Shown: piece after piece, positions 1 to 64,000 of the stretch
Numbering within the stretch: position 1 is the stretch's first letter
Layout: every line of letters starts with the position of its first letter
Assembly: GCF_011393335.1 (NCBI RefSeq)
Contig: NZ_CP049865.1
Coordinates: 2,994,722-3,058,721 of the forward strand
Reading direction: 5' to 3'
Source of the DNA: Propioniciclava coleopterorum
Lineage (GTDB): Bacteria; Actinomycetota; Actinomycetes; Propionibacteriales; Propionibacteriaceae
Length of the DNA stretch: 64,000 bases
Notes under the pieces: model-generated
Databases searched by the model: none
What the model was told of the DNA's origin: nothing
What the model saw: the letters and a program-made list of their open reading frames with translations, nothing else
Program-made: the position numbers and the translations under genes

Positions 1-46
1 CGGGGACGGTCCCGGTCGCCAGGGCCAACAGGTCGGGGGTTTCCAT
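1..46 (-). CDS. Possible start of a gene running off the left edge
   Basis: An ATG on the minus strand opens a frame that reads METPDLLALATGTVP and continues past the window edge. It lies 11 bases after the TAG stop of the NADAR gene on the same strand, so it could be the next gene of that operon. No clear ribosome binding site precedes it, and 15 residues are too few to name a family. Confidence 0.35.
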   Translation of the reverse strand, partial: METPDLLALATGTVP

Positions 47-57
47 GGGCGAGGAGT

Positions 58-636
58 CTACGGCGTGGCGCGCTCGGCGCGGAGCCGGTCGCGAGCGGCC
101 ATCAGCGCGAACCCGAGCAGGTTGCGGCCGCGCCAGCGGCTCGGGGTGGCGGCGTCGGGGGCGTCGGCCGCCAGCCCGATGCCCCACACGGCGTCCACGG
201 GGCTCGCCTCCACCAGGACGGCGTCCCCGGTACCGAGCAGGAACGCCCCGAGTTCGCGGTTCTGCCCGAACTTGGCCACGTTCGCGGTGACCACGGCCGG
301 GTAGCCGGCGGCGTCCCAGGCGGCCGGGTCGAAGCCGCGCACCCGCCGGCCGAGCGCCTTGGCGTCCGCCGGCGTCGCGGCGGCCAGGATCGCGGCGAGA
401 GCGTCCTCGTCGCCGAACAGGCGCGCCTTGGCGGCCATCATGAAGTGCTCGGCGCTGGGGTAGGTCACGCCCTCCACCTCGAACGGGGCGACGAACCACT
501 GGCTCAGGCACGCCTGCGTGACGGCCCCGGCGCGCGCCGAGTGGCCCCAGAAGTGCAGCAGTGGCGGCAGGTCGCCGGCCCGCTCGCGCTCCACGAGCGC
601 GGCGAGCGCGGCGGTGGGGTCCTGGTCGGTCGCCAT
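58..636 (-). CDS. NADAR family protein (YbiA-like)
   Basis: The 192-residue product resembles the NADAR/YbiA family, whose characterised members hydrolyse N-glycosidic bonds in riboflavin-pathway intermediates or remove ADP-ribose. Visible family motifs are FWGH near residue 25, the segment YPSAEHFMMAAKARLF, KFGQNREL, and the carboxy-terminal LVEASPVDAVWGIGL. An earlier in-frame ATG at 732 exists. The start at 636 was chosen because AAGGAGCC lies four bases upstream and because family similarity begins after it. The family assignment is by motif memory. The substrate cannot be told from sequence, and no toxin or ADP-ribosylation partner is visible nearby. The gene may be cotranscribed with the truncated gene at the left edge. 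Confidence 0.8.
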   Translation of the reverse strand: MATDQDPTAALAALVERERAGDLPPLLHFWGHSARAGAVTQACLSQWFVAPFEVEGVTYPSAEHFMMAAKARLFGDEDALAAILAAATPADAKALGRRVRGFDPAAWDAAGYPAVVTANVAKFGQNRELGAFLLGTGDAVLVEASPVDAVWGIGLAADAPDAATPSRWRGRNLLGFALMAARDRLRAERATP

Positions 637-756
637 GGGGGGCTCCTTCTGGGTCGCGTGTCGGGGGTTCGCGTCGCTGCAGTGTAGGCGTCGGCCGCCG
701 ACCGGGTCCGGCGTCCGTATCGCACAGCGCACCGCGGTCGCCGGCCGGGACGAGGG

Positions 757-2064
757 TCAGTCGTTGTCCTCGTAGACGTCCGGGATGCCGTCGGCGTCGG
801 CGTCCACGGCGTCGGCGCGCGCGATGGCGGCGTAGCGCCGGTTGCGCGGGATCAGCACGGCGGACGCCGCGAGCGCGGCCAGCAGCGAGGCCAGCAGGAC
901 GCCGACCTTGGCGGCGTCGTTGAGCGGACTGCCCAGCCCGAAGCTGAGCTCGCCGACCAGCAGCGAGACGGTGAACCCGATCCCGGCCAGCAACCCGACG
1001 CCGATCAGGTCGATCCAGCGCACGGCGTCGTCCAGGGTCGCGCGGGTGAAACGCGTGAGGGCCCACGTGGCCGACACGATCCCCAGCGGCTTGCCCAGAA
1101 CGAGCCCGACGATGATGCCCAGGGCCACCGGGGAGGTGGCTGCCGAGACGAGCCCGTCCCAGCCGCCGACGGCGACGCCGGCGGAGAAGAAGGCGAACAC
1201 GGGCACGGCGATGCCGGTGGACAGCGGGCGGTAGCGGTGCTCGAACACGGTCGTGAGGCCGCGGGTGGCGCCGCGCGCGACGCGGGCCGGGACCACCAGG
1301 CCCAGCACCACGCCCGCGATGGTGGCGTGGATCCCCGAGGCGTGCAGCAGGCCCCAGGCGGCGAGGCCCAGCGGCAGCAGGAACACCCAGGCGGCCCAGG
1401 CGTGCCGCTCGAAGAACGCCGGGAACCGCTGGACGCAGAACGCGTACACCGCTGCGGGCACCACGAACAGCGCCAGCGCGAGGAAGTCGATGTCGCCGGA
1501 GTAGAACACGGCGATGATGAGGATGGCGATCAGGTCGTCCACGACGGCCAGGGTGAGCAGGAAGAGCCGCAGCGCGCTGGGCAGGTGTGTGCCGATGATG
1601 GCGAGCACCGCCACCGCGAACGCGATGTCGGTGGCCGCCGGGATCGCCCAGCCCTGCAGGCCCTCGGGGGAGCCGAGGTTGACCAGCGTGAACAGCAGCG
1701 CCGGCACCGCGACGCCGGCGGCGGCCGCCACGACAGGGACCATCGCCTTGGAGGGGTCGCGCAGGTCGCCGGCGACGAGTTCGTTCTTGAGTTCGAGCCC
1801 GACCAGGAAGAAGAACACGGCCAGCAGTCCGTCGGCGGCCCACGCGCCCAGGCTGAGGTTCAGGTGGAGCGCCTCGGGCCCCACCGTCAGGTCGCGCAGC
1901 CCGAAGTAGCTGCCGGCGGCGGGCGAGTTCGCCCAGATGAGGGCGATGACGGCCGCCGCGATCAGCAGCATCCCGCCGGTCGTCTCGCGGCGGAGGATCT
2001 CGCCGACGCGCAGCGTCTCGGCGTAGCTGGAGCGGCTGAAGAAGGGGCGGCGGGGGGATGCCAT
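757..2064 (-). CDS. nhaA: Na+/H+ antiporter NhaA
   Basis: The 435-residue polytopic membrane protein exchanges sodium for protons across the plasma membrane for pH and salt homeostasis. It shows the NhaA hallmarks: [20 protein letters not shown] near residues 77-96, PAATDIAFA near 142-150, and the ion-binding aspartate pair in [10 protein letters not shown] (D176 and D177), equivalent to Asp163/Asp164 of the E. coli protein. About twelve hydrophobic segments are visible. The frame stays open far upstream, but the start at 2064 is preceded by GAGAGG at a six-base spacing and begins the family-like sequence. The last 18 residues are acidic and include DADADGIPD, which resembles a calcium-binding DxDxDG loop. 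The gene is divergent from the ydeI-like gene across a 90-base gap. Confidence 0.95.
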
Positions 2065-2154
2065 GAGCGGCCTCTCGGAGTCGTCGGTCGGGGACTTCGC
2101 CGACCAGACTTCCCGGCACACCGTTGAATACTTTACTGCAACCGCCGTGGCAGG

Positions 2155-2814
2155 ATGACCACCATGTCCCCTCGCGACGGCGGTACCCCCGAGCGTCCAG
2201 CCGTGTTCTTCGACGGCCCCGAGGAGTTCCGCGCCTGGCTGGAGGAGCACCACGACACCGCGCCGGAGCTGTGGATGGGGCTCTCCAAGGCGCACGTGCG
2301 GCCACGCGGTCTCACCTGGGATCAGGCGGTGCCCGAGGCCCTGTGCTTCGGCTGGATCGACTCGCTGTCGCAGCGGATCGACGACGACAGCCGCCGCCAG
2401 CGCTGGACGCCGCGGCGTCCGGGCAGCAACTGGAGCCTGGTGAACGTCGCGCACGTGGAGCGACTGATCGCGGAGGGGCGGATGACGCCCGCCGGGCTCG
2501 CCGCGTTCGAGGCCCGCCAGGCCGGACGCACGGGCGTCTACAGCTTCGAGGTGCCACCCGGCGAGCTCACCGAGGCGGACGCCGCCGCGCTGGACGCCGT
2601 CCCGGCCGCCCGCGCCTGGTGGGACCGCGCCCCGGCGTCCTACCGACGGCTCGTGACGAGCTGGCTGGCCGGGGCCAAGCGTCCCCAGACGCGGGAGCGC
2701 CGCCTGGCCCAACTCGTGGAGGACAGCGCGGCCGGTCGGCTGATCCCGCCGCAGCGCTACGGCGACGAGCCCGCCTGGGTGCGGCGGCTGCGGGCCGAGC
2801 TGGGCCTGGACTGA
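2155..2814 (+). CDS. YdeI/OmpD-associated family protein
   Basis: The product has 219 residues (216 if translation starts at the second ATG, 2164). It matches the YdeI/OmpD-associated family through [16 protein letters not shown], the central [19 protein letters not shown], and [11 protein letters not shown]. The carboxy-terminal part contains a [22 protein letters not shown] segment typical of the family's helical tail. The function of this family is poorly known; some members are linked to resistance or stress by context only. AGGA at 2152-2155 sits well for the ATG at 2164, so the shorter form may be the true one. The gene stands alone, divergent from nhaA and 192 bases ahead of the arginine operon. 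Confidence 0.85.
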
Positions 2815-2971
2815 CCCGGTAACCGGACGGATTCCCGGGATCCTGCGGCCGGGCGGCGTCATGGTGCGCGATCCTCGCGTTACGGGCCGTGCCGACGCAA
2901 CCATTCGGCGTCATGGGCGGCGAACCGCGGCGCGGACGACGGCGAGGTCCCCGCGCGGGCGACAACCCGGG

Positions 2972-3007
2972 TGGCATTTTTATTCCGATGACTGCATACT
3001 CATGCTA
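2972..3007 (+). promoter_or_regulatory. Tandem ARG boxes overlapping the argC promoter
   Basis: Two imperfect palindromes with the ARG-box layout lie directly upstream of argC. The distal one spans 2972-2987 (TGGCAT-TTTT-ATTCCG) and the proximal one 2992-3007 (CTGCAT-ACTC-ATGCTA, with TGCAT mirrored by ATGCT). Their centres are 20 bases apart, close to the 21-base spacing of paired ArgR sites in E. coli. The proximal box contains the -10 candidate CATACT at 2995-3000, which ends six bases before the argC ATG. No Shine-Dalgarno sequence is present, so argC is probably leaderless, and ArgR bound here would cover the -10 and start site. Confidence 0.7.
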
Positions 3008-4038
3008 TGACGATCAAGATCGCAGTCGCGGGCTGCACCGGCTACGCGGGCGGTGAGCTGCTGCGCCTCCTGGCCACCCGGGACGACGTGGAGATCGGCG
3101 CGTTGACCGCCAAGACCTCGGCCGGCACCAAGCTCGGCCAGCACCACCAGCACCTGACGACCCTGCTGGACCGCGACGTCCTCGACACCACGCCCGCCAA
3201 CCTCGCCGGTCACGACGTGGTCTTCCTGGCCCTCCCGCACGGGGCGTCGGCCGAGGTGGCCGCCTCGCTGGGCGAGGACGTCCTGGTCATCGACTCCGGC
3301 GCCGACTTCCGGCTCGAGTCCGCGCAGGACTGGGCCGCCTTCTACGGCACCGAGCACGCGGGCACGTGGCCCTACGGCCTGCCCGAGCTGCCCGGGCAGC
3401 GCGAGCGGTTGGCCGGGAGCCGCCGCATCGCCGTGCCGGGCTGCTTCCCGACCACGATCACGCTCGCGCTGGCGCCCGCCGTCTCCGCCGGCATCGTCGA
3501 CGGCCACGACGTGGTCGCCGTCGCGCCGACCGGCCCCTCGGGCGCGGGCAAGTCGCTCAAGCCGCACCTGCTCGGCGCGGAGCTGATGGGGTCGGCGTCC
3601 GCCTACGGCGTGGGGGGCGTCCACCGGCACGTCCCGGAGATCCTGCAGAACCTGCGCAAGCTCGGCGCCGCCGCGCCGACCCTGTCCTTCACGCCGGTGC
3701 TCGTGCCGATGAGCCGGGGGATCCTGGCCACCGTCTCCGCGCCGCTGTCGGGCCCCACGACGGTGCAGCAGGTCCGGGACGCCTACGCGTCCGCCTGGGC
3801 CGACGAGCCCTTCGTCACCCTGCTGCCCGAGGGGCTGTGGCCGCAGACCCAGTCCGTGCTGGGCAGCAACTACGTCCACGTCCAGGTGGCGGTCGACGAG
3901 GCCGCGAACCGGCTCGTGGTCGTCGCCGCGCTCGACAACCTCGCCAAGGGCACCGCCGGCGGCGCCATCCAGTCCATGAACATCGCCCTGGGCCTCCCCG
4001 AGACCCAGGGCCTCACCACGATGGGAGTCGCCCCGTGA
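3007..4038 (+). CDS. argC: N-acetyl-gamma-glutamyl-phosphate reductase ArgC
   Basis: ArgC reduces N-acetylglutamyl phosphate to the semialdehyde with NADPH, the third step of arginine synthesis, in the cytoplasm. The 343-residue product has the nucleotide-binding motif [14 protein letters not shown] at residues 9-22, the catalytic cysteine C146 in VPGCFPTT, and the family segments LALPHG and IDSGADFR. The length is typical. The ATG at 3007 places the Rossmann motif at the usual distance, although no ribosome binding site is present, so a leaderless transcript is likely. It is the first gene of argCJBDRH and overlaps argJ by four bases (GTGA). Regulation by the ArgR encoded four genes downstream is expected from the boxes at the promoter. 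Confidence 0.97.
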
Positions 4039-5189
4039 GCGTCACCGCAGCCCGCGGATTCCAGGCCGCCGGCGTCGCCGCCGGCATCAAGGCCTCCGGA
4101 CGCCGCGACCTCGCGCTGGTCCGCAACGTCGGACCCTCCCGGGTCGCCGCCGGCGTGTTCACGTCCAACCGGTTCAAGGCCGCCCCGGTGGTCTGGTCGA
4201 TCGACGCGCTGGCCGGCGGCGAACTCGACGCGGTCGTCCTCAACTCCGGGGGCGCGAACGCGTGCACCGGCGCCGACGGGCTGGCCGACGCCCGCGACAC
4301 GGCGACGGTGACGGCCTCGGTCCTCGACAGCAGCCCCGACCGGATCGCGGTCTGCTCGACCGGGCTCATCGGCGTCCGGCTCCCCATGGACGCCGTGGTC
4401 TCCGGCGTCAAGGCCGCCGCGGCCGAACTGTCGGAGGCCGGCGCGACCGCGGCCGCCGAGGCGATCATGACGACCGACACGGTGAGCAAGCAGGCCGCCG
4501 CGGCGTCCGAGGCGGGCTGGAGCGTCGGCGGGATGGCGAAGGGCGCCGGGATGCTGGCGCCCGCGCTGGCGACCATGCTGGTGGTGCTGACCACCGACGC
4601 CGACCTGACCGCCGAGCAGGCGGACGCCGCGCTGCGGGCCGCGACCCGCGTCACCTTCGACCGCACCGACTCCGACGGCTGCATGTCCACCAACGACACC
4701 GTGATCCTGCTCGCCAGCGGGGCCTCCGGCGTCGCCCCGGACGCCGAGGAGTTCACCGCCGCGCTCACGCACGTGTGCGCGTCGCTGGCCCGCCAACTGC
4801 TCGCGGACGCCGAGGGCGCCAGCCACGACATCGCGGTGACGGTGGTGAACGCGGCGACCGAGGACGACGCGCTCGACGTCGCCCGCGCCGTGACCCGCTC
4901 GAACCTGTTCAAGACCGCGATCTTCGGCAACGACCCCAACTGGGGGCGCGTCCTGGCCTCGGCGGGCACCTCGCGCGCGACGTTCGACCCCGAGCAGGTC
5001 AGCGTCTCGTTCAACGGTGTGAAGGTGTTCGACCGCGGCGGCCTGGGGGAGGACCGCTCGCTGGTGGACCTGACGCCGCGGGAGGTCGTGGTCGAGATCG
5101 ACCTGGCCGCCGGCCCGGAGCAGGCGACCGTGTGGACCAACGACCTCACCTACGACTACGTCAAAGAGAACGCGGAGTACTCCTCATGA
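4035..5189 (+). CDS. argJ: Bifunctional ornithine acetyltransferase / N-acetylglutamate synthase ArgJ
   Basis: ArgJ moves the acetyl group from N-acetylornithine to glutamate, recycling it, and in bifunctional forms can also use acetyl-CoA. The 384-residue precursor is self-cleaved into two chains at an ATML site. The motif [14 protein letters not shown] is present, with the nucleophile T180. SGGANACTG near residues 71-79 and FGNDPNWGR near the carboxy terminus are further family signatures. Translation starts at GTG 4035, which overlaps the argC stop (GTGA), so the genes are probably translationally coupled. The gene then overlaps argB by four bases (ATGA). Sequence alone does not decide whether it has the acetyl-CoA-dependent activity as well. 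Confidence 0.96.
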
Positions 5190-6084
5190 CCCCCATCACG
5201 ACGCGCACCGCCCAACTGCAGAGCGAGATCTACACCAAGGCGGGCACGCTCATCGAGGCGCTGCCCTGGCTGGAGAAGTACGCGGGCAAGACCATCGTCA
5301 TCAAGTACGGCGGCAACGCGATGACCAGCGACGCCCTCAAGCGGGCCTTCGTCGAGGACGTCGTGTTCCTGCGCCGCTGCGGCGTCCGGCCCGTGGTCGT
5401 GCACGGCGGCGGGCCGCAGATCAACGCGATGCTGCAGCGCCTCGACATCCCCTCCGAGTTCAAGGGCGGCCTGCGGGTCACCACCCCGGAGGCGATGGAG
5501 GTCGTCCGGATGGTGCTGGTGGGGCAGGTGGGCCGCGAGCTGGTCGGCCTGCTGAACGCGCACGGGCCGCTGGCCGTGGGCATGTCCGGTGAGGACGCCG
5601 GGCTGTTCACCGCCCAGCGTCGCGGCACCGTCGTGGACGGCCAGCCCGTCGACCTGGGAAGCGTCGGCGAGGTCGTCGACGTCAACAGCGCCGCCGTGGC
5701 GGACCTGATCGAGGCCGGCCGCATCCCCGTGGTCGCCTCGGTCGCCCCCGACGCCTCGGGCGCGGTGCTCAACATCAACGCCGACACGGCGGCCGCCGCC
5801 CTGGCCGCCGGACTGCACGCCGAGCGGCTGCTGGTCCTGACCGACGTGGAGGGCCTGTTCAGCAACTGGCCCAGCACCGACGAGATCATCGCCTCGATCA
5901 ACACCACCGAACTCCGGGCGATCCTGCCGAACCTCTCCAGCGGCATGATCCCCAAGATGGAGGCGTGCCTGGCCGCGGTGGAGGGCGGCGTCCCGCTGGC
6001 CACGATCGTGGACGGCCGCCGCCCGCACTCGCTGCTGCTGGAGATCTTCACGGACGAAGGAGTCGGAACCATGGTGGTGCCCGC

Positions 6085-6088
<4 letters not shown>
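5186..6088 (+). CDS. argB: Acetylglutamate kinase ArgB
   Basis: ArgB phosphorylates N-acetylglutamate with ATP, the usual control point of the pathway. The 300-residue protein shows the amino-acid-kinase fold motifs: the phosphate-binding [10 protein letters not shown] near residues 37-46, [13 protein letters not shown] near 71-83, and [10 protein letters not shown]-type sequence ([11 protein letters not shown]) near the carboxy terminus. An amino-terminal helix of about 25 residues precedes the kinase core. In the family this helix goes with hexameric, arginine-inhibited enzymes, so feedback inhibition is plausible but inferred. The ATG at 5186 overlaps the argJ stop, and the stop overlaps argD by four bases. 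Confidence 0.97.
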
Positions 6089-9169
<3,081 letters not shown>

Positions 9170-9206
9170 CGGGACACCGTTCCGGGCGGGCGCGCACGGG
9201 CTCCGA

Positions 9207-9220
9207 TAGGCTCGGGCCCC
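9207..9220 (+). promoter_or_regulatory. Leaderless promoter of tyrS
   Basis: TAGGCT at 9207-9212 has the form of an actinobacterial -10 element. Eight bases separate it from the tyrS GTG at 9221 and no Shine-Dalgarno sequence fits in the gap, so transcription probably starts at or next to the start codon. The same hexamer occurs at the same distance ahead of several other genes in this window. Confidence 0.55.
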
Positions 9221-10486
9221 GTGAACGCACTGATCGACGAACTGCAATGGCGGGGGCTCATCGCCCATTCGACGGACCTGGACGCCCTGGGCGCCCACCT
9301 CGACGAGGGACCCGTCAGCGCCTATGTGGGCTTCGATCCGACCGCGCCGTCCATCCACATGGGCAACCTGGTCCAGTTGATGCTGATGCGTGCGCTGCAG
9401 CGCGCCGGCCACCAGCCGTTCCTGCTGGTCGGCGGCTCCACCGGCCTCATCGGTGACCCGAAGCAGGCCGGCGAGCGCGTGATGAACGACGCCTCGGTGG
9501 TTGAGGGTTGGGTCGAGCGGATCCGCGCGCAGGTCGGCGGCCTCATCGACCTGGACGGCCAGCGCGGTGCCCGGCTGGTGAACAACCTGGACTGGACGGG
9601 GCGCATCAGCGCGCTCGACTTCCTGCGCGACGTCGGCAAGCACTTCTCGGTGAACCGGATGCTCGACCGCGAGGTCGTGAAGTCCCGCCTCGACTCCGGC
9701 ATCAGCTACACCGAGTTCAGCTATGTGCTGCTGCAGTCGCTGGACTTCCGCGAGCTCTACCGCACCCACGGGGTCACCATGCAGACCGGCGGGTCGGACC
9801 AGTGGGGCAACATCACGGCGGGCATCGACCTGATCCGCCGGTCCGAGGGCGGCAAGGCTCACGGCATCGGGACGCCGCTGCTGACCAAGGCCGACGGGAC
9901 CAAGTTCGGCAAGACCGAGTCCGGGACGGTCTGGCTCGACCCGGAGATGACCTCGCCCTATGCCTTCCACCAGTACTTCCTGAACGCCGAGGACGCCATG
10001 GTGGTCTCCTACCTCAAGGTGTTCAGCGAGCGCCCCCGCGACGAGATCGACGAGATCGCCCGGCAGCAGGAGGAGAAGCCCTTCCTGCGCGTGGCGCAGC
10101 GCGCGCTGGCCGACGACATCACCGACCTCGTGCACGGACGCCCCGAGCGGGAGTCGGCCGAGGCGGCGGCGGCGGCGTTGTTCGGACGCAGCGAACTCGC
10201 GGAGCTGGACGACCGCACGCTCGCCGCGGTCGCCAAGGAGCTGGGAGCGGCCACCGTCCCGGCGGGGGAGAGCCTGCCCAGCGTGGTCGACGCGCTCGTG
10301 ACCGCCGGCGTGGTGCCGTCGAAGTCGGCCGGCCGCCGGGCGATCGACGAGGGCGGGGCGTACGTGAACAACGTCAAGGTCACCGACCCCGACGCGGTGC
10401 TCAGCCCCGACGACCTGCTCGGAGGCCGGTACGCGATCGTCCGCCGCGGCAAGAAGACCGTCGGGGCGCTGGAGTTCCAGCGCTGA
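9221..10486 (+). CDS. tyrS: Tyrosine-tRNA ligase TyrS
   Basis: TyrS charges tRNA-Tyr with tyrosine using ATP. The 421-residue class I synthetase has the HIGH-type motif as PSIHMGNLVQL near residues 43-53, the KMSKS-type loop as KFGKTESGT, the tyrosine-pocket segment QTGGSDQWGNI, and a carboxy-terminal S4 RNA-binding domain (VPSKSAGRRAIDEGGAYVNN). It starts at GTG 9221 and is probably leaderless. There is no room for a T-box leader. It follows argH by 51 bases and is followed by a strong hairpin at 10522-10550. Confidence 0.97.
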   Translation: MNALIDELQWRGLIAHSTDLDALGAHLDEGPVSAYVGFDPTAPSIHMGNLVQLMLMRALQRAGHQPFLLVGGSTGLIGDPKQAGERVMNDASVVEGWVERIRAQVGGLIDLDGQRGARLVNNLDWTGRISALDFLRDVGKHFSVNRMLDREVVKSRLDSGISYTEFSYVLLQSLDFRELYRTHGVTMQTGGSDQWGNITAGIDLIRRSEGGKAHGIGTPLLTKADGTKFGKTESGTVWLDPEMTSPYAFHQYFLNAEDAMVVSYLKVFSERPRDEIDEIARQQEEKPFLRVAQRALADDITDLVHGRPERESAEAAAAALFGRSELAELDDRTLAAVAKELGAATVPAGESLPSVVDALVTAGVVPSKSAGRRAIDEGGAYVNNVKVTDPDAVLSPDDLLGGRYAIVRRGKKTVGALEFQR

Positions 10487-10521
10487 GGCGTCGCCGCACG
10501 GCCGATCGCCCACACCCACGC

Positions 10522-10550
10522 CAGGGGAGGTTCCACGGGAGCCTCCCCTG
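10522..10550 (+). terminator. Hairpin terminator after tyrS
   Basis: CAGGGGAGG at 10522-10530 and CCTCCCCTG at 10542-10550 form a perfect nine-base stem with an 11-base loop, 36 bases after the tyrS stop. No T-tract follows, as is common for actinobacterial intrinsic terminators. Confidence 0.65.
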
Positions 10551-11174
10551 ACGCATATCCGGACGTCGGCCCGTGGCTCCGGCTACTCGGGCATCGGTGC
10601 CGGCTGCGACGCCCGTGCAAGCGCTCACCACCAAGGCTCAGGCACGCCCCGTCCGGGCCGTCAAGAGGCTCGGCAACACCGTTGCCCGCTCCCAACGGCG
10701 TTTGGATGAGGAGGGCCGCCGCCCGATTGGTGTTGGCGTCCTGGTTCGTGTAATGTTCCTCAAGCACTCGGGGCACCGAGGACTTCGGTCCGAAGGATCT
10801 CCGAGGGTCATCCACACCGACAGTGAGCCCTCCACGGGGGGTCGCCGAACGTGGGATGTGCCGGGATCGAGAAACACCGGATTTGCACCGGGATTCACGG
10901 GCTGGTAAGTTAGGTCGAGTGCCTCACCGAGGTTCAGGAGCCCTGAAAGGGCGCTGGAACTGGGTGTGTGTGTCGGAAGTTTGAGAACTCAACAGCGTGC
11001 TTAGGTCAATGCCAGTGGCCAGACGATCGACCCTTCTGGGTTGTGGTTTTGGTTCATATTTGTTGCACACAACCTTCATGGTTTGTGTGTCCTCGTTGAC
11101 CAACCTTTTGTGGTTGGTTTTCTTTTGAGATTGATGTAACAACCTTTTTTAGGGTTGGGTTTCATCTCTCATCG
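10551..11174 (+). promoter_or_regulatory. rRNA operon promoter and leader region
   Basis: This stretch contains no convincing protein gene and leads into the 16S gene. Two sigma-70-type promoters are visible. P1 has TTGGTG at 10727-10732, an 18-base spacer and TAATGT at 10751-10756. P2 has TTGCAC at 10883-10888, a 17-base spacer and TAAGTT at 10906-10911. Downstream, TTTGAGAACTC at 10980-10990 matches the antitermination-type leader motif found upstream of actinobacterial rRNA genes. Bases 10987-11012 pair with the spacer after 16S. Two short hairpins (CCAACC with GGTTGG near 11100-11117, and AACAACC with GGGTTG near 11139-11157) lie just ahead of 16S. Confidence 0.7.
10987..11012 (+). other. 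5' arm of the 16S precursor processing stem
   Basis: The sequence from ACTCAACAG to GGTCAATGC is complementary, with a few mismatches and bulges, to 12795-12823 downstream of 16S (GCATTGA on one side, TTGTTGAGT on the other). Such long stems bracketing 16S are the usual RNase III cleavage sites. Confidence 0.55.
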
Positions 11175-16207
<5,033 letters not shown>

Positions 16208-16238
16208 ACCACCAAACAAACGGTGTAGACGGGCAAAA

Positions 16239-16285
16239 ATCTACGATGACTACGCGTCCACTATACGATATCTGAAACAACAACC
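16239..16285 (+). other. 3' arm of the 23S precursor processing stem
   Basis: CGCGTCCACTATACGAT and the following GAAACAACAACC are the reverse complement, with few mismatches, of the spacer sequence at about 13018-13047 (GTTGTTGTTTGAG, then GTATAGTGGACGCG). Together they form the long stem that brackets 23S, an expected RNase III site. Confidence 0.65.
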
Positions 16286-16323
16286 CGAGGCTTCGACCCA
16301 GGCGTTGAGGTTCAGAACGATCC

Positions 16324-16343
16324 CCCACACCCGCGGGTGTGGG
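16324..16343 (+). repeat. Perfect 20-base palindrome between 23S and 5S
   Basis: CCCACACCCG followed directly by its reverse complement CGGGTGTGGG lies 17 bases ahead of 5S. It is probably an RNA processing or spacer hairpin of the rrn transcript, though at least three bases would be unpaired in a real loop. Confidence 0.5.
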
Positions 16344-16360
16344 AAGACAACTCAAGATTG

Positions 16361-16479
16361 TTTCGGTGGTCATAGCGTGAGGGAAACGCCCGGTCCCATT
16401 CCGAACCCGGAAGCTAAGCCTCACAGCGCCGATGGTACTGCACACGGGAGTGTGTGGGAGAGTAGGACGCCGCCGAACA
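16361..16479 (+). rRNA. rrf: 5S ribosomal RNA
   Basis: The gene has the usual size, and TTCGGTGGT pairs with GCCGCCGAA at the two ends. The conserved CCGAACCCGGAAGCTAAG loop and GATGGTACTGCA are present. It closes the 16S-23S-5S operon and is followed by a strong terminator. Confidence 0.95.
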
Positions 16480-16519
16480 CACCCCCCAAACCTCAGGGTT
16501 TGAGGATCAACGGGTGGCA

Positions 16520-16552
16520 GTGCCCCAAAACCAGCAATGGTTTTGGGGGCAC
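16520..16552 (+). terminator. rRNA operon terminator
   Basis: GTGCCCCAAAACCA pairs with TGGTTTTGGGGGCAC across a four-base loop, giving a stem of about 14 pairs with one bulged G. It lies 41 bases after 5S. Confidence 0.75.
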
Positions 16553-16642
16553 ACCCATATCCACCGCCACCCAACGACGGATCAATGGGTATCCCGTTGT
16601 TGAACGTCTTCCCAGGCCCGGTGACGTCCACACCAACTCTTG

Positions 16643-16672
16643 CGAGCGTTCCCGAACCATCGGGAACGCTCG
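16643..16672 (+). terminator. Second hairpin terminator after the rRNA operon
   Basis: CGAGCGTTCCCGA and TCGGGAACGCTCG form a perfect 13-base stem with an ACCA tetraloop, followed by TTCG. It may back up the rRNA terminator and insulate the downstream gene. Confidence 0.65.
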
Positions 16673-17125
16673 TTCGCGTTCCAGGGCGCCGTCGAACCGT
16701 CATGGTGCGGTACCAGCGCAGTTTCGGGGTTTGGCTCAGCTGCGACGGGGGTCGTGGGGAACGGCGAGCATCTGACGGGAGCCGCGGCACGAGTTCGACC
16801 CCGCCGGCGGGGGCGACTGCTCCTCTTTCCCATCCTGGATCGCCGGGTCAGCCCGGGCGCTGAGGCACGGTCATACAGAAGGAGTGCTGGGACGCACATT
16901 TCCTGGGGCCCGCTGTTGACCCGTGTCCGTCCTCGACGGGTGGCGGGGCACTTCCACTTGGTAGTTGGGGCGCCGGCACCCCCGGACTGGTTCTGTCAGA
17001 CGGATTCTGAGCGAGGTGGACATCCGACAGTGCTGCGCGAGATCACCTCCTCGTCTCTGGGAGCCGTTGTGGAAAGGCCAGCCCGTGGCCCACGTGGTCC
17101 GTGAGGGACCGCAGTTGCTGGTTCT
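16673..17125. other. Intergenic region between rrn and the TPR gene; no gene seen
   Basis: No reading frame here shows recognisable protein sequence or a credible start with a ribosome binding site. No tRNA fold was found. A few short GC-rich dyads such as GTGGCCCAC are present, but nothing can be assigned. Confidence 0.5.
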
Positions 17126-17160
17126 TTGCTCCCCGGGAGGGATAACGGCAGACTGGGACG
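17126..17160 (+). promoter_or_regulatory. Possible leaderless promoter of the Arg/Gly-rich TPR gene
   Basis: TTGCTC at 17126-17131 and CAGACT at 17149-17154 are separated by 17 bases. The -10 candidate ends six bases before the GTG at 17161, and no ribosome binding site lies between, which fits leaderless transcription. The hexamers match consensus only partly. Confidence 0.4.
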
Positions 17161-19630
17161 GTGAACGAAGACAACGACCGACGACGCCCCTCCGACCGCG
17201 GGGGAGCGGCGACCGACGGGGTCCTGAGCGCGGGCGCTCGGACGGCCAGCGCGGCGGATACGGCCAGCGCGGCAGCGGCGGAGGTCCGCGTCGTAACAAT
17301 GATCGCGACGGCGGCTATCAGGGCCGCGGAGCGCGCGACGGCCAGGGCGGACCCCGACGCAACGACGATCGGCCGCGCGGCTCCTGGGGCCGTGACGATG
17401 ATCGCGGGTCATCCGGCAACCGGTCGGGTTCCCGCCCCGGCGGCGCACGGCCGGCGGGTCGGGGTACCGGGCCGCGCCGCGACGACGACCGTCGCGGCGG
17501 CGGGCGCTCGGAGGGCTACACCCCGCGCGAGGGCTTCAAGCGCGACGACCGACGCGACGAGGGTTTCCAGGGCCGTGGGCGCTCGGGAGGCTACGGCCGT
17601 GACGATGAGGGCCGCGGCCGCTCCGGCGGGTACCAAGGCCGCGGTGGCGGTGAGCGGCGCTCCGGTGGCTTCTCCGACGAGCGACGCGGTGACCGTCCGT
17701 TTCAGGGGCGGCGCGACGACCGGGGCCAGGGCGGACGTTCCTTCGGACGTGACGGCGACGACCGTCGCGGTGGGGCCGGACGGCCGTCCTCTGGCCGGGA
17801 CTTCGGCGACCGTCGCTCGTTCCAGGGCCGTGATGGCCAGGGGGAGCGACGCTCGTTCCAGGGACGTGACCGGGACGATCAGCGCTCGGGTGGGTCCTTC
17901 CAGGGCCGCGGCGGGGGCGACCGAGCGCGTTCGTTCGGCCGTGACGGCGAGCGTTCCTTCGGGAACCGGGGTGGCGACGACCGCCGCTCGGGCGGCCGCC
18001 CGTTCCAGGGTGATCGGGACGACCGTCGCCCGTACCAGCGGCGCGAGGGTGACGGCGAACGTTCCTTCGGCGGCAACCGTGGTGGCGATGACCGTCGCCC
18101 CTATCAGCGGCGCGACGGTGACGACAAGCGCTCCTTCGGGAACAGGGGGGCGACGATCGCCGCTCCGGCGGACGCCCGTTCCAGGGTGGGGACCGTCGCT
18201 CGGGTGGCCGTCCGTTCCAGGGTGATCGCGACGACCGTCGCCCCTACCAGCGGCGCGACGACGACAAGCGTTCCTTCGGTGATCGGGACGACGATCGCCG
18301 AGGCGGACGCCCGTTCCAGGGCGAGCGGGACGACCGTCGTCCCCACCAGCGTCGCGACGGCGACGACAAGCGTTCCTTCGGGAACCGCAGTGGCGACGAC
18401 CGCCGCTCGGGCGGCCGCCCGTTCCAGGGCGAGCGGGACGACCGTCGCCCTTACCAGCGGCGCGACGGCGACGGCGAACGTTCCTTCGGGAACCGGGGTG
18501 GCGACGACCGCCGCTCCGGTGGCCGTCCCCCGGGGAACCGCGAAGGCGGGGACCGCCGTTTCCAGGGGCGGGACGACCGCGGGTTCCGGGGCCAGGACGA
18601 ACGGCGCGGCGAGGGCCGCGGGCCGCGTCCCGACCGTCGTGACGAGGACCGCGAGCCGTACGTCCCGCGACCGGGGCTGGCCCGCAAGCCCGACGAGCCC
18701 GACACCCCCGAGGACGTCGACCTGCGCGATCTCCCGCGCGCCGTCCGCGCCGAACTGCGGGGCCTCAGCCCCGAGGGCGCCCAGATCGTCGGCGCTCATC
18801 TGCTCAAGGCCGGCGAACTGATCGGCACCGATCCTCAGCTGGCCTACGCCCACGCGGAGGCGGCTCGGCGCCGGGCGGCTCGCCTGTCGGTCACCCGCGA
18901 GGCGACCGCCGAGGCGGCCTACGCGGCGGGGGAGTACCAGGTGGCCCTCCACGAACTGCGGGCGCTGCGGCGGATGAACGGCGGCAACGAGTTCGTCGCG
19001 GTGATGGCCGACTGCGAGCGGGCCCTCGGCCACGCGGACAAGGCGCTGAAGCTCATCAAGGAGGGGCTGGCCGAGCAGCCGGACTTCGCCCAGCGCGTCG
19101 AGCTCCGCCTCGTCGAGGCCGGCGCCCGGTTCGACCTGGGTCAGCAGGCCGAGGCGCTTCGCCTCCTCAAGCACGAGATCGAGGCCTCCGCCGGCCGCGG
19201 GTCGCGCGCCGCACGGGCGAGCCTCCGCTACGGCTACGCCGACATGCTCGAGCGCACCGGGGACGCCGACGGCGCCGAGCGCTGGTTCGCCGCCGCCGCA
19301 GCGCTCGACGAGGAGGGGGCAACCGACGCGGTCGACCGCATCGCGGCCCTCCAGGGTCTCATCCTGCACGTCGACGAGGACGCCCTGTACGACCCGTCCG
19401 ACGACGAGGCACAGCCGGCCGACTCCGCCGACGAGGACGGCTCCGACGACGAGGGTGAGTTCGACGACGAGGACGACTCGGATGAGGACGACTCCGACGA
19501 CGAGGGTGAGTTCGACGACGAGGACGACTCGGATGAGGACGACTTCGACGAGGACGACTCCGACGACGAGGACGACCCCGAGGGGCCCGACTCCGACGAC
19601 GACGATCCCGAGGAGAGCGAGCCGGCGTGA
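17161..19630 (+). CDS. Arg/Gly-rich repeat protein with TPR-like domain and acidic tail (two apparent frameshifts)
   Basis: Read through two one-base frameshifts, this gene encodes about 823 residues in three parts. Residues 1 to about 500 are extremely rich in Arg, Gly and Asp, with many RGG and RDDRR motifs and imperfect 36-residue repeats containing GRPFQG, DDRRPYQRRDGD and RSFGNRGGDDRR. Residues about 518-743 form a helical TPR-like domain (ATAEAAYAAGEYQVALHELR, GHADKALKLIKEGL) that resembles the M. tuberculosis Rv1691 family. The last 80 residues are almost all Asp and Glu. The first break lies in the G run 17200-17204 and the second in 18145-18150; one extra G in each restores one continuous frame. 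The start is GTG 17161. The stop overlaps the HAD gene by four bases. Function is unknown; RNA or ribosome association is only suggested by composition. Confidence 0.75.
17973..18607 (+). repeat. Imperfect 108-base tandem repeats in the Arg/Gly-rich coding region
   Basis: A unit beginning GGCGACGACCGCCGCTC recurs, for example at 17973, 18392 and 18500. The last full unit is exactly 108 bases (36 residues). Other copies carry internal deletions or partial units. The third base often varies while the residues are kept, so the repeat is maintained at the protein level. Confidence 0.7.
19442..19543 (+). repeat. Perfect 51-base tandem duplication in the acidic tail
   Basis: Bases 19442-19492 and 19493-19543 are identical, encoding two copies of a 17-residue Asp/Glu-rich unit around DDEGEFDDEDDSDEDD. 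Identity at third codon positions suggests a recent duplication. Confidence 0.85.
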
Positions 19631-20625
19631 CCGAGTTCATCGAGGGCTACGACGGTGCCTTCTTCGACCTGGACGGGGTGCTGTACCGCGGACCTGAGGC
19701 GATCCCCGGCGCGGTCGAGGGCGTGGGCCGCCTGCACGAGCGCGGCCTGCGCACGATGTACGTCACCAACAACGCGGCGCGCAGCACCCGGACGGTGTCG
19801 GACCACCTCAGCCGGCTCGGCTTCGACGCGTCCGAGCCCGACGTGGTGTCCAGCGCCCAGGCGATGGGCGCGCTGCTGCGCGAGCGGCTGCCGCAGGGAT
19901 CCCGGGTGCTCGTGCTGGGCACCGACAACCTCGCCGACCACGTCCGCGAGGCCGGCATGGTCACCGTGGACGGCTTCCGCGCCGAGCCCGCGGCGGTCGT
20001 CCAGGGCTACGACCCGGCCATGACGTGGCCGCGCCTGGACCAGGGCGCGTTCTCGCTGCAGCGCGGCGCGCAGTGGTTCGTCACGAACACGGACTCGACC
20101 CGGCCCGAACGCGACGGGATCGTCCCCGGCGCCGGGACGCAGGTCGCGTCGCTGCGGGCCGCCGTCGACCACGACCCGCAGGCCGTCGTCGGCAAGCCGC
20201 ACCGGCCCCTGATGGCCGAGGCGATCCGCCGTTCCGGCGCGCAGAACCCCGTGTTCGTCGGCGACCGGATCGACACCGACATCATGGGCGCGCACGCCGT
20301 CGGCATCGACTCCTTCATGGTCTTCACCGGCGCCAGCGGCGTCCGGGACCTGTGTTTCGCACCCTCCAACGGCCGCCCGACCGCCATCGGCTGGAACGTG
20401 CTGTCGCTGTTCGAGCCGCGCCGCGTCGCGACCACCGCCGACGGCGTCACCCGGTGCGGCGGCGCGACCGTGAGCGTGGACGCCGGGGGACAGGCCCGCA
20501 TCGAGGGCGACATGGCCTCCACCGAGGGCCAGTTGGACGCCGCCTGGGCGCTGGCGACCCTGCTGTGGAGCGGTGCCGCTCGCGGCGCCGACGACGCCTG
20601 GGCCGAGTTCACGCTGCTGCCCTGA
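19627..20625 (+). CDS. HAD superfamily (class IIA) phosphatase
   Basis: The 332-residue cytoplasmic hydrolase shows HAD motif I (FFDLDGVLYRG near residues 12-22, with nucleophile D14), motif II (MYVTNNAARS), the motif III lysine in VVGKPHRPL, and motif IV (FVGDRIDTDIMGA). The cap arrangement is that of NagD-like class IIA enzymes. By order (TPR gene, HAD, small protein, tlyA, nadK, recN) it matches M. tuberculosis Rv1692, reported as a glycerol-3-phosphate phosphatase, so that activity is a reasonable guess but not proven here. It starts at GTG 19627, overlapping the upstream stop (GTGA), so translation is probably coupled. Confidence 0.88.
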   Translation: MTEFIEGYDGAFFDLDGVLYRGPEAIPGAVEGVGRLHERGLRTMYVTNNAARSTRTVSDHLSRLGFDASEPDVVSSAQAMGALLRERLPQGSRVLVLGTDNLADHVREAGMVTVDGFRAEPAAVVQGYDPAMTWPRLDQGAFSLQRGAQWFVTNTDSTRPERDGIVPGAGTQVASLRAAVDHDPQAVVGKPHRPLMAEAIRRSGAQNPVFVGDRIDTDIMGAHAVGIDSFMVFTGASGVRDLCFAPSNGRPTAIGWNVLSLFEPRRVATTADGVTRCGGATVSVDAGGQARIEGDMASTEGQLDAAWALATLLWSGAARGADDAWAEFTLLP

Positions 20626-20711
20626 GCGCAGCCGCGCGGCGCCGCCCGCACCGGGACGACCGGCGCGGCCGCGTGACCCTGGGAACGGTCCGCGTCGGCG
20701 CCGGGCTGCCG

Positions 20712-20717
20712 TAGAGT
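20712..20717 (+). promoter_or_regulatory. Possible -10 element of bioYMN
   Basis: TAGAGT lies 37 bases before the bioY start, leaving a leader of about 30 bases that includes the ribosome binding site. No clear -35 element or biotin operator was recognised. Confidence 0.35.
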
Positions 20718-20754
20718 GACCCGAGGAAACCACCGCCGACCGAGGGAACACACC

Positions 20755-21378
20755 ATGCCCGGCCGCAAGCCTTCTTCGCTGACGGATCTCGCGCTCGTCG
20801 CCGTGTTCGCCGGCCTCATCGCCGCGTTCACGCTGGCCCCCGCGATCCCGGTCGGCCCCGTGCTGGTGCCCATCACGCTCCAGACCCTCGCGGTCGCGCT
20901 CACCGCCATGATCCTCGGCCCCTGGCGCGGCTTCGCCGCCACCAGCCTGTACCTCCTGCTCGGCTTCGTCGGGCTCCCGGTGTTCGCGGGCGGGGCGGCC
21001 GGCCTCGGCGTCCTGGTGCGGCCCTCGGCCGGCTACCTGCTGTCGTTCCCGATCGCCGCGCTGGTGATCGGCTACCTCGCGCGCCTGTTCGTGCGCCGCT
21101 ACGGCACCGCCGGACGCCGCTGGCTGCTGCTCGTCGCGGCCGGCCTGGTCGGCGCCCTGCTCGTCACGCACCCGCTGGGCATCCTCGGCATGAGCATCAA
21201 CGGCCACCTGCCGCTCGGCACCGCCGCCCTGGCCGACCTGGCCTACATCCCCGGCGACATCATCAAGACCGTCGTCGCGGCCCTCGTCGCGGTCGCGGTG
21301 CACCGCGCCTTCCCCGACCTGTTCGCGCGGCCCGCCGCCGCGCGGGACGACCGGCGGGCAGCCAGCCGCATCGGATGA
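20755..21378 (+). CDS. bioY: Biotin ECF transporter substrate-binding subunit BioY
   Basis: BioY is the membrane component that binds biotin in the energy-coupling-factor transporter. The 207-residue protein has about six hydrophobic segments and the family's signature stretches PVGPVLVPITLQTLAVAL, the ALTAMILGPWRG loop, and GLPVFAGGAAGLGVLVRPSAGY. GAGGGA lies about nine bases upstream of the ATG. It overlaps bioM by four bases (ATGA). No biotin synthesis genes lie in the window, so the cluster presumably scavenges external biotin. Confidence 0.95.
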   Translation: MPGRKPSSLTDLALVAVFAGLIAAFTLAPAIPVGPVLVPITLQTLAVALTAMILGPWRGFAATSLYLLLGFVGLPVFAGGAAGLGVLVRPSAGYLLSFPIAALVIGYLARLFVRRYGTAGRRWLLLVAAGLVGALLVTHPLGILGMSINGHLPLGTAALADLAYIPGDIIKTVVAALVAVAVHRAFPDLFARPAAARDDRRAASRIG

Positions 21379-22085
21379 TCCGGCTCGAGGACGTCAGCGT
21401 CCGGGTCGACGTCCCCACCGCGGCCGGCCACGCGCACGCCTGGGTCGCCAAGACCCTGATCGACCGGGTCAGCCTGGCGCTGCCCGAGCGGCGCATCGCG
21501 TTCGTGGGCGCCAACGGCTCCGGCAAGTCGACGCTGCTGCGGCTGCTCAACGGGCTGATCCTGCCCTCGGACGGCCGCGTCGAGGTGGACGGGCTCGACC
21601 CCGCCACCGACGGCCGCGCGGTCCGCCGCCACGTGGGCTTCGTGTTCACCGACCCGCTCAGCCAGCTCGTCATGCCGACCCCGGTCGAGGACGTCGAGCT
21701 GTCGCTGCGCCGCAGCATCCCCGACCGGAAGGCGCGCCGCGCCCGCGCGCTGGACCTCCTCGAGGAACGCGGCCTCGCCCGCGTCGCCGACCAGAGCATC
21801 TACGACCTGTCCGGCGGCGAGCGGCAGCTCGTGGCGCTCACCGCCGTGCTGGCCGTGAAGCCCGGCGTCCTCGTCGCCGACGAGCCCACCACGCTGCTGG
21901 ACCTGCGCAACCGCCTGCGCCTGTACGCGACCCTGGACGCCCTGCCGCAGCAGGTGATCGTCTCCACCCACGATCTGGACCTGGCGCGCCGCGCCGACCG
22001 CGTGCTGGTCGTCGAGGGCGGCCGGATCGCCCACGACGGCGCTCCGGCCGAGGCGATCGCCTACTACGAGGGGTCCCAGCGGTGA
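21375..22085 (+). CDS. bioM: Biotin ECF transporter ATPase BioM
   Basis: The 236-residue ABC ATPase powers biotin uptake. It shows the Walker A motif GANGSGKST near residues 49-57, the Q-loop region FVFTDPLSQLVMPTPVEDVE, the ABC signature LSGGERQ, Walker B VLVADEPTTLLD, and the H-loop VSTHDLD. The FTDPLSQL sequence is typical of ECF-type (CbiO-like) ATPases. It overlaps bioY upstream and bioN downstream by four bases each, so the three subunits are translationally coupled. Confidence 0.95.
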   Translation: MIRLEDVSVRVDVPTAAGHAHAWVAKTLIDRVSLALPERRIAFVGANGSGKSTLLRLLNGLILPSDGRVEVDGLDPATDGRAVRRHVGFVFTDPLSQLVMPTPVEDVELSLRRSIPDRKARRARALDLLEERGLARVADQSIYDLSGGERQLVALTAVLAVKPGVLVADEPTTLLDLRNRLRLYATLDALPQQVIVSTHDLDLARRADRVLVVEGGRIAHDGAPAEAIAYYEGSQR

Positions 22086-22702
22086 GGATGGCGCGCACCC
22101 TGCTGGGGGTCCACCTGCCCGGCACCACGATCTGGCACCGGCTGGGGGTCGGCTGGAAGTACCTGGTGTTCCTGGCCCTCATCGTCCCCGCGCTCGTGTT
22201 CGGCCGCCCCTGGCTGCTCGGCGCGCTGCTGCTGATCGCCGGGCTGCTCCTGGCGAGCGCGCGGGTTCCGCTCCGGCTGGCCCTCGGCGTCCCCTGGCCC
22301 CTCGCCGCCCTGCTGGCCGCGCTGGCGGCCTACCACGCCCTGACGGGGCACCCGGAGACCGGCGTCGCGGTCGCCGGGACGACGCTGCTGGCGCTGTACG
22401 CGGGCCGCCTCATCCTGTTCACGACCCCGCTGCCCGTCCTGATCGACGCCCTGGTCGCGGCGGCGCGGCCCTTCCGCCGGCTGGGCGCCCGACCCGAACG
22501 GTTCGGCCTCGCCGTCGCAGTGCTCCTGCGCTCCGTCCCGTACATCGCGTCGTCCTTCGGCGAGACCCGGGACGCCGTCCGCGCGCGCGGCCTCGAGCGC
22601 GGCCTGGCCACGTCGCTGACGCCCGTGGCCATCTCCGCCGTCGCGTACGCCCGGCGCACCGGCGAGGCGCTCACCGCGCGCGGGCTCGGCGACGACGACT
22701 AG
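22082..22702 (+). CDS. bioN: Biotin ECF transporter transmembrane subunit BioN
   Basis: The 206-residue EcfT-type membrane protein couples the ATPase to BioY. Four or five hydrophobic segments are visible. The two short coupling motifs of the family are seen as ARGLERG near residue 167 and TARGLGDDD at the carboxy terminus. It starts at GTG 22082, overlapping the bioM stop. Its TAG stop at 22700-22702 forms the first half of the TAGGCT promoter element of the next gene. Confidence 0.93.
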   Translation: MRMARTLLGVHLPGTTIWHRLGVGWKYLVFLALIVPALVFGRPWLLGALLLIAGLLLASARVPLRLALGVPWPLAALLAALAAYHALTGHPETGVAVAGTTLLALYAGRLILFTTPLPVLIDALVAAARPFRRLGARPERFGLAVAVLLRSVPYIASSFGETRDAVRARGLERGLATSLTPVAISAVAYARRTGEALTARGLGDDD

Positions 22703-22712
22703 GCTGCCCACC
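22700..22712 (+). promoter_or_regulatory. Leaderless promoter overlapping the bioN stop codon
   Basis: TAGGCT at 22700-22705 includes the bioN stop codon TAG. Seven bases follow before the GTG of the next gene, and there is no ribosome binding site. Confidence 0.5.
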
Positions 22713-22934
22713 GTGGAGGAGCATCGAAGCGTCGAGGAGCCCGACGACCGCGACGCGGCCGCACGCGCCGCCGCGCCGCCCCCGACCACGGGCCACGCGG
22801 AGATCGACCGGGCGCTCGCCGACCTGGACCTGGGCGAGGACGTCCACCAGCACCACGACGCCTACGCGGCCGCCGTGGAGGCCGTCCAGCGCGCCCTGAA
22901 CCCGGCCGCGCAGGGTCCCCGGCCGCAGCCGTGA
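22713..22934 (+). CDS. Small conserved protein (Rv1693-like position)
   Basis: The 73-residue product has a Pro/Ala-rich amino-terminal third, then a helical segment with TGHAEIDRALADLDLGED and AYAAAVEAVQRALN. No enzymatic motif is visible. It sits where M. tuberculosis has Rv1693, between the HAD phosphatase and tlyA, so it is probably the same small conserved actinobacterial protein of unknown role. It starts at GTG 22713 behind a leaderless-type promoter. Its stop overlaps the tlyA GTG by four bases, which implies coupled translation with the rRNA methyltransferase. Confidence 0.75.
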   Translation: MEEHRSVEEPDDRDAAARAAAPPPTTGHAEIDRALADLDLGEDVHQHHDAYAAAVEAVQRALNPAAQGPRPQP

Positions 22935-23671
22935 GGCTCGACGCGGCCCTCGTCGCGCGCGGGCTGGCCCGCTCCCGCGGCCAGGCCCGCGACCTCATCG
23001 ACGCCGGCCGGGTCCACGTCAACGGGGCGGTCGCCCGCAAGGCGTCCGCGGCCGTCGCGGACGCCGACGCCGTCACCGCCGCCCGCGACCCGTGGGTCTC
23101 CCGCGCCGCCCACAAGCTGCTCGGCGCCCTCGCGGCGACCGGGACGCAGGTCGCCGGCCGCCGCGTCCTGGACGCCGGGGCGTCCACGGGCGGCTTCACG
23201 CAGGTCCTGCTCGAGCACGGCGCGGCGCACGTCCACGCCATCGACGTCGGGCACGGCCAGCTCGTCGCGTCCCTGCGGGCGGACCCGCGCGTGACCGCCC
23301 GCGACGGCCTCAACCTGCGCGACCTCACCCTGGCCGACGTCGGCGGCGTGCCCGTCGACCTCGTGGTCGCCGACGTGTCGTTCATCTCGTTGCGGCTGCT
23401 CGTCGGGCCGCTGCGCGCCATCACGCGGCCCGGCGGCGAGGCGCTGCTCATGGTCAAGCCGCAGTTCGAGGTGGGACGCGGCGGCCTGGACTCCCGCGGC
23501 GTCCTGGCCGATCCGGCCCTGGCGCCCGGACTGGTGGACGCCGTCGCCGCCGCCGCGCAGGCGGCCGGCTGGCGCGAAACCTGGCGCGGGACCAGCCCGC
23601 TGCCCGGGGAGAACGGCAACCGCGAGTTCTTCCTCAGGCTCCTCGCCGAGCCCGTCGGCGACGCGCGTTAG
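22931..23671 (+). CDS. tlyA: TlyA family rRNA 2'-O-methyltransferase
   Basis: TlyA proteins methylate ribose 2'-OH groups in 16S and 23S rRNA, and in mycobacteria their loss gives capreomycin resistance. The 246-residue protein has an amino-terminal S4 RNA-binding domain (RLDAALVARGLARSRGQARD) and an FtsJ-like methyltransferase domain with the S-adenosylmethionine loop LDAGASTGGFTQVLL near residues 78-92, then VVADVSFISLR and VKPQFEVGRG. The start is GTG 22931, overlapping the small upstream gene. The TAG stop is reused in the nadK promoter. Confidence 0.93.
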   Translation: MRLDAALVARGLARSRGQARDLIDAGRVHVNGAVARKASAAVADADAVTAARDPWVSRAAHKLLGALAATGTQVAGRRVLDAGASTGGFTQVLLEHGAAHVHAIDVGHGQLVASLRADPRVTARDGLNLRDLTLADVGGVPVDLVVADVSFISLRLLVGPLRAITRPGGEALLMVKPQFEVGRGGLDSRGVLADPALAPGLVDAVAAAAQAAGWRETWRGTSPLPGENGNREFFLRLLAEPVGDAR

Positions 23672-23680
23672 GCTGGCGCG
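23669..23680 (+). promoter_or_regulatory. Leaderless promoter overlapping the tlyA stop codon
   Basis: TAGGCT at 23669-23674 uses the tlyA stop codon TAG as its first half. Six bases separate it from the nadK GTG at 23681, with no ribosome binding site. Confidence 0.55.
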
Positions 23681-24616
23681 GTGAGTCCACGACACATCGC
23701 CCTGGGCGTCCATGACCAGCGTCCCGAGGCCGTCGAGGCCGCCTGCGACTTCATCGAGCGACTCCGCCCCCACGGGTTCGTGTGCTGGGTGCGCCAGAGC
23801 TTGTTCCCGGTGCTGGCCGATCGGGTCGCGGACGCCGAGGTGCGCCCCTTCACCGACCGCCCCGACACCGACGTCGAGCTCGTCGTGGTCTTCGGCGGCG
23901 ACGGCACCATCCTGCGCGCCGCCGAGTGGGCCGTCCCGCTGGGCTTCCCCGTGCTGGGGGTCAACCTCGGTCACGTGGGCTTCCTCGCCGAGCTCGAGCC
24001 CAGCCAGGCGCACACGTTGGTCGACCGGGTCGTCCACCGCGACTACCGCGTCGAGGAGCGGCTCTGCCTCGCGGTCGAGTTGCGCGCCGCCCGGGACGGC
24101 GAGGTGATCTGGTCGAGCTTCGCCATCAACGAGGTGTCGCTGGAGAAGGCCTCCCGGGAGCGCATGATCGAGGTCGTCGTCGACATCGACGGGCACCCGC
24201 TGTCCCGGTGGGGCACCGACGGCGTCCTGGTGGCCACGCCGACCGGGTCGACGGCGTACGCCTTCTCCGCCCAGGGGCCGGTGCTGTGGCCGGACCTCGA
24301 CGCGCTGCTCGTCGTCCCGCTGCTGGCCCACGCCCTGTTCGCGCGCCCGCTGGTCCTCAGCCCGCGCTCGGTCGTCGACGTCACGATGCTGGAGAACCCG
24401 CCGACCGGCGGCGTCCTGTGGTGCGACGGCCGCCGCAGCGTCGCCGTGGCGCCGTTCAACCATGTCACCGTGCGGCGCAGCGACCACACCCTCAAGCTGG
24501 CCCGCACCTCCGAGCAGCCGTTCGTGCAGCGGCTGGTCCGCAAGTTCGATCTGCCCATCCACGGCTGGCGCGGCAACGCCGAACGGGAGCGGGGCGACGG
24601 CGCGGGGCCGCGCTGA
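23681..24616 (+). CDS. nadK: NAD kinase NadK
   Basis: NadK phosphorylates NAD to NADP in the cytoplasm. The 311-residue protein has the catalytic VVVFGGDGTILRAA near residues 68-81, the NAD-binding INEVSLEKAS, and the conserved PTGSTAYAFSAQGPVLWP (most homologues have SAGGP at this point). It starts at GTG 23681, probably leaderless, and overlaps recN by one base (TGATG). The order tlyA-nadK-recN is conserved across actinobacteria. Confidence 0.96.
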   Translation: MSPRHIALGVHDQRPEAVEAACDFIERLRPHGFVCWVRQSLFPVLADRVADAEVRPFTDRPDTDVELVVVFGGDGTILRAAEWAVPLGFPVLGVNLGHVGFLAELEPSQAHTLVDRVVHRDYRVEERLCLAVELRAARDGEVIWSSFAINEVSLEKASRERMIEVVVDIDGHPLSRWGTDGVLVATPTGSTAYAFSAQGPVLWPDLDALLVVPLLAHALFARPLVLSPRSVVDVTMLENPPTGGVLWCDGRRSVAVAPFNHVTVRRSDHTLKLARTSEQPFVQRLVRKFDLPIHGWRGNAERERGDGAGPR

Positions 24617-26301
24617 TGCTGACCGACCTGCGCATCGCCGGCCTGGGCGTCATCTCGGACGCCGCCATCGAGCTCGGCCCGGGCTTCACCGCCGTCACGG
24701 GGGAGACCGGCGCGGGCAAGACCATGATCGTGACGGGCCTGGGGCTGCTCACCGGCGAGAAGGCCGAGAGCCGGCTCATCCGCCACGGGGACCAGCGCGC
24801 GCTGGTGGAGGGCCGCCTCAGCGCCGACGACGCCATGGCCGACCAGGTCGCCGACCAGGGCGGCGCCGTCGAGGACGGCGAGGTGCTCATCGCGCGCGTC
24901 CTCACCCCTTCGCGCTCCCGGGCGTTGGTCGGCGGCGCGCAGGTGACCGTGCCCGGTCTGCTCGACGTGGTGGGGGAGCGGATCACGATCCACGGCCAGA
25001 GCGAGCAGTTGCGCCTGGGCACCGCCGACCGCCAGCGCGAGGTGCTGGACGCGTTCGGCGGCCCTGGGGCGGCGGCCGAGTTGGACGCCTACCGCGCCCT
25101 GTGGGCGCGGCACCGGGCCGACCACGACGAACTCACCCAGCTGCGGGCCCGGGCGCAGGAGCGGGCCCGCGAGCTCGCCGTGCTGGAGTTCGGGCTGGCC
25201 GAGATCGAGAAGGTCGACCCCCAGATCGACGAGGACACCGCACTGCAGGCCGAGGCGCGGGCGCTGCAGTCGGTCGACGACCTGCGGGTCGCGGCCCGGA
25301 CGGCCGTCACCGCGCTGGCGGGCGACGACGACGCGTTCGACGACGCCCCGACCGCGCTCGGGCTCGTCGCGCAGGCGCGCAAGGCGCTCGGGGCGGTCGC
25401 CGAGGACGACCCGGAGGCGGCGGCGCTCGAGCAGCGGATCGCCGAGGCGTCCTTCCTGCTCACCGACGCCGCGGGCGACGTCTCCTCCTACCTGGCCGGG
25501 CTGGAGGCCGACCCGGCGCGCCTGGAGTGGATCGCCGGCCGGCTCGCCGCGCTGCAGGGGCTCAGCCGCAAGTACGGCGCGACCATGGCCGACGTGCTCG
25601 CATGGGCGCAAGGCTCGGCCGAGGAGGTCGGACGGCTGCAGGGATCGGACGACCGGATCGCCGAGCTCGCCGCCGCCGTCGCCGAGCAGCGCGCCGAGCT
25701 GGAACGGCTGGCCTCCGCCGTGGGCGTCCGCAGGCGGGAGTCGGCGGCGCGGCTCGCGGCTCTGGTGGAGGCCGAGTTGGCCGCCCTTGCCATGCCGCAC
25801 GCCCGGCTGAGCTTCGACGTGCAGCCGCTGCCCGACCTCGGCCCGCACGGCGCCGACCAGGTGACCCTGCTCTTCGCGGCGAACCCCGGCTCGGCGCCCG
25901 CCCCGCTGGCGAAGGTGGCCTCCGGCGGCGAACTGTCCCGCGTCCGGCTGGCGCTCGAGGTCGTGCTCGCGGCCGACTCGGCGGGGCACACGTTCGTCTT
26001 CGACGAGGTGGACGCCGGGGTGGGCGGGGCGGTCGCGCTCGAGATCGGGCGCCGGCTCGCCCGGCTGGCCCGCTCCAGCCAGGTGATCGTGGTGACCCAC
26101 CTCGCCCAGGTGGCGGCGTTCGCCGACCGGCACTTCGTCGTCCACAAGGCTGACGACGGCCAGGTGACCACCTCGGGCGTCGCCGAGGTCGCGGGGGAGG
26201 CGCGCGTCGACGAGCTCGCCCGGATGATGGCCGGCCTTGAGGGCACCCGCGCCGCCCGGGCGCACGCCTCCGAACTGCTCGCCCAGGCCCACGCCGACTG
26301 A
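24616..26301 (+). CDS. recN: DNA repair protein RecN
   Basis: RecN is an SMC-like ATPase that acts early in double-strand break repair. The 561-residue protein has the amino-terminal Walker A GETGAGKTMIVTGL near residues 33-46, a long central coiled-coil region (about residues 155-370), the ABC signature ASGGELSRVRLALEV, Walker B FVFDEVDAGVGG, and the terminal VVTHLAQVAAFADRHF. The ATG overlaps the nadK stop by one base. No SOS box was recognised, and expression is probably driven with nadK. Confidence 0.96.
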   Translation: MLTDLRIAGLGVISDAAIELGPGFTAVTGETGAGKTMIVTGLGLLTGEKAESRLIRHGDQRALVEGRLSADDAMADQVADQGGAVEDGEVLIARVLTPSRSRALVGGAQVTVPGLLDVVGERITIHGQSEQLRLGTADRQREVLDAFGGPGAAAELDAYRALWARHRADHDELTQLRARAQERARELAVLEFGLAEIEKVDPQIDEDTALQAEARALQSVDDLRVAARTAVTALAGDDDAFDDAPTALGLVAQARKALGAVAEDDPEAAALEQRIAEASFLLTDAAGDVSSYLAGLEADPARLEWIAGRLAALQGLSRKYGATMADVLAWAQGSAEEVGRLQGSDDRIAELAAAVAEQRAELERLASAVGVRRRESAARLAALVEAELAALAMPHARLSFDVQPLPDLGPHGADQVTLLFAANPGSAPAPLAKVASGGELSRVRLALEVVLAADSAGHTFVFDEVDAGVGGAVALEIGRRLARLARSSQVIVVTHLAQVAAFADRHFVVHKADDGQVTTSGVAEVAGEARVDELARMMAGLEGTRAARAHASELLAQAHAD

Positions 26302-26505
26302 GCCGCGCGGCCGCCGTGGGCGCGAGACGATCGCCGGTGGTGGTAACCGCCGCGCGGGCGCGGGGAGGCGGCCGAAGCGCGCTGCGTCGGGCTTGGAGGG
26401 GTTCCGGCACGCCGACTTGACAGGTCCGGCACAATGAAGGCGAGCGCAGGCTCCGTGGCCAGGTGATGCAGGGGAAGGCAGCACCGAAGCCGAAGGAGGA
26501 GCGCC

Positions 26506-27003
26506 GTGACCAGGACCCGCGGGATGCTCGCGATCATGTCCGCACCCTCGCCGCTGTGCCCGCACATCGAATGGGCCATCGGCGGGGTCATCGGCGCGCC
26601 CGTGACCCTCGACTGGCGCCCCCAGCCCGCCGAGCGGGGCAGCTACCGCAGCGAGTACGTCTTCGCCGGTGCGCCCGGCACCGCCGCTGCGCTGACGAGC
26701 GCGCTCAAGCGGTGGCCGCGGCTCCGGTTCGAGGCGTCCCAGGAGGGCAGCCCCGAGTCCGAGCCCGAGCGCTACGCCTACACACCCACGCTGGGGGTGT
26801 TCCACGCGCTCACGACGCTGAACGGCGACGTGCTCGTCGACGAGGACCGGATCCGGCGGGCCATGCTCATGGCCGGGTCGGACGCAGACGCCCTCCGCGT
26901 GGCCCTGGACGACCTGCTCGGCGCCCCCTGGGACGAGGAACTGGACGTCTTCCGGCAGGCGGGCGAGGGCGAGAGCCTGCGCTGGCTGCACGAGGTCGGC
27001 TGA
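26506..27003 (+). CDS. DUF3145 family protein
   Basis: The 165-residue protein belongs to DUF3145, an actinobacterial family typified by the start TRGMLAIMSAPSPLCPHIEWAI. Function is unknown. The family is often found beside the fabD-fabH-acpP-fabF cluster (as in Streptomyces coelicolor), and here it converges on fabF from the other side, which hints at a role in lipid metabolism by context alone. The start is GTG 26506, with GGAGGA six bases upstream. A strong hairpin separates it from fabF. Confidence 0.88.
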   Translation: MTRTRGMLAIMSAPSPLCPHIEWAIGGVIGAPVTLDWRPQPAERGSYRSEYVFAGAPGTAAALTSALKRWPRLRFEASQEGSPESEPERYAYTPTLGVFHALTTLNGDVLVDEDRIRRAMLMAGSDADALRVALDDLLGAPWDEELDVFRQAGEGESLRWLHEVG

Positions 27004-27051
27004 GACGACGAAGGCCCCGGCGAGCAGCGCTCGCCGGGCCTCGTCGCGTCG
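27004..27051. terminator. Bidirectional terminator between DUF3145 and fabF
   Basis: AGGCCCCGGCGAGC and GCTCGCCGGGCCT (27012-27041) form a 13-pair stem with one bulge and an AGC loop. Flanking GACGACGA and TCGTCG extend it. It lies between two converging genes and can serve both. Confidence 0.75.
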
Positions 27052-27071
27052 TCAGACGCGGGTGGTCGTCG

Positions 27072-28327
27072 TCACGCGGTGGCGTTGGCGTTGGTCACGG
27101 CCACGGCGACGTTGTGGCCGCCGAAGCCGAAGCTGTTGTTCAGCGCCGCCAGGTCGCCCTCGGGCAGGCTCCGGGTCGCGTTGGCCGCGATGTCGATCCC
27201 CAGGTCGTCCTCCGGGTCCACCAGGTTGATGGTCGGCGGCACGGTGCGGTCCCGCAGCGCCAGCACCGTCGCGACGGTCTCGAGCGCGCCCGCGGCCCCA
27301 GCAGGTGGCCGGTCATGGACTTGGTCGAGGTGACGATCACGTCGTCGGTGGCCGAGCCGAGCGCGCGCCGGATCGAGTGTGCCTCGGTCACGTCGCCCTG
27401 CGGCGTGGACGTGCCGTGCGCGTTCACGTGCCTGATGTCGGAGGCCGACAGCCCGCTCTCCCGCAGCGCCTTCAGCATGGCGGAGGACTGGCCGTTGCCC
27501 GACGGCTCCGGCTGCACGATGTCGTGGTTGTCGTCGGAGACGCCCGCCCCGGCGATGGTGCCGTAGATCTTCGCGCCGCGCGCCCGGGCGTGCTCCAGGG
27601 ACTCCAGGATCAGGATCGCGGAGCCCTCGCTCAGCACGAAGCCGTCGCGGCCCTTGTCCCACGGCCGCGAGGCGGTCTCGGGGTCGTCGTTGCGCTTCGA
27701 CAGCGCCTGCATCTGCCCGAACGCCGCCATGGGCAGCGGGTGGATGGTCGCCTCGGTTCCCCCCGCGACGATGATGTCCGCGCGGCCGAGCCGGATCTGG
27801 TCCACCGCCAGTGCGATGGCCTCGTTCGAGGACGCGCACGCAGACACGGGGGCGTGGACGGCCGCGGCCGCGTTCACCATCAGGCCGACGTTCGCCGCCG
27901 ACGCGTTCGCCATCAGCATCGGGATGGTGAAGGGGCTCACCCGCCGCGGGCCCTTGTCCCGGTAGACGTCCCAGTTGCCCAGCAGCGTGTGGAGGCCGCC
28001 GATGCCGGTGCCGAGGCACACCGCGAGGGTCTCAGGGTCGATCTCGTTGGCCTCGCCCAGCCCGAGACCCGCGTCCAGCCAGGCCTCCTCGGCCGCGATC
28101 AGCGCGAGCTGGGTGTTGCGGTCCAGGCGGCGGGCCTTGACGCGGTCGATCTTCTCGCTCGGGTCGACGGCGACGTGCCCGGCGATCCGGACCGAGAGGT
28201 CCTCGGCCCACTCCTCGGTGAGCGCGCGGACACCCGACCGGCCGGCCAGCATGGCGTCCCAGGTGCTGGCCAGGTCGCCGCCCAACGGCGTCGTGGCACC
28301 CATGCCGGTGATGACGATCTGCTTCAT
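27072..28327 (-). CDS. fabF: Beta-ketoacyl-ACP synthase II FabF (one apparent frameshift)
   Basis: FabF elongates fatty acids by condensing malonyl-ACP with acyl-ACP. Read through one frameshift, it has 418 residues. The catalytic cysteine is in VSACASSNEAIA, and the two histidines are in NAHGTSTPQGD and STKSMTGHLLGAAG. The frame breaks within that last motif at the C run 27296-27299 (G on the coding strand); one extra base restores LLGAAGALETVATVL and the rest of the protein to the stop. FabF is normally essential, so a sequence error is more likely than a real lesion. The ATG at 28327 is 67 bases after acpP. It is the last gene of fasR-fabD-fabH-acpP-fabF. Confidence 0.92.
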
Positions 28328-28394
28328 CGATGTTCCTAACGGGGCTGGTGGAGGGGCCGACGGCGGGCGCCCGACGCGCGGGCGCCCGGCCGGA

Positions 28395-28637
28395 TCAGCT
28401 GTGCTGCTCGATGTAGGCCACGGCGTCGCCGACGGTCTTGAGGTTCTTGCTCTCCTCGTCGGGGATGGTGACGCCGAACTTCTCCTCGCAGCCGACGATG
28501 ATCTCGACCATCGCGAGGCTGTCGACGTCGAGGTCGTCCACGAAGGACTTGTCGAGCTGGACGTCCTCGACCGGGACGCCGGCGACCTCGTTGACGAGCT
28601 CGGCGAGCTGCGAACGGATCTCTTCGGTGGTAGCCAT
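28395..28637 (-). CDS. acpP: Acyl carrier protein AcpP
   Basis: AcpP carries growing acyl chains on a 4'-phosphopantetheine arm. The 80-residue acidic protein has the attachment serine in DDLDVDSLAMVEII (S40). AAGGAGAAG lies a few bases upstream of the ATG at 28637, an excellent ribosome binding site. It sits between fabH and fabF, as in Streptomyces. Confidence 0.97.
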   Translation of the reverse strand: MATTEEIRSQLAELVNEVAGVPVEDVQLDKSFVDDLDVDSLAMVEIIVGCEEKFGVTIPDEESKNLKTVGDAVAYIEQHS

Positions 28638-28699
28638 GTTTCTTCTCCTTGGTTGTGGTGGACTGACACCCGACCTGGCGGGCCGGGAAAACGAGGGGA

Positions 28700-29692
28700 T
28701 CAGGGGATCGTGATGACCTGACCGGCGTAGACCAGTCCGGCGCCGAACCCGATCATCAGGCAGGTGTCGCCGCTGCGGGCCTCGCCCGACTCGATCATCG
28801 AGTTCAGGGCGATGCCGATCGAGGCGGCCGAGTTGTTGCCGAAGTTGACGATGGTGCGCGCCACCTTCACGGTGTCGGGCAGCTTCAGCGTCCGCAGCAT
28901 CGCGTCGGTGATGCGGTTGTTCGCCTGGTGCGGCACGAACAGGTCCAGATCCTCGGGCGCCAGGCCGGCGGCGGCCAGCGTCCGGGAGGCGGCGTCGGCG
29001 ATGAACGTGGTGGCCCAGCGGAACACCGGGCGGCCGTCCATCGTGATGTGGGAGGTTTCGCCGGTGGCGACCGCCTCGGGCCAGCTCCGGTCCATCTCGA
29101 TGACCTCGGCCTGGTCGCCGTCCGAGCCCCAGACCAGCGGGCCCATGGTCGGCACGTCGGAGGGGCCGACGACCGCGGCGCCCGCGCCGTCGGCGAACAG
29201 GAAGGCGGTGGAGCGGTCGGACAGGTCGGTCATCTCCGACAGCGTCTCGGCGCCGATCGCCAGCACGTGCGTGGCGGCGCCCGAGCGGACCAGCGACTCG
29301 GCCATGCCGACGCCGTAGCAGAACCCGGCGCACGCGGCGGAGATGTCGAACGCGGCGGCGTCCGAGCAGCCCAGCTTGGCGGCGACGACGGCGGCCAGCG
29401 ACGGCGTCTGTACCAGGTGGCTCACCGTGGAGATGATGACCGCGTCGATGTCGGCGGCGGTGAGGCCGGCGCGCTCGATGGCCTGGCGGGCGGCGTCCAG
29501 GGAGAGCGTCTCGACGGTCTCGCCCTCGGCGACCCAGCGGCGCTCGACGATGCCGGTGCGCTGCTGGATCCACTCGTCGGAGGAGTCGATGTAGGTGCAC
29601 ATCTCCTCGTTGTCGACGACCCGGCTGGGGATCGCTGCGCCGATGCCCTCGATGCGGGCGTACGGGGACCCCTTGCTGGCGGTGATGGGCAC
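28700..29692 (-). CDS. fabH: Beta-ketoacyl-ACP synthase III FabH
   Basis: FabH starts fatty-acid synthesis by condensing a short acyl-CoA with malonyl-ACP. The 330-residue protein has the catalytic triad Cys in SAACAGFCYGV, His in VPHQANNRI, and Asn in VNFGNNSAAS. The start is GTG 29692, two bases after the fabD stop, with AGGAGG inside the end of fabD. Branched or straight primer preference cannot be read from the sequence. Confidence 0.96.
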   Translation of the reverse strand: MPITASKGSPYARIEGIGAAIPSRVVDNEEMCTYIDSSDEWIQQRTGIVERRWVAEGETVETLSLDAARQAIERAGLTAADIDAVIISTVSHLVQTPSLAAVVAAKLGCSDAAAFDISAACAGFCYGVGMAESLVRSGAATHVLAIGAETLSEMTDLSDRSTAFLFADGAGAAVVGPSDVPTMGPLVWGSDGDQAEVIEMDRSWPEAVATGETSHITMDGRPVFRWATTFIADAASRTLAAAGLAPEDLDLFVPHQANNRITDAMLRTLKLPDTVKVARTIVNFGNNSAASIGIALNSMIESGEARSGDTCLMIGFGAGLVYAGQVITIP

Positions 29693-29694
29693 TC

Positions 29695-30642
29695 TCAGGC
29701 CTCCTGGCTGGTCGCGGACGCGTGTCGGGCCACGAAGGCACGGGCGTCGTCGAGTTGATCGGGTGTGTTGAGGTTGAACAGTTCGACGCCGGACAGGTTG
29801 CGCTTGGCGATGCCCGTCAGGGTGCCGGCCGGGGGCAGTTCGAGGATGCCGGTCACGCCCAGGTCGGCGAGCGTCGCCATGCACAGGTCCCAGCGCACGG
29901 GCGAGGTGACCTGGGAGACCAGCCGCGCCAGGTAGTCGGCGCCGGCGGCGACGGCGGTGCCGTCGGCGTTGCTGAGGATCGTGACGACCGGGTCGGCGGC
30001 GGTGAGGCCCGCCGCCGCGGCGGCGACCCGGACGCGGCCGGGCTCCATGTGTTCGGTGTGGAACGCGCCCGCGACCGCGAGCGGGATGACGCGCGCGCCG
30101 GCCGGCGGGGCCGCCTTGAGGGCGGCGATCTGCTCGGCGGTGCCGGCGGCGACGATCTGGCCGGCTCCGTTGTTGTTGGCCGCGGTGGCGCCGACCGCCT
30201 CGATCGCGGCCAGGACGACCTCGGGCTCGCCCCGCAGGACGGCCGCCATCGTGGTGGCCCGCGCGGCGGACGCCTCCGCCATGCCCTGGGCGCGCTCGCG
30301 CACCAGCACCATGGCGTCGACCGGCGACAGGACGCCGACGCCCGCGGCCGCGGTCACCTCGCCGACGCTGTGCCCCGCGGCGACGTCGGCGCCGGCGAAC
30401 GGGACCGGGTCGCCGCCGGTGAGGCGGTCGGCGGCGATCAGGCCGGCCGCGACCAGCAGCGGCTGCGCGACGGCGGTGTCCTTGATGGTCTCGGCGTCCG
30501 CGTCGGTGCCGTAGTGCGCCAGGTCGAGCCCGGCGGCCTCGGAGAGGCGGGCGAGCAGCGCGGCGGTGTCGGCGTCCTCGAGCCACGGGGCGAGGAAGCC
30601 GGGGGTCTGGGCGCCCTGACCGGGCGCGACGATGGTGAGCAC
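29695..30642 (-). CDS. fabD: Malonyl-CoA:ACP acyltransferase FabD
   Basis: FabD loads malonyl groups onto AcpP. The 315-residue protein has the nucleophile motif GHSVG (AGHSVGEVTAA), the oxyanion segment APGQGAQTPGFL at the start, and the conserved histidine in AGAFHTEHM. The start is GTG 30642, with GGGAGGA about nine bases upstream. It follows the regulator gene by 89 bases. That gap holds an inverted repeat that could be the regulator's target. Confidence 0.95.
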   Translation of the reverse strand: MLTIVAPGQGAQTPGFLAPWLEDADTAALLARLSEAAGLDLAHYGTDADAETIKDTAVAQPLLVAAGLIAADRLTGGDPVPFAGADVAAGHSVGEVTAAAGVGVLSPVDAMVLVRERAQGMAEASAARATTMAAVLRGEPEVVLAAIEAVGATAANNNGAGQIVAAGTAEQIAALKAAPPAGARVIPLAVAGAFHTEHMEPGRVRVAAAAAGLTAADPVVTILSNADGTAVAAGADYLARLVSQVTSPVRWDLCMATLADLGVTGILELPPAGTLTGIAKRNLSGVELFNLNTPDQLDDARAFVARHASATSQEA

Positions 30643-30686
30643 GGGTTCAATCCTCCCGGGCGGCGCCGCGCCGCGTCGCCGGAGGG

Positions 30687-30716
30687 CCCACAGTGTTTGT
30701 CGGGCCCGATTGTGGG
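30687..30716. promoter_or_regulatory. Inverted repeat ahead of fabD, possible FasR operator
   Basis: CCCACA at 30687-30692 and TGTGGG at 30711-30716 form an inverted repeat enclosing a second dyad, CGGGCCCG. On the coding strand, CACAAT inside it could be a -10 element for fabD. In S. coelicolor the PucR-type FasR activates the fabD promoter, so a site is expected here, but identity with its binding motif was not tested. Confidence 0.4.
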
Positions 30717-30731
30717 AATCCTCCAGTCGGG

Positions 30732-31918
30732 CTACGGGGCGGTCAGGAGCCGACCCAGGGTGCCCGCGAGCCGAAGCACGTAACCGCCGCGGGGATCCGA
30801 GGGTGCGTAGCCCGTGAGGTCCTCGATCCGGCCGAGCCGGTAGCGGACCGTATTGGCGTGGATGAACAAACGGCGTGCGGTCGCCTCCACCGACGTGCCG
30901 GTCGCCCAGTAGGCGTCCAGGGTCTGCACCAGGTCGCCGGAGTGCTGCGCCAGGGGCAGGTAGATGTCGTGGGCGAGCTCGCGGCGCGCGTGGCCGTCGC
31001 CGGCCAGGGCGCGCTCGGGCAGCAGCGCCCGGGCGGAGACGGGGCGGGGCGCGTCGACCCAGGCGGCCGCGGCGCGGCGTCCCGACGTGGCGGCGCGGGC
31101 GCTGACCACCGCCTCGACGAGGTCGGGGACCACGGGGCCCACCACAACCGGTCCGTCCCCGAAGAAGGGCGCCAGTTCGGCCGCGTGGGCGAGCGCCTCG
31201 TCCTCGGTGGAGAAGTCGCCCCCCAGGAGCACGACCAGCCGCGGCCCCTGCCCGGCGGCCAGCACGTCCAGGTCGCGGCGGGCGGCGGCGGTGCGCAGGT
31301 CGCGCAGCGAGGCGTCGTCCTGGGGCAGGTCGCCCAGCACGACCGTCAGGCCGCGGGGGAGTGCCACCCCAGCGTGGAGGCGCGGGAGACCACGGACTCG
31401 TCGGCGTCGCCGCGGACGACGGCGTCCATGACGAGCGCCTCCAGCCGGGCGTCCCAGGCGCCGCGCGTCTCGGCGGCGCGGGCGTACACCTCCGCGGCGT
31501 CGAAGGCGATCTCGCGGCTGTACTGCAGCACCGCCATCGTCAGGGTGGGGCGATCGGAGCGGGGGAGCTGGGTGTGGATCTGCGCCTCGACGGTCTCCAC
31601 CGTGGTGCGGATGAGGTCGACGGTCTGCTGCAGCGTCAGCCGCCGCATCAGCGACCGTGGGGCGGCCGCGAAGATGTTGGGCTGCTCGACGTCACCGGCG
31701 CCGCCGCGGAACCAGTCCACGAAGCCGTCGACGCCGGCGCGCACCACCAGCGTCACCGAGGCCCGGTTGTTGGCGTCCAGGTCGCCGAACCAGGGGTAGC
31801 GCGCGGTGATGTCGGACAGCGCGACGGTCGTCATCGTCGCCGCGGCGCCGGCGAGCCGCCGCGCCATCGCGGCGCGGGCCCGGCCGGTCGGCATCCACTC
31901 CGCCACCTGTTCGCGCAT
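30732..31918 (-). CDS. fasR: PucR-type transcriptional regulator, FasR-like (one apparent frameshift)
   Basis: Read through one frameshift, the gene encodes 395 residues. It has an amino-terminal regulatory region (QVAEWMPTGRARAAMARRL, TARYPWFGDLDANNRASV), a GGDEF-like middle, and a carboxy-terminal PucR helix-turn-helix (SVEATARRLFIHANTVRYRL, then GRIEDLTG). The position directly upstream of fabD and on the same strand matches S. coelicolor FasR, an activator of fatty-acid genes. The frame breaks after LGWHSPAA at the GG pair 31349-31350; one extra base gives ALTVVLGDLP and a continuous protein. The ATG at 31918 has GGGGAGG upstream. It is divergent from the PHP gene. Confidence 0.85.
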
Positions 31919-31991
31919 CGCTGCCTCCCCTTCGCGGCCGACACTACCGGCGATGCGGGCGCCGGCGGGACGCGCGTGCCAGCATGGGCGG

Positions 31992-33022
31992 GTGAGCCGA
32001 CGAGACCCCGTGGTGGACCTGCGCGAGATCGCGCGCCTGCTGGAGCGGCACGGCGGCCAGACGCGGCGGGCGCAGACGTTCCGCCGGGCCGCCGACACCC
32101 TGGCCGCGCTGGACGCCGACGTCCGCGCTGACCTGGACGCCCGCCGCGGCTGGGGGACGCTGGCCGGGATCGGGGAGACCACGAACCGGGTCATCGCCCA
32201 GGCCCACGACGGACGCGTCCCGGACTATCTGGCCGACCTGCAGGCCGCCGACGGGCCGCTCGCGCCGCCCAACCCGGTGATGGCGGCGCTGCGGGGCGAC
32301 CTGCACACCCACACCGAGTGGTCGGACGGCTCCAGCCCCCTGGAGGAGATGGCGCTGGAGGCGCTGCGGCTCGGGCGGGAGTACCTGGCGATCACCGACC
32401 ACAGCCCGCGGCTGCGGATCGCCAACGGGCTGGACCGGGAGCGGCGGCTCGCCCAGTTGGCCGAGATCGGGGCGCTGAACGAGGCGCTCCCCGGCTTCAC
32501 GGTGTTCGCGGGCGCCGAGGTGGACATCCTCGACGACGGCGCGCTGGACGGCGACGAGGACACCCTGGGCCGGCTGGACGTCGTCGTGGCCAGCGTCCAC
32601 AGCAAGCTCGCGATGGACGCCGCCGCCATGACCAACCGCATGGTCGCCGCGATCGCCCGGCCGCGCACCGACATCCTCGGGCACTGCACGGGGCGGCTCG
32701 TGGCCGGCGACCGCGGCACCCGCGCGCAGAGCGCGTTCGATGCCGAGGTCGTGTTCGAGGCGTGCCGGCACTTCGGCGTCGCCGTGGAGATCAACTCCCG
32801 GCCCGAGCGGCGCGACCCCCCGACGACCTGCTGGCGTTGGCCGCCGACATGGGCTGCCTGTTCAGCATCGACACCGACGCGCACGCCCCGGGGCAACTCG
32901 GCTTCAGCGAGTACGGGGCCGCCCGGGCGTCCGAGGCGGGGATCGCGCCCGAACGGATCGTCACGTGTTGGAAGTCGGAACGGGTGGCCGAGTGGCTGGC
33001 GGAGCGGGCCTCGCGGCGGTGA
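31992..33022 (+). CDS. PolX-like HhH plus PHP domain protein (one apparent frameshift)
   Basis: Read through one frameshift, it has 343 residues. The first 85 resemble the helix-hairpin-helix domain of family X DNA polymerases (EIARLLERHGGQTRRAQTFR, then GTLAGIGETTNRVIAQAHDG). A PHP metal-dependent hydrolase domain follows, with DLHTHTEWSDG near residue 102, AITDHSPRL, AGAEVDIL, and the terminal FSIDTDAHAPGQL. The nucleotidyltransferase core of PolX is absent, so this is a phosphoesterase of unknown substrate, perhaps acting on DNA. The frame breaks in the six-C run 32816-32821. The start is GTG 31992; no good ribosome binding site precedes it. Confidence 0.8.
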
Positions 33023-33023
33023 T

Positions 33024-33047
33024 TCTCTCGGATTTGAGAGATAGGGT
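33024..33047 (+). promoter_or_regulatory. aceE promoter with inverted repeat
   Basis: TCTCTC at 33024-33029 and GAGAGA at 33036-33041 form a perfect inverted repeat with a six-base gap. The -10 candidate TAGGGT (33042-33047) follows directly. A protein bound to the repeat would touch the space between -35 and -10, so it looks like an operator for the pyruvate dehydrogenase gene. The regulator is unknown. Confidence 0.45.
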
Positions 33048-33109
33048 GGACGACGAGTCCCGGCGGTGACACCCACACGCCGACGTCCGCTGTAGAAAGG
33101 ACACCATCC

Positions 33110-35872
33110 GTGGCATCTCGCGACAACGCGGGCCCCATCCTCAACGGCCTGCCCACGAACCTGCCCGACATCGACTCGGAGGAGACGGCGGAGTGGCTGG
33201 AATCCCTCGACGACATGATCGACGAGCAGGGCCGCAACCGGGCGCGTTACATCATGCTCAAGCTGCTCGAGCGCAGCCGTGAGCGTCACCTCGGCGTCCC
33301 GTCGCTGACCGCCACCGACTACGTCAACACCATCCCGGCCGAGGCCGAGCCGTGGTACCCGGGCGACAACGATCTGGAGCGCAAGTTCCGTCGCCTGCTG
33401 CGCTGGAACGCGGCCGTGATGGTCCACCGGGCCCAGCGTCCGGGTGTCGGCGTCGGCGGCCACATCTCGACCTTCGCGTCCTCGGCGACGCTGTACGAGG
33501 TCGGCATGAACCACTTCTTCCGCGGCAAGGATCACCCCGGCGGCGGCGACCAGGTGTTCTTCCAGGGCCACGCCAGCCCCGGCATGTACGCCCGCGCCTT
33601 CCTGGAGGGGCGCCTGCAGGAGGCCGACATGGACGGCTTCCGCCAGGAGAAGAGCCACATCGTCGACGGGAAGATCCGGGCGCTGCCCAGCTACCCGCAT
33701 CCCCGCCAGATGCCCGACTTCTGGGAGTTCCCGACCGTGTCGATGGGCATCGGCCCGATCAACGCGATCTGGCAGGCCCAGTTCAACAAGTACCTCCACA
33801 ACCGCGGCCTGAAGGACACCAGCCAGCAGCGGGTATGGGCGTTCCTGGGTGACGGCGAGATGGACGAGGTCGAGAGCCGCGGCGCCCTGCAGGTGGCCTC
33901 GTACGAGGAGCTCGACAACCTCACGTTCGTCGTCAACTGCAACCTGCAGCGCCTGGACGGCCCCGTCCGCGGCAACGGCAAGATCATGCAGGAACTGGAG
34001 TCGTTCTTCCGCGGCGCCGGCTGGAACGTCATCAAGGTCGTGTGGGGCGGCGGCTGGGATCCGTTGCTGGCCGCCGACAAGGACGGCGCGCTGCTCAACG
34101 TGATGAACAGCACCTCCGACGGCGACTACCAGACGTTCAAGGCCAACGACGGCGGCTACGTCCGCGACCACTTCTTCGCCCGCGACCCGCGCACCGCGAA
34201 GATGGTCGAGGACTGGGACGACGAGCGGATCTGGAACCTGACCCGCGGCGGCCACGACTACAAGAAGGTCTATGCGGCCTACGACGCGGCGACGAAGTTC
34301 ACCGGCGCGCCGACCGTCATCCTCGCGCACACCATCAAGGGCTACTTCCTGGGCCAGCACTTCGCCGGCCGCAACGCCACGCACCAGATGAAGAAGATGG
34401 CGCTGGACGACCTGAAGCAGTTCCGCGATCGGCTCGACATGCCCGTCACGGACGCCCAGCTCGAGGAGAACCCCTACCTGCCGCCGTACATCCGGCCCGA
34501 CGAGTCCGACCCGCGCATCGCGTACGCGCTGGAGCACCGCCGCAAGCTGGGCGGCCCGATCCCCGAGCGGCGCAACAAGCCCCAGGCTCTCAAGCTGCCC
34601 GACGACAAGGCGTACGCCTCGGTCAAGAAGGGCTCGGGCAACCAGCAGGTCGCCACGACCATGGCGTGGGTGCGTCTGCTGAAGGACCTGCTGCGCGACA
34701 AGGAGTTCGGCGCCCACGTGGTGCCGATCATCCCCGACGAGGCGCGCACGTTCGGCATGGACTCGCTGTTCCCGACCATCAAGATCTACAACCCGCACGG
34801 CCAGAACTACACGCCGGTGGACCACGACCTGATGCTGTCCTACCGCGAGGCCAAGGACGGCCAGATCATCCACACCGGCATCAACGAGGCCGGCTCGGTG
34901 GCGTCGTTCACCGCGGTGGGGTCCAGCTACGCGACCCACGGGATCCCGATGGTGCCGGTCTACATCTTCTACTCGATGTTCGGCTTCCAGCGCACCGGCG
35001 ACGCCATCTGGGCGGCTGCGGATCAGCTCAGCCGCGGCTTCCTGATCGGCGCCACGGCCGGCCGCACCACGCTCACCGGCGAGGGCACCCAGCACATGGA
35101 CGGGCACAGCCCGGTGCTGGCGGCCACCAACCCGGCGATCGTGCAGTACGACCCGGCCTACGGCTACGAGATCGCGCACATCATGCAGGACGGCCTGCAG
35201 CGCATGTACGGCGAGAACCCCGAGGACGTCATCTACTACCTCACCGTCTACAACGAGCCCATGGTGCAGCCGCGTGAGCCCGAGGACGTCGACGTCGAGG
35301 GGATCAAGCGCGGCATGCACCTGATCTCGAAGGGCAGCAGCGAGGGCATGGCCGACGACGCCAAGCACGTCCAGCTGCTGGCCTCGGGCGTGGGCGTCAC
35401 GTGGGCCCTGGAGGCCCAGCAGTTGCTGCACGACGACTGGGGCGTGATCGCCGATGTCTGGTCGGTCACCTCGTGGACCGAGCTGCGCCGCGACGCCATG
35501 GCCGTGGACGAGAGCCGCTTCCTGCACCCGGACGAGGAGGTCGCCGACTCCTGGATCGTGCAGAAGCTCGCCGACGCCCCCGGCCCGGTCATTGCGACGT
35601 CGGACTACATGAAGCAGAACCAGGATCAGATCGCGCAGTGGGTCCCCGGCGACTTCGCCTCCCTCGGCGCGGACGGCTTCGGCTTCTCCGACACCCGGGC
35701 CGCGGCGCGGCGCTTCTTCCACATCGACGGCCCCTCGATGGTGGTGCGGGCGCTGCAGATGCTGGCCAAGAACGACGAGATCGACAAGGCGTGGCCCGGC
35801 CAGGCCGCCGAGAAGTACAAGCTGCTGGAGGTCACCGCCGGTGCCTCCGGCAACGCTGGTGGGGAGTCCTGA
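33110..35872 (+). CDS. aceE: Pyruvate dehydrogenase E1 component AceE, homodimeric type
   Basis: AceE decarboxylates pyruvate with thiamine diphosphate and passes the acetyl group to the E2 lipoyl domain. The 920-residue protein has the full-length homodimeric architecture: the amino-terminal [15 protein letters not shown] and [21 protein letters not shown], the ThDP-Mg region [16 protein letters not shown], and the second-domain [12 protein letters not shown]-like sequence ([20 protein letters not shown]). The start is GTG 33110, with GAAAGGA eight bases upstream. It is monocistronic, between its own promoter and the hairpin at 35893. The DUF3052 gene follows, as in other actinobacteria. E2 and E3 genes are not in the window. 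Confidence 0.97.
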
Positions 35873-35892
35873 GCCCCATCCACGAGGCGCGA

Positions 35893-35932
35893 CGCGCGCG
35901 GTGGAGCCACGGTTCGTGGCGCCCCGCGCGCG
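35893..35932 (+). terminator. Hairpin terminator after aceE
   Basis: CGCGCGCGG at 35893-35901 pairs with CCGCGCGCG at 35924-35932. An inner hairpin GCCACG with CGTGGC sits in the loop. It lies 20 bases after the aceE stop. Confidence 0.6.
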
Positions 35933-35951
35933 TTTGCGCGTCGAAACACCC

Positions 35952-35963
35952 TAAGATGGAACT
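35952..35963 (+). promoter_or_regulatory. Leaderless promoter of the DUF3052 gene
   Basis: TAAGAT at 35952-35957 is a good -10 match and ends six bases before the GTG at 35964. No ribosome binding site lies between. Confidence 0.55.
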
Positions 35964-36419
35964 GTGACTCGCACGAAGGAAGGGGAATCCCAGGTGGGCG
36001 CCGAACCCGAGACCAAGGGTGGCGTGCCCGCGATGACCGCGATGGGCTTCGAGCCCGGGCAGGTCGTCCAAGAACTCGGATGGGACGCCGACGCGGATGA
36101 GAATCTCCGCGAACAGATCATGGACGCCATCGACGCGGACATGATCGAGGACCCGCTCGAGGCCGTGGATTCGGTGGTGTTGTGGTGGCGCGACGAGGAC
36201 GGCGACGTCGCCGATGGCCTCGTGGACGCTCTGCGTGACCTCTCGCAGCAGGGGCACATCTGGCTGTTGACGCCCAAGGTGGGCAAGGACGGCTACGTGG
36301 ATCCGACCGACGTCGCCGAGGCGACGCTCGCCGCGGGACTCGTGCTGGCCAACCCGGCGTCCGTCTCGCCCCAGTGGCAGGCGCAGCGGATCGTGCGCCC
36401 GAAGGTCGGACGCCGCTGA
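35964..36419 (+). CDS. DUF3052 family protein
   Basis: The 151-residue acidic protein matches DUF3052, an actinobacterial family often next to aceE. Visible segments are AMGFEPGQVVQELGWDAD, DVVLWWRDEDGD-type sequence (VDSVVLWWRDEDGDVADGLV), and the tail QWQAQRIVRPKVGRR. Function is unknown. It starts at GTG 35964 behind a leaderless-type promoter. Conserved linkage to aceE suggests a role around pyruvate metabolism, but this is only context. Confidence 0.88.
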   Translation: MTRTKEGESQVGAEPETKGGVPAMTAMGFEPGQVVQELGWDADADENLREQIMDAIDADMIEDPLEAVDSVVLWWRDEDGDVADGLVDALRDLSQQGHIWLLTPKVGKDGYVDPTDVAEATLAAGLVLANPASVSPQWQAQRIVRPKVGRR

Positions 36420-36456
36420 TCCAGGTCCAGAACCTCGCCGGAGCGGAGGACGCGAC

Positions 36457-37647
36457 ATGAGAGTGGTCATCTGCGGCGGGGGCATGGGCGGTCTGGTCCT
36501 GGCGCACGCCCTGGGCGAGCATGCCGACGTGCTCGTCCTGGATCGCGACGCTTCGGCGTCCGACACGGGCGGCTACCGGATCAGCATCGACGACGCGGCG
36601 TGCCGTGCGCTGGGGACGGCGTTGACGCGCTCCCTCCTGGAGGAGGTGCGCGCGACGGCCGACACCGGCGACGCCTACGAGCAGTTCACCATCGCCGACG
36701 CCCGACTTCGCCCGCTGATCGTCGCGCCGCTTCCGCCCCACGAGGACCGCATCCTCGCCCACCGTCCGCAGTTACGGGCGCTGCTGGCCCGCGATCTCGG
36801 GGCCCGCATCCGGTTCGGGTGCCGGGTGGTGTCGGTCACGCAACACCGCAGCATCGCGCGGGTGACGCTGGCCGACGGATCCGAGTTGGACGCGGACCTC
36901 GTGGTCGCCGCGGACGGGGCCGACTCGGTCGCCGCCCGGTCGCTCCCGGGTCGCACCCCCGCGCGTGACCTGGGCCTCGTGGGCGTCGCCGGCTGGGCGC
37001 CGCTGGATGGGGTGCCGCCCGCGTTCCTGTTCTCGGGGCCCGCGCTGGCGTTCGGCGCCGAAGGTCTGGGGGTGTTCCTGTCCCTGTCCCGTGGCCCCGC
37101 TGCGGCGCAGGGGGCGCGTCCCGGGCTGATCTGGGGCACGATCAGCCGCAGCGAAGCGGCCGGGCCTGCACCCGGCATGCCTCCCGAACAGCTCCGGCGC
37201 GCCGCGCTGCGGCTGCTGCGCTCCTGGTCTCCCTGGCTGAACGAGCAGGTCGCCCGTTCCGACCCGGCGCGCACGGCCGCGTTCCGGCTGTGGGCGACCG
37301 ACCCGGGCGGCGACCTCGGCGGGTGGCCACCCGGCCCCGTCGCCGCGCTGGGGGACGCGGTGCACGCCATGCCACCCACCGGCGGCCAGGGCGCCTCCAC
37401 CGCGATCCGCGATGCGGTGGAACTGGCGGCGGCTGTGCGCGAGGGCCGGCGCGGTGCCGATCTCGGCCCCGCGTTGGCGGCCTACCAGCGCTCGGTCGCC
37501 ACCCGCGGCCGGGCGGCGATCCGGGAGTCGCTGGGTCCCGTGCGGGTCCTGCGGGCCTTGGGCCACCGGCCCGCCCAATTGTTGGCCGCGCCGCTGCTTC
37601 GACTGGCGGGCGCCGTGGGGATCCGGCTTCATCCGAATCAGGCCTGA
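36457..37647 (+). CDS. FAD-dependent monooxygenase
   Basis: The 396-residue flavoprotein belongs to the para-hydroxybenzoate-hydroxylase fold. It has the amino-terminal dinucleotide motif VVICGGGMGGLVLAHAL near residues 3-19, the middle DLVVAADGADSVAAR motif near residue 151, and the FAD ribityl-binding ALGDAVHAMPPTGGQGAS near residue 299. Related enzymes hydroxylate aromatic or polyketide substrates with NAD(P)H. The substrate here is unknown, and no pathway genes are adjacent. GGAG lies 14-17 bases before the ATG, so the ribosome binding site is poor. The gene appears to be a single transcription unit between DUF3052 and tRNA-Val. Confidence 0.85.
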   Translation: MRVVICGGGMGGLVLAHALGEHADVLVLDRDASASDTGGYRISIDDAACRALGTALTRSLLEEVRATADTGDAYEQFTIADARLRPLIVAPLPPHEDRILAHRPQLRALLARDLGARIRFGCRVVSVTQHRSIARVTLADGSELDADLVVAADGADSVAARSLPGRTPARDLGLVGVAGWAPLDGVPPAFLFSGPALAFGAEGLGVFLSLSRGPAAAQGARPGLIWGTISRSEAAGPAPGMPPEQLRRAALRLLRSWSPWLNEQVARSDPARTAAFRLWATDPGGDLGGWPPGPVAALGDAVHAMPPTGGQGASTAIRDAVELAAAVREGRRGADLGPALAAYQRSVATRGRAAIRESLGPVRVLRALGHRPAQLLAAPLLRLAGAVGIRLHPNQA

Positions 37648-37920
37648 GCCGCACGGGGAACGTCCCGGGGCCACGCCGGCCGACTCCCGGAGAGCGGCGA
37701 TCCGGACGTCCCGGAGCGAACCGCCGCCGGTCGCCGCGTCACCTGCGACTCCCGTCACGCGCAGACACGGCCGGGACGACCACGCCCGGTAAAGTTCTGG
37801 TACGGTTCGGCGCGCGGCCGGTCGACGTTCGATTCGCCGGGGCAGGGCGGGCAGCGCACGTCCGCCGTCGCGGTGGTGCCAGATCCCGGGCGCTTGGCCG
37901 CAGGCCTTCCCCTCTCGAAG

Positions 37921-37994
37921 GGGCGCATAGCTCAGTTGGTTAGAGCTCCTGCCTTACAAGCAGGCGGTCGGGGGTTCGAGTCCCTCTGCGCCCA
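37921..37994 (+). tRNA. tRNA-Val(TAC)
   Basis: A standard cloverleaf is visible. The acceptor arm is GGGCGCA with TGCGCCC (37987-37993) and discriminator A at 37994. The D-arm is AGCTCAGTTGGTTAGAGCT. The anticodon stem is CCTGC/GCAGG with loop CTTACAA, anticodon TAC at 37955-37957. The T-arm is GGGGGTTCGAGTCCCTC. The CCA end is not encoded. A possible -10 TACGGT with an upstream TG lies at 37801-37806. Confidence 0.95.
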
Positions 37995-38066
37995 CGCCAC
38001 CACCCGGCTGCCGCGCCGCACGCCGACGGCCACCCCCCATCCCCGCGTCCTGTCGTACCCGGCCGA

Positions 38067-38072
38067 TAGGCT
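38067..38072 (+). promoter_or_regulatory. Possible -10 element of the Cys4-module gene
   Basis: TAGGCT lies 18 bases before the GTG at 38091. Unlike the leaderless cases, a ribosome binding site (GGAGGGGG at 38079-38086) fits between. Confidence 0.4.
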
Positions 38073-38090
38073 GCGACCGGAGGGGGAACA

Positions 38091-39854
38091 GTGGAGTTCT
38101 TGGGGGTCGCGATCCTGGCGGTGCTGATGTTCGGGCTGGTGCTCGCGCTCGTGCACGCGGACTCCGCGCGGCCCGAACCGGACGCCGAGGAGCCGGCGCC
38201 GCAGCGTCCGAGCACCGCGTCCCCCACGCCCGCGCCGCCGCAGCGTCCGCGGATGGATCTGACGGCGGTGCTCGAGGGGGCGTTCACGTGCGAGGTGTGC
38301 GGCGAACCGGCCACCATCGCGCTGCGGCAGCCCAGCGGCACGCATCACCCGGCGCTGTGCCAGCGGCCCGCCTGCCAGGATCCTGAGCGCTTCGGCGACC
38401 TCTGGGCGCGGGCCACCGCGCTGGTCCCCATCGGCTGGCCCTACGACGAGGAACTGTGGGATTCCGTGCCCTGGGTGCAGGCGGAGGACGCCCTGGTGGG
38501 CGAGCACTTCTGCACGTTCTGCGCCGCACCCGCCACGCTCGCGCTGAGGCGGCCCTTCGACGTGTACTTCCCGCTGGTGTGCGACAGCCCGGCGTGCCGC
38601 GCCATGGACGTGCTGCGCCCGTACCTGGCGTCGCCCATCGTGGCACTGAGCCCTGTCGTGGCCACGCGCGAGCGTGTCACGCCCTCCCCGTCGGTGCCCG
38701 AGACGGCGGAGAACTGCACGGTGTGCGGCGAGCCGGCCACCGTCGTGATGCCCCGACCGGGGGAGTCGGCGCTGGGGGTGTGCGACGCGTCGGCGTGCCG
38801 CCGCGCCGTGGGGGACCTGTGGACCGACGCCGCCTTCTGGGTCACTCCCCCCGAAGAGGGCGATCTCCCCGAGCGCGGCCTGCTGTGCTCCCGCTGCGGC
38901 GGCCAGGCCGTCGGCGCCGAGTGGACCACCGGGGCGTCGCGTCCCCGGATGTGGTGCGCCGACCCGGCGTGCGGTGGCGCCCAGCGACCGGCGTCGCGCG
39001 ACGGGCGGGAGGCGCTCAGTTACCACCTGGATCGCCCCGAGTCCATGCTCCCGCCGCACCTGGACGCCTGCCTCCTCTGCGGGGAGCCGACCGCGTACTT
39101 CCTCATGGTGCCCGGCGAATGGGTCGCCCGCGGCGTGTGTCACTCCGCCAACTGCGTGTACATCGCCCACGCCCGGTCGTGGTGGCTCGACCCCTCCCAC
39201 AAGGAGGGCCCCTACGGCCGGCCGGAGGTCGGCTACTTCTGCATGGTCTGCGGCCGGTCCGCCGACCTGGAGATGCGGCAGCGGGACGGTGGCGTCCAGG
39301 CGGTGTGCGATGACCCGGCGTGCCAGCAGCATCCCGCGGTGCGCTACCACTGGGCACGTGCCCAGTGGGTCGCCCGCCTCGAGCCGTCCGAGCCGGGACG
39401 TCGCTGCTGCGTCTGCGAGGCACCGGCGACGGCCGGCCTGGGTCAGATCGGCGGCGTCACCGTCGACGTGTGCGAGGCGCGGGAGTGCCGTGATCGCGCC
39501 GTGGATCAGTCCTGGAACCCCGACGTGCCGCGCCCCCCACGCCCGCCCCTGGTGCCGCTGGTGGCTCAGTTCCTGCCGCGGGAGCCCGCCGCGCGGTGCG
39601 ACACCTGCGAGGCCTGTCCGGCGGAGCTGTGGTACACCCACACGGGGGACGGCGAGGTTCAGCGCACGACGATGTGCCACGACTGCTTCGAGGACAATCA
39701 GGAGGGGTGGGACGGAGCGGTCAGCCGTGGGTTCTTCCTCCTGCTCGGGCAGGTCCACCCGAGGCAACGCGTCTGGCGCGCCCGCAGCGCCTCCTCGACG
39801 CCACCAGACGACTTGACCCTGACCCAGGGTCAAGGTTCGACACTGGTTACGTGA
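38091..39854 (+). CDS. Membrane-anchored protein with eight tandem Cys4 (zinc-ribbon-like) modules
   Basis: I do not recognise this 587-residue protein. Residues 4-21 form one hydrophobic segment with no clear cleavage site, so it is probably anchored by its amino terminus. A Pro/Ala-rich linker follows to about residue 55. Seven modules then obey C-x2-C-x(18-19)-C-x4-C, with first cysteines at 67, 141, 209, 266, 327, 384 and 439. Several read CxxCGEPAT at the first pair and VCDxxACR at the second. An eighth, variant module has cysteines 503, 506, 529 and 532. The paired cysteines suggest zinc binding, but this is inferred. The start is GTG 38091 with GGAGGGGG upstream. The last codons overlap the promoter of the MFS gene. 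Family and function are unknown. Confidence 0.85.
   Translation: MEFLGVAILAVLMFGLVLALVHADSARPEPDAEEPAPQRPSTASPTPAPPQRPRMDLTAVLEGAFTCEVCGEPATIALRQPSGTHHPALCQRPACQDPERFGDLWARATALVPIGWPYDEELWDSVPWVQAEDALVGEHFCTFCAAPATLALRRPFDVYFPLVCDSPACRAMDVLRPYLASPIVALSPVVATRERVTPSPSVPETAENCTVCGEPATVVMPRPGESALGVCDASACRRAVGDLWTDAAFWVTPPEEGDLPERGLLCSRCGGQAVGAEWTTGASRPRMWCADPACGGAQRPASRDGREALSYHLDRPESMLPPHLDACLLCGEPTAYFLMVPGEWVARGVCHSANCVYIAHARSWWLDPSHKEGPYGRPEVGYFCMVCGRSADLEMRQRDGGVQAVCDDPACQQHPAVRYHWARAQWVARLEPSEPGRRCCVCEAPATAGLGQIGGVTVDVCEARECRDRAVDQSWNPDVPRPPRPPLVPLVAQFLPREPAARCDTCEACPAELWYTHTGDGEVQRTTMCHDCFEDNQEGWDGAVSRGFFLLLGQVHPRQRVWRARSASSTPPDDLTLTQGQGSTLVT
39812..39850 (+). promoter_or_regulatory. MerR-type operator and leaderless promoter of the MFS gene
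   Basis: A perfect inverted repeat with ten-base arms (CTTGACCCTG at 39812-39821 and CAGGGTCAAG at 39825-39834) and a three-base centre lies just after the -35 hexamer TTGACC (39813-39818). The -10 candidate GACACT (39839-39844) gives a 20-base spacer. Such a long spacer with the dyad inside it is the hallmark of MerR-regulated promoters. The -10 ends six bases before the GTG at 39851, so the transcript is probably leaderless. The site lies within the coding end of the upstream gene. Confidence 0.7.
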
Positions 39855-41083
39855 CCTCGAAGACGACCCTTCCCCTGTACCTGATCGCCACCGGCACGTC
39901 GTTGTTCGGCAACGCGTCCATCTCGATCGTGCTGCCGTGGCTGGTGCTCCAGCGCACCGGCGACCCGGCCGTCGCCGGCCTGGTCGCGGCCGTCAGCGCG
40001 CTGCCCGCCGCGATCGCCGCCTTTGCGGGCGGCCACCTGGTCGACCGGGTCGGACGCCGCCGGATGACTGTCATCGCCGACATCGGGTCCGCGGTCGCGG
40101 TCGCCTCGCTGGCGCTGGTGGACGCCGCCGTGGGCCTCGACGTCGGCTGGTTCATCCTCCTCGGCGTCCTGGGCGCCCTGTTCGACGTGCCCGGGATGAC
40201 CGCGCGTGAGACCCTGCTCGCCAACGTGTCCCAGACCTCCGGCACGAGCCTGGACCGGATCGCGTCGCTGCGCGGGGCCCTGTTCGGCCTGTCCTTCCTG
40301 GCGGGGCCCGCGCTGGCGGGCTGGCTGCTGGCGGTGTTCCCCGCGATCACCGTCGTGTGGATCACCGCGGCCTGCTCCGCGATCGCCGCCCTCGCGGTCG
40401 CGGTGATGCCGCTCGACCCGACGCCGCCGGCCGAGCACGCCGACCCCTCGCCGCTCGCCGGCTGGACCCACATCCGCCGCAACAGCGCCCTGTTGGCGCT
40501 GCTGACCGTGAGCCTGGCGTCCATGGTGATCGTCGGGCCGCTGCTGAGCATCGTCCTGCCCGCGCACTTCACGGCGCTGGCGGCCCCCGGGCTGCTCGGC
40601 CTCACGCTGTCGGCCTACGCGGTGGGCACCATCGCGGGCTCCGGCCTGTACGGCTGGCTCTTCGACGGACGCCGCTGGGCCGCCTGGGTGACCGCCAACG
40701 CGCTGTACACGGTCGGGGGCCTGCTCATCGGGACGCTGGCCGGGGTGTGGCCGGTCGCGCTCGGTATGGTCGCGGCCGGGATCGGCTCGGGACTGATGCA
40801 GCCCATCACCACGGTCGTGCTGACCGAGCAGGTGCCCGACGCCCTGCGCGGCCGGGTCTTCGGCACGTACGCCGCCCTGCAGATGGCGGTGGCGCCGCTG
40901 GGGCTCGGCGCAATGGCCGCGCTCCTCGGTGCCACGAGCCTGGGCGTCGGCGCCTGGGCCCTGGCCGGCGGCTGGGTGCTGCTCGCCGCCTGGTCCGTCG
41001 CGCTGCCCGGGCTGCGCGACTACATTCGGGGCGGGAGCGGAGCGCGGGAGGAGGCCCATGCTGACGATCGGCCGGCTGGCTGA
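39851..41083 (+). CDS. MFS transporter, drug-efflux type
   Basis: The 410-residue membrane protein has about twelve hydrophobic segments and the MFS signature GGHLVDRVGRRRMTVIAD in the loop after segment 2. It resembles DHA1/DHA3-type exporters such as macrolide or multidrug efflux proteins (GMTARETLLANVSQTSGTSL is typical of that group). The substrate is unknown. It starts at GTG 39851 directly behind a MerR-type promoter and overlaps the merR-family gene by 26 bases. An inducible efflux pair is the natural reading. Confidence 0.88.
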   Translation: MTSKTTLPLYLIATGTSLFGNASISIVLPWLVLQRTGDPAVAGLVAAVSALPAAIAAFAGGHLVDRVGRRRMTVIADIGSAVAVASLALVDAAVGLDVGWFILLGVLGALFDVPGMTARETLLANVSQTSGTSLDRIASLRGALFGLSFLAGPALAGWLLAVFPAITVVWITAACSAIAALAVAVMPLDPTPPAEHADPSPLAGWTHIRRNSALLALLTVSLASMVIVGPLLSIVLPAHFTALAAPGLLGLTLSAYAVGTIAGSGLYGWLFDGRRWAAWVTANALYTVGGLLIGTLAGVWPVALGMVAAGIGSGLMQPITTVVLTEQVPDALRGRVFGTYAALQMAVAPLGLGAMAALLGATSLGVGAWALAGGWVLLAAWSVALPGLRDYIRGGSGAREEAHADDRPAG

Positions 41084-41816
41084 CTACGTCGGGGTCACGC
41101 CGCGCGCCATCCGGCTCTACCATCAGCGCGGGCTGCTGCCCGAGCCCGAGCGGACCGCGTCCGGCTACCGCGTCTACACCGCGCAGGACGTCATCGACCT
41201 GCAGCGCATCAAGGTGCTCACCGACGCCGGCGTCCCGCTGGCCCGCGTCCGGGACCTGCTGCACGCCTCGCAGGCAGACGTGGCCGCCGCCGTGGCCGAG
41301 GTGGACGCCGACCTGCGCCGCCGGATCGCCGACCTGCGCCGGACGCGCGGCGCGCTCGCGACGCTGGCCCAGGGGGAACCGTTCCTGCCCGCGTCGGTGG
41401 CGGCGCTGCACGCCGGGCTGCGGGCCATCGGGGTCTCGGAGGCGACGCTGCTGCGCGAGCGGGACAACTGGGTGCTCATCCACGTGCTGTACCCGGAACT
41501 GGTCGACCAGTGGCTGGGGACGCAGGTCGCGATGCTGGAGGACCCGGAGTTCCGCGACCTCTACCTGCTCACCGACGAGGCGTTCGGCTGGGAGCCCGAC
41601 GACCCGCGCCTGGAGGAGATCGCGCGGCGCACCGTCGCGTGGATGGTCACCCAGACCCCGCCCGACACCGAGGGCTGGGACACCGATCCGGTCGCCTACC
41701 AGCTCGTCACCACCTACCGCAGCGACGTCTCGCCGGCGTGGGACGCCCTGATGACGCGGACGCGCGAGCTCGCCCTCGAGGCGGGCTACGTCGAGCCCGG
41801 CTCCGGGCCCGGCTGA
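41058..41816 (+). CDS. MerR family transcriptional regulator
   Basis: The 252-residue regulator has the MerR winged helix at residues 1-70 (LTIGRLADYVGVTPRAIRLY, then GLLPEPERTASGYRVYT), a dimerisation helix, and a carboxy-terminal effector domain of about 140 residues. It has no cysteine, so it is not a thiolate metal sensor and more likely senses an organic ligand. GGAGGAGG lies six bases before the ATG inside the MFS gene. It probably controls the operator at 39812-39834. Its 3' end overlaps the convergent kdpE by 31 bases. Confidence 0.9.
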   Translation: MLTIGRLADYVGVTPRAIRLYHQRGLLPEPERTASGYRVYTAQDVIDLQRIKVLTDAGVPLARVRDLLHASQADVAAAVAEVDADLRRRIADLRRTRGALATLAQGEPFLPASVAALHAGLRAIGVSEATLLRERDNWVLIHVLYPELVDQWLGTQVAMLEDPEFRDLYLLTDEAFGWEPDDPRLEEIARRTVAWMVTQTPPDTEGWDTDPVAYQLVTTYRSDVSPAWDALMTRTRELALEAGYVEPGSGPG

Positions 41817-42508
41817 CCCGCCTCGTCCAGGACGAGGCGGTACCCCATGCCCGGCTCGGTCAGCAGGTGGCGCGGAGCGCTCGGCTCGGCCTCGAGCTTC
41901 TTGCGCAGCTGGGACAGGTAGAGCCGCAGGTAGCCGGTGTCCTCGACGTGGTCGGTGCCCCAGATCTGCGCCAGCATCGTCTGCCGGGTCACCAGCTTGC
42001 CCGCGTTGCGCACCAGCAGGTCCAGCACCTGCCACTCCGTCGGCGTCAGCCGCACCTGCCGGCGCTGCCCGCCCGCGTGGTCCACGACCGAGCGCGAGGC
42101 CAGGTCCACCGTGATGTCGCCCAGGCGCACGACCGGCTCGGGGTCCTCCTGGCCGCCGCGCCGGGTGACCGCCCGCATCCGGGCGAGCAGTTCGTCGACC
42201 GAGAACGGCTTGGTGACGTAGTCGTCGGCGCCGGCGTCCAGCGCCTCGACCTTGTCGGCCGACCCGGTGCGCCCCGAGATCACGAGGATCGGGGCGCTCG
42301 ACCAGCCGCGGACGGCGTGGATCACGTCGAGGCCGTCCAGTTCGGGCATGCCGAGGTCGAGCAGGTACAGGTCCGGATGCTCCTCGATCGCCGCGGCGAT
42401 CGCGTGCTTGCCGTCGGGCACCGCGATGACCTGGTGCCCCGTCGCGGTGAGCGTGATGCGCAGCGCGCGCACCATCTGCGGATCGTCGTCAGCGATCAGG
42501 ATCTTCAT
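41786..42508 (-). CDS. kdpE: Response regulator KdpE
   Basis: KdpE activates the potassium transporter operon when phosphorylated by KdpD. The 240-residue OmpR-type protein has a receiver domain with acidic residues ADDD (7-9), the phospho-acceptor D51 in LYLLDLGMPELDG, lysine in DDYVTKPFS, and a carboxy-terminal winged helix ending LLTEPGMGYRLV. It overlaps kdpD by 20 bases and is the last gene of the kdp operon. It converges on and overlaps the merR-family gene. Confidence 0.95.
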   Translation of the reverse strand: MKILIADDDPQMVRALRITLTATGHQVIAVPDGKHAIAAAIEEHPDLYLLDLGMPELDGLDVIHAVRGWSSAPILVISGRTGSADKVEALDAGADDYVTKPFSVDELLARMRAVTRRGGQEDPEPVVRLGDITVDLASRSVVDHAGGQRRQVRLTPTEWQVLDLLVRNAGKLVTRQTMLAQIWGTDHVEDTGYLRLYLSQLRKKLEAEPSAPRHLLTEPGMGYRLVLDEAGQPGPEPGST

Positions 42509-45020
42509 CGCGTCCCTCCTCGGGGCCGTGCTGGTCGTCGGGGCGGGCCAAGGGGAGGGAGACCACCATGGTCAGGCCGCCGCCGGGGGTGGTCTCGGGG
42601 CGCAGTTGGCCGCCCATGGCCTCGGCGAAGCCGCGCGACAGCGCCAGCCCCAACCCGAGGCCGGTGGTGTTGTCGGTGTCGCCCAGCCGCTGGAACGGCA
42701 GGAAGATGTCCTCGCGCCGGTCCTCGTCCACGCCCGGCCCGTGGTCGATGACGCGCACCTCCACCCGGTCGCCGAACGTGCTGGTCGCGACGCGCACCCT
42801 GGTGCCGGGCGGGGAGAACCGCACCGCGTTGGCGAGCAGGTTCGCCACGACCCGCTGCAGCAGCACGGGGTCGGCGGTGACCAGCGCGTCGTCGTGGCGC
42901 AGGTCGAGTTCGAGGGCGCCCGGCCCGAGCGCGAGCTCGTCCAGGGCGGGTGCGATCGCCTCGGCGGGGTCGATGCGCCGGGTCGCCAACGACAGGGCGC
43001 CCGCCTGGACGCGGCTGACGTCGAGCAGGTCGGTGACCAGCGTCGACAGGGCGGCCAGGCTCTCGTCGGCGGTCTGGAGCAGCTCGGACGCCTCCTGCGG
43101 GCGCAGCGACGAGCCCGCCGACCGCAGGCCCCCGACCGCCGCCGTGGCCGCGGCCAGGGGACGCCGCAGGTCGTGGCTGAGCGCGGACAGCAGCGCCCCC
43201 CGGGCGCGGTCCGAGGCCGCGATCGGCTCGATGGTCCGGGCCGTCTCGGTCAGCTGCTGGTGCTCCAGCGCCGCGGCGAGCTGGCGGGTGATCACGTCGA
43301 ACGGGCGCTGGTCGGCGGCGCTGATCGACCCGCCCACGTACGCCAGGGCGGCGTCCTGGCCCAGCGGCACGACGGTGGGCGTCGCGGCGTCGTCCCAGGC
43401 GCCGGACTGCGCCACGACCTGGTCGCCCCGCAGCACGCGCGCGCCGGTCAGCCCGAACGCCTCGGCGGCCCGCTCGGTGAGGGCCGCGACGGCGTCCTGG
43501 CCACGCAGGACGCTGCCGGCCACCGCCTGCACGAGCTCCGACTCGGCCTGCGAGCGCCGGGCGGCGCGGGACCGGCGCGCGGCCCGGTCGACCACGAAGC
43601 TCACCAGCGCGGCGATCACGACGTAGAGCAGGAGCGCCCGGACGTGCAGCGGGTCGGCGATCGTGATGGTGAACAGCGGCTGGATGAAGAAGAAGTCCAG
43701 CGTGAGGCCCGACATCACGGCCGCGAACAGCGCCGGCCACAGCCCGCCCACCAGCGCGACGACCACGACGAGCAGCTGGTAACTCAGCACGTCGCTGGTG
43801 ATCGACTCGGGGCTGCGACCCGCCAGCAGCAGCGCGGTGAGCGCGGGACCGCCGAGCAGGGCCAGCCCGAAGCCCAGCAGCCGACGCCGCGGGGTGAGGG
43901 CGCCGCCGAGCGGCGGCAGCTGCATCCTGTCGCCCGCCGCGGCGTGGTTGACGATGTGGACGTCGATGTCGCCCGACTCGCGGATCACCGTGGCGCCGAT
44001 CCCCGGGCCGGTCAGGGCCGCCTGCCAGCGGCCGCGGCGCGAGGCGCCCATGACGAGTTGGGTGGCGTTCATGGAGCGGGCGAAGGCGACGAGCGTCGAG
44101 GGCACGTCCTCGCCGACGAGGGCGTGGTAGGTGCCGCCCAGGGTGTCGACGAGGGCCCGCTGGGCGGCGAGGTCGGAGGTGTGGGTCGAGCGGAGGCCGT
44201 CCTGGCTCGTGACGTGGACGGCGAGCAGGTCGCCCCCGCCGCCGGCGCGGCTCACGATCCGGGCGGCGCGGCGCAGCAGCGTCTCGCCCTCGGGGCCGCC
44301 GGTGAGCGCGACCACGACCCGCTCGCGGGCCTCCCAGGTGGCGTCGATCCCGTGCTCGTCGCGGTAGTGCTGCAACGCGACGTCCACCTCGTCGGCCAGC
44401 CAGAGCAGCGCCAGCTCGCGCAGCGCGGTCAGGTTGCCGAGCCGGAAGTAGTTGGACAGCGCCGCGTCGATGCGCTCGGCCGGGTAGATCAGGCCCTCGG
44501 CCAGCCGGCCCTGCAGGGCGCTGGGGGCCAGGTCGATCACCTCGATCTGGTCGGCGCGGCGCAGGAACTCGTCCGGGACGGTCTCGAGCTGCCGCACCCC
44601 GGTGATGGTCTCCACCACGTCGTTGAGGGAGGCGATGTGCTGCACGTTCACCGTCGAGATGACGTCGATGCCCTCGGAGAGCAGTTCCTCCACGTCCTGC
44701 CACCGCTTGGCGTGCCGCCCGCCGGGCGCGTTGGTGTGGGCGAGCTCGTCGACCAGCACCACGTCCGGATCGCGCTCCAGCACGGCGACGGTGTCCAGCT
44801 CGGTCAGCCCGACGCCGCGGTGCTCGACGACGCGGCGCGGCACCTCCGGCAGGCCCTCGGCCATCGCGGCGGTGGCGGCGCGGCCGTGGGTCTCCAGGAT
44901 GCCGATCACGACGTCGACGCCCTCGCCGCGCAGGCGGCGTCCCTCCTCGAGCATGTCGTAGGTCTTGCCCACGCCGGGGGCCGCGCCCAGCAGGACGCGC
45001 AGCTTCCCCCGACCGCTCAT
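42489..45020 (-). CDS. kdpD: Sensor histidine kinase KdpD
   Basis: KdpD senses potassium limitation and phosphorylates KdpE. The 843-residue protein has the amino-terminal KdpD domain with Walker A GAAPGVGKTYDMLEEG near residues 12-27 and DELAHTNAPGGRH near 90, a Usp-like domain (TQLVMGASRRGRWQ), four membrane segments near residues 375-475, a GAF-like region, and the kinase core with phospho-acceptor histidine in ALSHDLRRPLAAA (canonical HDLRTPL has T where R stands here) and GLGLGLALSRGFAE. The ATG at 45020 lies one base after the kdpC stop. Confidence 0.96.
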   Translation of the reverse strand: MSGRGKLRVLLGAAPGVGKTYDMLEEGRRLRGEGVDVVIGILETHGRAATAAMAEGLPEVPRRVVEHRGVGLTELDTVAVLERDPDVVLVDELAHTNAPGGRHAKRWQDVEELLSEGIDVISTVNVQHIASLNDVVETITGVRQLETVPDEFLRRADQIEVIDLAPSALQGRLAEGLIYPAERIDAALSNYFRLGNLTALRELALLWLADEVDVALQHYRDEHGIDATWEARERVVVALTGGPEGETLLRRAARIVSRAGGGGDLLAVHVTSQDGLRSTHTSDLAAQRALVDTLGGTYHALVGEDVPSTLVAFARSMNATQLVMGASRRGRWQAALTGPGIGATVIRESGDIDVHIVNHAAAGDRMQLPPLGGALTPRRRLLGFGLALLGGPALTALLLAGRSPESITSDVLSYQLLVVVVALVGGLWPALFAAVMSGLTLDFFFIQPLFTITIADPLHVRALLLYVVIAALVSFVVDRAARRSRAARRSQAESELVQAVAGSVLRGQDAVAALTERAAEAFGLTGARVLRGDQVVAQSGAWDDAATPTVVPLGQDAALAYVGGSISAADQRPFDVITRQLAAALEHQQLTETARTIEPIAASDRARGALLSALSHDLRRPLAAATAAVGGLRSAGSSLRPQEASELLQTADESLAALSTLVTDLLDVSRVQAGALSLATRRIDPAEAIAPALDELALGPGALELDLRHDDALVTADPVLLQRVVANLLANAVRFSPPGTRVRVATSTFGDRVEVRVIDHGPGVDEDRREDIFLPFQRLGDTDNTTGLGLGLALSRGFAEAMGGQLRPETTPGGGLTMVVSLPLARPDDQHGPEEGRDEDPDR

Positions 45021-45021
45021 G

Positions 45022-45633
45022 TCACCCCTCCCGTTGCAGCAGGTTGTTCAGCACCACCACGTTGACTCGGGGCTCCCCGAGGAAGCCCGCGTCGCGGCCC
45101 TGCATGCTGGCCTCCACCATGGCACGAACCTCGGCCTCGGGCAGCGAGCGGGCCGCCGCGACGCGCGCGACCTGCAGTTCGGCGTAGGCGGGGCTGATGT
45201 GCGGGTCGAGGCCCGAGCCGCTCGCGGTGACCGCGTCGGCGGGCACCGCCGCCTCGGGGACGCCGTTGAAGGCGGCCACCTGGGCGCGCCGCTCGGTGAT
45301 GGCCGCGACGAGGTCCGGGTTCTCGGGCCCGGCGTTGCTTCCCGAGGACGCCGACGCGTCGTAGCCGTCGCCGGCCGCGGAGGGCCGGGGCTGGAAGAAG
45401 CCCGGCAGCGGGGCGCCGGAGGCGTCGCTGAACGACTGACCGATCAGGCTCGAGCCGACGACCCGGCCGTCGGGCCCGGTCAGCGCCGAGCCGTTCGCCT
45501 GCGGCGCCATCAGCACCTGCGCCAGGCCGGTGACGACCAGCGGGTAGACCACGCCGAGGAGGAGGGTGAGGGCGAGGAGGCTGCGGGCCGCCACGCCGAC
45601 GGTGCGCCACGTGCGGCGCGTGCTGGAGTTCAT
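45022..45633 (-). CDS. kdpC: Potassium-transporting ATPase subunit KdpC
   Basis: KdpC stabilises the KdpFABC complex and raises its ATP affinity. The 203-residue protein has one amino-terminal membrane segment (LLALTLLLGVVYPLVVTGLA) followed by a periplasm-facing domain with the family motifs GSSLIGQSF, FQPRPSAAGDGYDA, ASGSGLDPHISP, and the end PRVNVVVLN. It lies 34 bases after kdpB. Confidence 0.96.
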   Translation of the reverse strand: MNSSTRRTWRTVGVAARSLLALTLLLGVVYPLVVTGLAQVLMAPQANGSALTGPDGRVVGSSLIGQSFSDASGAPLPGFFQPRPSAAGDGYDASASSGSNAGPENPDLVAAITERRAQVAAFNGVPEAAVPADAVTASGSGLDPHISPAYAELQVARVAAARSLPEAEVRAMVEASMQGRDAGFLGEPRVNVVVLNNLLQREG

Positions 45634-45667
45634 GTCGTGTGTCCTTGTCCGAAGGGAGGGGGTCGGC

Positions 45668-47821
45668 TCAGAAGCCGGGGATGAGGCGGACGAGCAGGTC
45701 GATCAGGCCGATCCCGAGGAACGGGGCCACGACGCCTCCCAGTCCATAGATGAGCAGGTTGCGCCGCAGGAGCTGCGAGGCGTCGCCCGCGCGGTACTTC
45801 ACCCCGCGCAGCGCCAGCGGCACCAGGGCGATGATCACCAGCGCGTTGAAGATGACCGCCGACAGCACCGCCGAGGCGGGGGAGTGCAGCCCCATGATGT
45901 TGAGGGCGGCGAGCCCCGGGTAGGCCCCGACGAAGATCGCGGGGATCACCGCGAAGTACTTGGCCAGGTCGTTGGCGATGGAGAAGGTGGTCAGCGCGCC
46001 GCGCGTGATGAGCAACTGCTTGCCGATGGCGACGACGTCGATGAGCTTGGTCGGGTCGGAGTCCAGGTCGACCATGTTGCCGGCCTCCTTGGCCGCGGAC
46101 GTGCCCGAGTTCATCGCGACGCCGACGTCGGCCTGGGCCAGCGCGGGGGCGTCGTTGGTGCCGTCGCCGGTCATCGCCACGAGGCGTCCGCCGGACTGCT
46201 CCTGCCGGATGTAGGCCAGCTTGTCCTCGGGGGTGGCCTCGGCGAGGAAGTCGTCGACGCCCGCCTCGGCGGCGATCGCCTCCGCCGTGAGCGGGTTGTC
46301 GCCGGTGACCATCACGGTGCGGATGCCCATCCGGCGCAACTGCGCGAACCGCTCCGCCAGGCCGTCCTTGACGATGTCCTTGAGGTGGACCACGCCCAGG
46401 ACCGCGGGCCGCTCGCCGGGGGCACGGCGCGCGACCACCAGCGGGGTGCCGCCGGAGCGCGAGATGCCCTCCACGAGCTCGTCCAGGTCGGCGCGGGTGC
46501 GGCGGGGGACGTCGGCGCCCTCGGACTCGACCCAGGCGACGACGGCCGAGCCGGCGCCCTTGCGGAGCTGGACGCCGCCGGGCAGGTCGAGGCCCGACAT
46601 CCGGGTCTGCGCGGTGAACGGCACCACGACGCTGCCCTCGGGCTGCTCTGGGACGCCCCCCGACGCGGCGGCGAGCTCGACGATCGAGGCGCCCTCGGGG
46701 GTGGGGTCGGCCCGCGACGACAGCGCGGCGGCCTCCATCAGTTCCTGCTCGGGGACGCCGTGCAGCGGCCGGAACGCGACGGCCCGCCGGTTGCCGTAGG
46801 TGATGGTCCCGGTCTTGTCGAGCAGCAGGGTGCTGACGTCGCCGGCGGCCTCGACGGCCCGCCCGGACATCGCGAGCACGTTGCGCTGCACGAGCCGGTC
46901 CATGCCGGCGATGCCGATCGCAGACAGCAGGGCGCCGATGGTGGTGGGGATGAGGCACACCAGCAGGGCGACGAGCACGGTCACGCTGGCGGGGGAGGCG
47001 TCCGCGGACGCGATCGGGTTCAGGGTGAGCACGACCACCAGGAACACGATCGTCAGCGACGCCAGCAGGATGTTCAGGGCGATCTCGTTGGGGGTGCGCT
47101 GCCGCGCCGCCCCCTCCACGAGCGCGATCATCTTGTCGACGAAGGTCTCGCCGGGCTTGGAGGTGATCTTCACCACGATCCGGTCCGACAGGACGCGGGT
47201 CCCGCCCGTGACCGCGGACCGGTCGCCGCCCGACTCGCGGATGACGGGGGCGGACTCGCCGGTGATGGCCGACTCGTCGACCGAGGCGATGCCCCAGATG
47301 ATGTCGCCGTCGCCCGGGATCAGGTCGCCGGCCTCGGCCACGACCACGTCGCCCAGCGTCAGCTCCGAGGACGCCACGTCCTCCAGCCGCGCGGTCTCCG
47401 CGCCGGGGTCCTCGCTGCGGAAGTCGACGACGCGGTGCGCGGTGGTGGTGGTGCGGGTGCGGCGCAGGCTGTCGGCCTGGGCCTTGCCGCGCCCCTCGGC
47501 GACGGCCTCGGCGACGTTGGCGAACACGACGGTCAGCCACAGCCATGCGGCGATGAACCACGCGAACGGCGCCGGTACGGGCGAGCCGCCCGACGTCTCG
47601 ACCGCGCCGGTCACCGACTGCGCCAGGGCGGACACGGTGGTCAGGGCCGCCCCGACCCACACGAGGAACATGACCGGGTTGCGCCACTGGGCGCGCGGGT
47701 CGAGCTTGCGCAGCGCCTCGGGCAGGGAGGCCAGCACCTGGCGCGCCGACAGCGGGCCGGAGCCGTTGGAGGGATGCGGCCGCCGTGGGGCGGTCAGCGG
47801 GGTTGCGGTGAGCGTGGACAT
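45668..47821 (-). CDS. kdpB: Potassium-transporting P-type ATPase subunit KdpB
   Basis: KdpB is the ATP-hydrolysing subunit of the high-affinity potassium pump. The 717-residue P-type ATPase has the phosphorylation motif [13 protein letters not shown], the actuator motif AITGESAPV, the hinge [14 protein letters not shown] and [22 protein letters not shown]. Seven or so hydrophobic segments are visible. The serine in the actuator motif that is phosphorylated for inhibition in E. coli (TGES) is present. The ATG at 47821 is one base after the kdpA stop. Confidence 0.97.
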
Positions 47822-47822
47822 G

Positions 47823-49493
47823 TCAGGCGAGTCCTTCTGCGAGCGGACCGAGGGTGAGGATGGGGAAGAACACGAGCGCGGCGACCAGGACGGCCGTCCC
47901 GACCACCAGGACCACGAACAGCGGACCGGTGGTGCGCAGGGTTCCGGGGGTGGGTTCGGTGGGGCTCTGCGTGGACAGCGTGCCGGCCAGCGCGAGCACC
48001 AGGGCGATGGGCAGGAAACGGCCCCAGAGCATGGCGACGCCGAGGGCGCCCGTGAACCAGGGGTGGGTGGCCGTCAGCCCGGCGAACGCCGACCCGTTGT
48101 TGTTGGCCGCCGAGGTGAAGGCGTAGATGACCTCCGACAACCCGTGCGGGCCCGGGTTGGCGAGCGCCCCCTCGACGTCGGCGCGCAGCGCGGGGACGCC
48201 GAAGCTCAACGCGATGCCGACCATCACGAGGGCGGGCATCACGAGGATGGCGAGGCTGGCGAGCTTCATGGGCAGCGGGCCGATCTTCTTGCCCAGGTAC
48301 TCGGGCGTGCGCCCCACCAGCAGGCCGGCGAGGAAGACCGCGATGATCGCGATCACCAGCAGGCCGTACAGGCCTGTCCCCACGCCTCCGGGCGCGATCT
48401 CGCCGAGCATCATGTTGAGCATCGTCATCATGCCGCCCAGCGCGGTGTAGGAGTCGTGCATCGAGTCGACGGCGCCGGTCGAGGTCAGCGTCGTCACAGA
48501 CGCGAAGACCGACGAGCCGACGACGCCGAAGCGCACCTCCTTGCCCTCCAGGGCCGCGCCGGCGAGTTGCGGCGCGGTGCCGCGTCCGGCGAGTTCGAAG
48601 GCGGTCAGGGCCGTCGTGGTGAGGAGCGCCAGGGTCGCCATCGCGGCCAGCAGCGCGACGCCCTGGCGGGTGTCGCCGACCATCCGGCCGAAGGTGCGCG
48701 GCAGCGAGAACGGGATCACGAGGATCAGCAGGATCTCCAGCAGGTTGGTCCACGGCGTCGGGTTCTCGAAGGGGTGGGCGGAGTTGGCGTTGAAGAAGCC
48801 GCCGCCGTTGGTGCCCAGCAGCTTGATGACCTCCTGGGACGCCACGGGCCCGCCGGGCAGCGACTGCGCCCCGCCGGCGACCGTCGTGACCTCCTGCCAG
48901 GGCTGGACGTTCTGGATGACCCCGCCCAGCACCAGCAGCAGCGCGCCCGCGACGGCGATGGGGAGCAGGATCCGCAGCGTCGCGCGGGTCAGGTCCACCC
49001 AGAAGTTGCCCAACGTCCCGGTGCCGCGCGCCGCCAGCCCGCGGATGAGCGCGACGGCGACGGCGATCCCGGTCGCGGCGGAGACGAAGTTCTGCACGGC
49101 CAGCCCCGCGAGTTGCACGGAGTAGCCGAGCGTCGACTCGGGCGAGTAGGACTGCCAGTTGGTGTTGGTGACGAACGAGATCGCGGTGTTGAACGCGATC
49201 CCCTCGGGCACCGGCGGCAGGCCGAGCGAGAACGGCAGCCAGGGCTGCAGGCGCTGCAGCGCGTACAGCAGCAGCATCCCCAACAGCGAGAACAGCAGGA
49301 CGCCGCGCAGGTAGGCGCGCCAGGACTGGCCGCTGCGCGGGTCGACCCCCATGAAGCGGTACAGGACGCGCTCGGCGCGGGTGTCGCGCGGCGAGGTGAA
49401 CACCCACGCCATGTAGTCGCCGAGCGGGACGTGGATCAGCCCGAGCACCACGATGAGCGTGCCCAGGGTCGCGAGGTAGAACAGCCAGTCCAT
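47823..49493 (-). CDS. kdpA: Potassium-transporting ATPase subunit KdpA
   Basis: KdpA is the potassium-selective channel-like subunit, related to the SKT superfamily. The 556-residue membrane protein has about ten hydrophobic segments and selectivity-filter-type loops: [55 protein letters not shown], and [14 protein letters not shown]. The ATG overlaps the kdpF stop by one base (TGATG). Length and start are typical. Confidence 0.97.
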
Positions 49494-49579
49494 CAGAACT
49501 TCTCCGGGTGCAGGAGGGCGAAGCCCATGTAGACGACGGCGGCGAGGCCGAGGACACCGGCCACGATGGTGAGCGTCAT
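49493..49579 (-). CDS. kdpF: Potassium-transporting ATPase subunit KdpF
   Basis: KdpF is a single-span peptide that stabilises the Kdp complex. The 28-residue product has one hydrophobic helix ([20 protein letters not shown]) and the family ending HPEKF. It overlaps kdpA downstream and the 27-residue upstream gene by one base each (TGATG at both junctions). Confidence 0.9.
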
Positions 49580-49662
49580 CACAGCCGTTCCACCCCCCTC
49601 GCGACGAGCGCGACGACCCCGATCAGGGCGAACAGGGCCGCGATGTAGATCACATCGAGCAT
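49579..49662 (-). CDS. 27-residue membrane peptide preceding kdpF
   Basis: An ATG at 49662 with AAGGAGATG eight bases upstream opens a 27-codon frame starting [17 protein letters not shown] and ending ARGVERL. One membrane helix fills most of it, and the arginine-rich end would lie in the cytoplasm. The stop overlaps the kdpF ATG (TGATG), so the two are coupled. The excellent ribosome binding site marks it as the true first gene of the operon. I recall similar small peptides ending in ERL ahead of kdpF in other genomes. It may be an unlisted Kdp accessory subunit. Confidence 0.7.
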
Positions 49663-49753
49663 GTGGGTCCATCTCCTTCGTTCCCGGCGCGGTGCCGGGT
49701 GCCCCGGGCGGGCATCCACGATCAAACTCCCGCCCGCGGCGTCCGGACCGGGC

Positions 49754-49792
49754 CCTCACGGAATCCATACGGGACCGGTCGGTTTCCTTACG
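49754..49792 (-). promoter_or_regulatory. Phased direct repeats ahead of the kdp operon, possible KdpE sites
   Basis: On the minus strand CGTAAGG (49792-49786), CGTATGG (49771-49765) and CGTGAGG (49760-49754) form direct repeats spaced 21 and 11 bases. That is two and one helical turns, as expected for an OmpR-family activator such as KdpE. No clear -10 element was identified downstream. Confidence 0.4.
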
Positions 49793-49852
49793 CCGCGCTC
49801 ATGGGGCGGCGGCCGGCGTCCGCCCCGACTCGGAGCGCAGGTGGCGTGGCGG

Positions 49853-49866
49853 TAGGCTTGCTCCTC
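49853..49866 (+). promoter_or_regulatory. Leaderless promoter of prfB
   Basis: TAGGCT at 49853-49858 ends eight bases before the GTG at 49867. The intervening bases contain no ribosome binding site. Confidence 0.55.
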
Positions 49867-50979
49867 GTGGCCACCGACTTCGCATCCGAGATCTCCGAAC
49901 TCGACCGCTCCCTGACGAGCATCGAGGTGGTGGTCGACCCCGAGAAGAAGCGGGCGGAGATCGCCGAGCTGTCCGAGAGGGTCGCCGCCCCCGACCTGTG
50001 GGACGACCCCGACAACGCGCAGAAGGTGACGTCGCGGCTCTCGGCGCTGAACTCCGAACTCGACCGGGTCGGTTCGCTGCGTTCGCGCCTGGACGACCTG
50101 GGCGTGCTGGTGGAGTTGGCGCAGGAGGAGAACGACGCCGACACCCTGGCGGAGGCCCAGAAGGAGATGGCCTCGCTGCACGGCGACATCGCCGCGCTGG
50201 AGGTCCGCACGCTGCTGAGTGGCGAGTACGACGAGCGGGACGCCGTCGTCTCGATCCGCGCCGGCGCCGGCGGCGTGGACGCCGCCGACTTCGCCGAGAT
50301 GCTGCTGCGCATGTACCTGCGCTGGGCCGAGCGACACGGGCACGCGGTGAAGGTGCTCGACACCAGCTACGCCGAGGAGGCCGGCCTGAAGTCGGTCACC
50401 TTCGAGGTGAGCGCGCCGTTCGCGTACGGGACGCTGTCGGTCGAGGGCGGCACGCACCGCCTGGTCCGGATCAGCCCGTTCGACAACCAGGGCCGCCGTC
50501 AGACGTCCTTCGCGGCGGTCGAGGTGATCCCGCTGATCGAGTCGACCGACCACATCGACGTGCCGGAGGCCGACATCCGCGTGGACGTCTTCCGCAGCTC
50601 GGGCCCCGGCGGCCAGTCGGTCAACACCACCGACTCCGCCGTCCGCATCACGCACCTGCCCACCGGGCTGGTGGTCTCGATGCAGGACGAGAAGAGCCAG
50701 ATCCAGAACCGCGCCGCCGCCATGCGCGTCCTGCAGTCGCGCCTGCTGCTGCTGAAGAAGCAGGAGGAGGACGCGAAGAAGAAGGAACTCGCCGGCGACG
50801 TCAAGGCGTCCTGGGGCGACCAGATGCGCAGCTACGTGCTGAACCCGTACCAGATGGTGAAGGATCTGCGCACCGGCTACGAGGTCGGCAACCCCGACTC
50901 GGTCTTCGACGGCGAGCTCGACGGCTTCATCGACGCGGGCATCCGCTGGCGCAAGAGCGCGGAGAACGCCGAGGACTGA
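49867..50979 (+). CDS. prfB: Peptide chain release factor 2
   Basis: RF2 reads UGA and UAA stop codons and releases the finished protein. The 370-residue product has the stop-recognition motif SPF in [16 protein letters not shown] and the catalytic GGQ in [19 protein letters not shown]. The coiled-coil domain I occupies residues 1-110. There is no in-frame TGA and no programmed frameshift site in the early codons, unlike E. coli prfB. The start is GTG 49867 (VATDFASEI), probably leaderless. The order prfB-ftsE-ftsX-smpB is conserved in actinobacteria. Confidence 0.96.
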
Positions 50980-50989
50980 GGCCCGCCAC

Positions 50990-51009
50990 GCCCGGCGAGG
51001 CGCCGGGGC
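50990..51009 (+). terminator. Short hairpin after prfB
   Basis: GCCCGGC and GCCGGGGC form a short GC-rich stem with one bulge, ten bases after the prfB stop. It may attenuate read-through into ftsE. Confidence 0.35.
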
Positions 51010-51027
51010 GGGGGAGCCTTGTGGACC

Positions 51028-51033
51028 TAGGCT
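51028..51033 (+). promoter_or_regulatory. Possible -10 element of ftsEX
   Basis: TAGGCT lies 60 bases before the ftsE ATG. It matches the hexamer used ahead of other genes here, but no clear -35 was seen. Confidence 0.35.
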
Positions 51034-51093
51034 GGGTCGCGGCCGGCTGAGAGCTTCTCAGGAACCTTCCCCATCGTCGACTCCGGCCAGCGG

Positions 51094-51786
51094 ATGCCTG
51101 TGATCACGTTCGATAACGTCTCCAAGACGTACCCCGGCCAGAAGCGGCCGGCACTGCAACACGTCTCGACCACGATCGAGGACGGCGAGTTCGTCTTCCT
51201 GGTCGGGCCGTCGGGTTCGGGCAAGTCGACGTTCCTGCGGCTGGTGCTGCGCGAGTACCGCGCGAGCAGCGGGCAGGTGGTCGTCAACGGCCGCGACGTC
51301 GGGAAGCTGCCCAACTGGCGCATCCCGAAGCTGCGCCGCGGCGTCGGCATCGTGTTCCAGGACTTCCGGCTGCTGCCCGGCAAGACCGTCACCGAGAACG
51401 TCTCCTTCACCCTGCAGGTGATCGGACGCCCCAGCCGCGAGATCCGCCGTCTGGTGCCCGAGACCCTCGAACTGGTGGGCCTGGAGGACAAGGGCGACCG
51501 GCTCCCCGAGGAGCTGTCGGGCGGCGAGCAGCAGCGCGTCGCCATCGCGCGCGCCTTCGTCAACCGGCCCGGCATCCTGCTGGCGGACGAGCCCACCGGC
51601 AACCTCGACCCCGCCACGTCGGTCGGGATCATGAAGATCCTCGACCGCATCCACCGCGACGGCACGACGGTGGTGATGGCGACGCACGACGCCACCATCG
51701 TCGACCAGATGCGCCGCCGCGTCCTCGAACTCAACGCCGGAGAACTCATCCGCGACCAGGCCCAGGGCGTCTACGGATACCAGTGA
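51094..51786 (+). CDS. ftsE: Cell division ATP-binding protein FtsE
   Basis: FtsE is the ATPase of the FtsEX complex, which couples division-site cues to extracellular wall hydrolases. The 230-residue ABC protein has Walker [10 protein letters not shown] near residues 38-46, Q-loop [14 protein letters not shown], the signature [15 protein letters not shown], Walker [14 protein letters not shown], and H-loop MATHD. No strong ribosome binding site precedes the ATG at 51094, but the start fits the family. ftsX follows 25 bases downstream. Confidence 0.95.
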
Positions 51787-51811
51787 GCCGGAGCGGATCA
51801 GGAGAGAACAC

Positions 51812-52713
51812 ATGCGTCACACACTGAAAGAGACCCTGTCCGGCCTGCGGCGGAACGCGAGCATGAACGTCGCGATCCTCGTCACGATGTGGGTCTCGCT
51901 GGCCCTGTTCGGACTCGGGTGCTCGCGACCCAGCAGGTCGACCTCATCAAGGGCCGCTGGTACGACAAGATCGAGCTCACCGCCTTCCTGTGCACCGCCG
52001 ACACCCAGGGCGGCACGTGCGTCCCGGGCCAGGCGACCACGGACGCCGAGCGGGACGCGATCCGCGCCGCCCTGGAGTCCAACCCGCAGGTGCAGACGGT
52101 GTACTACCAGAGCCAGGAGGACGTGTTCGAGGAGTTCAAGGTCACCTACGCCGACTCCCCGATCATCGGATCCCTGCAGGCCACAGATATGCAGGACCTG
52201 TTCAGGATCAAGCTGAAGAATCCTGAGGAATATCAGGAAGTCACCGCCCAGCTGTCGGTCATGCCGGGGGTGCAGAGCGTGCAGGACCTGCGTGCATTCC
52301 TCGAGCCGTTGTTCGAATGGCTGAACTGGGGCCGCTGGATGGCCGTGGGGGCGTCCGCGTTGCTCCTCCTGGCGGCCGCACTGCAGATCGGCAACGCCAT
52401 CCGGGTGGCCGCGTTCACCCGCCGGCGGGAGATCGGCATCATGCGCCTGGTGGGCGCGTCCCGGACCTACATCATGTTGCCGAGCCTGCTGGAGAGCCTC
52501 GCCGTGGCCCTCGGCGGGGCCGCCCTGGCGTGCGCCACCCTGGCCGCCATCCAGCAGTTCGCCGTGGTCGAAAAGGCTAAACCTGCCCTTCAGGGATTCG
52601 TGTGGATCGGCTGGAATCATGTGGCGATAGCCATGCTGGGGGTTGTGGTCGTCGCGGTGCTTCTCTCTATGATCCCGACGTTGGTTGCGACCCGGAGGTT
52701 CTTGAAGGTCTGA
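51812..52713 (+). CDS. ftsX: Cell division permease-like protein FtsX (one apparent frameshift)
   Basis: Read through one frameshift, FtsX has 300 residues. It is the membrane partner of FtsE and relays conformational change to an extracellular peptidoglycan hydrolase. Segment 1 lies near residues 20-38 (NVAILVTMWVSLALFGLG), followed by an extracellular domain of about 130 residues, then three segments near 180-290. Two cysteines (CTADTQGGTC) lie in the extracellular domain. The frame breaks at GGG 51917-51919; one extra G gives LFGLGVLATQQVDLI and a continuous protein. FtsX is usually important for growth, so a sequence error is likely. GGAGAG precedes the ATG at 51812. Confidence 0.9.
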
Positions 52714-52757
52714 GCCTTTTCAGGCGGTCGCACGAATCGGATCCGTAGGGAGAACGA

Positions 52758-54278
52758 GTGAGTGACATGACCGCCCGTCAGGGAAGGTCCTGGGGGACGT
52801 GGGGCATCCGTCTGGCCAGCGCGTGCGCTGCAGCGGCGCTGACCACCAGCCTGGTGGCACCCCACGCCATCGCTGAGGATTTGAACACCCTCCGCGGCCA
52901 GGTGAAGGCGAATCAGGACAGCCAGGAACAAGCCAAGAACAATGTGTCGGAATCGTCGCAGGCCGTGCAATCCGCGACGAATCAATTGATCGATTCACAG
53001 AATCAGCTCGCGGCGGCGCAATCTGCGTTGGCCGACGTGCAGGTTCAATTGTCCGCCGCCCGCGAGAACGACGCGCGGCTGGCGTCGGAACTCGCCACGG
53101 CCCGCGCCGAACTCGAGGCGGCCAAGCAGCGCGTCATCAAGGCCCAGGCCGAGGTGGACGCCCAGCTGCGGCTGATCGGCTCGGCGGCGCGCGAGTCCTA
53201 CCAGCAGCAGACCGACCTGCGCGACCTCACCGTCGTGTTCGGGTCGGAGACGCCGGCCGAGCTCAGCCAGCGGCTGCAGTGGAACACCACGATCTTCGAC
53301 TCCCAGGCCGCCACCAAGTCCCGCCTGGACGCGGTGCGCGACGAGCTGGAGGGCGCCCGGCAGGCCCAGGCGGCCGCCGAGGCCCGCGTCGCGGCTGAGA
53401 AGGCCGACGCCGCCAAGGTCGTGGCGCAGATCGCCCGGCTGGAGCGACAGGCCGAGCAGCAGCGCGCCACCGTCTCGGGCCTGGTGAGCGCCAACGAGCA
53501 GGCCCGCGCCGCCGCCCAGGGCGAGCTGGACGCCGACGAGGCGGCCTACCGCACCCTGGTGTCGGACGAGCAGCGCCTCGAGGGCGAGATCCAGGCCGAG
53601 CTGGCCCGGATCCGCGCCGAGGAGCAGGAGCGGGCGCGGATCGCCGCCGAGAAGGCGGCCGCCGAGAAGGCAGCCGCCGAGCGTGCGGCGGCCGAGAAGG
53701 CCGCCGCTGCCAAGGCGGCCGCTGACAAGGCGGCGGCGTCGAAGAAGGCGGCGGACAGGGCGGCGGCCGACAAGGCGGCGGCCGAGGCGAAGGCCGCGGC
53801 GGCGAAGGCGGCGGCGAGCAAGCCGTCGCAGGCAACGGGCTCCGGCTCGTCGGGTGGCACGGGGAAGGCCACCTCGGCGAGCGGGTTCATCCGTCCGATC
53901 AACGCCAACCCGGGTTCGCCCTTCGGCAAGCGGTTCCATCCGATCCTGAAGTACTGGCGCAACCACAACGGCAACGACTGGGGCGCCAAGACCGGCACGC
54001 CGATCTACGCCGCGAAGGCCGGCACGGTCATGAAGGCGGGGCCCAACGGCGGCTTCGGCAACTTCGTGATGATCGGGCACGGGGACGACGCCCAGGGGCG
54101 CTTCGTCACCACCGGCTACGCGCACATGTCGAAGGTCGTCGCCAGGGTCGGTCAGAAGGTGCAGCAGGGCCAGCTGATCGGCTACGTCGGCAGCACCGGC
54201 CTGTCCACCACGCCGCACCTCCACCTCGAGGTGCGCCTGGACGGCCGCCCGGTCAACCCGATGCTCTACATCCCCTGA
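52758..54278 (+). CDS. Secreted M23 (LytM) peptidoglycan endopeptidase with coiled coil
   Basis: The 506-residue protein has a signal peptide (about residues 15-39, cleavage after AIA), a long coiled coil (about 41-300) running into an Ala/Lys-rich segment with repeats like EKAAAERAAA, and a carboxy-terminal M23 domain. The zinc ligands are H403 and D407 in NHNGNDWGA and H489 in PHLHLEVR. This is the layout of FtsEX-activated hydrolases such as EnvC or RipC, and the gene directly follows ftsEX, so it is probably the hydrolase they control. The start is GTG 52758 with AGGGAG upstream; an ATG lies three codons in. Confidence 0.9.
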   Translation: MSDMTARQGRSWGTWGIRLASACAAAALTTSLVAPHAIAEDLNTLRGQVKANQDSQEQAKNNVSESSQAVQSATNQLIDSQNQLAAAQSALADVQVQLSAARENDARLASELATARAELEAAKQRVIKAQAEVDAQLRLIGSAARESYQQQTDLRDLTVVFGSETPAELSQRLQWNTTIFDSQAATKSRLDAVRDELEGARQAQAAAEARVAAEKADAAKVVAQIARLERQAEQQRATVSGLVSANEQARAAAQGELDADEAAYRTLVSDEQRLEGEIQAELARIRAEEQERARIAAEKAAAEKAAAERAAAEKAAAAKAAADKAAASKKAADRAAADKAAAEAKAAAAKAAASKPSQATGSGSSGGTGKATSASGFIRPINANPGSPFGKRFHPILKYWRNHNGNDWGAKTGTPIYAAKAGTVMKAGPNGGFGNFVMIGHGDDAQGRFVTTGYAHMSKVVARVGQKVQQGQLIGYVGSTGLSTTPHLHLEVRLDGRPVNPMLYIP

Positions 54279-54300
54279 CACGGGACGCCACCAGCGCACA

Positions 54301-54328
54301 GCGCCGCCCGGCCTAGGCTGGGCGGCGC
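54301..54328 (+). promoter_or_regulatory. Hairpin with a -10 hexamer in its loop
   Basis: GCGCCGCCC (54301-54309) and GGGCGGCGC (54320-54328) are perfect complements around a ten-base loop that contains TAGGCT (54314-54319). The stem can end the M23 transcript, while the loop can be the -10 of the DUF2207 gene starting at 54357. A ribosome binding site (GGAAAGGA) follows. Confidence 0.45.
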
Positions 54329-54356
54329 TGCGCGTTCCCGGAAAGGACCCGCCCCC

Positions 54357-56303
54357 ATGCTCCACGACCCGAGACGAGCCCACCCCCGCGCCCGCTCCCG
54401 GCGCCGTCGCGTCGGCCTCGCCACCGCCCTCGGGGCGCTGCTCACCGTCGCCCTGTGGTGGCTCGGCCCGGCCAGCGCGGTGGCCGCCGACGACTCCTTC
54501 GACCGGTGGGACGTCCGCTACACCGTGACCCACGACGGCACCCTGCAGGTCCGCGAAACCATCACCCTGCGGTTCGGCAGTTCCTCGGGGCGCCACGGCC
54601 TGGACCGCTTCCTGGTGACGCGCGAGCCGTACGACGACCGACAGGACATCCGCTACCCGGTGTCCGCCGTCACCGTCGACAGCCCCGACCGCGGGATCTC
54701 CACGAAGGTCGACCGATCCAGCTACTCGCCCGCCGCCCGCGAGGAGGTCGAGCGCATCCGGATCGGCAGCGCCTCCCGCACCATCCTGGCCGACACCGCG
54801 ACGTACGTCATCGACTACAGCGTCCGCGGGGCGCTCCGGGTCGGGGCCGACGAGCGTCCGGAGCTCTACTGGGACGTGACGGGACCCGACATCGCCGGCA
54901 TCGACGAGATCACCGTCCGCGTGCAGGCCCCGGGCGGGGTCTGGGACACGGCGTGCAGCGTGGCGCCCGACGGCGAGAGTGCCCCCTGCGACAGCGAGGC
55001 GCTGGACGGCGAGGACGCGGTCTTCCGGCACGCCGACGTGCCGCGCGGTCACATCATGACGATCGCGGCGCAGTTCCAGCAGGGCGCCGTGACCGACGCG
55101 CAGCCGCTGCTCGTGGAGCGGGCGGACGCCGGCGAGATCCTCGCCCGCACGCTCGGCATCGCCGGCGCCGGCGCTGCCCTGGTGGGGATCCCGCTCATCG
55201 GATGGATCGTCGTGCGGACGCGGACCGGCGACGACCGCTACCTCGACGTCCCCCCGGGCGTCGTGCCTGTGCCCGGCCAGTCCGACCGGGTCGGCCGGAG
55301 CCGGGCGGCCGTGGAGGTGCCCGTCGCGTTCTCGCCGCCGCGCAACGTGCTGATCTCCGACGCGGGGTTCCTGCTCGACGGTCGCTACGACGTCCGGCAC
55401 CTGACGGCCACCCTCGTCGATCTGGCGGTGAAGGGGGCGATCGACCTCACCAGCGGCGGCGGCGACCAGGCGGCCCTCGTCGACCGCGGCCGTGCCACCG
55501 ACGACGCCGGCCGGCGGGTGCTCGACGACGTGTTCCGGTCCGCCCGCACCCGGGTGTCGCTGGGCAGCGCCGAGCAGATGCTGCGCGCCTCGGAGAACCT
55601 CGCGCTCCGGGAGGAGCGCAACGCCCGGAACAACGGCTGGTTCAAGGCCCTGGGGCTTCGGCCGCGCGACTCGACCTTCCCGCCCAAGGCCCTGTGGGTC
55701 GCCGGATGGTTGGTGGTGGTCCTGGTGCTGGCGCCGTCGCTGCGCGGGTTCATCCCGCCCTTGCTGGTGGTGGGCGCGATCGTGGCGGTGTTCGTCATCA
55801 CGGTCCGTCTCGTCCGGGGCAGGCTGCGGTCGGGGCAGCGCACGGCGCACGGGCGGGCCCTGACCGACCAGATCGAGGGGTTCCGCACCTACATCTCCAC
55901 CGCCGAGGCCGACCAGCTGCGCTTCGAGGAGGGCGAGGACATCTTCACCAAGTACCTGCCGTGGGCGATCCTCTTCGGCGAGGCGGACCGCTGGGTGCGG
56001 GTGTGCCGCCGGGCCGTCGAGCTCGGACGCATCCCCGCCCCGACGCTCGGCGGGCTGGGGACGGGCTCCTGGGAGACCGACGGGTTCAGTCGACGCCTCA
56101 ACACGCTGGGTCGCTCCGTGCGGTCCGGCAGCCGCCCGACGCAGGTCCACTCAACCGGGCGCAGCTTCCTCACCAGCAGCGGCGGGTCGGGCGGGGGATC
56201 GGCGTTCCGCAGCAGGGGCGGCGGGGGCGGCGGCCGCCGCAGCGGGGGCGGATCCTCCCGGTCCGGCGGCGGCGGCGGAGGCGGGGGAGCGAGCAGCTGG
56301 TGA
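54357..56303 (+). CDS. DUF2207 membrane protein, copy 1
   Basis: The 648-residue protein has an amino-terminal membrane or signal segment (about residues 20-45), an extracytoplasmic DUF2207 domain ([20 protein letters not shown] and [17 protein letters not shown]), a membrane segment near 265-288, a cytoplasmic region, a hydrophobic pair near 445-490, and a glycine-rich tail of poly-Gly ending SSW. The [25 protein letters not shown] segment is a family hallmark. Function is unknown. It is paralogous to the gene at 56883, and smpB lies between them. GGAAAGGA lies about nine bases before the ATG. Confidence 0.85.
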
Positions 56304-56404
56304 CGGCCCCGGGCGCCCGGCCGGTCCGCGAGGGCGCCCGGGCGTTATGCTGGCCGCGCCGCGGTCCCGCGGTGACCGTCCTTGGCCGGAAGGAGCCGAC
56401 GAAC

Positions 56405-56881
56405 ATGCCGCGACCCCAGGGCAGGGTTCTGGTCGCCCAGAACAAGAAGGCGCGCCACAACTACCACCTCGGCGAGACCGTCGAGGCGGGCATGGTGCTG
56501 CTCGGCACTGAGGTGAAGTCGCTGCGCGCCGGACGCGCCTCGTTGGCCGACGGCTTCGCCACCATCGACGACGGCGAGGTGTGGCTGCGCGGGGTGAACA
56601 TCCCGGAGTACAAGTTCGGCACCAACACCAACCACCAGGCGGTCCGGAACCGCAAGCTGCTGCTGCACCGCCGCCAGATCGACAAGCTGGAGCGCGAGGT
56701 GGCCAACTCGGGCCGCACCCTGGTGCCGCTGGCCATCTACTTCTCCGACGGCTACGCCAAGGTCGAACTCGCCGTCGGCACGGGCAAGAAGGACTGGGAC
56801 AAGCGCCAGACCATCGCCGAACGGGACGCCAACCGCGAGGCCCAGCGCGCCCTGGCGACCCGGAACAAGGGACGCCACTGA
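56405..56881 (+). CDS. smpB: SsrA-binding protein SmpB
   Basis: SmpB binds tmRNA and delivers it to stalled ribosomes for trans-translation. The 158-residue protein has the core motifs [39 protein letters not shown], and the basic tail [26 protein letters not shown] lies ten bases before the ATG. The tmRNA partner is encoded 3 kb downstream at 59860. The gene sits between two DUF2207 paralogues. Confidence 0.96.
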
Positions 56882-56882
56882 C

Positions 56883-58729
56883 ATGGCGCGCCGGTTCGCC
56901 GCGCTGCTCGCCGCGCTGGCCCTCGTCCTCATCGGGGCGCTCGCCGCGCCGCCCCGCGCGTTCGCAGCGTCCGACAGCTACGACAGCTTCGACGCCGTCT
57001 ACAACGTCACGCCCGAGGGGCTGCTGGAGGTGCGCGAGACCTGGGTGCTGCGCTTCGGCTCCAACTCCGGGCGGCACGGCTTCGACCGCCACCTGGTGAC
57101 CCGGGAGCCCTACGGCACCACCGACCAGGACCAGGTGTACGAGATCGACAACGTGTCGGTGTCCAGCCCCGACCCCGTCTCCACGCAGACCGCCATCACG
57201 ACCAACGCAGGCTCGACGTCGCGCGAGGAGTCCATCCGCATCCGGATCGGAAGCGGCGACCGCACGATCAGCGCGCCGACCGCCACCTACGTCATCTCCT
57301 ACGACGTCAAGGGCTCGCTGCGCACCGGCGCCGGCGACCACCCGGAGCTCTACTGGGACGCCACCGGCTCGACCATGGACGCGATCGCCCAGGCGACCGT
57401 CCGGACGACGGTCCCCGGCGGCGTCGTGGCGACCCAGTGCTACGCGGGGCCGCCCGGCTCGAGCACGCCATGCACGTCGCAGTCGTTCGAGGGCAACACC
57501 GCCACCTTCACCCAGGGCAGGATCGGGTACGGGTCGCTGCTGACGGTGGCCACCCAGATGAACCCGGGAGCCGTGGCGAACGCCCAGCCGATCCTCGTGG
57601 AGTCGGGCGAGGCGGCCGCGACCCGCACCGGCTACGCCGTCCTGGGCGCCGCCGCGCTGGGGACCGTCGCCATCCCGATCCTGGGCTGGCTGTGGTACCG
57701 GCGCCGCGGGCACGACGAGCGGTACGCGGGCGTGCCGCCCGGCACGGTGCCGCTCAGCGGGCAGGCGTCCCACGTCGTGCGCAACGACCCGCGGATCCCC
57801 GTCCCCGTCTCGTTCGCGCCGCCCAAGCTCCCCATCGCCTACGCGGGCTTCCTCCTGGACGGCCAGTACAAGGTGGAGCACCTCACCGCCACGATCGTCG
57901 GCCTCGCCACCGCGGGGGCGATCAAGCTCGACAGCTCCGACGGCTCGGTCGCCACGCTGATCGACCCGGCCCGCGCCACCACCAAGCCCGGCCAGCTCGT
58001 CCTGGACGACGTCTTCGGCGGCGCGACCAGCGTCGACCTCAGCCGCGCGAGCGAGTTGGCGGGCACGTCCCGCGCGCTGGCGGCCGACGAGGAGGCGGTC
58101 GCGATGAGCAACGGCTGGTTCCGGCGCATCTCCCGCGGCCGCAAGTCCATGGCGAGCTTCGGACTGATCTGGGTGGTCGCGTGGATCGCGATCTCGACCG
58201 GCGCCCTGGCGTCGATGATCTTCTGGGTGCTGATGCCGATGACCGCCGCCCTGGTGATCACCCTGGCCATCGTCCGGTCGAAGATGGCCAAGGGCCAGCG
58301 GACGGCCGTCGGGCGCGCCTGGACCGACCAGGTGGAGGGGTTCCGCACCTACATCGCCACGGCGGAGGCCGACCAGCTCAAGTTCGAGGAGGGCGAGGAC
58401 ATCTTCAGCAAGTACCTGCCCTGGGCGGTGCTGTTCGGGCTCGCCGACCGCTGGGTGCGGGTGTGCGAACAGGCGATCGCGCTGGGGCGGATCCCCGTCC
58501 CGACCGGCTACTGGTACGGCGGCGGCTGGAACCCCAACCTCATCCTGTGGAACCTCAACAGCCTGGGCACAAGCGTGAACACGGGGGCCGCGCCGGCGGT
58601 CTCGTCGGGCCCGAGCTTCTCCAGCGACACCGGGTTCGGCGGCGGGTCGGCGTTCGGGGCGGCGGCAGCTTCGGCGGCGGCGGGTTCTCCGGCGGCGGTG
58701 GCGGAGGCGGCGGCGGGGGCAGCTGGTAG
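56883..58729 (+). CDS. DUF2207 membrane protein, copy 2 (one apparent frameshift)
   Basis: Read through one frameshift, this is a 615-residue paralogue of the gene at 54357. It has a signal or membrane segment (residues 7-28), the DUF2207 domain (YDSFDAVYNVTPEGLLEVRE and NSGRHGFDRHLVTREPYG), the [24 protein letters not shown] hallmark, and hydrophobic segments near 245-265 and 425-455. The frame breaks in GGGG 58656-58659; one extra G continues into a glycine-rich tail ending GGSW at 58727, like copy 1. It starts one base after the smpB stop, so it is coupled to smpB. Confidence 0.85.
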
Positions 58730-58750
58730 CCGCCCCCGCGCAGCGGTGGC

Positions 58751-59119
58751 TCAGGCGACCCCGACGAGGTCGCAGACGAACACGAGCGTCTCGTTGGGCT
58801 TGATGGCGCCGGCGGCGCCGCGCGACCCGTAGCCCAGGTGCGGCGGGATCGTGATGCGCCGGCGTCCGCCGACCTTCATGCCGACGATGCCCTGGTCCCA
58901 GCCGTGGATGACCTGACCGGCGCCGAGGTTGAACACGAGTGCCTGGCCGCGGTCGTAGCTGTTGTCGAACTCGGCGCCGTCGGACCACGCCACGCCGACG
59001 TAGTCGACGGCGACCTGCTTGCCGGGGACCGCCTCGGGTCCCGTGCCGACCGTGAGGTCCTCCAGGATCAGTTCGGCGGGCGGGTTGGTGTCAGGGATGT
59101 CTACCGTGGGCTTATCCAT
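58751..59119 (-). CDS. FKBP-type peptidyl-prolyl isomerase
   Basis: The 122-residue cytoplasmic isomerase has the FKBP core: VAVDYVGVAWSDGAEFDNSYDRG, FNLGAGQVIHGWDQGIVGMKVGGRR, and the terminal IPPHLGYGSRGA and LVFVCDLVGV. No signal peptide is present. It speeds proline isomerisation during folding. It converges on the DUF2207 gene (stops 21 bases apart) and is divergent from the DUF1707 gene. The ATG at 59119 was chosen because family similarity begins shortly after it. Confidence 0.93.
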   Translation of the reverse strand: MDKPTVDIPDTNPPAELILEDLTVGTGPEAVPGKQVAVDYVGVAWSDGAEFDNSYDRGQALVFNLGAGQVIHGWDQGIVGMKVGGRRRITIPPHLGYGSRGAAGAIKPNETLVFVCDLVGVA

Positions 59120-59197
59120 GGATCCCACCCTAGGGGCAGGGGAAGAGTGAGGGAGTCGCCCGATGGGAGCATTGTCCGGCGTGGGCACACTGGAAGC

Positions 59198-59791
59198 ATG
59201 CCGGTTGATCCTTACGCCTCCCCCTCTCTGCGAGTCGGCGACGCCGAGCGTGCGCGTGCCGAAGCGGTCCTCCAGGAGGCCTACTGCACCGGACGCCTCG
59301 ACGAGGTCGAGCTCGATCAGCGCCTCGGGATGGCCATGAGTGCCCAGACCCGTCGCGACCTGTCGGCGGCCACCGCCGGGCTGCCGGTGCGCCCCGCTCC
59401 GCTGGCCGCCTTCACGCGTCCCACGCCCACGATGGCCACCCGCCCGGGCGCCACGCCGCTCGGCGGCATCGCCCACCTCAGCGGCCTGTTCACCTGGATC
59501 ATCGGCCCGCTCCTCTGCTACGCCGTCGCGACGCCCGGTACGCCGGCGCGGCGTGAGTCGGCCAAGGCGTTCAACTTCCAGGCGATCTCCGGGATCCTCG
59601 GGGTGGTCTCGATGGTGCTGGCCTCGCTGCTGCTGCCCGGCTCCATCGGCGGGCCGCTGGTGATGATCGCCTGGGTGACCTACATGATCCTCACGATCGT
59701 GGGGAGCGCCCGCGCGTTCAGCGGTCAGCCGTTCGCCAACCCGGTGACGCGCATCATCCGGTGGGAAGCTTTGGACACCTCCGGGCGTTGA
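59198..59791 (+). CDS. DUF1707 and DUF4870 membrane protein
   Basis: The 197-residue protein has an amino-terminal DUF1707 domain (LRVGDAERARAEAVLQEAY, then GRLDEVELDQRLGMAMSAQT), a Pro-rich linker, and a DUF4870-type membrane domain with three hydrophobic segments from about residue 90 (GGIAHLSGLFTWIIGPLLCY, AKAFNFQAISGILGVVSMVL). Function is unknown. DUF1707 occurs widely in actinobacterial membrane and regulatory proteins. The ATG at 59198 has only a weak ribosome binding site (GGAAG). It is followed by tmRNA. Confidence 0.85.
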   Translation: MPVDPYASPSLRVGDAERARAEAVLQEAYCTGRLDEVELDQRLGMAMSAQTRRDLSAATAGLPVRPAPLAAFTRPTPTMATRPGATPLGGIAHLSGLFTWIIGPLLCYAVATPGTPARRESAKAFNFQAISGILGVVSMVLASLLLPGSIGGPLVMIAWVTYMILTIVGSARAFSGQPFANPVTRIIRWEALDTSGR

Positions 59792-59817
59792 AGTAGGTGA
59801 CCGGCCCCCGCATCGCG

Positions 59818-59823
59818 TAGGCT
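59818..59823 (+). promoter_or_regulatory. Possible -10 element of ssrA
   Basis: TAGGCT lies 36 bases before the 5' end of tmRNA, which would give a precursor leader of about 30 bases for RNase P to remove. No strong -35 element was seen. Confidence 0.4.
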
Positions 59824-59859
59824 GGGGCGTCCCGGCAGCGCCGGGGCACAAGTGAACAG

Positions 59860-60227
59860 GGGGGTGACTGGTTTCGACTCGGGACGGTAGTCCCAGGAGA
59901 AGCGGGCCGAGGATCCCAGAACATCTCGTAAACGAAGCTGGGAAAACCATAACTGCCGACAACCATCGCGCAGACTTCGCTCTCGCTGCCTGATCAGTGA
60001 TCGAAGGGTCAGCCCGGGTGTAGCCTTCCGCCCGGATCCTGGCCTCATCTAGGAGGCTTGCTGGCTAGCTGACGCCTTGGCGGCTAGCTGGGACTTCACC
60101 AGGGCTGGGCCTGTCCGCGACGTGCCGATGACGAGCGCGGGGGCCGAGTAGAACGTCACCATCGGCTGCGCCCGGAGAAGACCTGGGTCGCCTCGTGAGG
60201 ACGCGGGTTCAATTCCCGCCACCTCCA
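59860..60227 (+). ncRNA. ssrA: Transfer-messenger RNA (ssrA)
   Basis: The tRNA-like ends pair: GGGGGTG at the 5' end with CACCTCC at 60220-60226, and the T-arm GCGGGTTCAATTCCCGC is present. GGGGGTGACTGGTTTCGAC is the usual bacterial tmRNA start. The tag frame begins with resume codon GCC at 59955 and ends with TGA at 59991-59993. It encodes ADNHRADFALAA, a typical actinobacterial degradation tag ending in ALAA. CCA is not encoded. With SmpB it rescues stalled ribosomes. Confidence 0.95.
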
Positions 60228-60240
60228 CCCCTGAACGCGC

Positions 60241-60272
60241 GTGCGCGGCACCCATCACCGGGTGCCGCGCAC
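60241..60272 (+). terminator. tmRNA terminator
   Basis: GTGCGCGGCACCC and GGGTGCCGCGCAC form a perfect 13-base stem with an ATCACC loop, 13 bases after tmRNA. Confidence 0.75.
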
Positions 60273-60294
60273 GTCGCATGTGCGGCCCCTCTGG

Positions 60295-60306
60295 CAGGAT
60301 GGAAGC
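60295..60306 (+). promoter_or_regulatory. Possible leaderless promoter of the YqgE gene
   Basis: CAGGAT at 60295-60300 ends six bases before the GTG at 60307. The match to -10 consensus is partial, but the spacing equals that of the other leaderless genes here. Confidence 0.35.
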
Positions 60307-60879
60307 GTGGATCGCCGGCCGAACGCACCGCTGGCGCCGGGCACCCTGCTGGTCGCCGGCGCGGAACTGCGCGACGGCATCTTCGACTCCTCGGTGGTCC
60401 TGCTGCTCGACGTGGACGCCACCGGTGCGCTGGGTGTGGTGCTGAACGAGTACAGCCCGCTGCCCCTGGACACCGTCCTGCCGGGCTGGGGCGCGCTCAC
60501 CACCTGGCCGCACCAGCTCTACGACGGGGGCCCGGTGTCGCAGGAGGGCGCCATCTGCCTCGCCTCGCCGACGCACCCGTCGGAGGAGCCGCCGGGTTGG
60601 CGTCCGCTGTTCGACCGCATCGGCCTGCTGCACCTGGACACCCCGCTCGAGCTCGTCGAGGGCGCCTACCGCGACCTGCGGATCTTCGCGGGCTACGCCG
60701 GGTGGGCGCCGGGCCAACTCGAGGGCGAGATCGTGCACGGCGCGTGGTTCCCCGTGGCGGCCCGGTACGCCGACGTCTTCGACCCCGATCCGCAGACGCT
60801 GTGGCGTCGCGTGCTCGCCCGTCAGGGCGGCGAACTAGGCTGGCTGGCGACGTGGACGCCCACGCCCGAGCTGAACTGA
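60307..60879 (+). CDS. YqgE/AlgH family protein
   Basis: The 190-residue protein has the YqgE/AlgH hallmarks: PLAPGTLLVAGAELRDGIFD, SVVLLLDVDATGALGVVLNEYS, YDGGPVSQEGAICLA, and the terminal FDPDPQTLWRRVLARQGGELGWLATW. The biochemical function of the family is unknown; it is linked to regulation in some proteobacteria. It starts at GTG 60307 and is followed 10 bases later by mtrA. A TAGGCT hexamer inside its last codons may be an mtrA promoter. Confidence 0.88.
   Translation: MDRRPNAPLAPGTLLVAGAELRDGIFDSSVVLLLDVDATGALGVVLNEYSPLPLDTVLPGWGALTTWPHQLYDGGPVSQEGAICLASPTHPSEEPPGWRPLFDRIGLLHLDTPLELVEGAYRDLRIFAGYAGWAPGQLEGEIVHGAWFPVAARYADVFDPDPQTLWRRVLARQGGELGWLATWTPTPELN
60836..60841 (+). promoter_or_regulatory. 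Possible mtrAB promoter inside the YqgE gene
   Basis: TAGGCT here is formed by the codons CTA-GGC-TGG. CTA is a rare leucine codon in this GC-rich sequence, so its use is consistent with selection for the hexamer. It lies 48 bases before the mtrA start. Confidence 0.35.
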
Positions 60880-60889
60880 GGAGGCATTG

Positions 60890-61594
60890 GTGAGCCCGGT
60901 GACCGCAGGACGCATCCTGGTGGTGGACGACGACGCCGCCCTGGCCGAGATGCTGCAGATCGTGCTGCAGGCGTCCGGCTTCGACACCTCGTGGGTGGGG
61001 CGCGGGGACGAGGCGCTGGCCGAGTTCCGCCGCACCAAGCCCGACCTGGTGCTGCTCGACCTGATGCTGCCCGGACGCGACGGCGTCGACGTGTGCCGCG
61101 ACCTGCGCGCCGAGTCCGACGTCCCGATCGTGATGCTCACCGCCAAGTCCGACACGCTCGACGTGGTCGCCGGGCTCGAGGCAGGGGCGGACGACTACGT
61201 CGCCAAGCCGTTCAAGACCCAGGAGCTGCTGGCCCGCGTCAAGACGCGCCTGCGCCGCAGCGCGCGTCCGGAGGAGGATCCCTCGACCCTGCGGATCGGC
61301 GACATCGTCATCGACGTGGACGCCCACACCGTGCACCGCGGCTCCGAGCCGATCTCGCTGACGCCGCTGGAGTTCGACCTGCTGCTGGCGCTCGCGCGCA
61401 AGCCGCGGCAGGCCTTCACCCGCGAACTGCTGCTGCAGGAGGTCTGGGGCTACCGCCACCCGGGCGACACCCGGCTGGTCAACGTCCACGTCCAGCGGCT
61501 GCGCAGCAAGATCGAGGCCGACCCCGAGCATCCGGAAATCATCGTGACGGTGCGGGGCATCGGCTACCGCGCGGGGACCCCGGCCGCGCCGTGA
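60890..61594 (+). CDS. mtrA: Response regulator MtrA
   Basis: MtrA is the essential actinobacterial response regulator for cell wall and division genes. The 234-residue OmpR-type protein has receiver acid residues VVDDDAALAEML, the phospho-acceptor D57 in LVLLDLMLPGRDG, lysine in DDYVAKPFK, and a winged helix ending VTVRGIGYRAG. GAGGAGG lies five bases before the GTG at 60890, which was preferred over a TTG one codon upstream. It overlaps mtrB by four bases (GTGA). Confidence 0.95.
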   Translation: MSPVTAGRILVVDDDAALAEMLQIVLQASGFDTSWVGRGDEALAEFRRTKPDLVLLDLMLPGRDGVDVCRDLRAESDVPIVMLTAKSDTLDVVAGLEAGADDYVAKPFKTQELLARVKTRLRRSARPEEDPSTLRIGDIVIDVDAHTVHRGSEPISLTPLEFDLLLALARKPRQAFTRELLLQEVWGYRHPGDTRLVNVHVQRLRSKIEADPEHPEIIVTVRGIGYRAGTPAAP

Positions 61595-63156
61595 GCCGCG
61601 TGCGATGGCTGCTGGGGGCGCCGTCGCGTTGGTGGTCGCGGTCCCTGTCGATCCGCGTGGTCACCAGCAGCGTCACCGCCGCGCTGGTGGTGTTCGCCGT
61701 CACCGGCTGGCTGCTGGTGACGAACTCCTCCCGCGGCATCCTGGAGGCCAAGACCCGCCAGTCGGTCTCCGAGGCGTCCGCGGTGCTGCAGAGCATGCAG
61801 AGCAGCCTGCGCGACACCGACCTGCGCACCTCGACGGTGAACGAGCGGCTCACCGAACTCGCCCGCGACGTCGCCAGCCGCGGCAACGTGGGGAACCAGT
61901 ACGAGGTCGTCATCAGCGGCCCCGTCTCCGACATCACCTCGGCCGGCCTGTCGGTCGCCTCGGTGCCCGAGTCCATCCGGGCGGCGGTCCGCGCCGGTGG
62001 CCAGGACCTCTACACCACGCCGACGCTCATCCAGTTCAACGACGGACGCGACGCCAAGCCGGGCCTGATCGTGGCCGGGGCCCTGCTGGCCTCGGGCAGC
62101 GGCCGCTTCCCGGTGTACTTCGTGTTCGGGATGGAGCAGGAGCAGCAGACGCTCGCCGTCGTGCAGCAGTCCGCGCTCATCGCCGCCGTGGTCTTCGTGC
62201 CGCTCATCACCGGGATCATGTACATCATCTCGCTGCAGGCGCTACGGCCGATCCGGGCGGCGCGCGAGGCGTCCGAGCGGATCGCGGCGGGCAACCTGGA
62301 CGAGCGGATGACGATCAGCGGCACCGACGACCTCGCCGGGCTGGGACGCTCGATGAACCACATGGCCGACGAGCTGGGTCGCAAGATCCAGCAGCTGGAG
62401 AACCTGTCGCTGGTGCAGCGCCAGTTCGTCTCCGACGTCAGCCACGAGCTGCGCACCCCGCTCACCACGGTGCGGATGGCCGCCGACGTCCTGCACGACA
62501 CCCGCGACCACTTCGACCCGATGACCGCCCGGGCCACCGAACTGCTGCACCGCGAGCTGGACCGGTTCGAGTCGCTGCTCACCGAACTGCTCGAGATCAG
62601 CCGCTTCGACGCCGGCGCCGCCGACCTGCAGGTCGACGAGATCGACATGGTCGAACTCGTCACCACCGAGGTCCGCGCCCAGGACCCGCTGGCGGACTCC
62701 TACGGCACGAAGGTGGTGCTGGAGGCCCCGCACGACGCGCGGCTGCGCGCCGACCCCCGCCGGGTCCGGCGCATCATCAGCAACCTGGTCTCCAACGCCA
62801 TCGAGCACGGCGAGGGCCGCGAGGTGCTGGTCCGCGTCGGCGCCTCCGAGGACGCCGTCGCGGTGACGGTGCGCGACCACGGCGTGGGCTTCAGCGCCGC
62901 GCAGGCGCACCAGGTCTTCCAGCGGTTCTGGCGGGCCGACCCCTCCCGGCAGCGCACCGTCGGCGGCTCCGGGCTGGGACTGTCGATCGCGCTGGAGGAC
63001 GCCCAACTGCACGGCGGCTGGCTCAACGCGTGGGGGCGTCCGGGCAACGGGGCCCAGTTCCGGCTCACGCTGCCGATCGCCCCGGGCGAGCCGCTGTCCA
63101 CCTCACCGCTGCCGGCGGTGCCCGACGACGTGGGGGCGACATGGCGAAGGTCCTGA
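61591..63156 (+). CDS. mtrB: Sensor histidine kinase MtrB
   Basis: MtrB is the membrane sensor paired with MtrA. The 521-residue protein has two membrane segments (near residues 20-45 and 190-215), an extracellular sensor loop between them, a HAMP domain (ALRPIRAAREASERIAAGNL), the phospho-acceptor histidine in DVSHELRTPLTTVRM, and ATP-binding motifs NLVSNAIEHGEG, DHGVGF and GGSGLGLSIA. The start GTG 61591 overlaps the mtrA stop. The end overlaps lpqB by 16 bases. Confidence 0.96.
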   Translation: MSRVRWLLGAPSRWWSRSLSIRVVTSSVTAALVVFAVTGWLLVTNSSRGILEAKTRQSVSEASAVLQSMQSSLRDTDLRTSTVNERLTELARDVASRGNVGNQYEVVISGPVSDITSAGLSVASVPESIRAAVRAGGQDLYTTPTLIQFNDGRDAKPGLIVAGALLASGSGRFPVYFVFGMEQEQQTLAVVQQSALIAAVVFVPLITGIMYIISLQALRPIRAAREASERIAAGNLDERMTISGTDDLAGLGRSMNHMADELGRKIQQLENLSLVQRQFVSDVSHELRTPLTTVRMAADVLHDTRDHFDPMTARATELLHRELDRFESLLTELLEISRFDAGAADLQVDEIDMVELVTTEVRAQDPLADSYGTKVVLEAPHDARLRADPRRVRRIISNLVSNAIEHGEGREVLVRVGASEDAVAVTVRDHGVGFSAAQAHQVFQRFWRADPSRQRTVGGSGLGLSIALEDAQLHGGWLNAWGRPGNGAQFRLTLPIAPGEPLSTSPLPAVPDDVGATWRRS

Positions 63157-64000
63157 CGGCGCTGCTGGTGGCCGCGTGCCTGCTGCTGACCGGGTGCAGC
63201 GGCGTCCCCACGTCGGGCCCGGTCGAGCGGGTCTCGGCCGACCCGGGGCACATCAACTCCGGCGTGGAGATCGCGCCGGCGCCCCCGGCGGGCGACGCGA
63301 CCCCCATCGAGGTCGTCGAGGGCTTCCTGCACGCCCAGGCGTCCTGGCAGCCCAACTACCGGGTGGCGCGGGCCTACCTGACCCCGGAGGCGGCCCGCAC
63401 CTGGCAGCCCGAGGTGGGCGTCCGGATCTACGCCGAGGGCAACCCGGTGATGGCGACCGACACCGCCGCCATGCTCCGGGCCCCCGTGGTGGGGACGCTC
63501 GACACGAGCGGGTCCTACCGGCAGTCGGCGGGCGTCCTCGACCACGACTTCGGCCTGGTGAAGGACGCTGAGGGGCACTGGCGGATCAACACCCCGCCGG
63601 AAGGTCTCACGATCTCGGAGTACCTGTTCACCAGCGCGTTCTCCCGCGTGACACCCTACTTCTTCGAGCCGGGTGGGCAGTGGCTGGTTCCCGACCCCCG
63701 GTACTTCCCGCGGGGGACGCAGGCGTACGAGGGAGCCGTGCGCGCCGTCCTGGAGGGGCCGACCGCCTGGCTCGCGCCCGCGGTGCGCCCGACCGGCGTG
63801 GACGCCTCCCTGGCCCGCGTCTCGGTCTCCTCCGACGGGCTCGTCAGCATCGTGCTCCGCGGCCCGGGCGACGGCCCGAGCGCGGACGCGCGCGCGGCGC
63901 TGCTCACCCAGTTCGCCCGGACGTTCCGGCAGTTCGACAGCCTCGCCGCCGTCGAGGTGAGCTGGGAGGGCGTCACCGAGCCGTGGACGCTGTCGCCGTA
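63141..64000 (+). CDS. lpqB: Lipoprotein LpqB (partial, runs off the right edge)
   Basis: LpqB is the lipoprotein that works with MtrAB in envelope control. The visible 286 residues begin with a lipoprotein signal (KVLTALLVAACLLLTGC, lipid-modified C19), followed by the segment SGVPTSGPVERVS and a GerMN-type region (FLHAQASWQPNYRVARAYLT, AVRAVLEGPTAWLAPAVRP). The frame is open to the window end, and the carboxy-terminal half is missing. The ATG at 63141 lies inside mtrB, so the genes are coupled. Confidence 0.93.
   Translation, partial: MAKVLTALLVAACLLLTGCSGVPTSGPVERVSADPGHINSGVEIAPAPPAGDATPIEVVEGFLHAQASWQPNYRVARAYLTPEAARTWQPEVGVRIYAEGNPVMATDTAAMLRAPVVGTLDTSGSYRQSAGVLDHDFGLVKDAEGHWRINTPPEGLTISEYLFTSAFSRVTPYFFEPGGQWLVPDPRYFPRGTQAYEGAVRAVLEGPTAWLAPAVRPTGVDASLARVSVSSDGLVSIVLRGPGDGPSADARAALLTQFARTFRQFDSLAAVEVSWEGVTEPWTLSP

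Follow-up and report, generated by a model that had tools for sequence, protein, structure and literature searches.

Each B-box, ZZ or RING zinc domain coordinates a pair of zinc ions through about eight ligands. The treble clef, as defined in PMC4999995, consists of a zinc knuckle, a hairpin and a helix, with two ligands coming from the knuckle and two from near the N-terminus of the helix. A related cysteine arrangement is that of zf-FCS, whose pattern is given as CX2CX14-30FCSX2C (PMC4047054).

We examined a window of DNA (the whole stretch analysed, 64,000 nucleotides of Propioniciclava coleopterorum) in which one gene encodes a protein with a repeated four-cysteine pattern behind a hydrophobic segment. 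Judged by the fold predicted for module 3, the modules of this protein are like the mononuclear type of the treble-clef fold group in the order of a C-x2-C-G knuckle, a hairpin and a helix; by its place in the sequence, the first cysteine pair would supply the knuckle ligands and the second pair those near the start of the helix. They are unlike that group in their last pair (C-x4-C), in forming a seven-fold tandem array behind a membrane helix, and in giving no match above a curated cut-off; with four cysteines per module, they are also unlike B-box, ZZ and RING domains. No bacterial protein that has a long tandem treble-clef array on a membrane anchor is known to us, although a narrow literature search without a match says little.

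A repeated cysteine pattern behind a hydrophobic segment

The gene and the parts of its product are listed below in window coordinates. Modules 1–7 were delimited by the cysteine pattern and module alignment (for module 3, also by a fold model) and module 8 by the cysteine pattern and a profile match.

38079..38083, + strand: Shine-Dalgarno-like GGAGG, 7 nt upstream of the GTG start (read from the sequence)
38091..39854, + strand: gene of the cysteine-module protein, 587 aa (open reading frame; codon-position GC)
38094..38159, + strand: membrane helix, residues 2-23 (hydropathy; helix 2-23 of the full-length model)
38160..38267, + strand: Pro-rich linker with an acidic beginning, residues 24-59 (sequence)
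38289..38375, + strand: module 1, C67-C95 (x19, x4)
38511..38597, + strand: module 2, C141-C169 (x19, x4)
38715..38798, + strand: module 3, C209-C236 (x18, x4), subject of the fold prediction
38886..38972, + strand: module 4, C266-C294 (x19, x4)
39069..39155, + strand: module 5, C327-C355 (x19, x4)
39240..39323, + strand: module 6, C384-C411 (x18, x4)
39405..39488, + strand: module 7, C439-C466 (x18, x4), with an extra C440
39597..39686, + strand: module 8, C503-C532, with an extra C509, weakly McsA-like

The start codon is predicted to be GTG. Codon-position GC of the gene (0.73/0.57/0.91) is close to that of a neighboring FAD-dependent monooxygenase-like gene (0.79/0.59/0.89) and of the neighboring MFS transporter gene (0.72/0.56/0.96). 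Among the four overlapping frames checked, three (a 633-aa antisense frame and two on the same strand) peak in GC at another codon position; the fourth (162 aa, minus strand, 38441-38929) has values of 0.58/0.71/0.94. A search of 37600-40100 found neither a consensus promoter nor a consensus terminator. A spurious or decaying frame would fit the lack of any relative of the protein in all searches, 12 congeners included. We nevertheless regard it as very improbable: codon-position GC resembles that of real neighbor genes, a Shine-Dalgarno sequence stands ahead of a single intact frame of 587 aa, and the repeats have diverged, yet every cysteine is kept.

The original prediction of seven C-x2-C-x(18-19)-C-x4-C modules was confirmed. 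The pattern occurs seven times in the protein (first cysteines at residues 67, 141, 209, 266, 327, 384 and 439), and never more than twice in 20,000 residue shuffles (0 in 19,806, 1 in 190 and 2 in 4). Of all stop-to-stop frames in the window that reach 100 aa (295), only the cysteine-module ORF contains it. The variant eighth module is likewise present, as C503-x2-C506-x22-C529-x2-C532 (C-x2-C-x22-C-x2-C) with the extra C509. The protein has 34 cysteines, and 32 of them belong to modules, the extras being C440 and C509. The near-constant spacing that had been described holds inside modules but is looser between them, where successive starts are 55–74 residues apart. Similarly, the repeated wording is exact only in part: CxxCGEPAT is found in modules 1 and 3 only and VCDxxACR in modules 2 and 3 only, with the other modules inexact; the consensus from the alignment is C-x-V-C-G-x-P-A-T...V-C-x-x-P-A-C.

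The seven module cores share a mean pairwise identity (21 pairs) of 27% with cysteines and 20% without, and all 28 of 28 cysteines are kept. At the DNA level, modules 1–3 form a 63-nt repeat family with copies 62% and 76% identical to the reference copy, and the module duplications therefore do not look recent. A Trp lies 8–10 residues past the fourth cysteine in six of the eight modules, which was equalled in 0 of 20,000 shuffles for a range picked after viewing the alignment. One alignment of module pairs (A4) was rejected, having collapsed onto identical residues.

Both the single membrane segment and the Pro-rich linker behind it (residues 24–59) were found as first described. The best 19-residue hydropathy window begins at residue 3 (mean of 2.96), and no window past residue 30 exceeds 1.33. 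The full-length fold model, used for the membrane helix only, places a helix at residues 2–23 (pLDDT of 83 for residues 1–10 and 89 for residues 11–20). There is no Arg or Lys before the helix and one Arg soon after it, charges that weakly favor a cytoplasmic side for the modules; five acidic residues past the helix and V-H-A as a possible cleavage site could point the other way.

A signal peptide usually has a positive residue before its hydrophobic segment. This bears on the reading of the protein as an extracytoplasmic disulfide-bonded repeat protein, with two disulfides per module and a role outside the membrane such as adhesion or a redox relay. The even number of cysteines (34), the Pro-rich stalk, the acidic residues just past the helix and, beyond the hydrophobic segment, a V-H-A that may serve as a cleavage motif all speak for such a protein. 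We consider it unlikely, as no positive residue stands ahead of the hydrophobic segment and, in the predicted model, the C-x2-C-G knuckle, hairpin and helix follow the treble-clef order (as given in PMC4999995).

Predicted fold and comparison with known families

The fold was predicted for module 3 only, with fair confidence (pLDDT of 79.9, pTM of 0.60). The model contains a zinc knuckle, a beta-hairpin and an alpha-helix in that order; in its numbering, C8 and C11 lie in the knuckle, C30 at the hairpin end and C35 within the helix (33–42), in its first turn. Its fold matches were weak and mostly to zinc-binding domains. Of the treble-clef or ribbon zinc modules that had been proposed, the prediction of this one module, with its weak zinc-domain matches, supports a treble-clef core, and the cysteine positions in module 3 would fit four sulphurs clustering around one zinc. 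Each module would comprise a C-x2-C-G zinc knuckle, a beta-hairpin and a helix whose N-terminus supplies the second cysteine pair, and the Trp that most modules have past their last cysteine probably serves to pack the helix against the hairpin. Together with the treble-clef core of the model, the retention of the cysteines and the recurrence of the Trp suggest folded modules with, probably, one structural zinc ion each.

That the protein belongs to no named family still stands: neither Pfam nor NCBIfam gave a match at curated cut-off (whole protein and modules), and neither PHROGs (best E 0.38) nor PADLOC (best E 0.31) gave one at E 0.001 (whole protein only). Below cut-off, Zn_ribbon_Nudix (PF14803) matched single modules at E 0.0002–0.0004 and was the best sub-threshold Pfam match of module 4, with 20.7 bits against a gathering score of 25.6; for module 3 it was TtuA_LIM_N (PF22082), with 18.1 bits against 27. 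Module 8 aligns to profile positions 2–38 of the N-terminal zinc module of McsA, the protein-arginine kinase activator (E 0.0026; E 1.4 to PDB 8wtb), but its 17.6 bits compare with a cut-off of 210 for NCBIfam NF053706. Modules 1–7 had no McsA match in NCBIfam up to E 1, and no match to McsA was found in the organism's own genome.

In their C-x2-C, a gap of similar length and a second cysteine pair, the modules are like the TRASH clan, zf-FCS and MYM-type zinc fingers. Unlike zf-FCS, they have four residues between the last two cysteines, and F-C-S-x-x-C occurs in none of the seven. A profile comparison with 21 YHS sequences (TRASH clan) aligned five columns, at a probability of 1.7%. Four other candidates were rejected: ProRS-C_1 (Pfam, E 0.002) and RecA fusions (PDB, E 8.9e-05) are chance matches in which no stretch passes on its own, the rubredoxin alignments shown (module profile, best E 0.06) stop short of the second cysteine pair, and collagen IV, the top row of the module-profile search (E 0.039), covers 10 columns only.

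Metallothionein clusters are short. The modules are longer and predicted to fold, which argues against a metal buffer or store at the membrane with exchangeable Zn(II), Cd(II) or Cu(I) in some eight four-cysteine sites. The neighbors scanned argue against it too: they comprise a Kdp system for potassium, an MFS transporter and a MerR regulator. The placement of 32 of the 34 cysteines in four-cysteine sites is in keeping with such a store, which we judge distinctly unlikely.

Nucleic acid, protein or metal had been put forward as ligands of the modules; nucleic acid is disfavored because the protein is acidic (pI of 5.03). A chain of zinc fingers holding, for example, DNA or RNA at the membrane has precedent in that some treble clefs bind nucleic acid (zf-FCS, PMC4047054), and the module profile has a non-significant match to GATA-2 (E 0.46). 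Against it, besides the pI, stand a composition with a single Lys beside 49 Arg among 587 residues and the lack of a basic position common to all seven modules, and we think such a chain quite improbable. A low Lys content is unremarkable here, since the FAD, MFS and MerR proteins each contain no more than one Lys.

Accessory location and distribution

The gene lies next to a tRNA gene:

37921..37995, + strand: tRNA-Val (tac), directly upstream of the cysteine-module gene, left edge of the accessory segment

In stretches covering 10 of the 12 congeners, the gene order is aceE, DUF3052, tRNA-Val; prfB comes next in nine and was not found in the stretch of the tenth (L065). In five of the nine, prfB lies 24–100 bp past the tRNA end; three others have 1.2, 1.6 and 2.8 kb between the two, and L057 has 11.9 kb. 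In the window this distance is 11.9 kb. Given this variable distance, the cysteine-module gene sits in DNA that varies among congeners. The accessory segment of the window contains the cysteine-module gene, the MFS transporter, the MerR regulator and the Kdp system (potassium). Its proteins had no match to the L057 insert, no integrase was seen among those scanned, and the MFS gene had only distant matches (25%–29% identity) in six of 12 congeners. No second copy of the tRNA 3' end (up to three mismatches) was found in the window, so there is no evidence of integration by tRNA recombination.

Several further observations concern the surroundings. In congener G123, the 11.9-kb insert at the same tRNA-Val opens with a 609-aa minus-strand frame (L057 1631-3460) that reads like a serine recombinase. 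The FAD-dependent monooxygenase-like gene (36457-37647) lies between DUF3052 and tRNA-Val; it had no tblastn match in ten congener stretches, and its protein has a weak PADLOC match. A perfect 9-bp inverted repeat, TTGACCCTG-ACC-CAGGGTCAA (39813-39833), lies inside the last codons of the cysteine-module gene and resembles a MerR-type operator; a MerR gene is found at 41058-41816. The cysteine-module stop codon overlaps the MFS start (GTGA), and from TTGACC and GACACT, which stand 20 bp apart, a leaderless mRNA would begin at the MFS GTG (39851). Elsewhere in the window, two tandem DUF2207 membrane proteins (54357-56303 and 56883-58832) both hit one same single place in all seven congener stretches with a match, and the low-GC stretch is due to an rRNA operon (16S, 23S, 5S) at 11179-16478.

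A survey of carrier genomes and their neighbors showed that, among the genomes sampled, only the organism's own carries the full protein, with MFS, MerR and Kdp as its neighbors. Counts include that genome, and the family, class, order and phylum samples overlap. The whole protein matched in two of 198 family genomes (the other, G046, at residues 6–54 only, helix and linker), four of 394 class genomes (three besides its own, all partial) and one of 396 phylum genomes (its own). The match in G665 spans residues 270–325 with two stops inside, that in G449 residues 4–88 and that in G538 residues 6–56; ORFs of at least 150 aa at the G449 locus (L068) contained no module of this kind. The module profile matched one of 198 family genomes and five of 394 class genomes (four partial) at E 0.001, and 29 of 293 order genomes (28 partial) at a looser E 0.01; all 43 profile columns were matched in none of the 28 other order genomes or the four other class genomes. 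Among ORFs of at least 60 aa at the class-sample hits L070, L005, L004 and L071, a cysteine motif was seen in L070 only (CEVCGAPA, in a 236-aa frame that is HNH-like by eye).

Neither phage nor plasmid records yielded a match at E 1 or better, and the gene has no second copy in its own genome. A first scan of genome contigs matched 10 stretches, none of them a confirmed relative, and a first scan of viral contigs gave no match. A DNA pattern built from modules 3 and 6, which matches just two of the query's seven modules and could therefore miss relatives, was run on contigs of at least 3,000 bases. It matched 21 stretches of genome contigs, including three loci with one C-x2-C-x(17-20)-C-x4-C each, in one frame or another, and none with tandem modules (best module-profile match among these loci partial, columns 18–36, E 0.00055), and two stretches of viral contigs (60 nt read on each side), neither of them a relative.

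A possible docking role at the membrane

The reading we tentatively favor, plausible if short of probable, is a cytoplasmic multivalent docking scaffold. A single-pass membrane protein would carry seven treble-clef-like zinc modules and a related eighth on a flexible Pro-rich stalk, and the module chain would bring partner proteins together on the cytoplasmic face of the membrane; it is the chain of like modules on a stalk that suggests a multivalent docking arm. Of this picture, the repeat, its retained cysteines, the hydrophobic stretch and the accessory setting were observed directly; the treble-clef core comes from prediction, and zinc, cytoplasmic placement, protein partners and a scaffold role are inferences. 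The protein may possibly represent an undescribed family, defined by seven to eight membrane-tethered mononuclear treble-clef zinc modules with a C-x4-C pair, a place in accessory DNA by tRNA-Val and a docking arm, a proposal about which we are somewhat doubtful.

By its kind, the module resembles a treble-clef zinc finger, a judgment based on the fold predicted for a single module; it is novel in its second pair (C-x4-C), in being repeated seven-fold and in its attachment to the membrane. The lack of relatives, together with far-diverged repeats, suggests a repeat protein that is either fast-evolving or drawn from a pool of accessory genes not yet sampled. If the modules bind zinc and partners, the protein would represent a new bacterial adaptor architecture.
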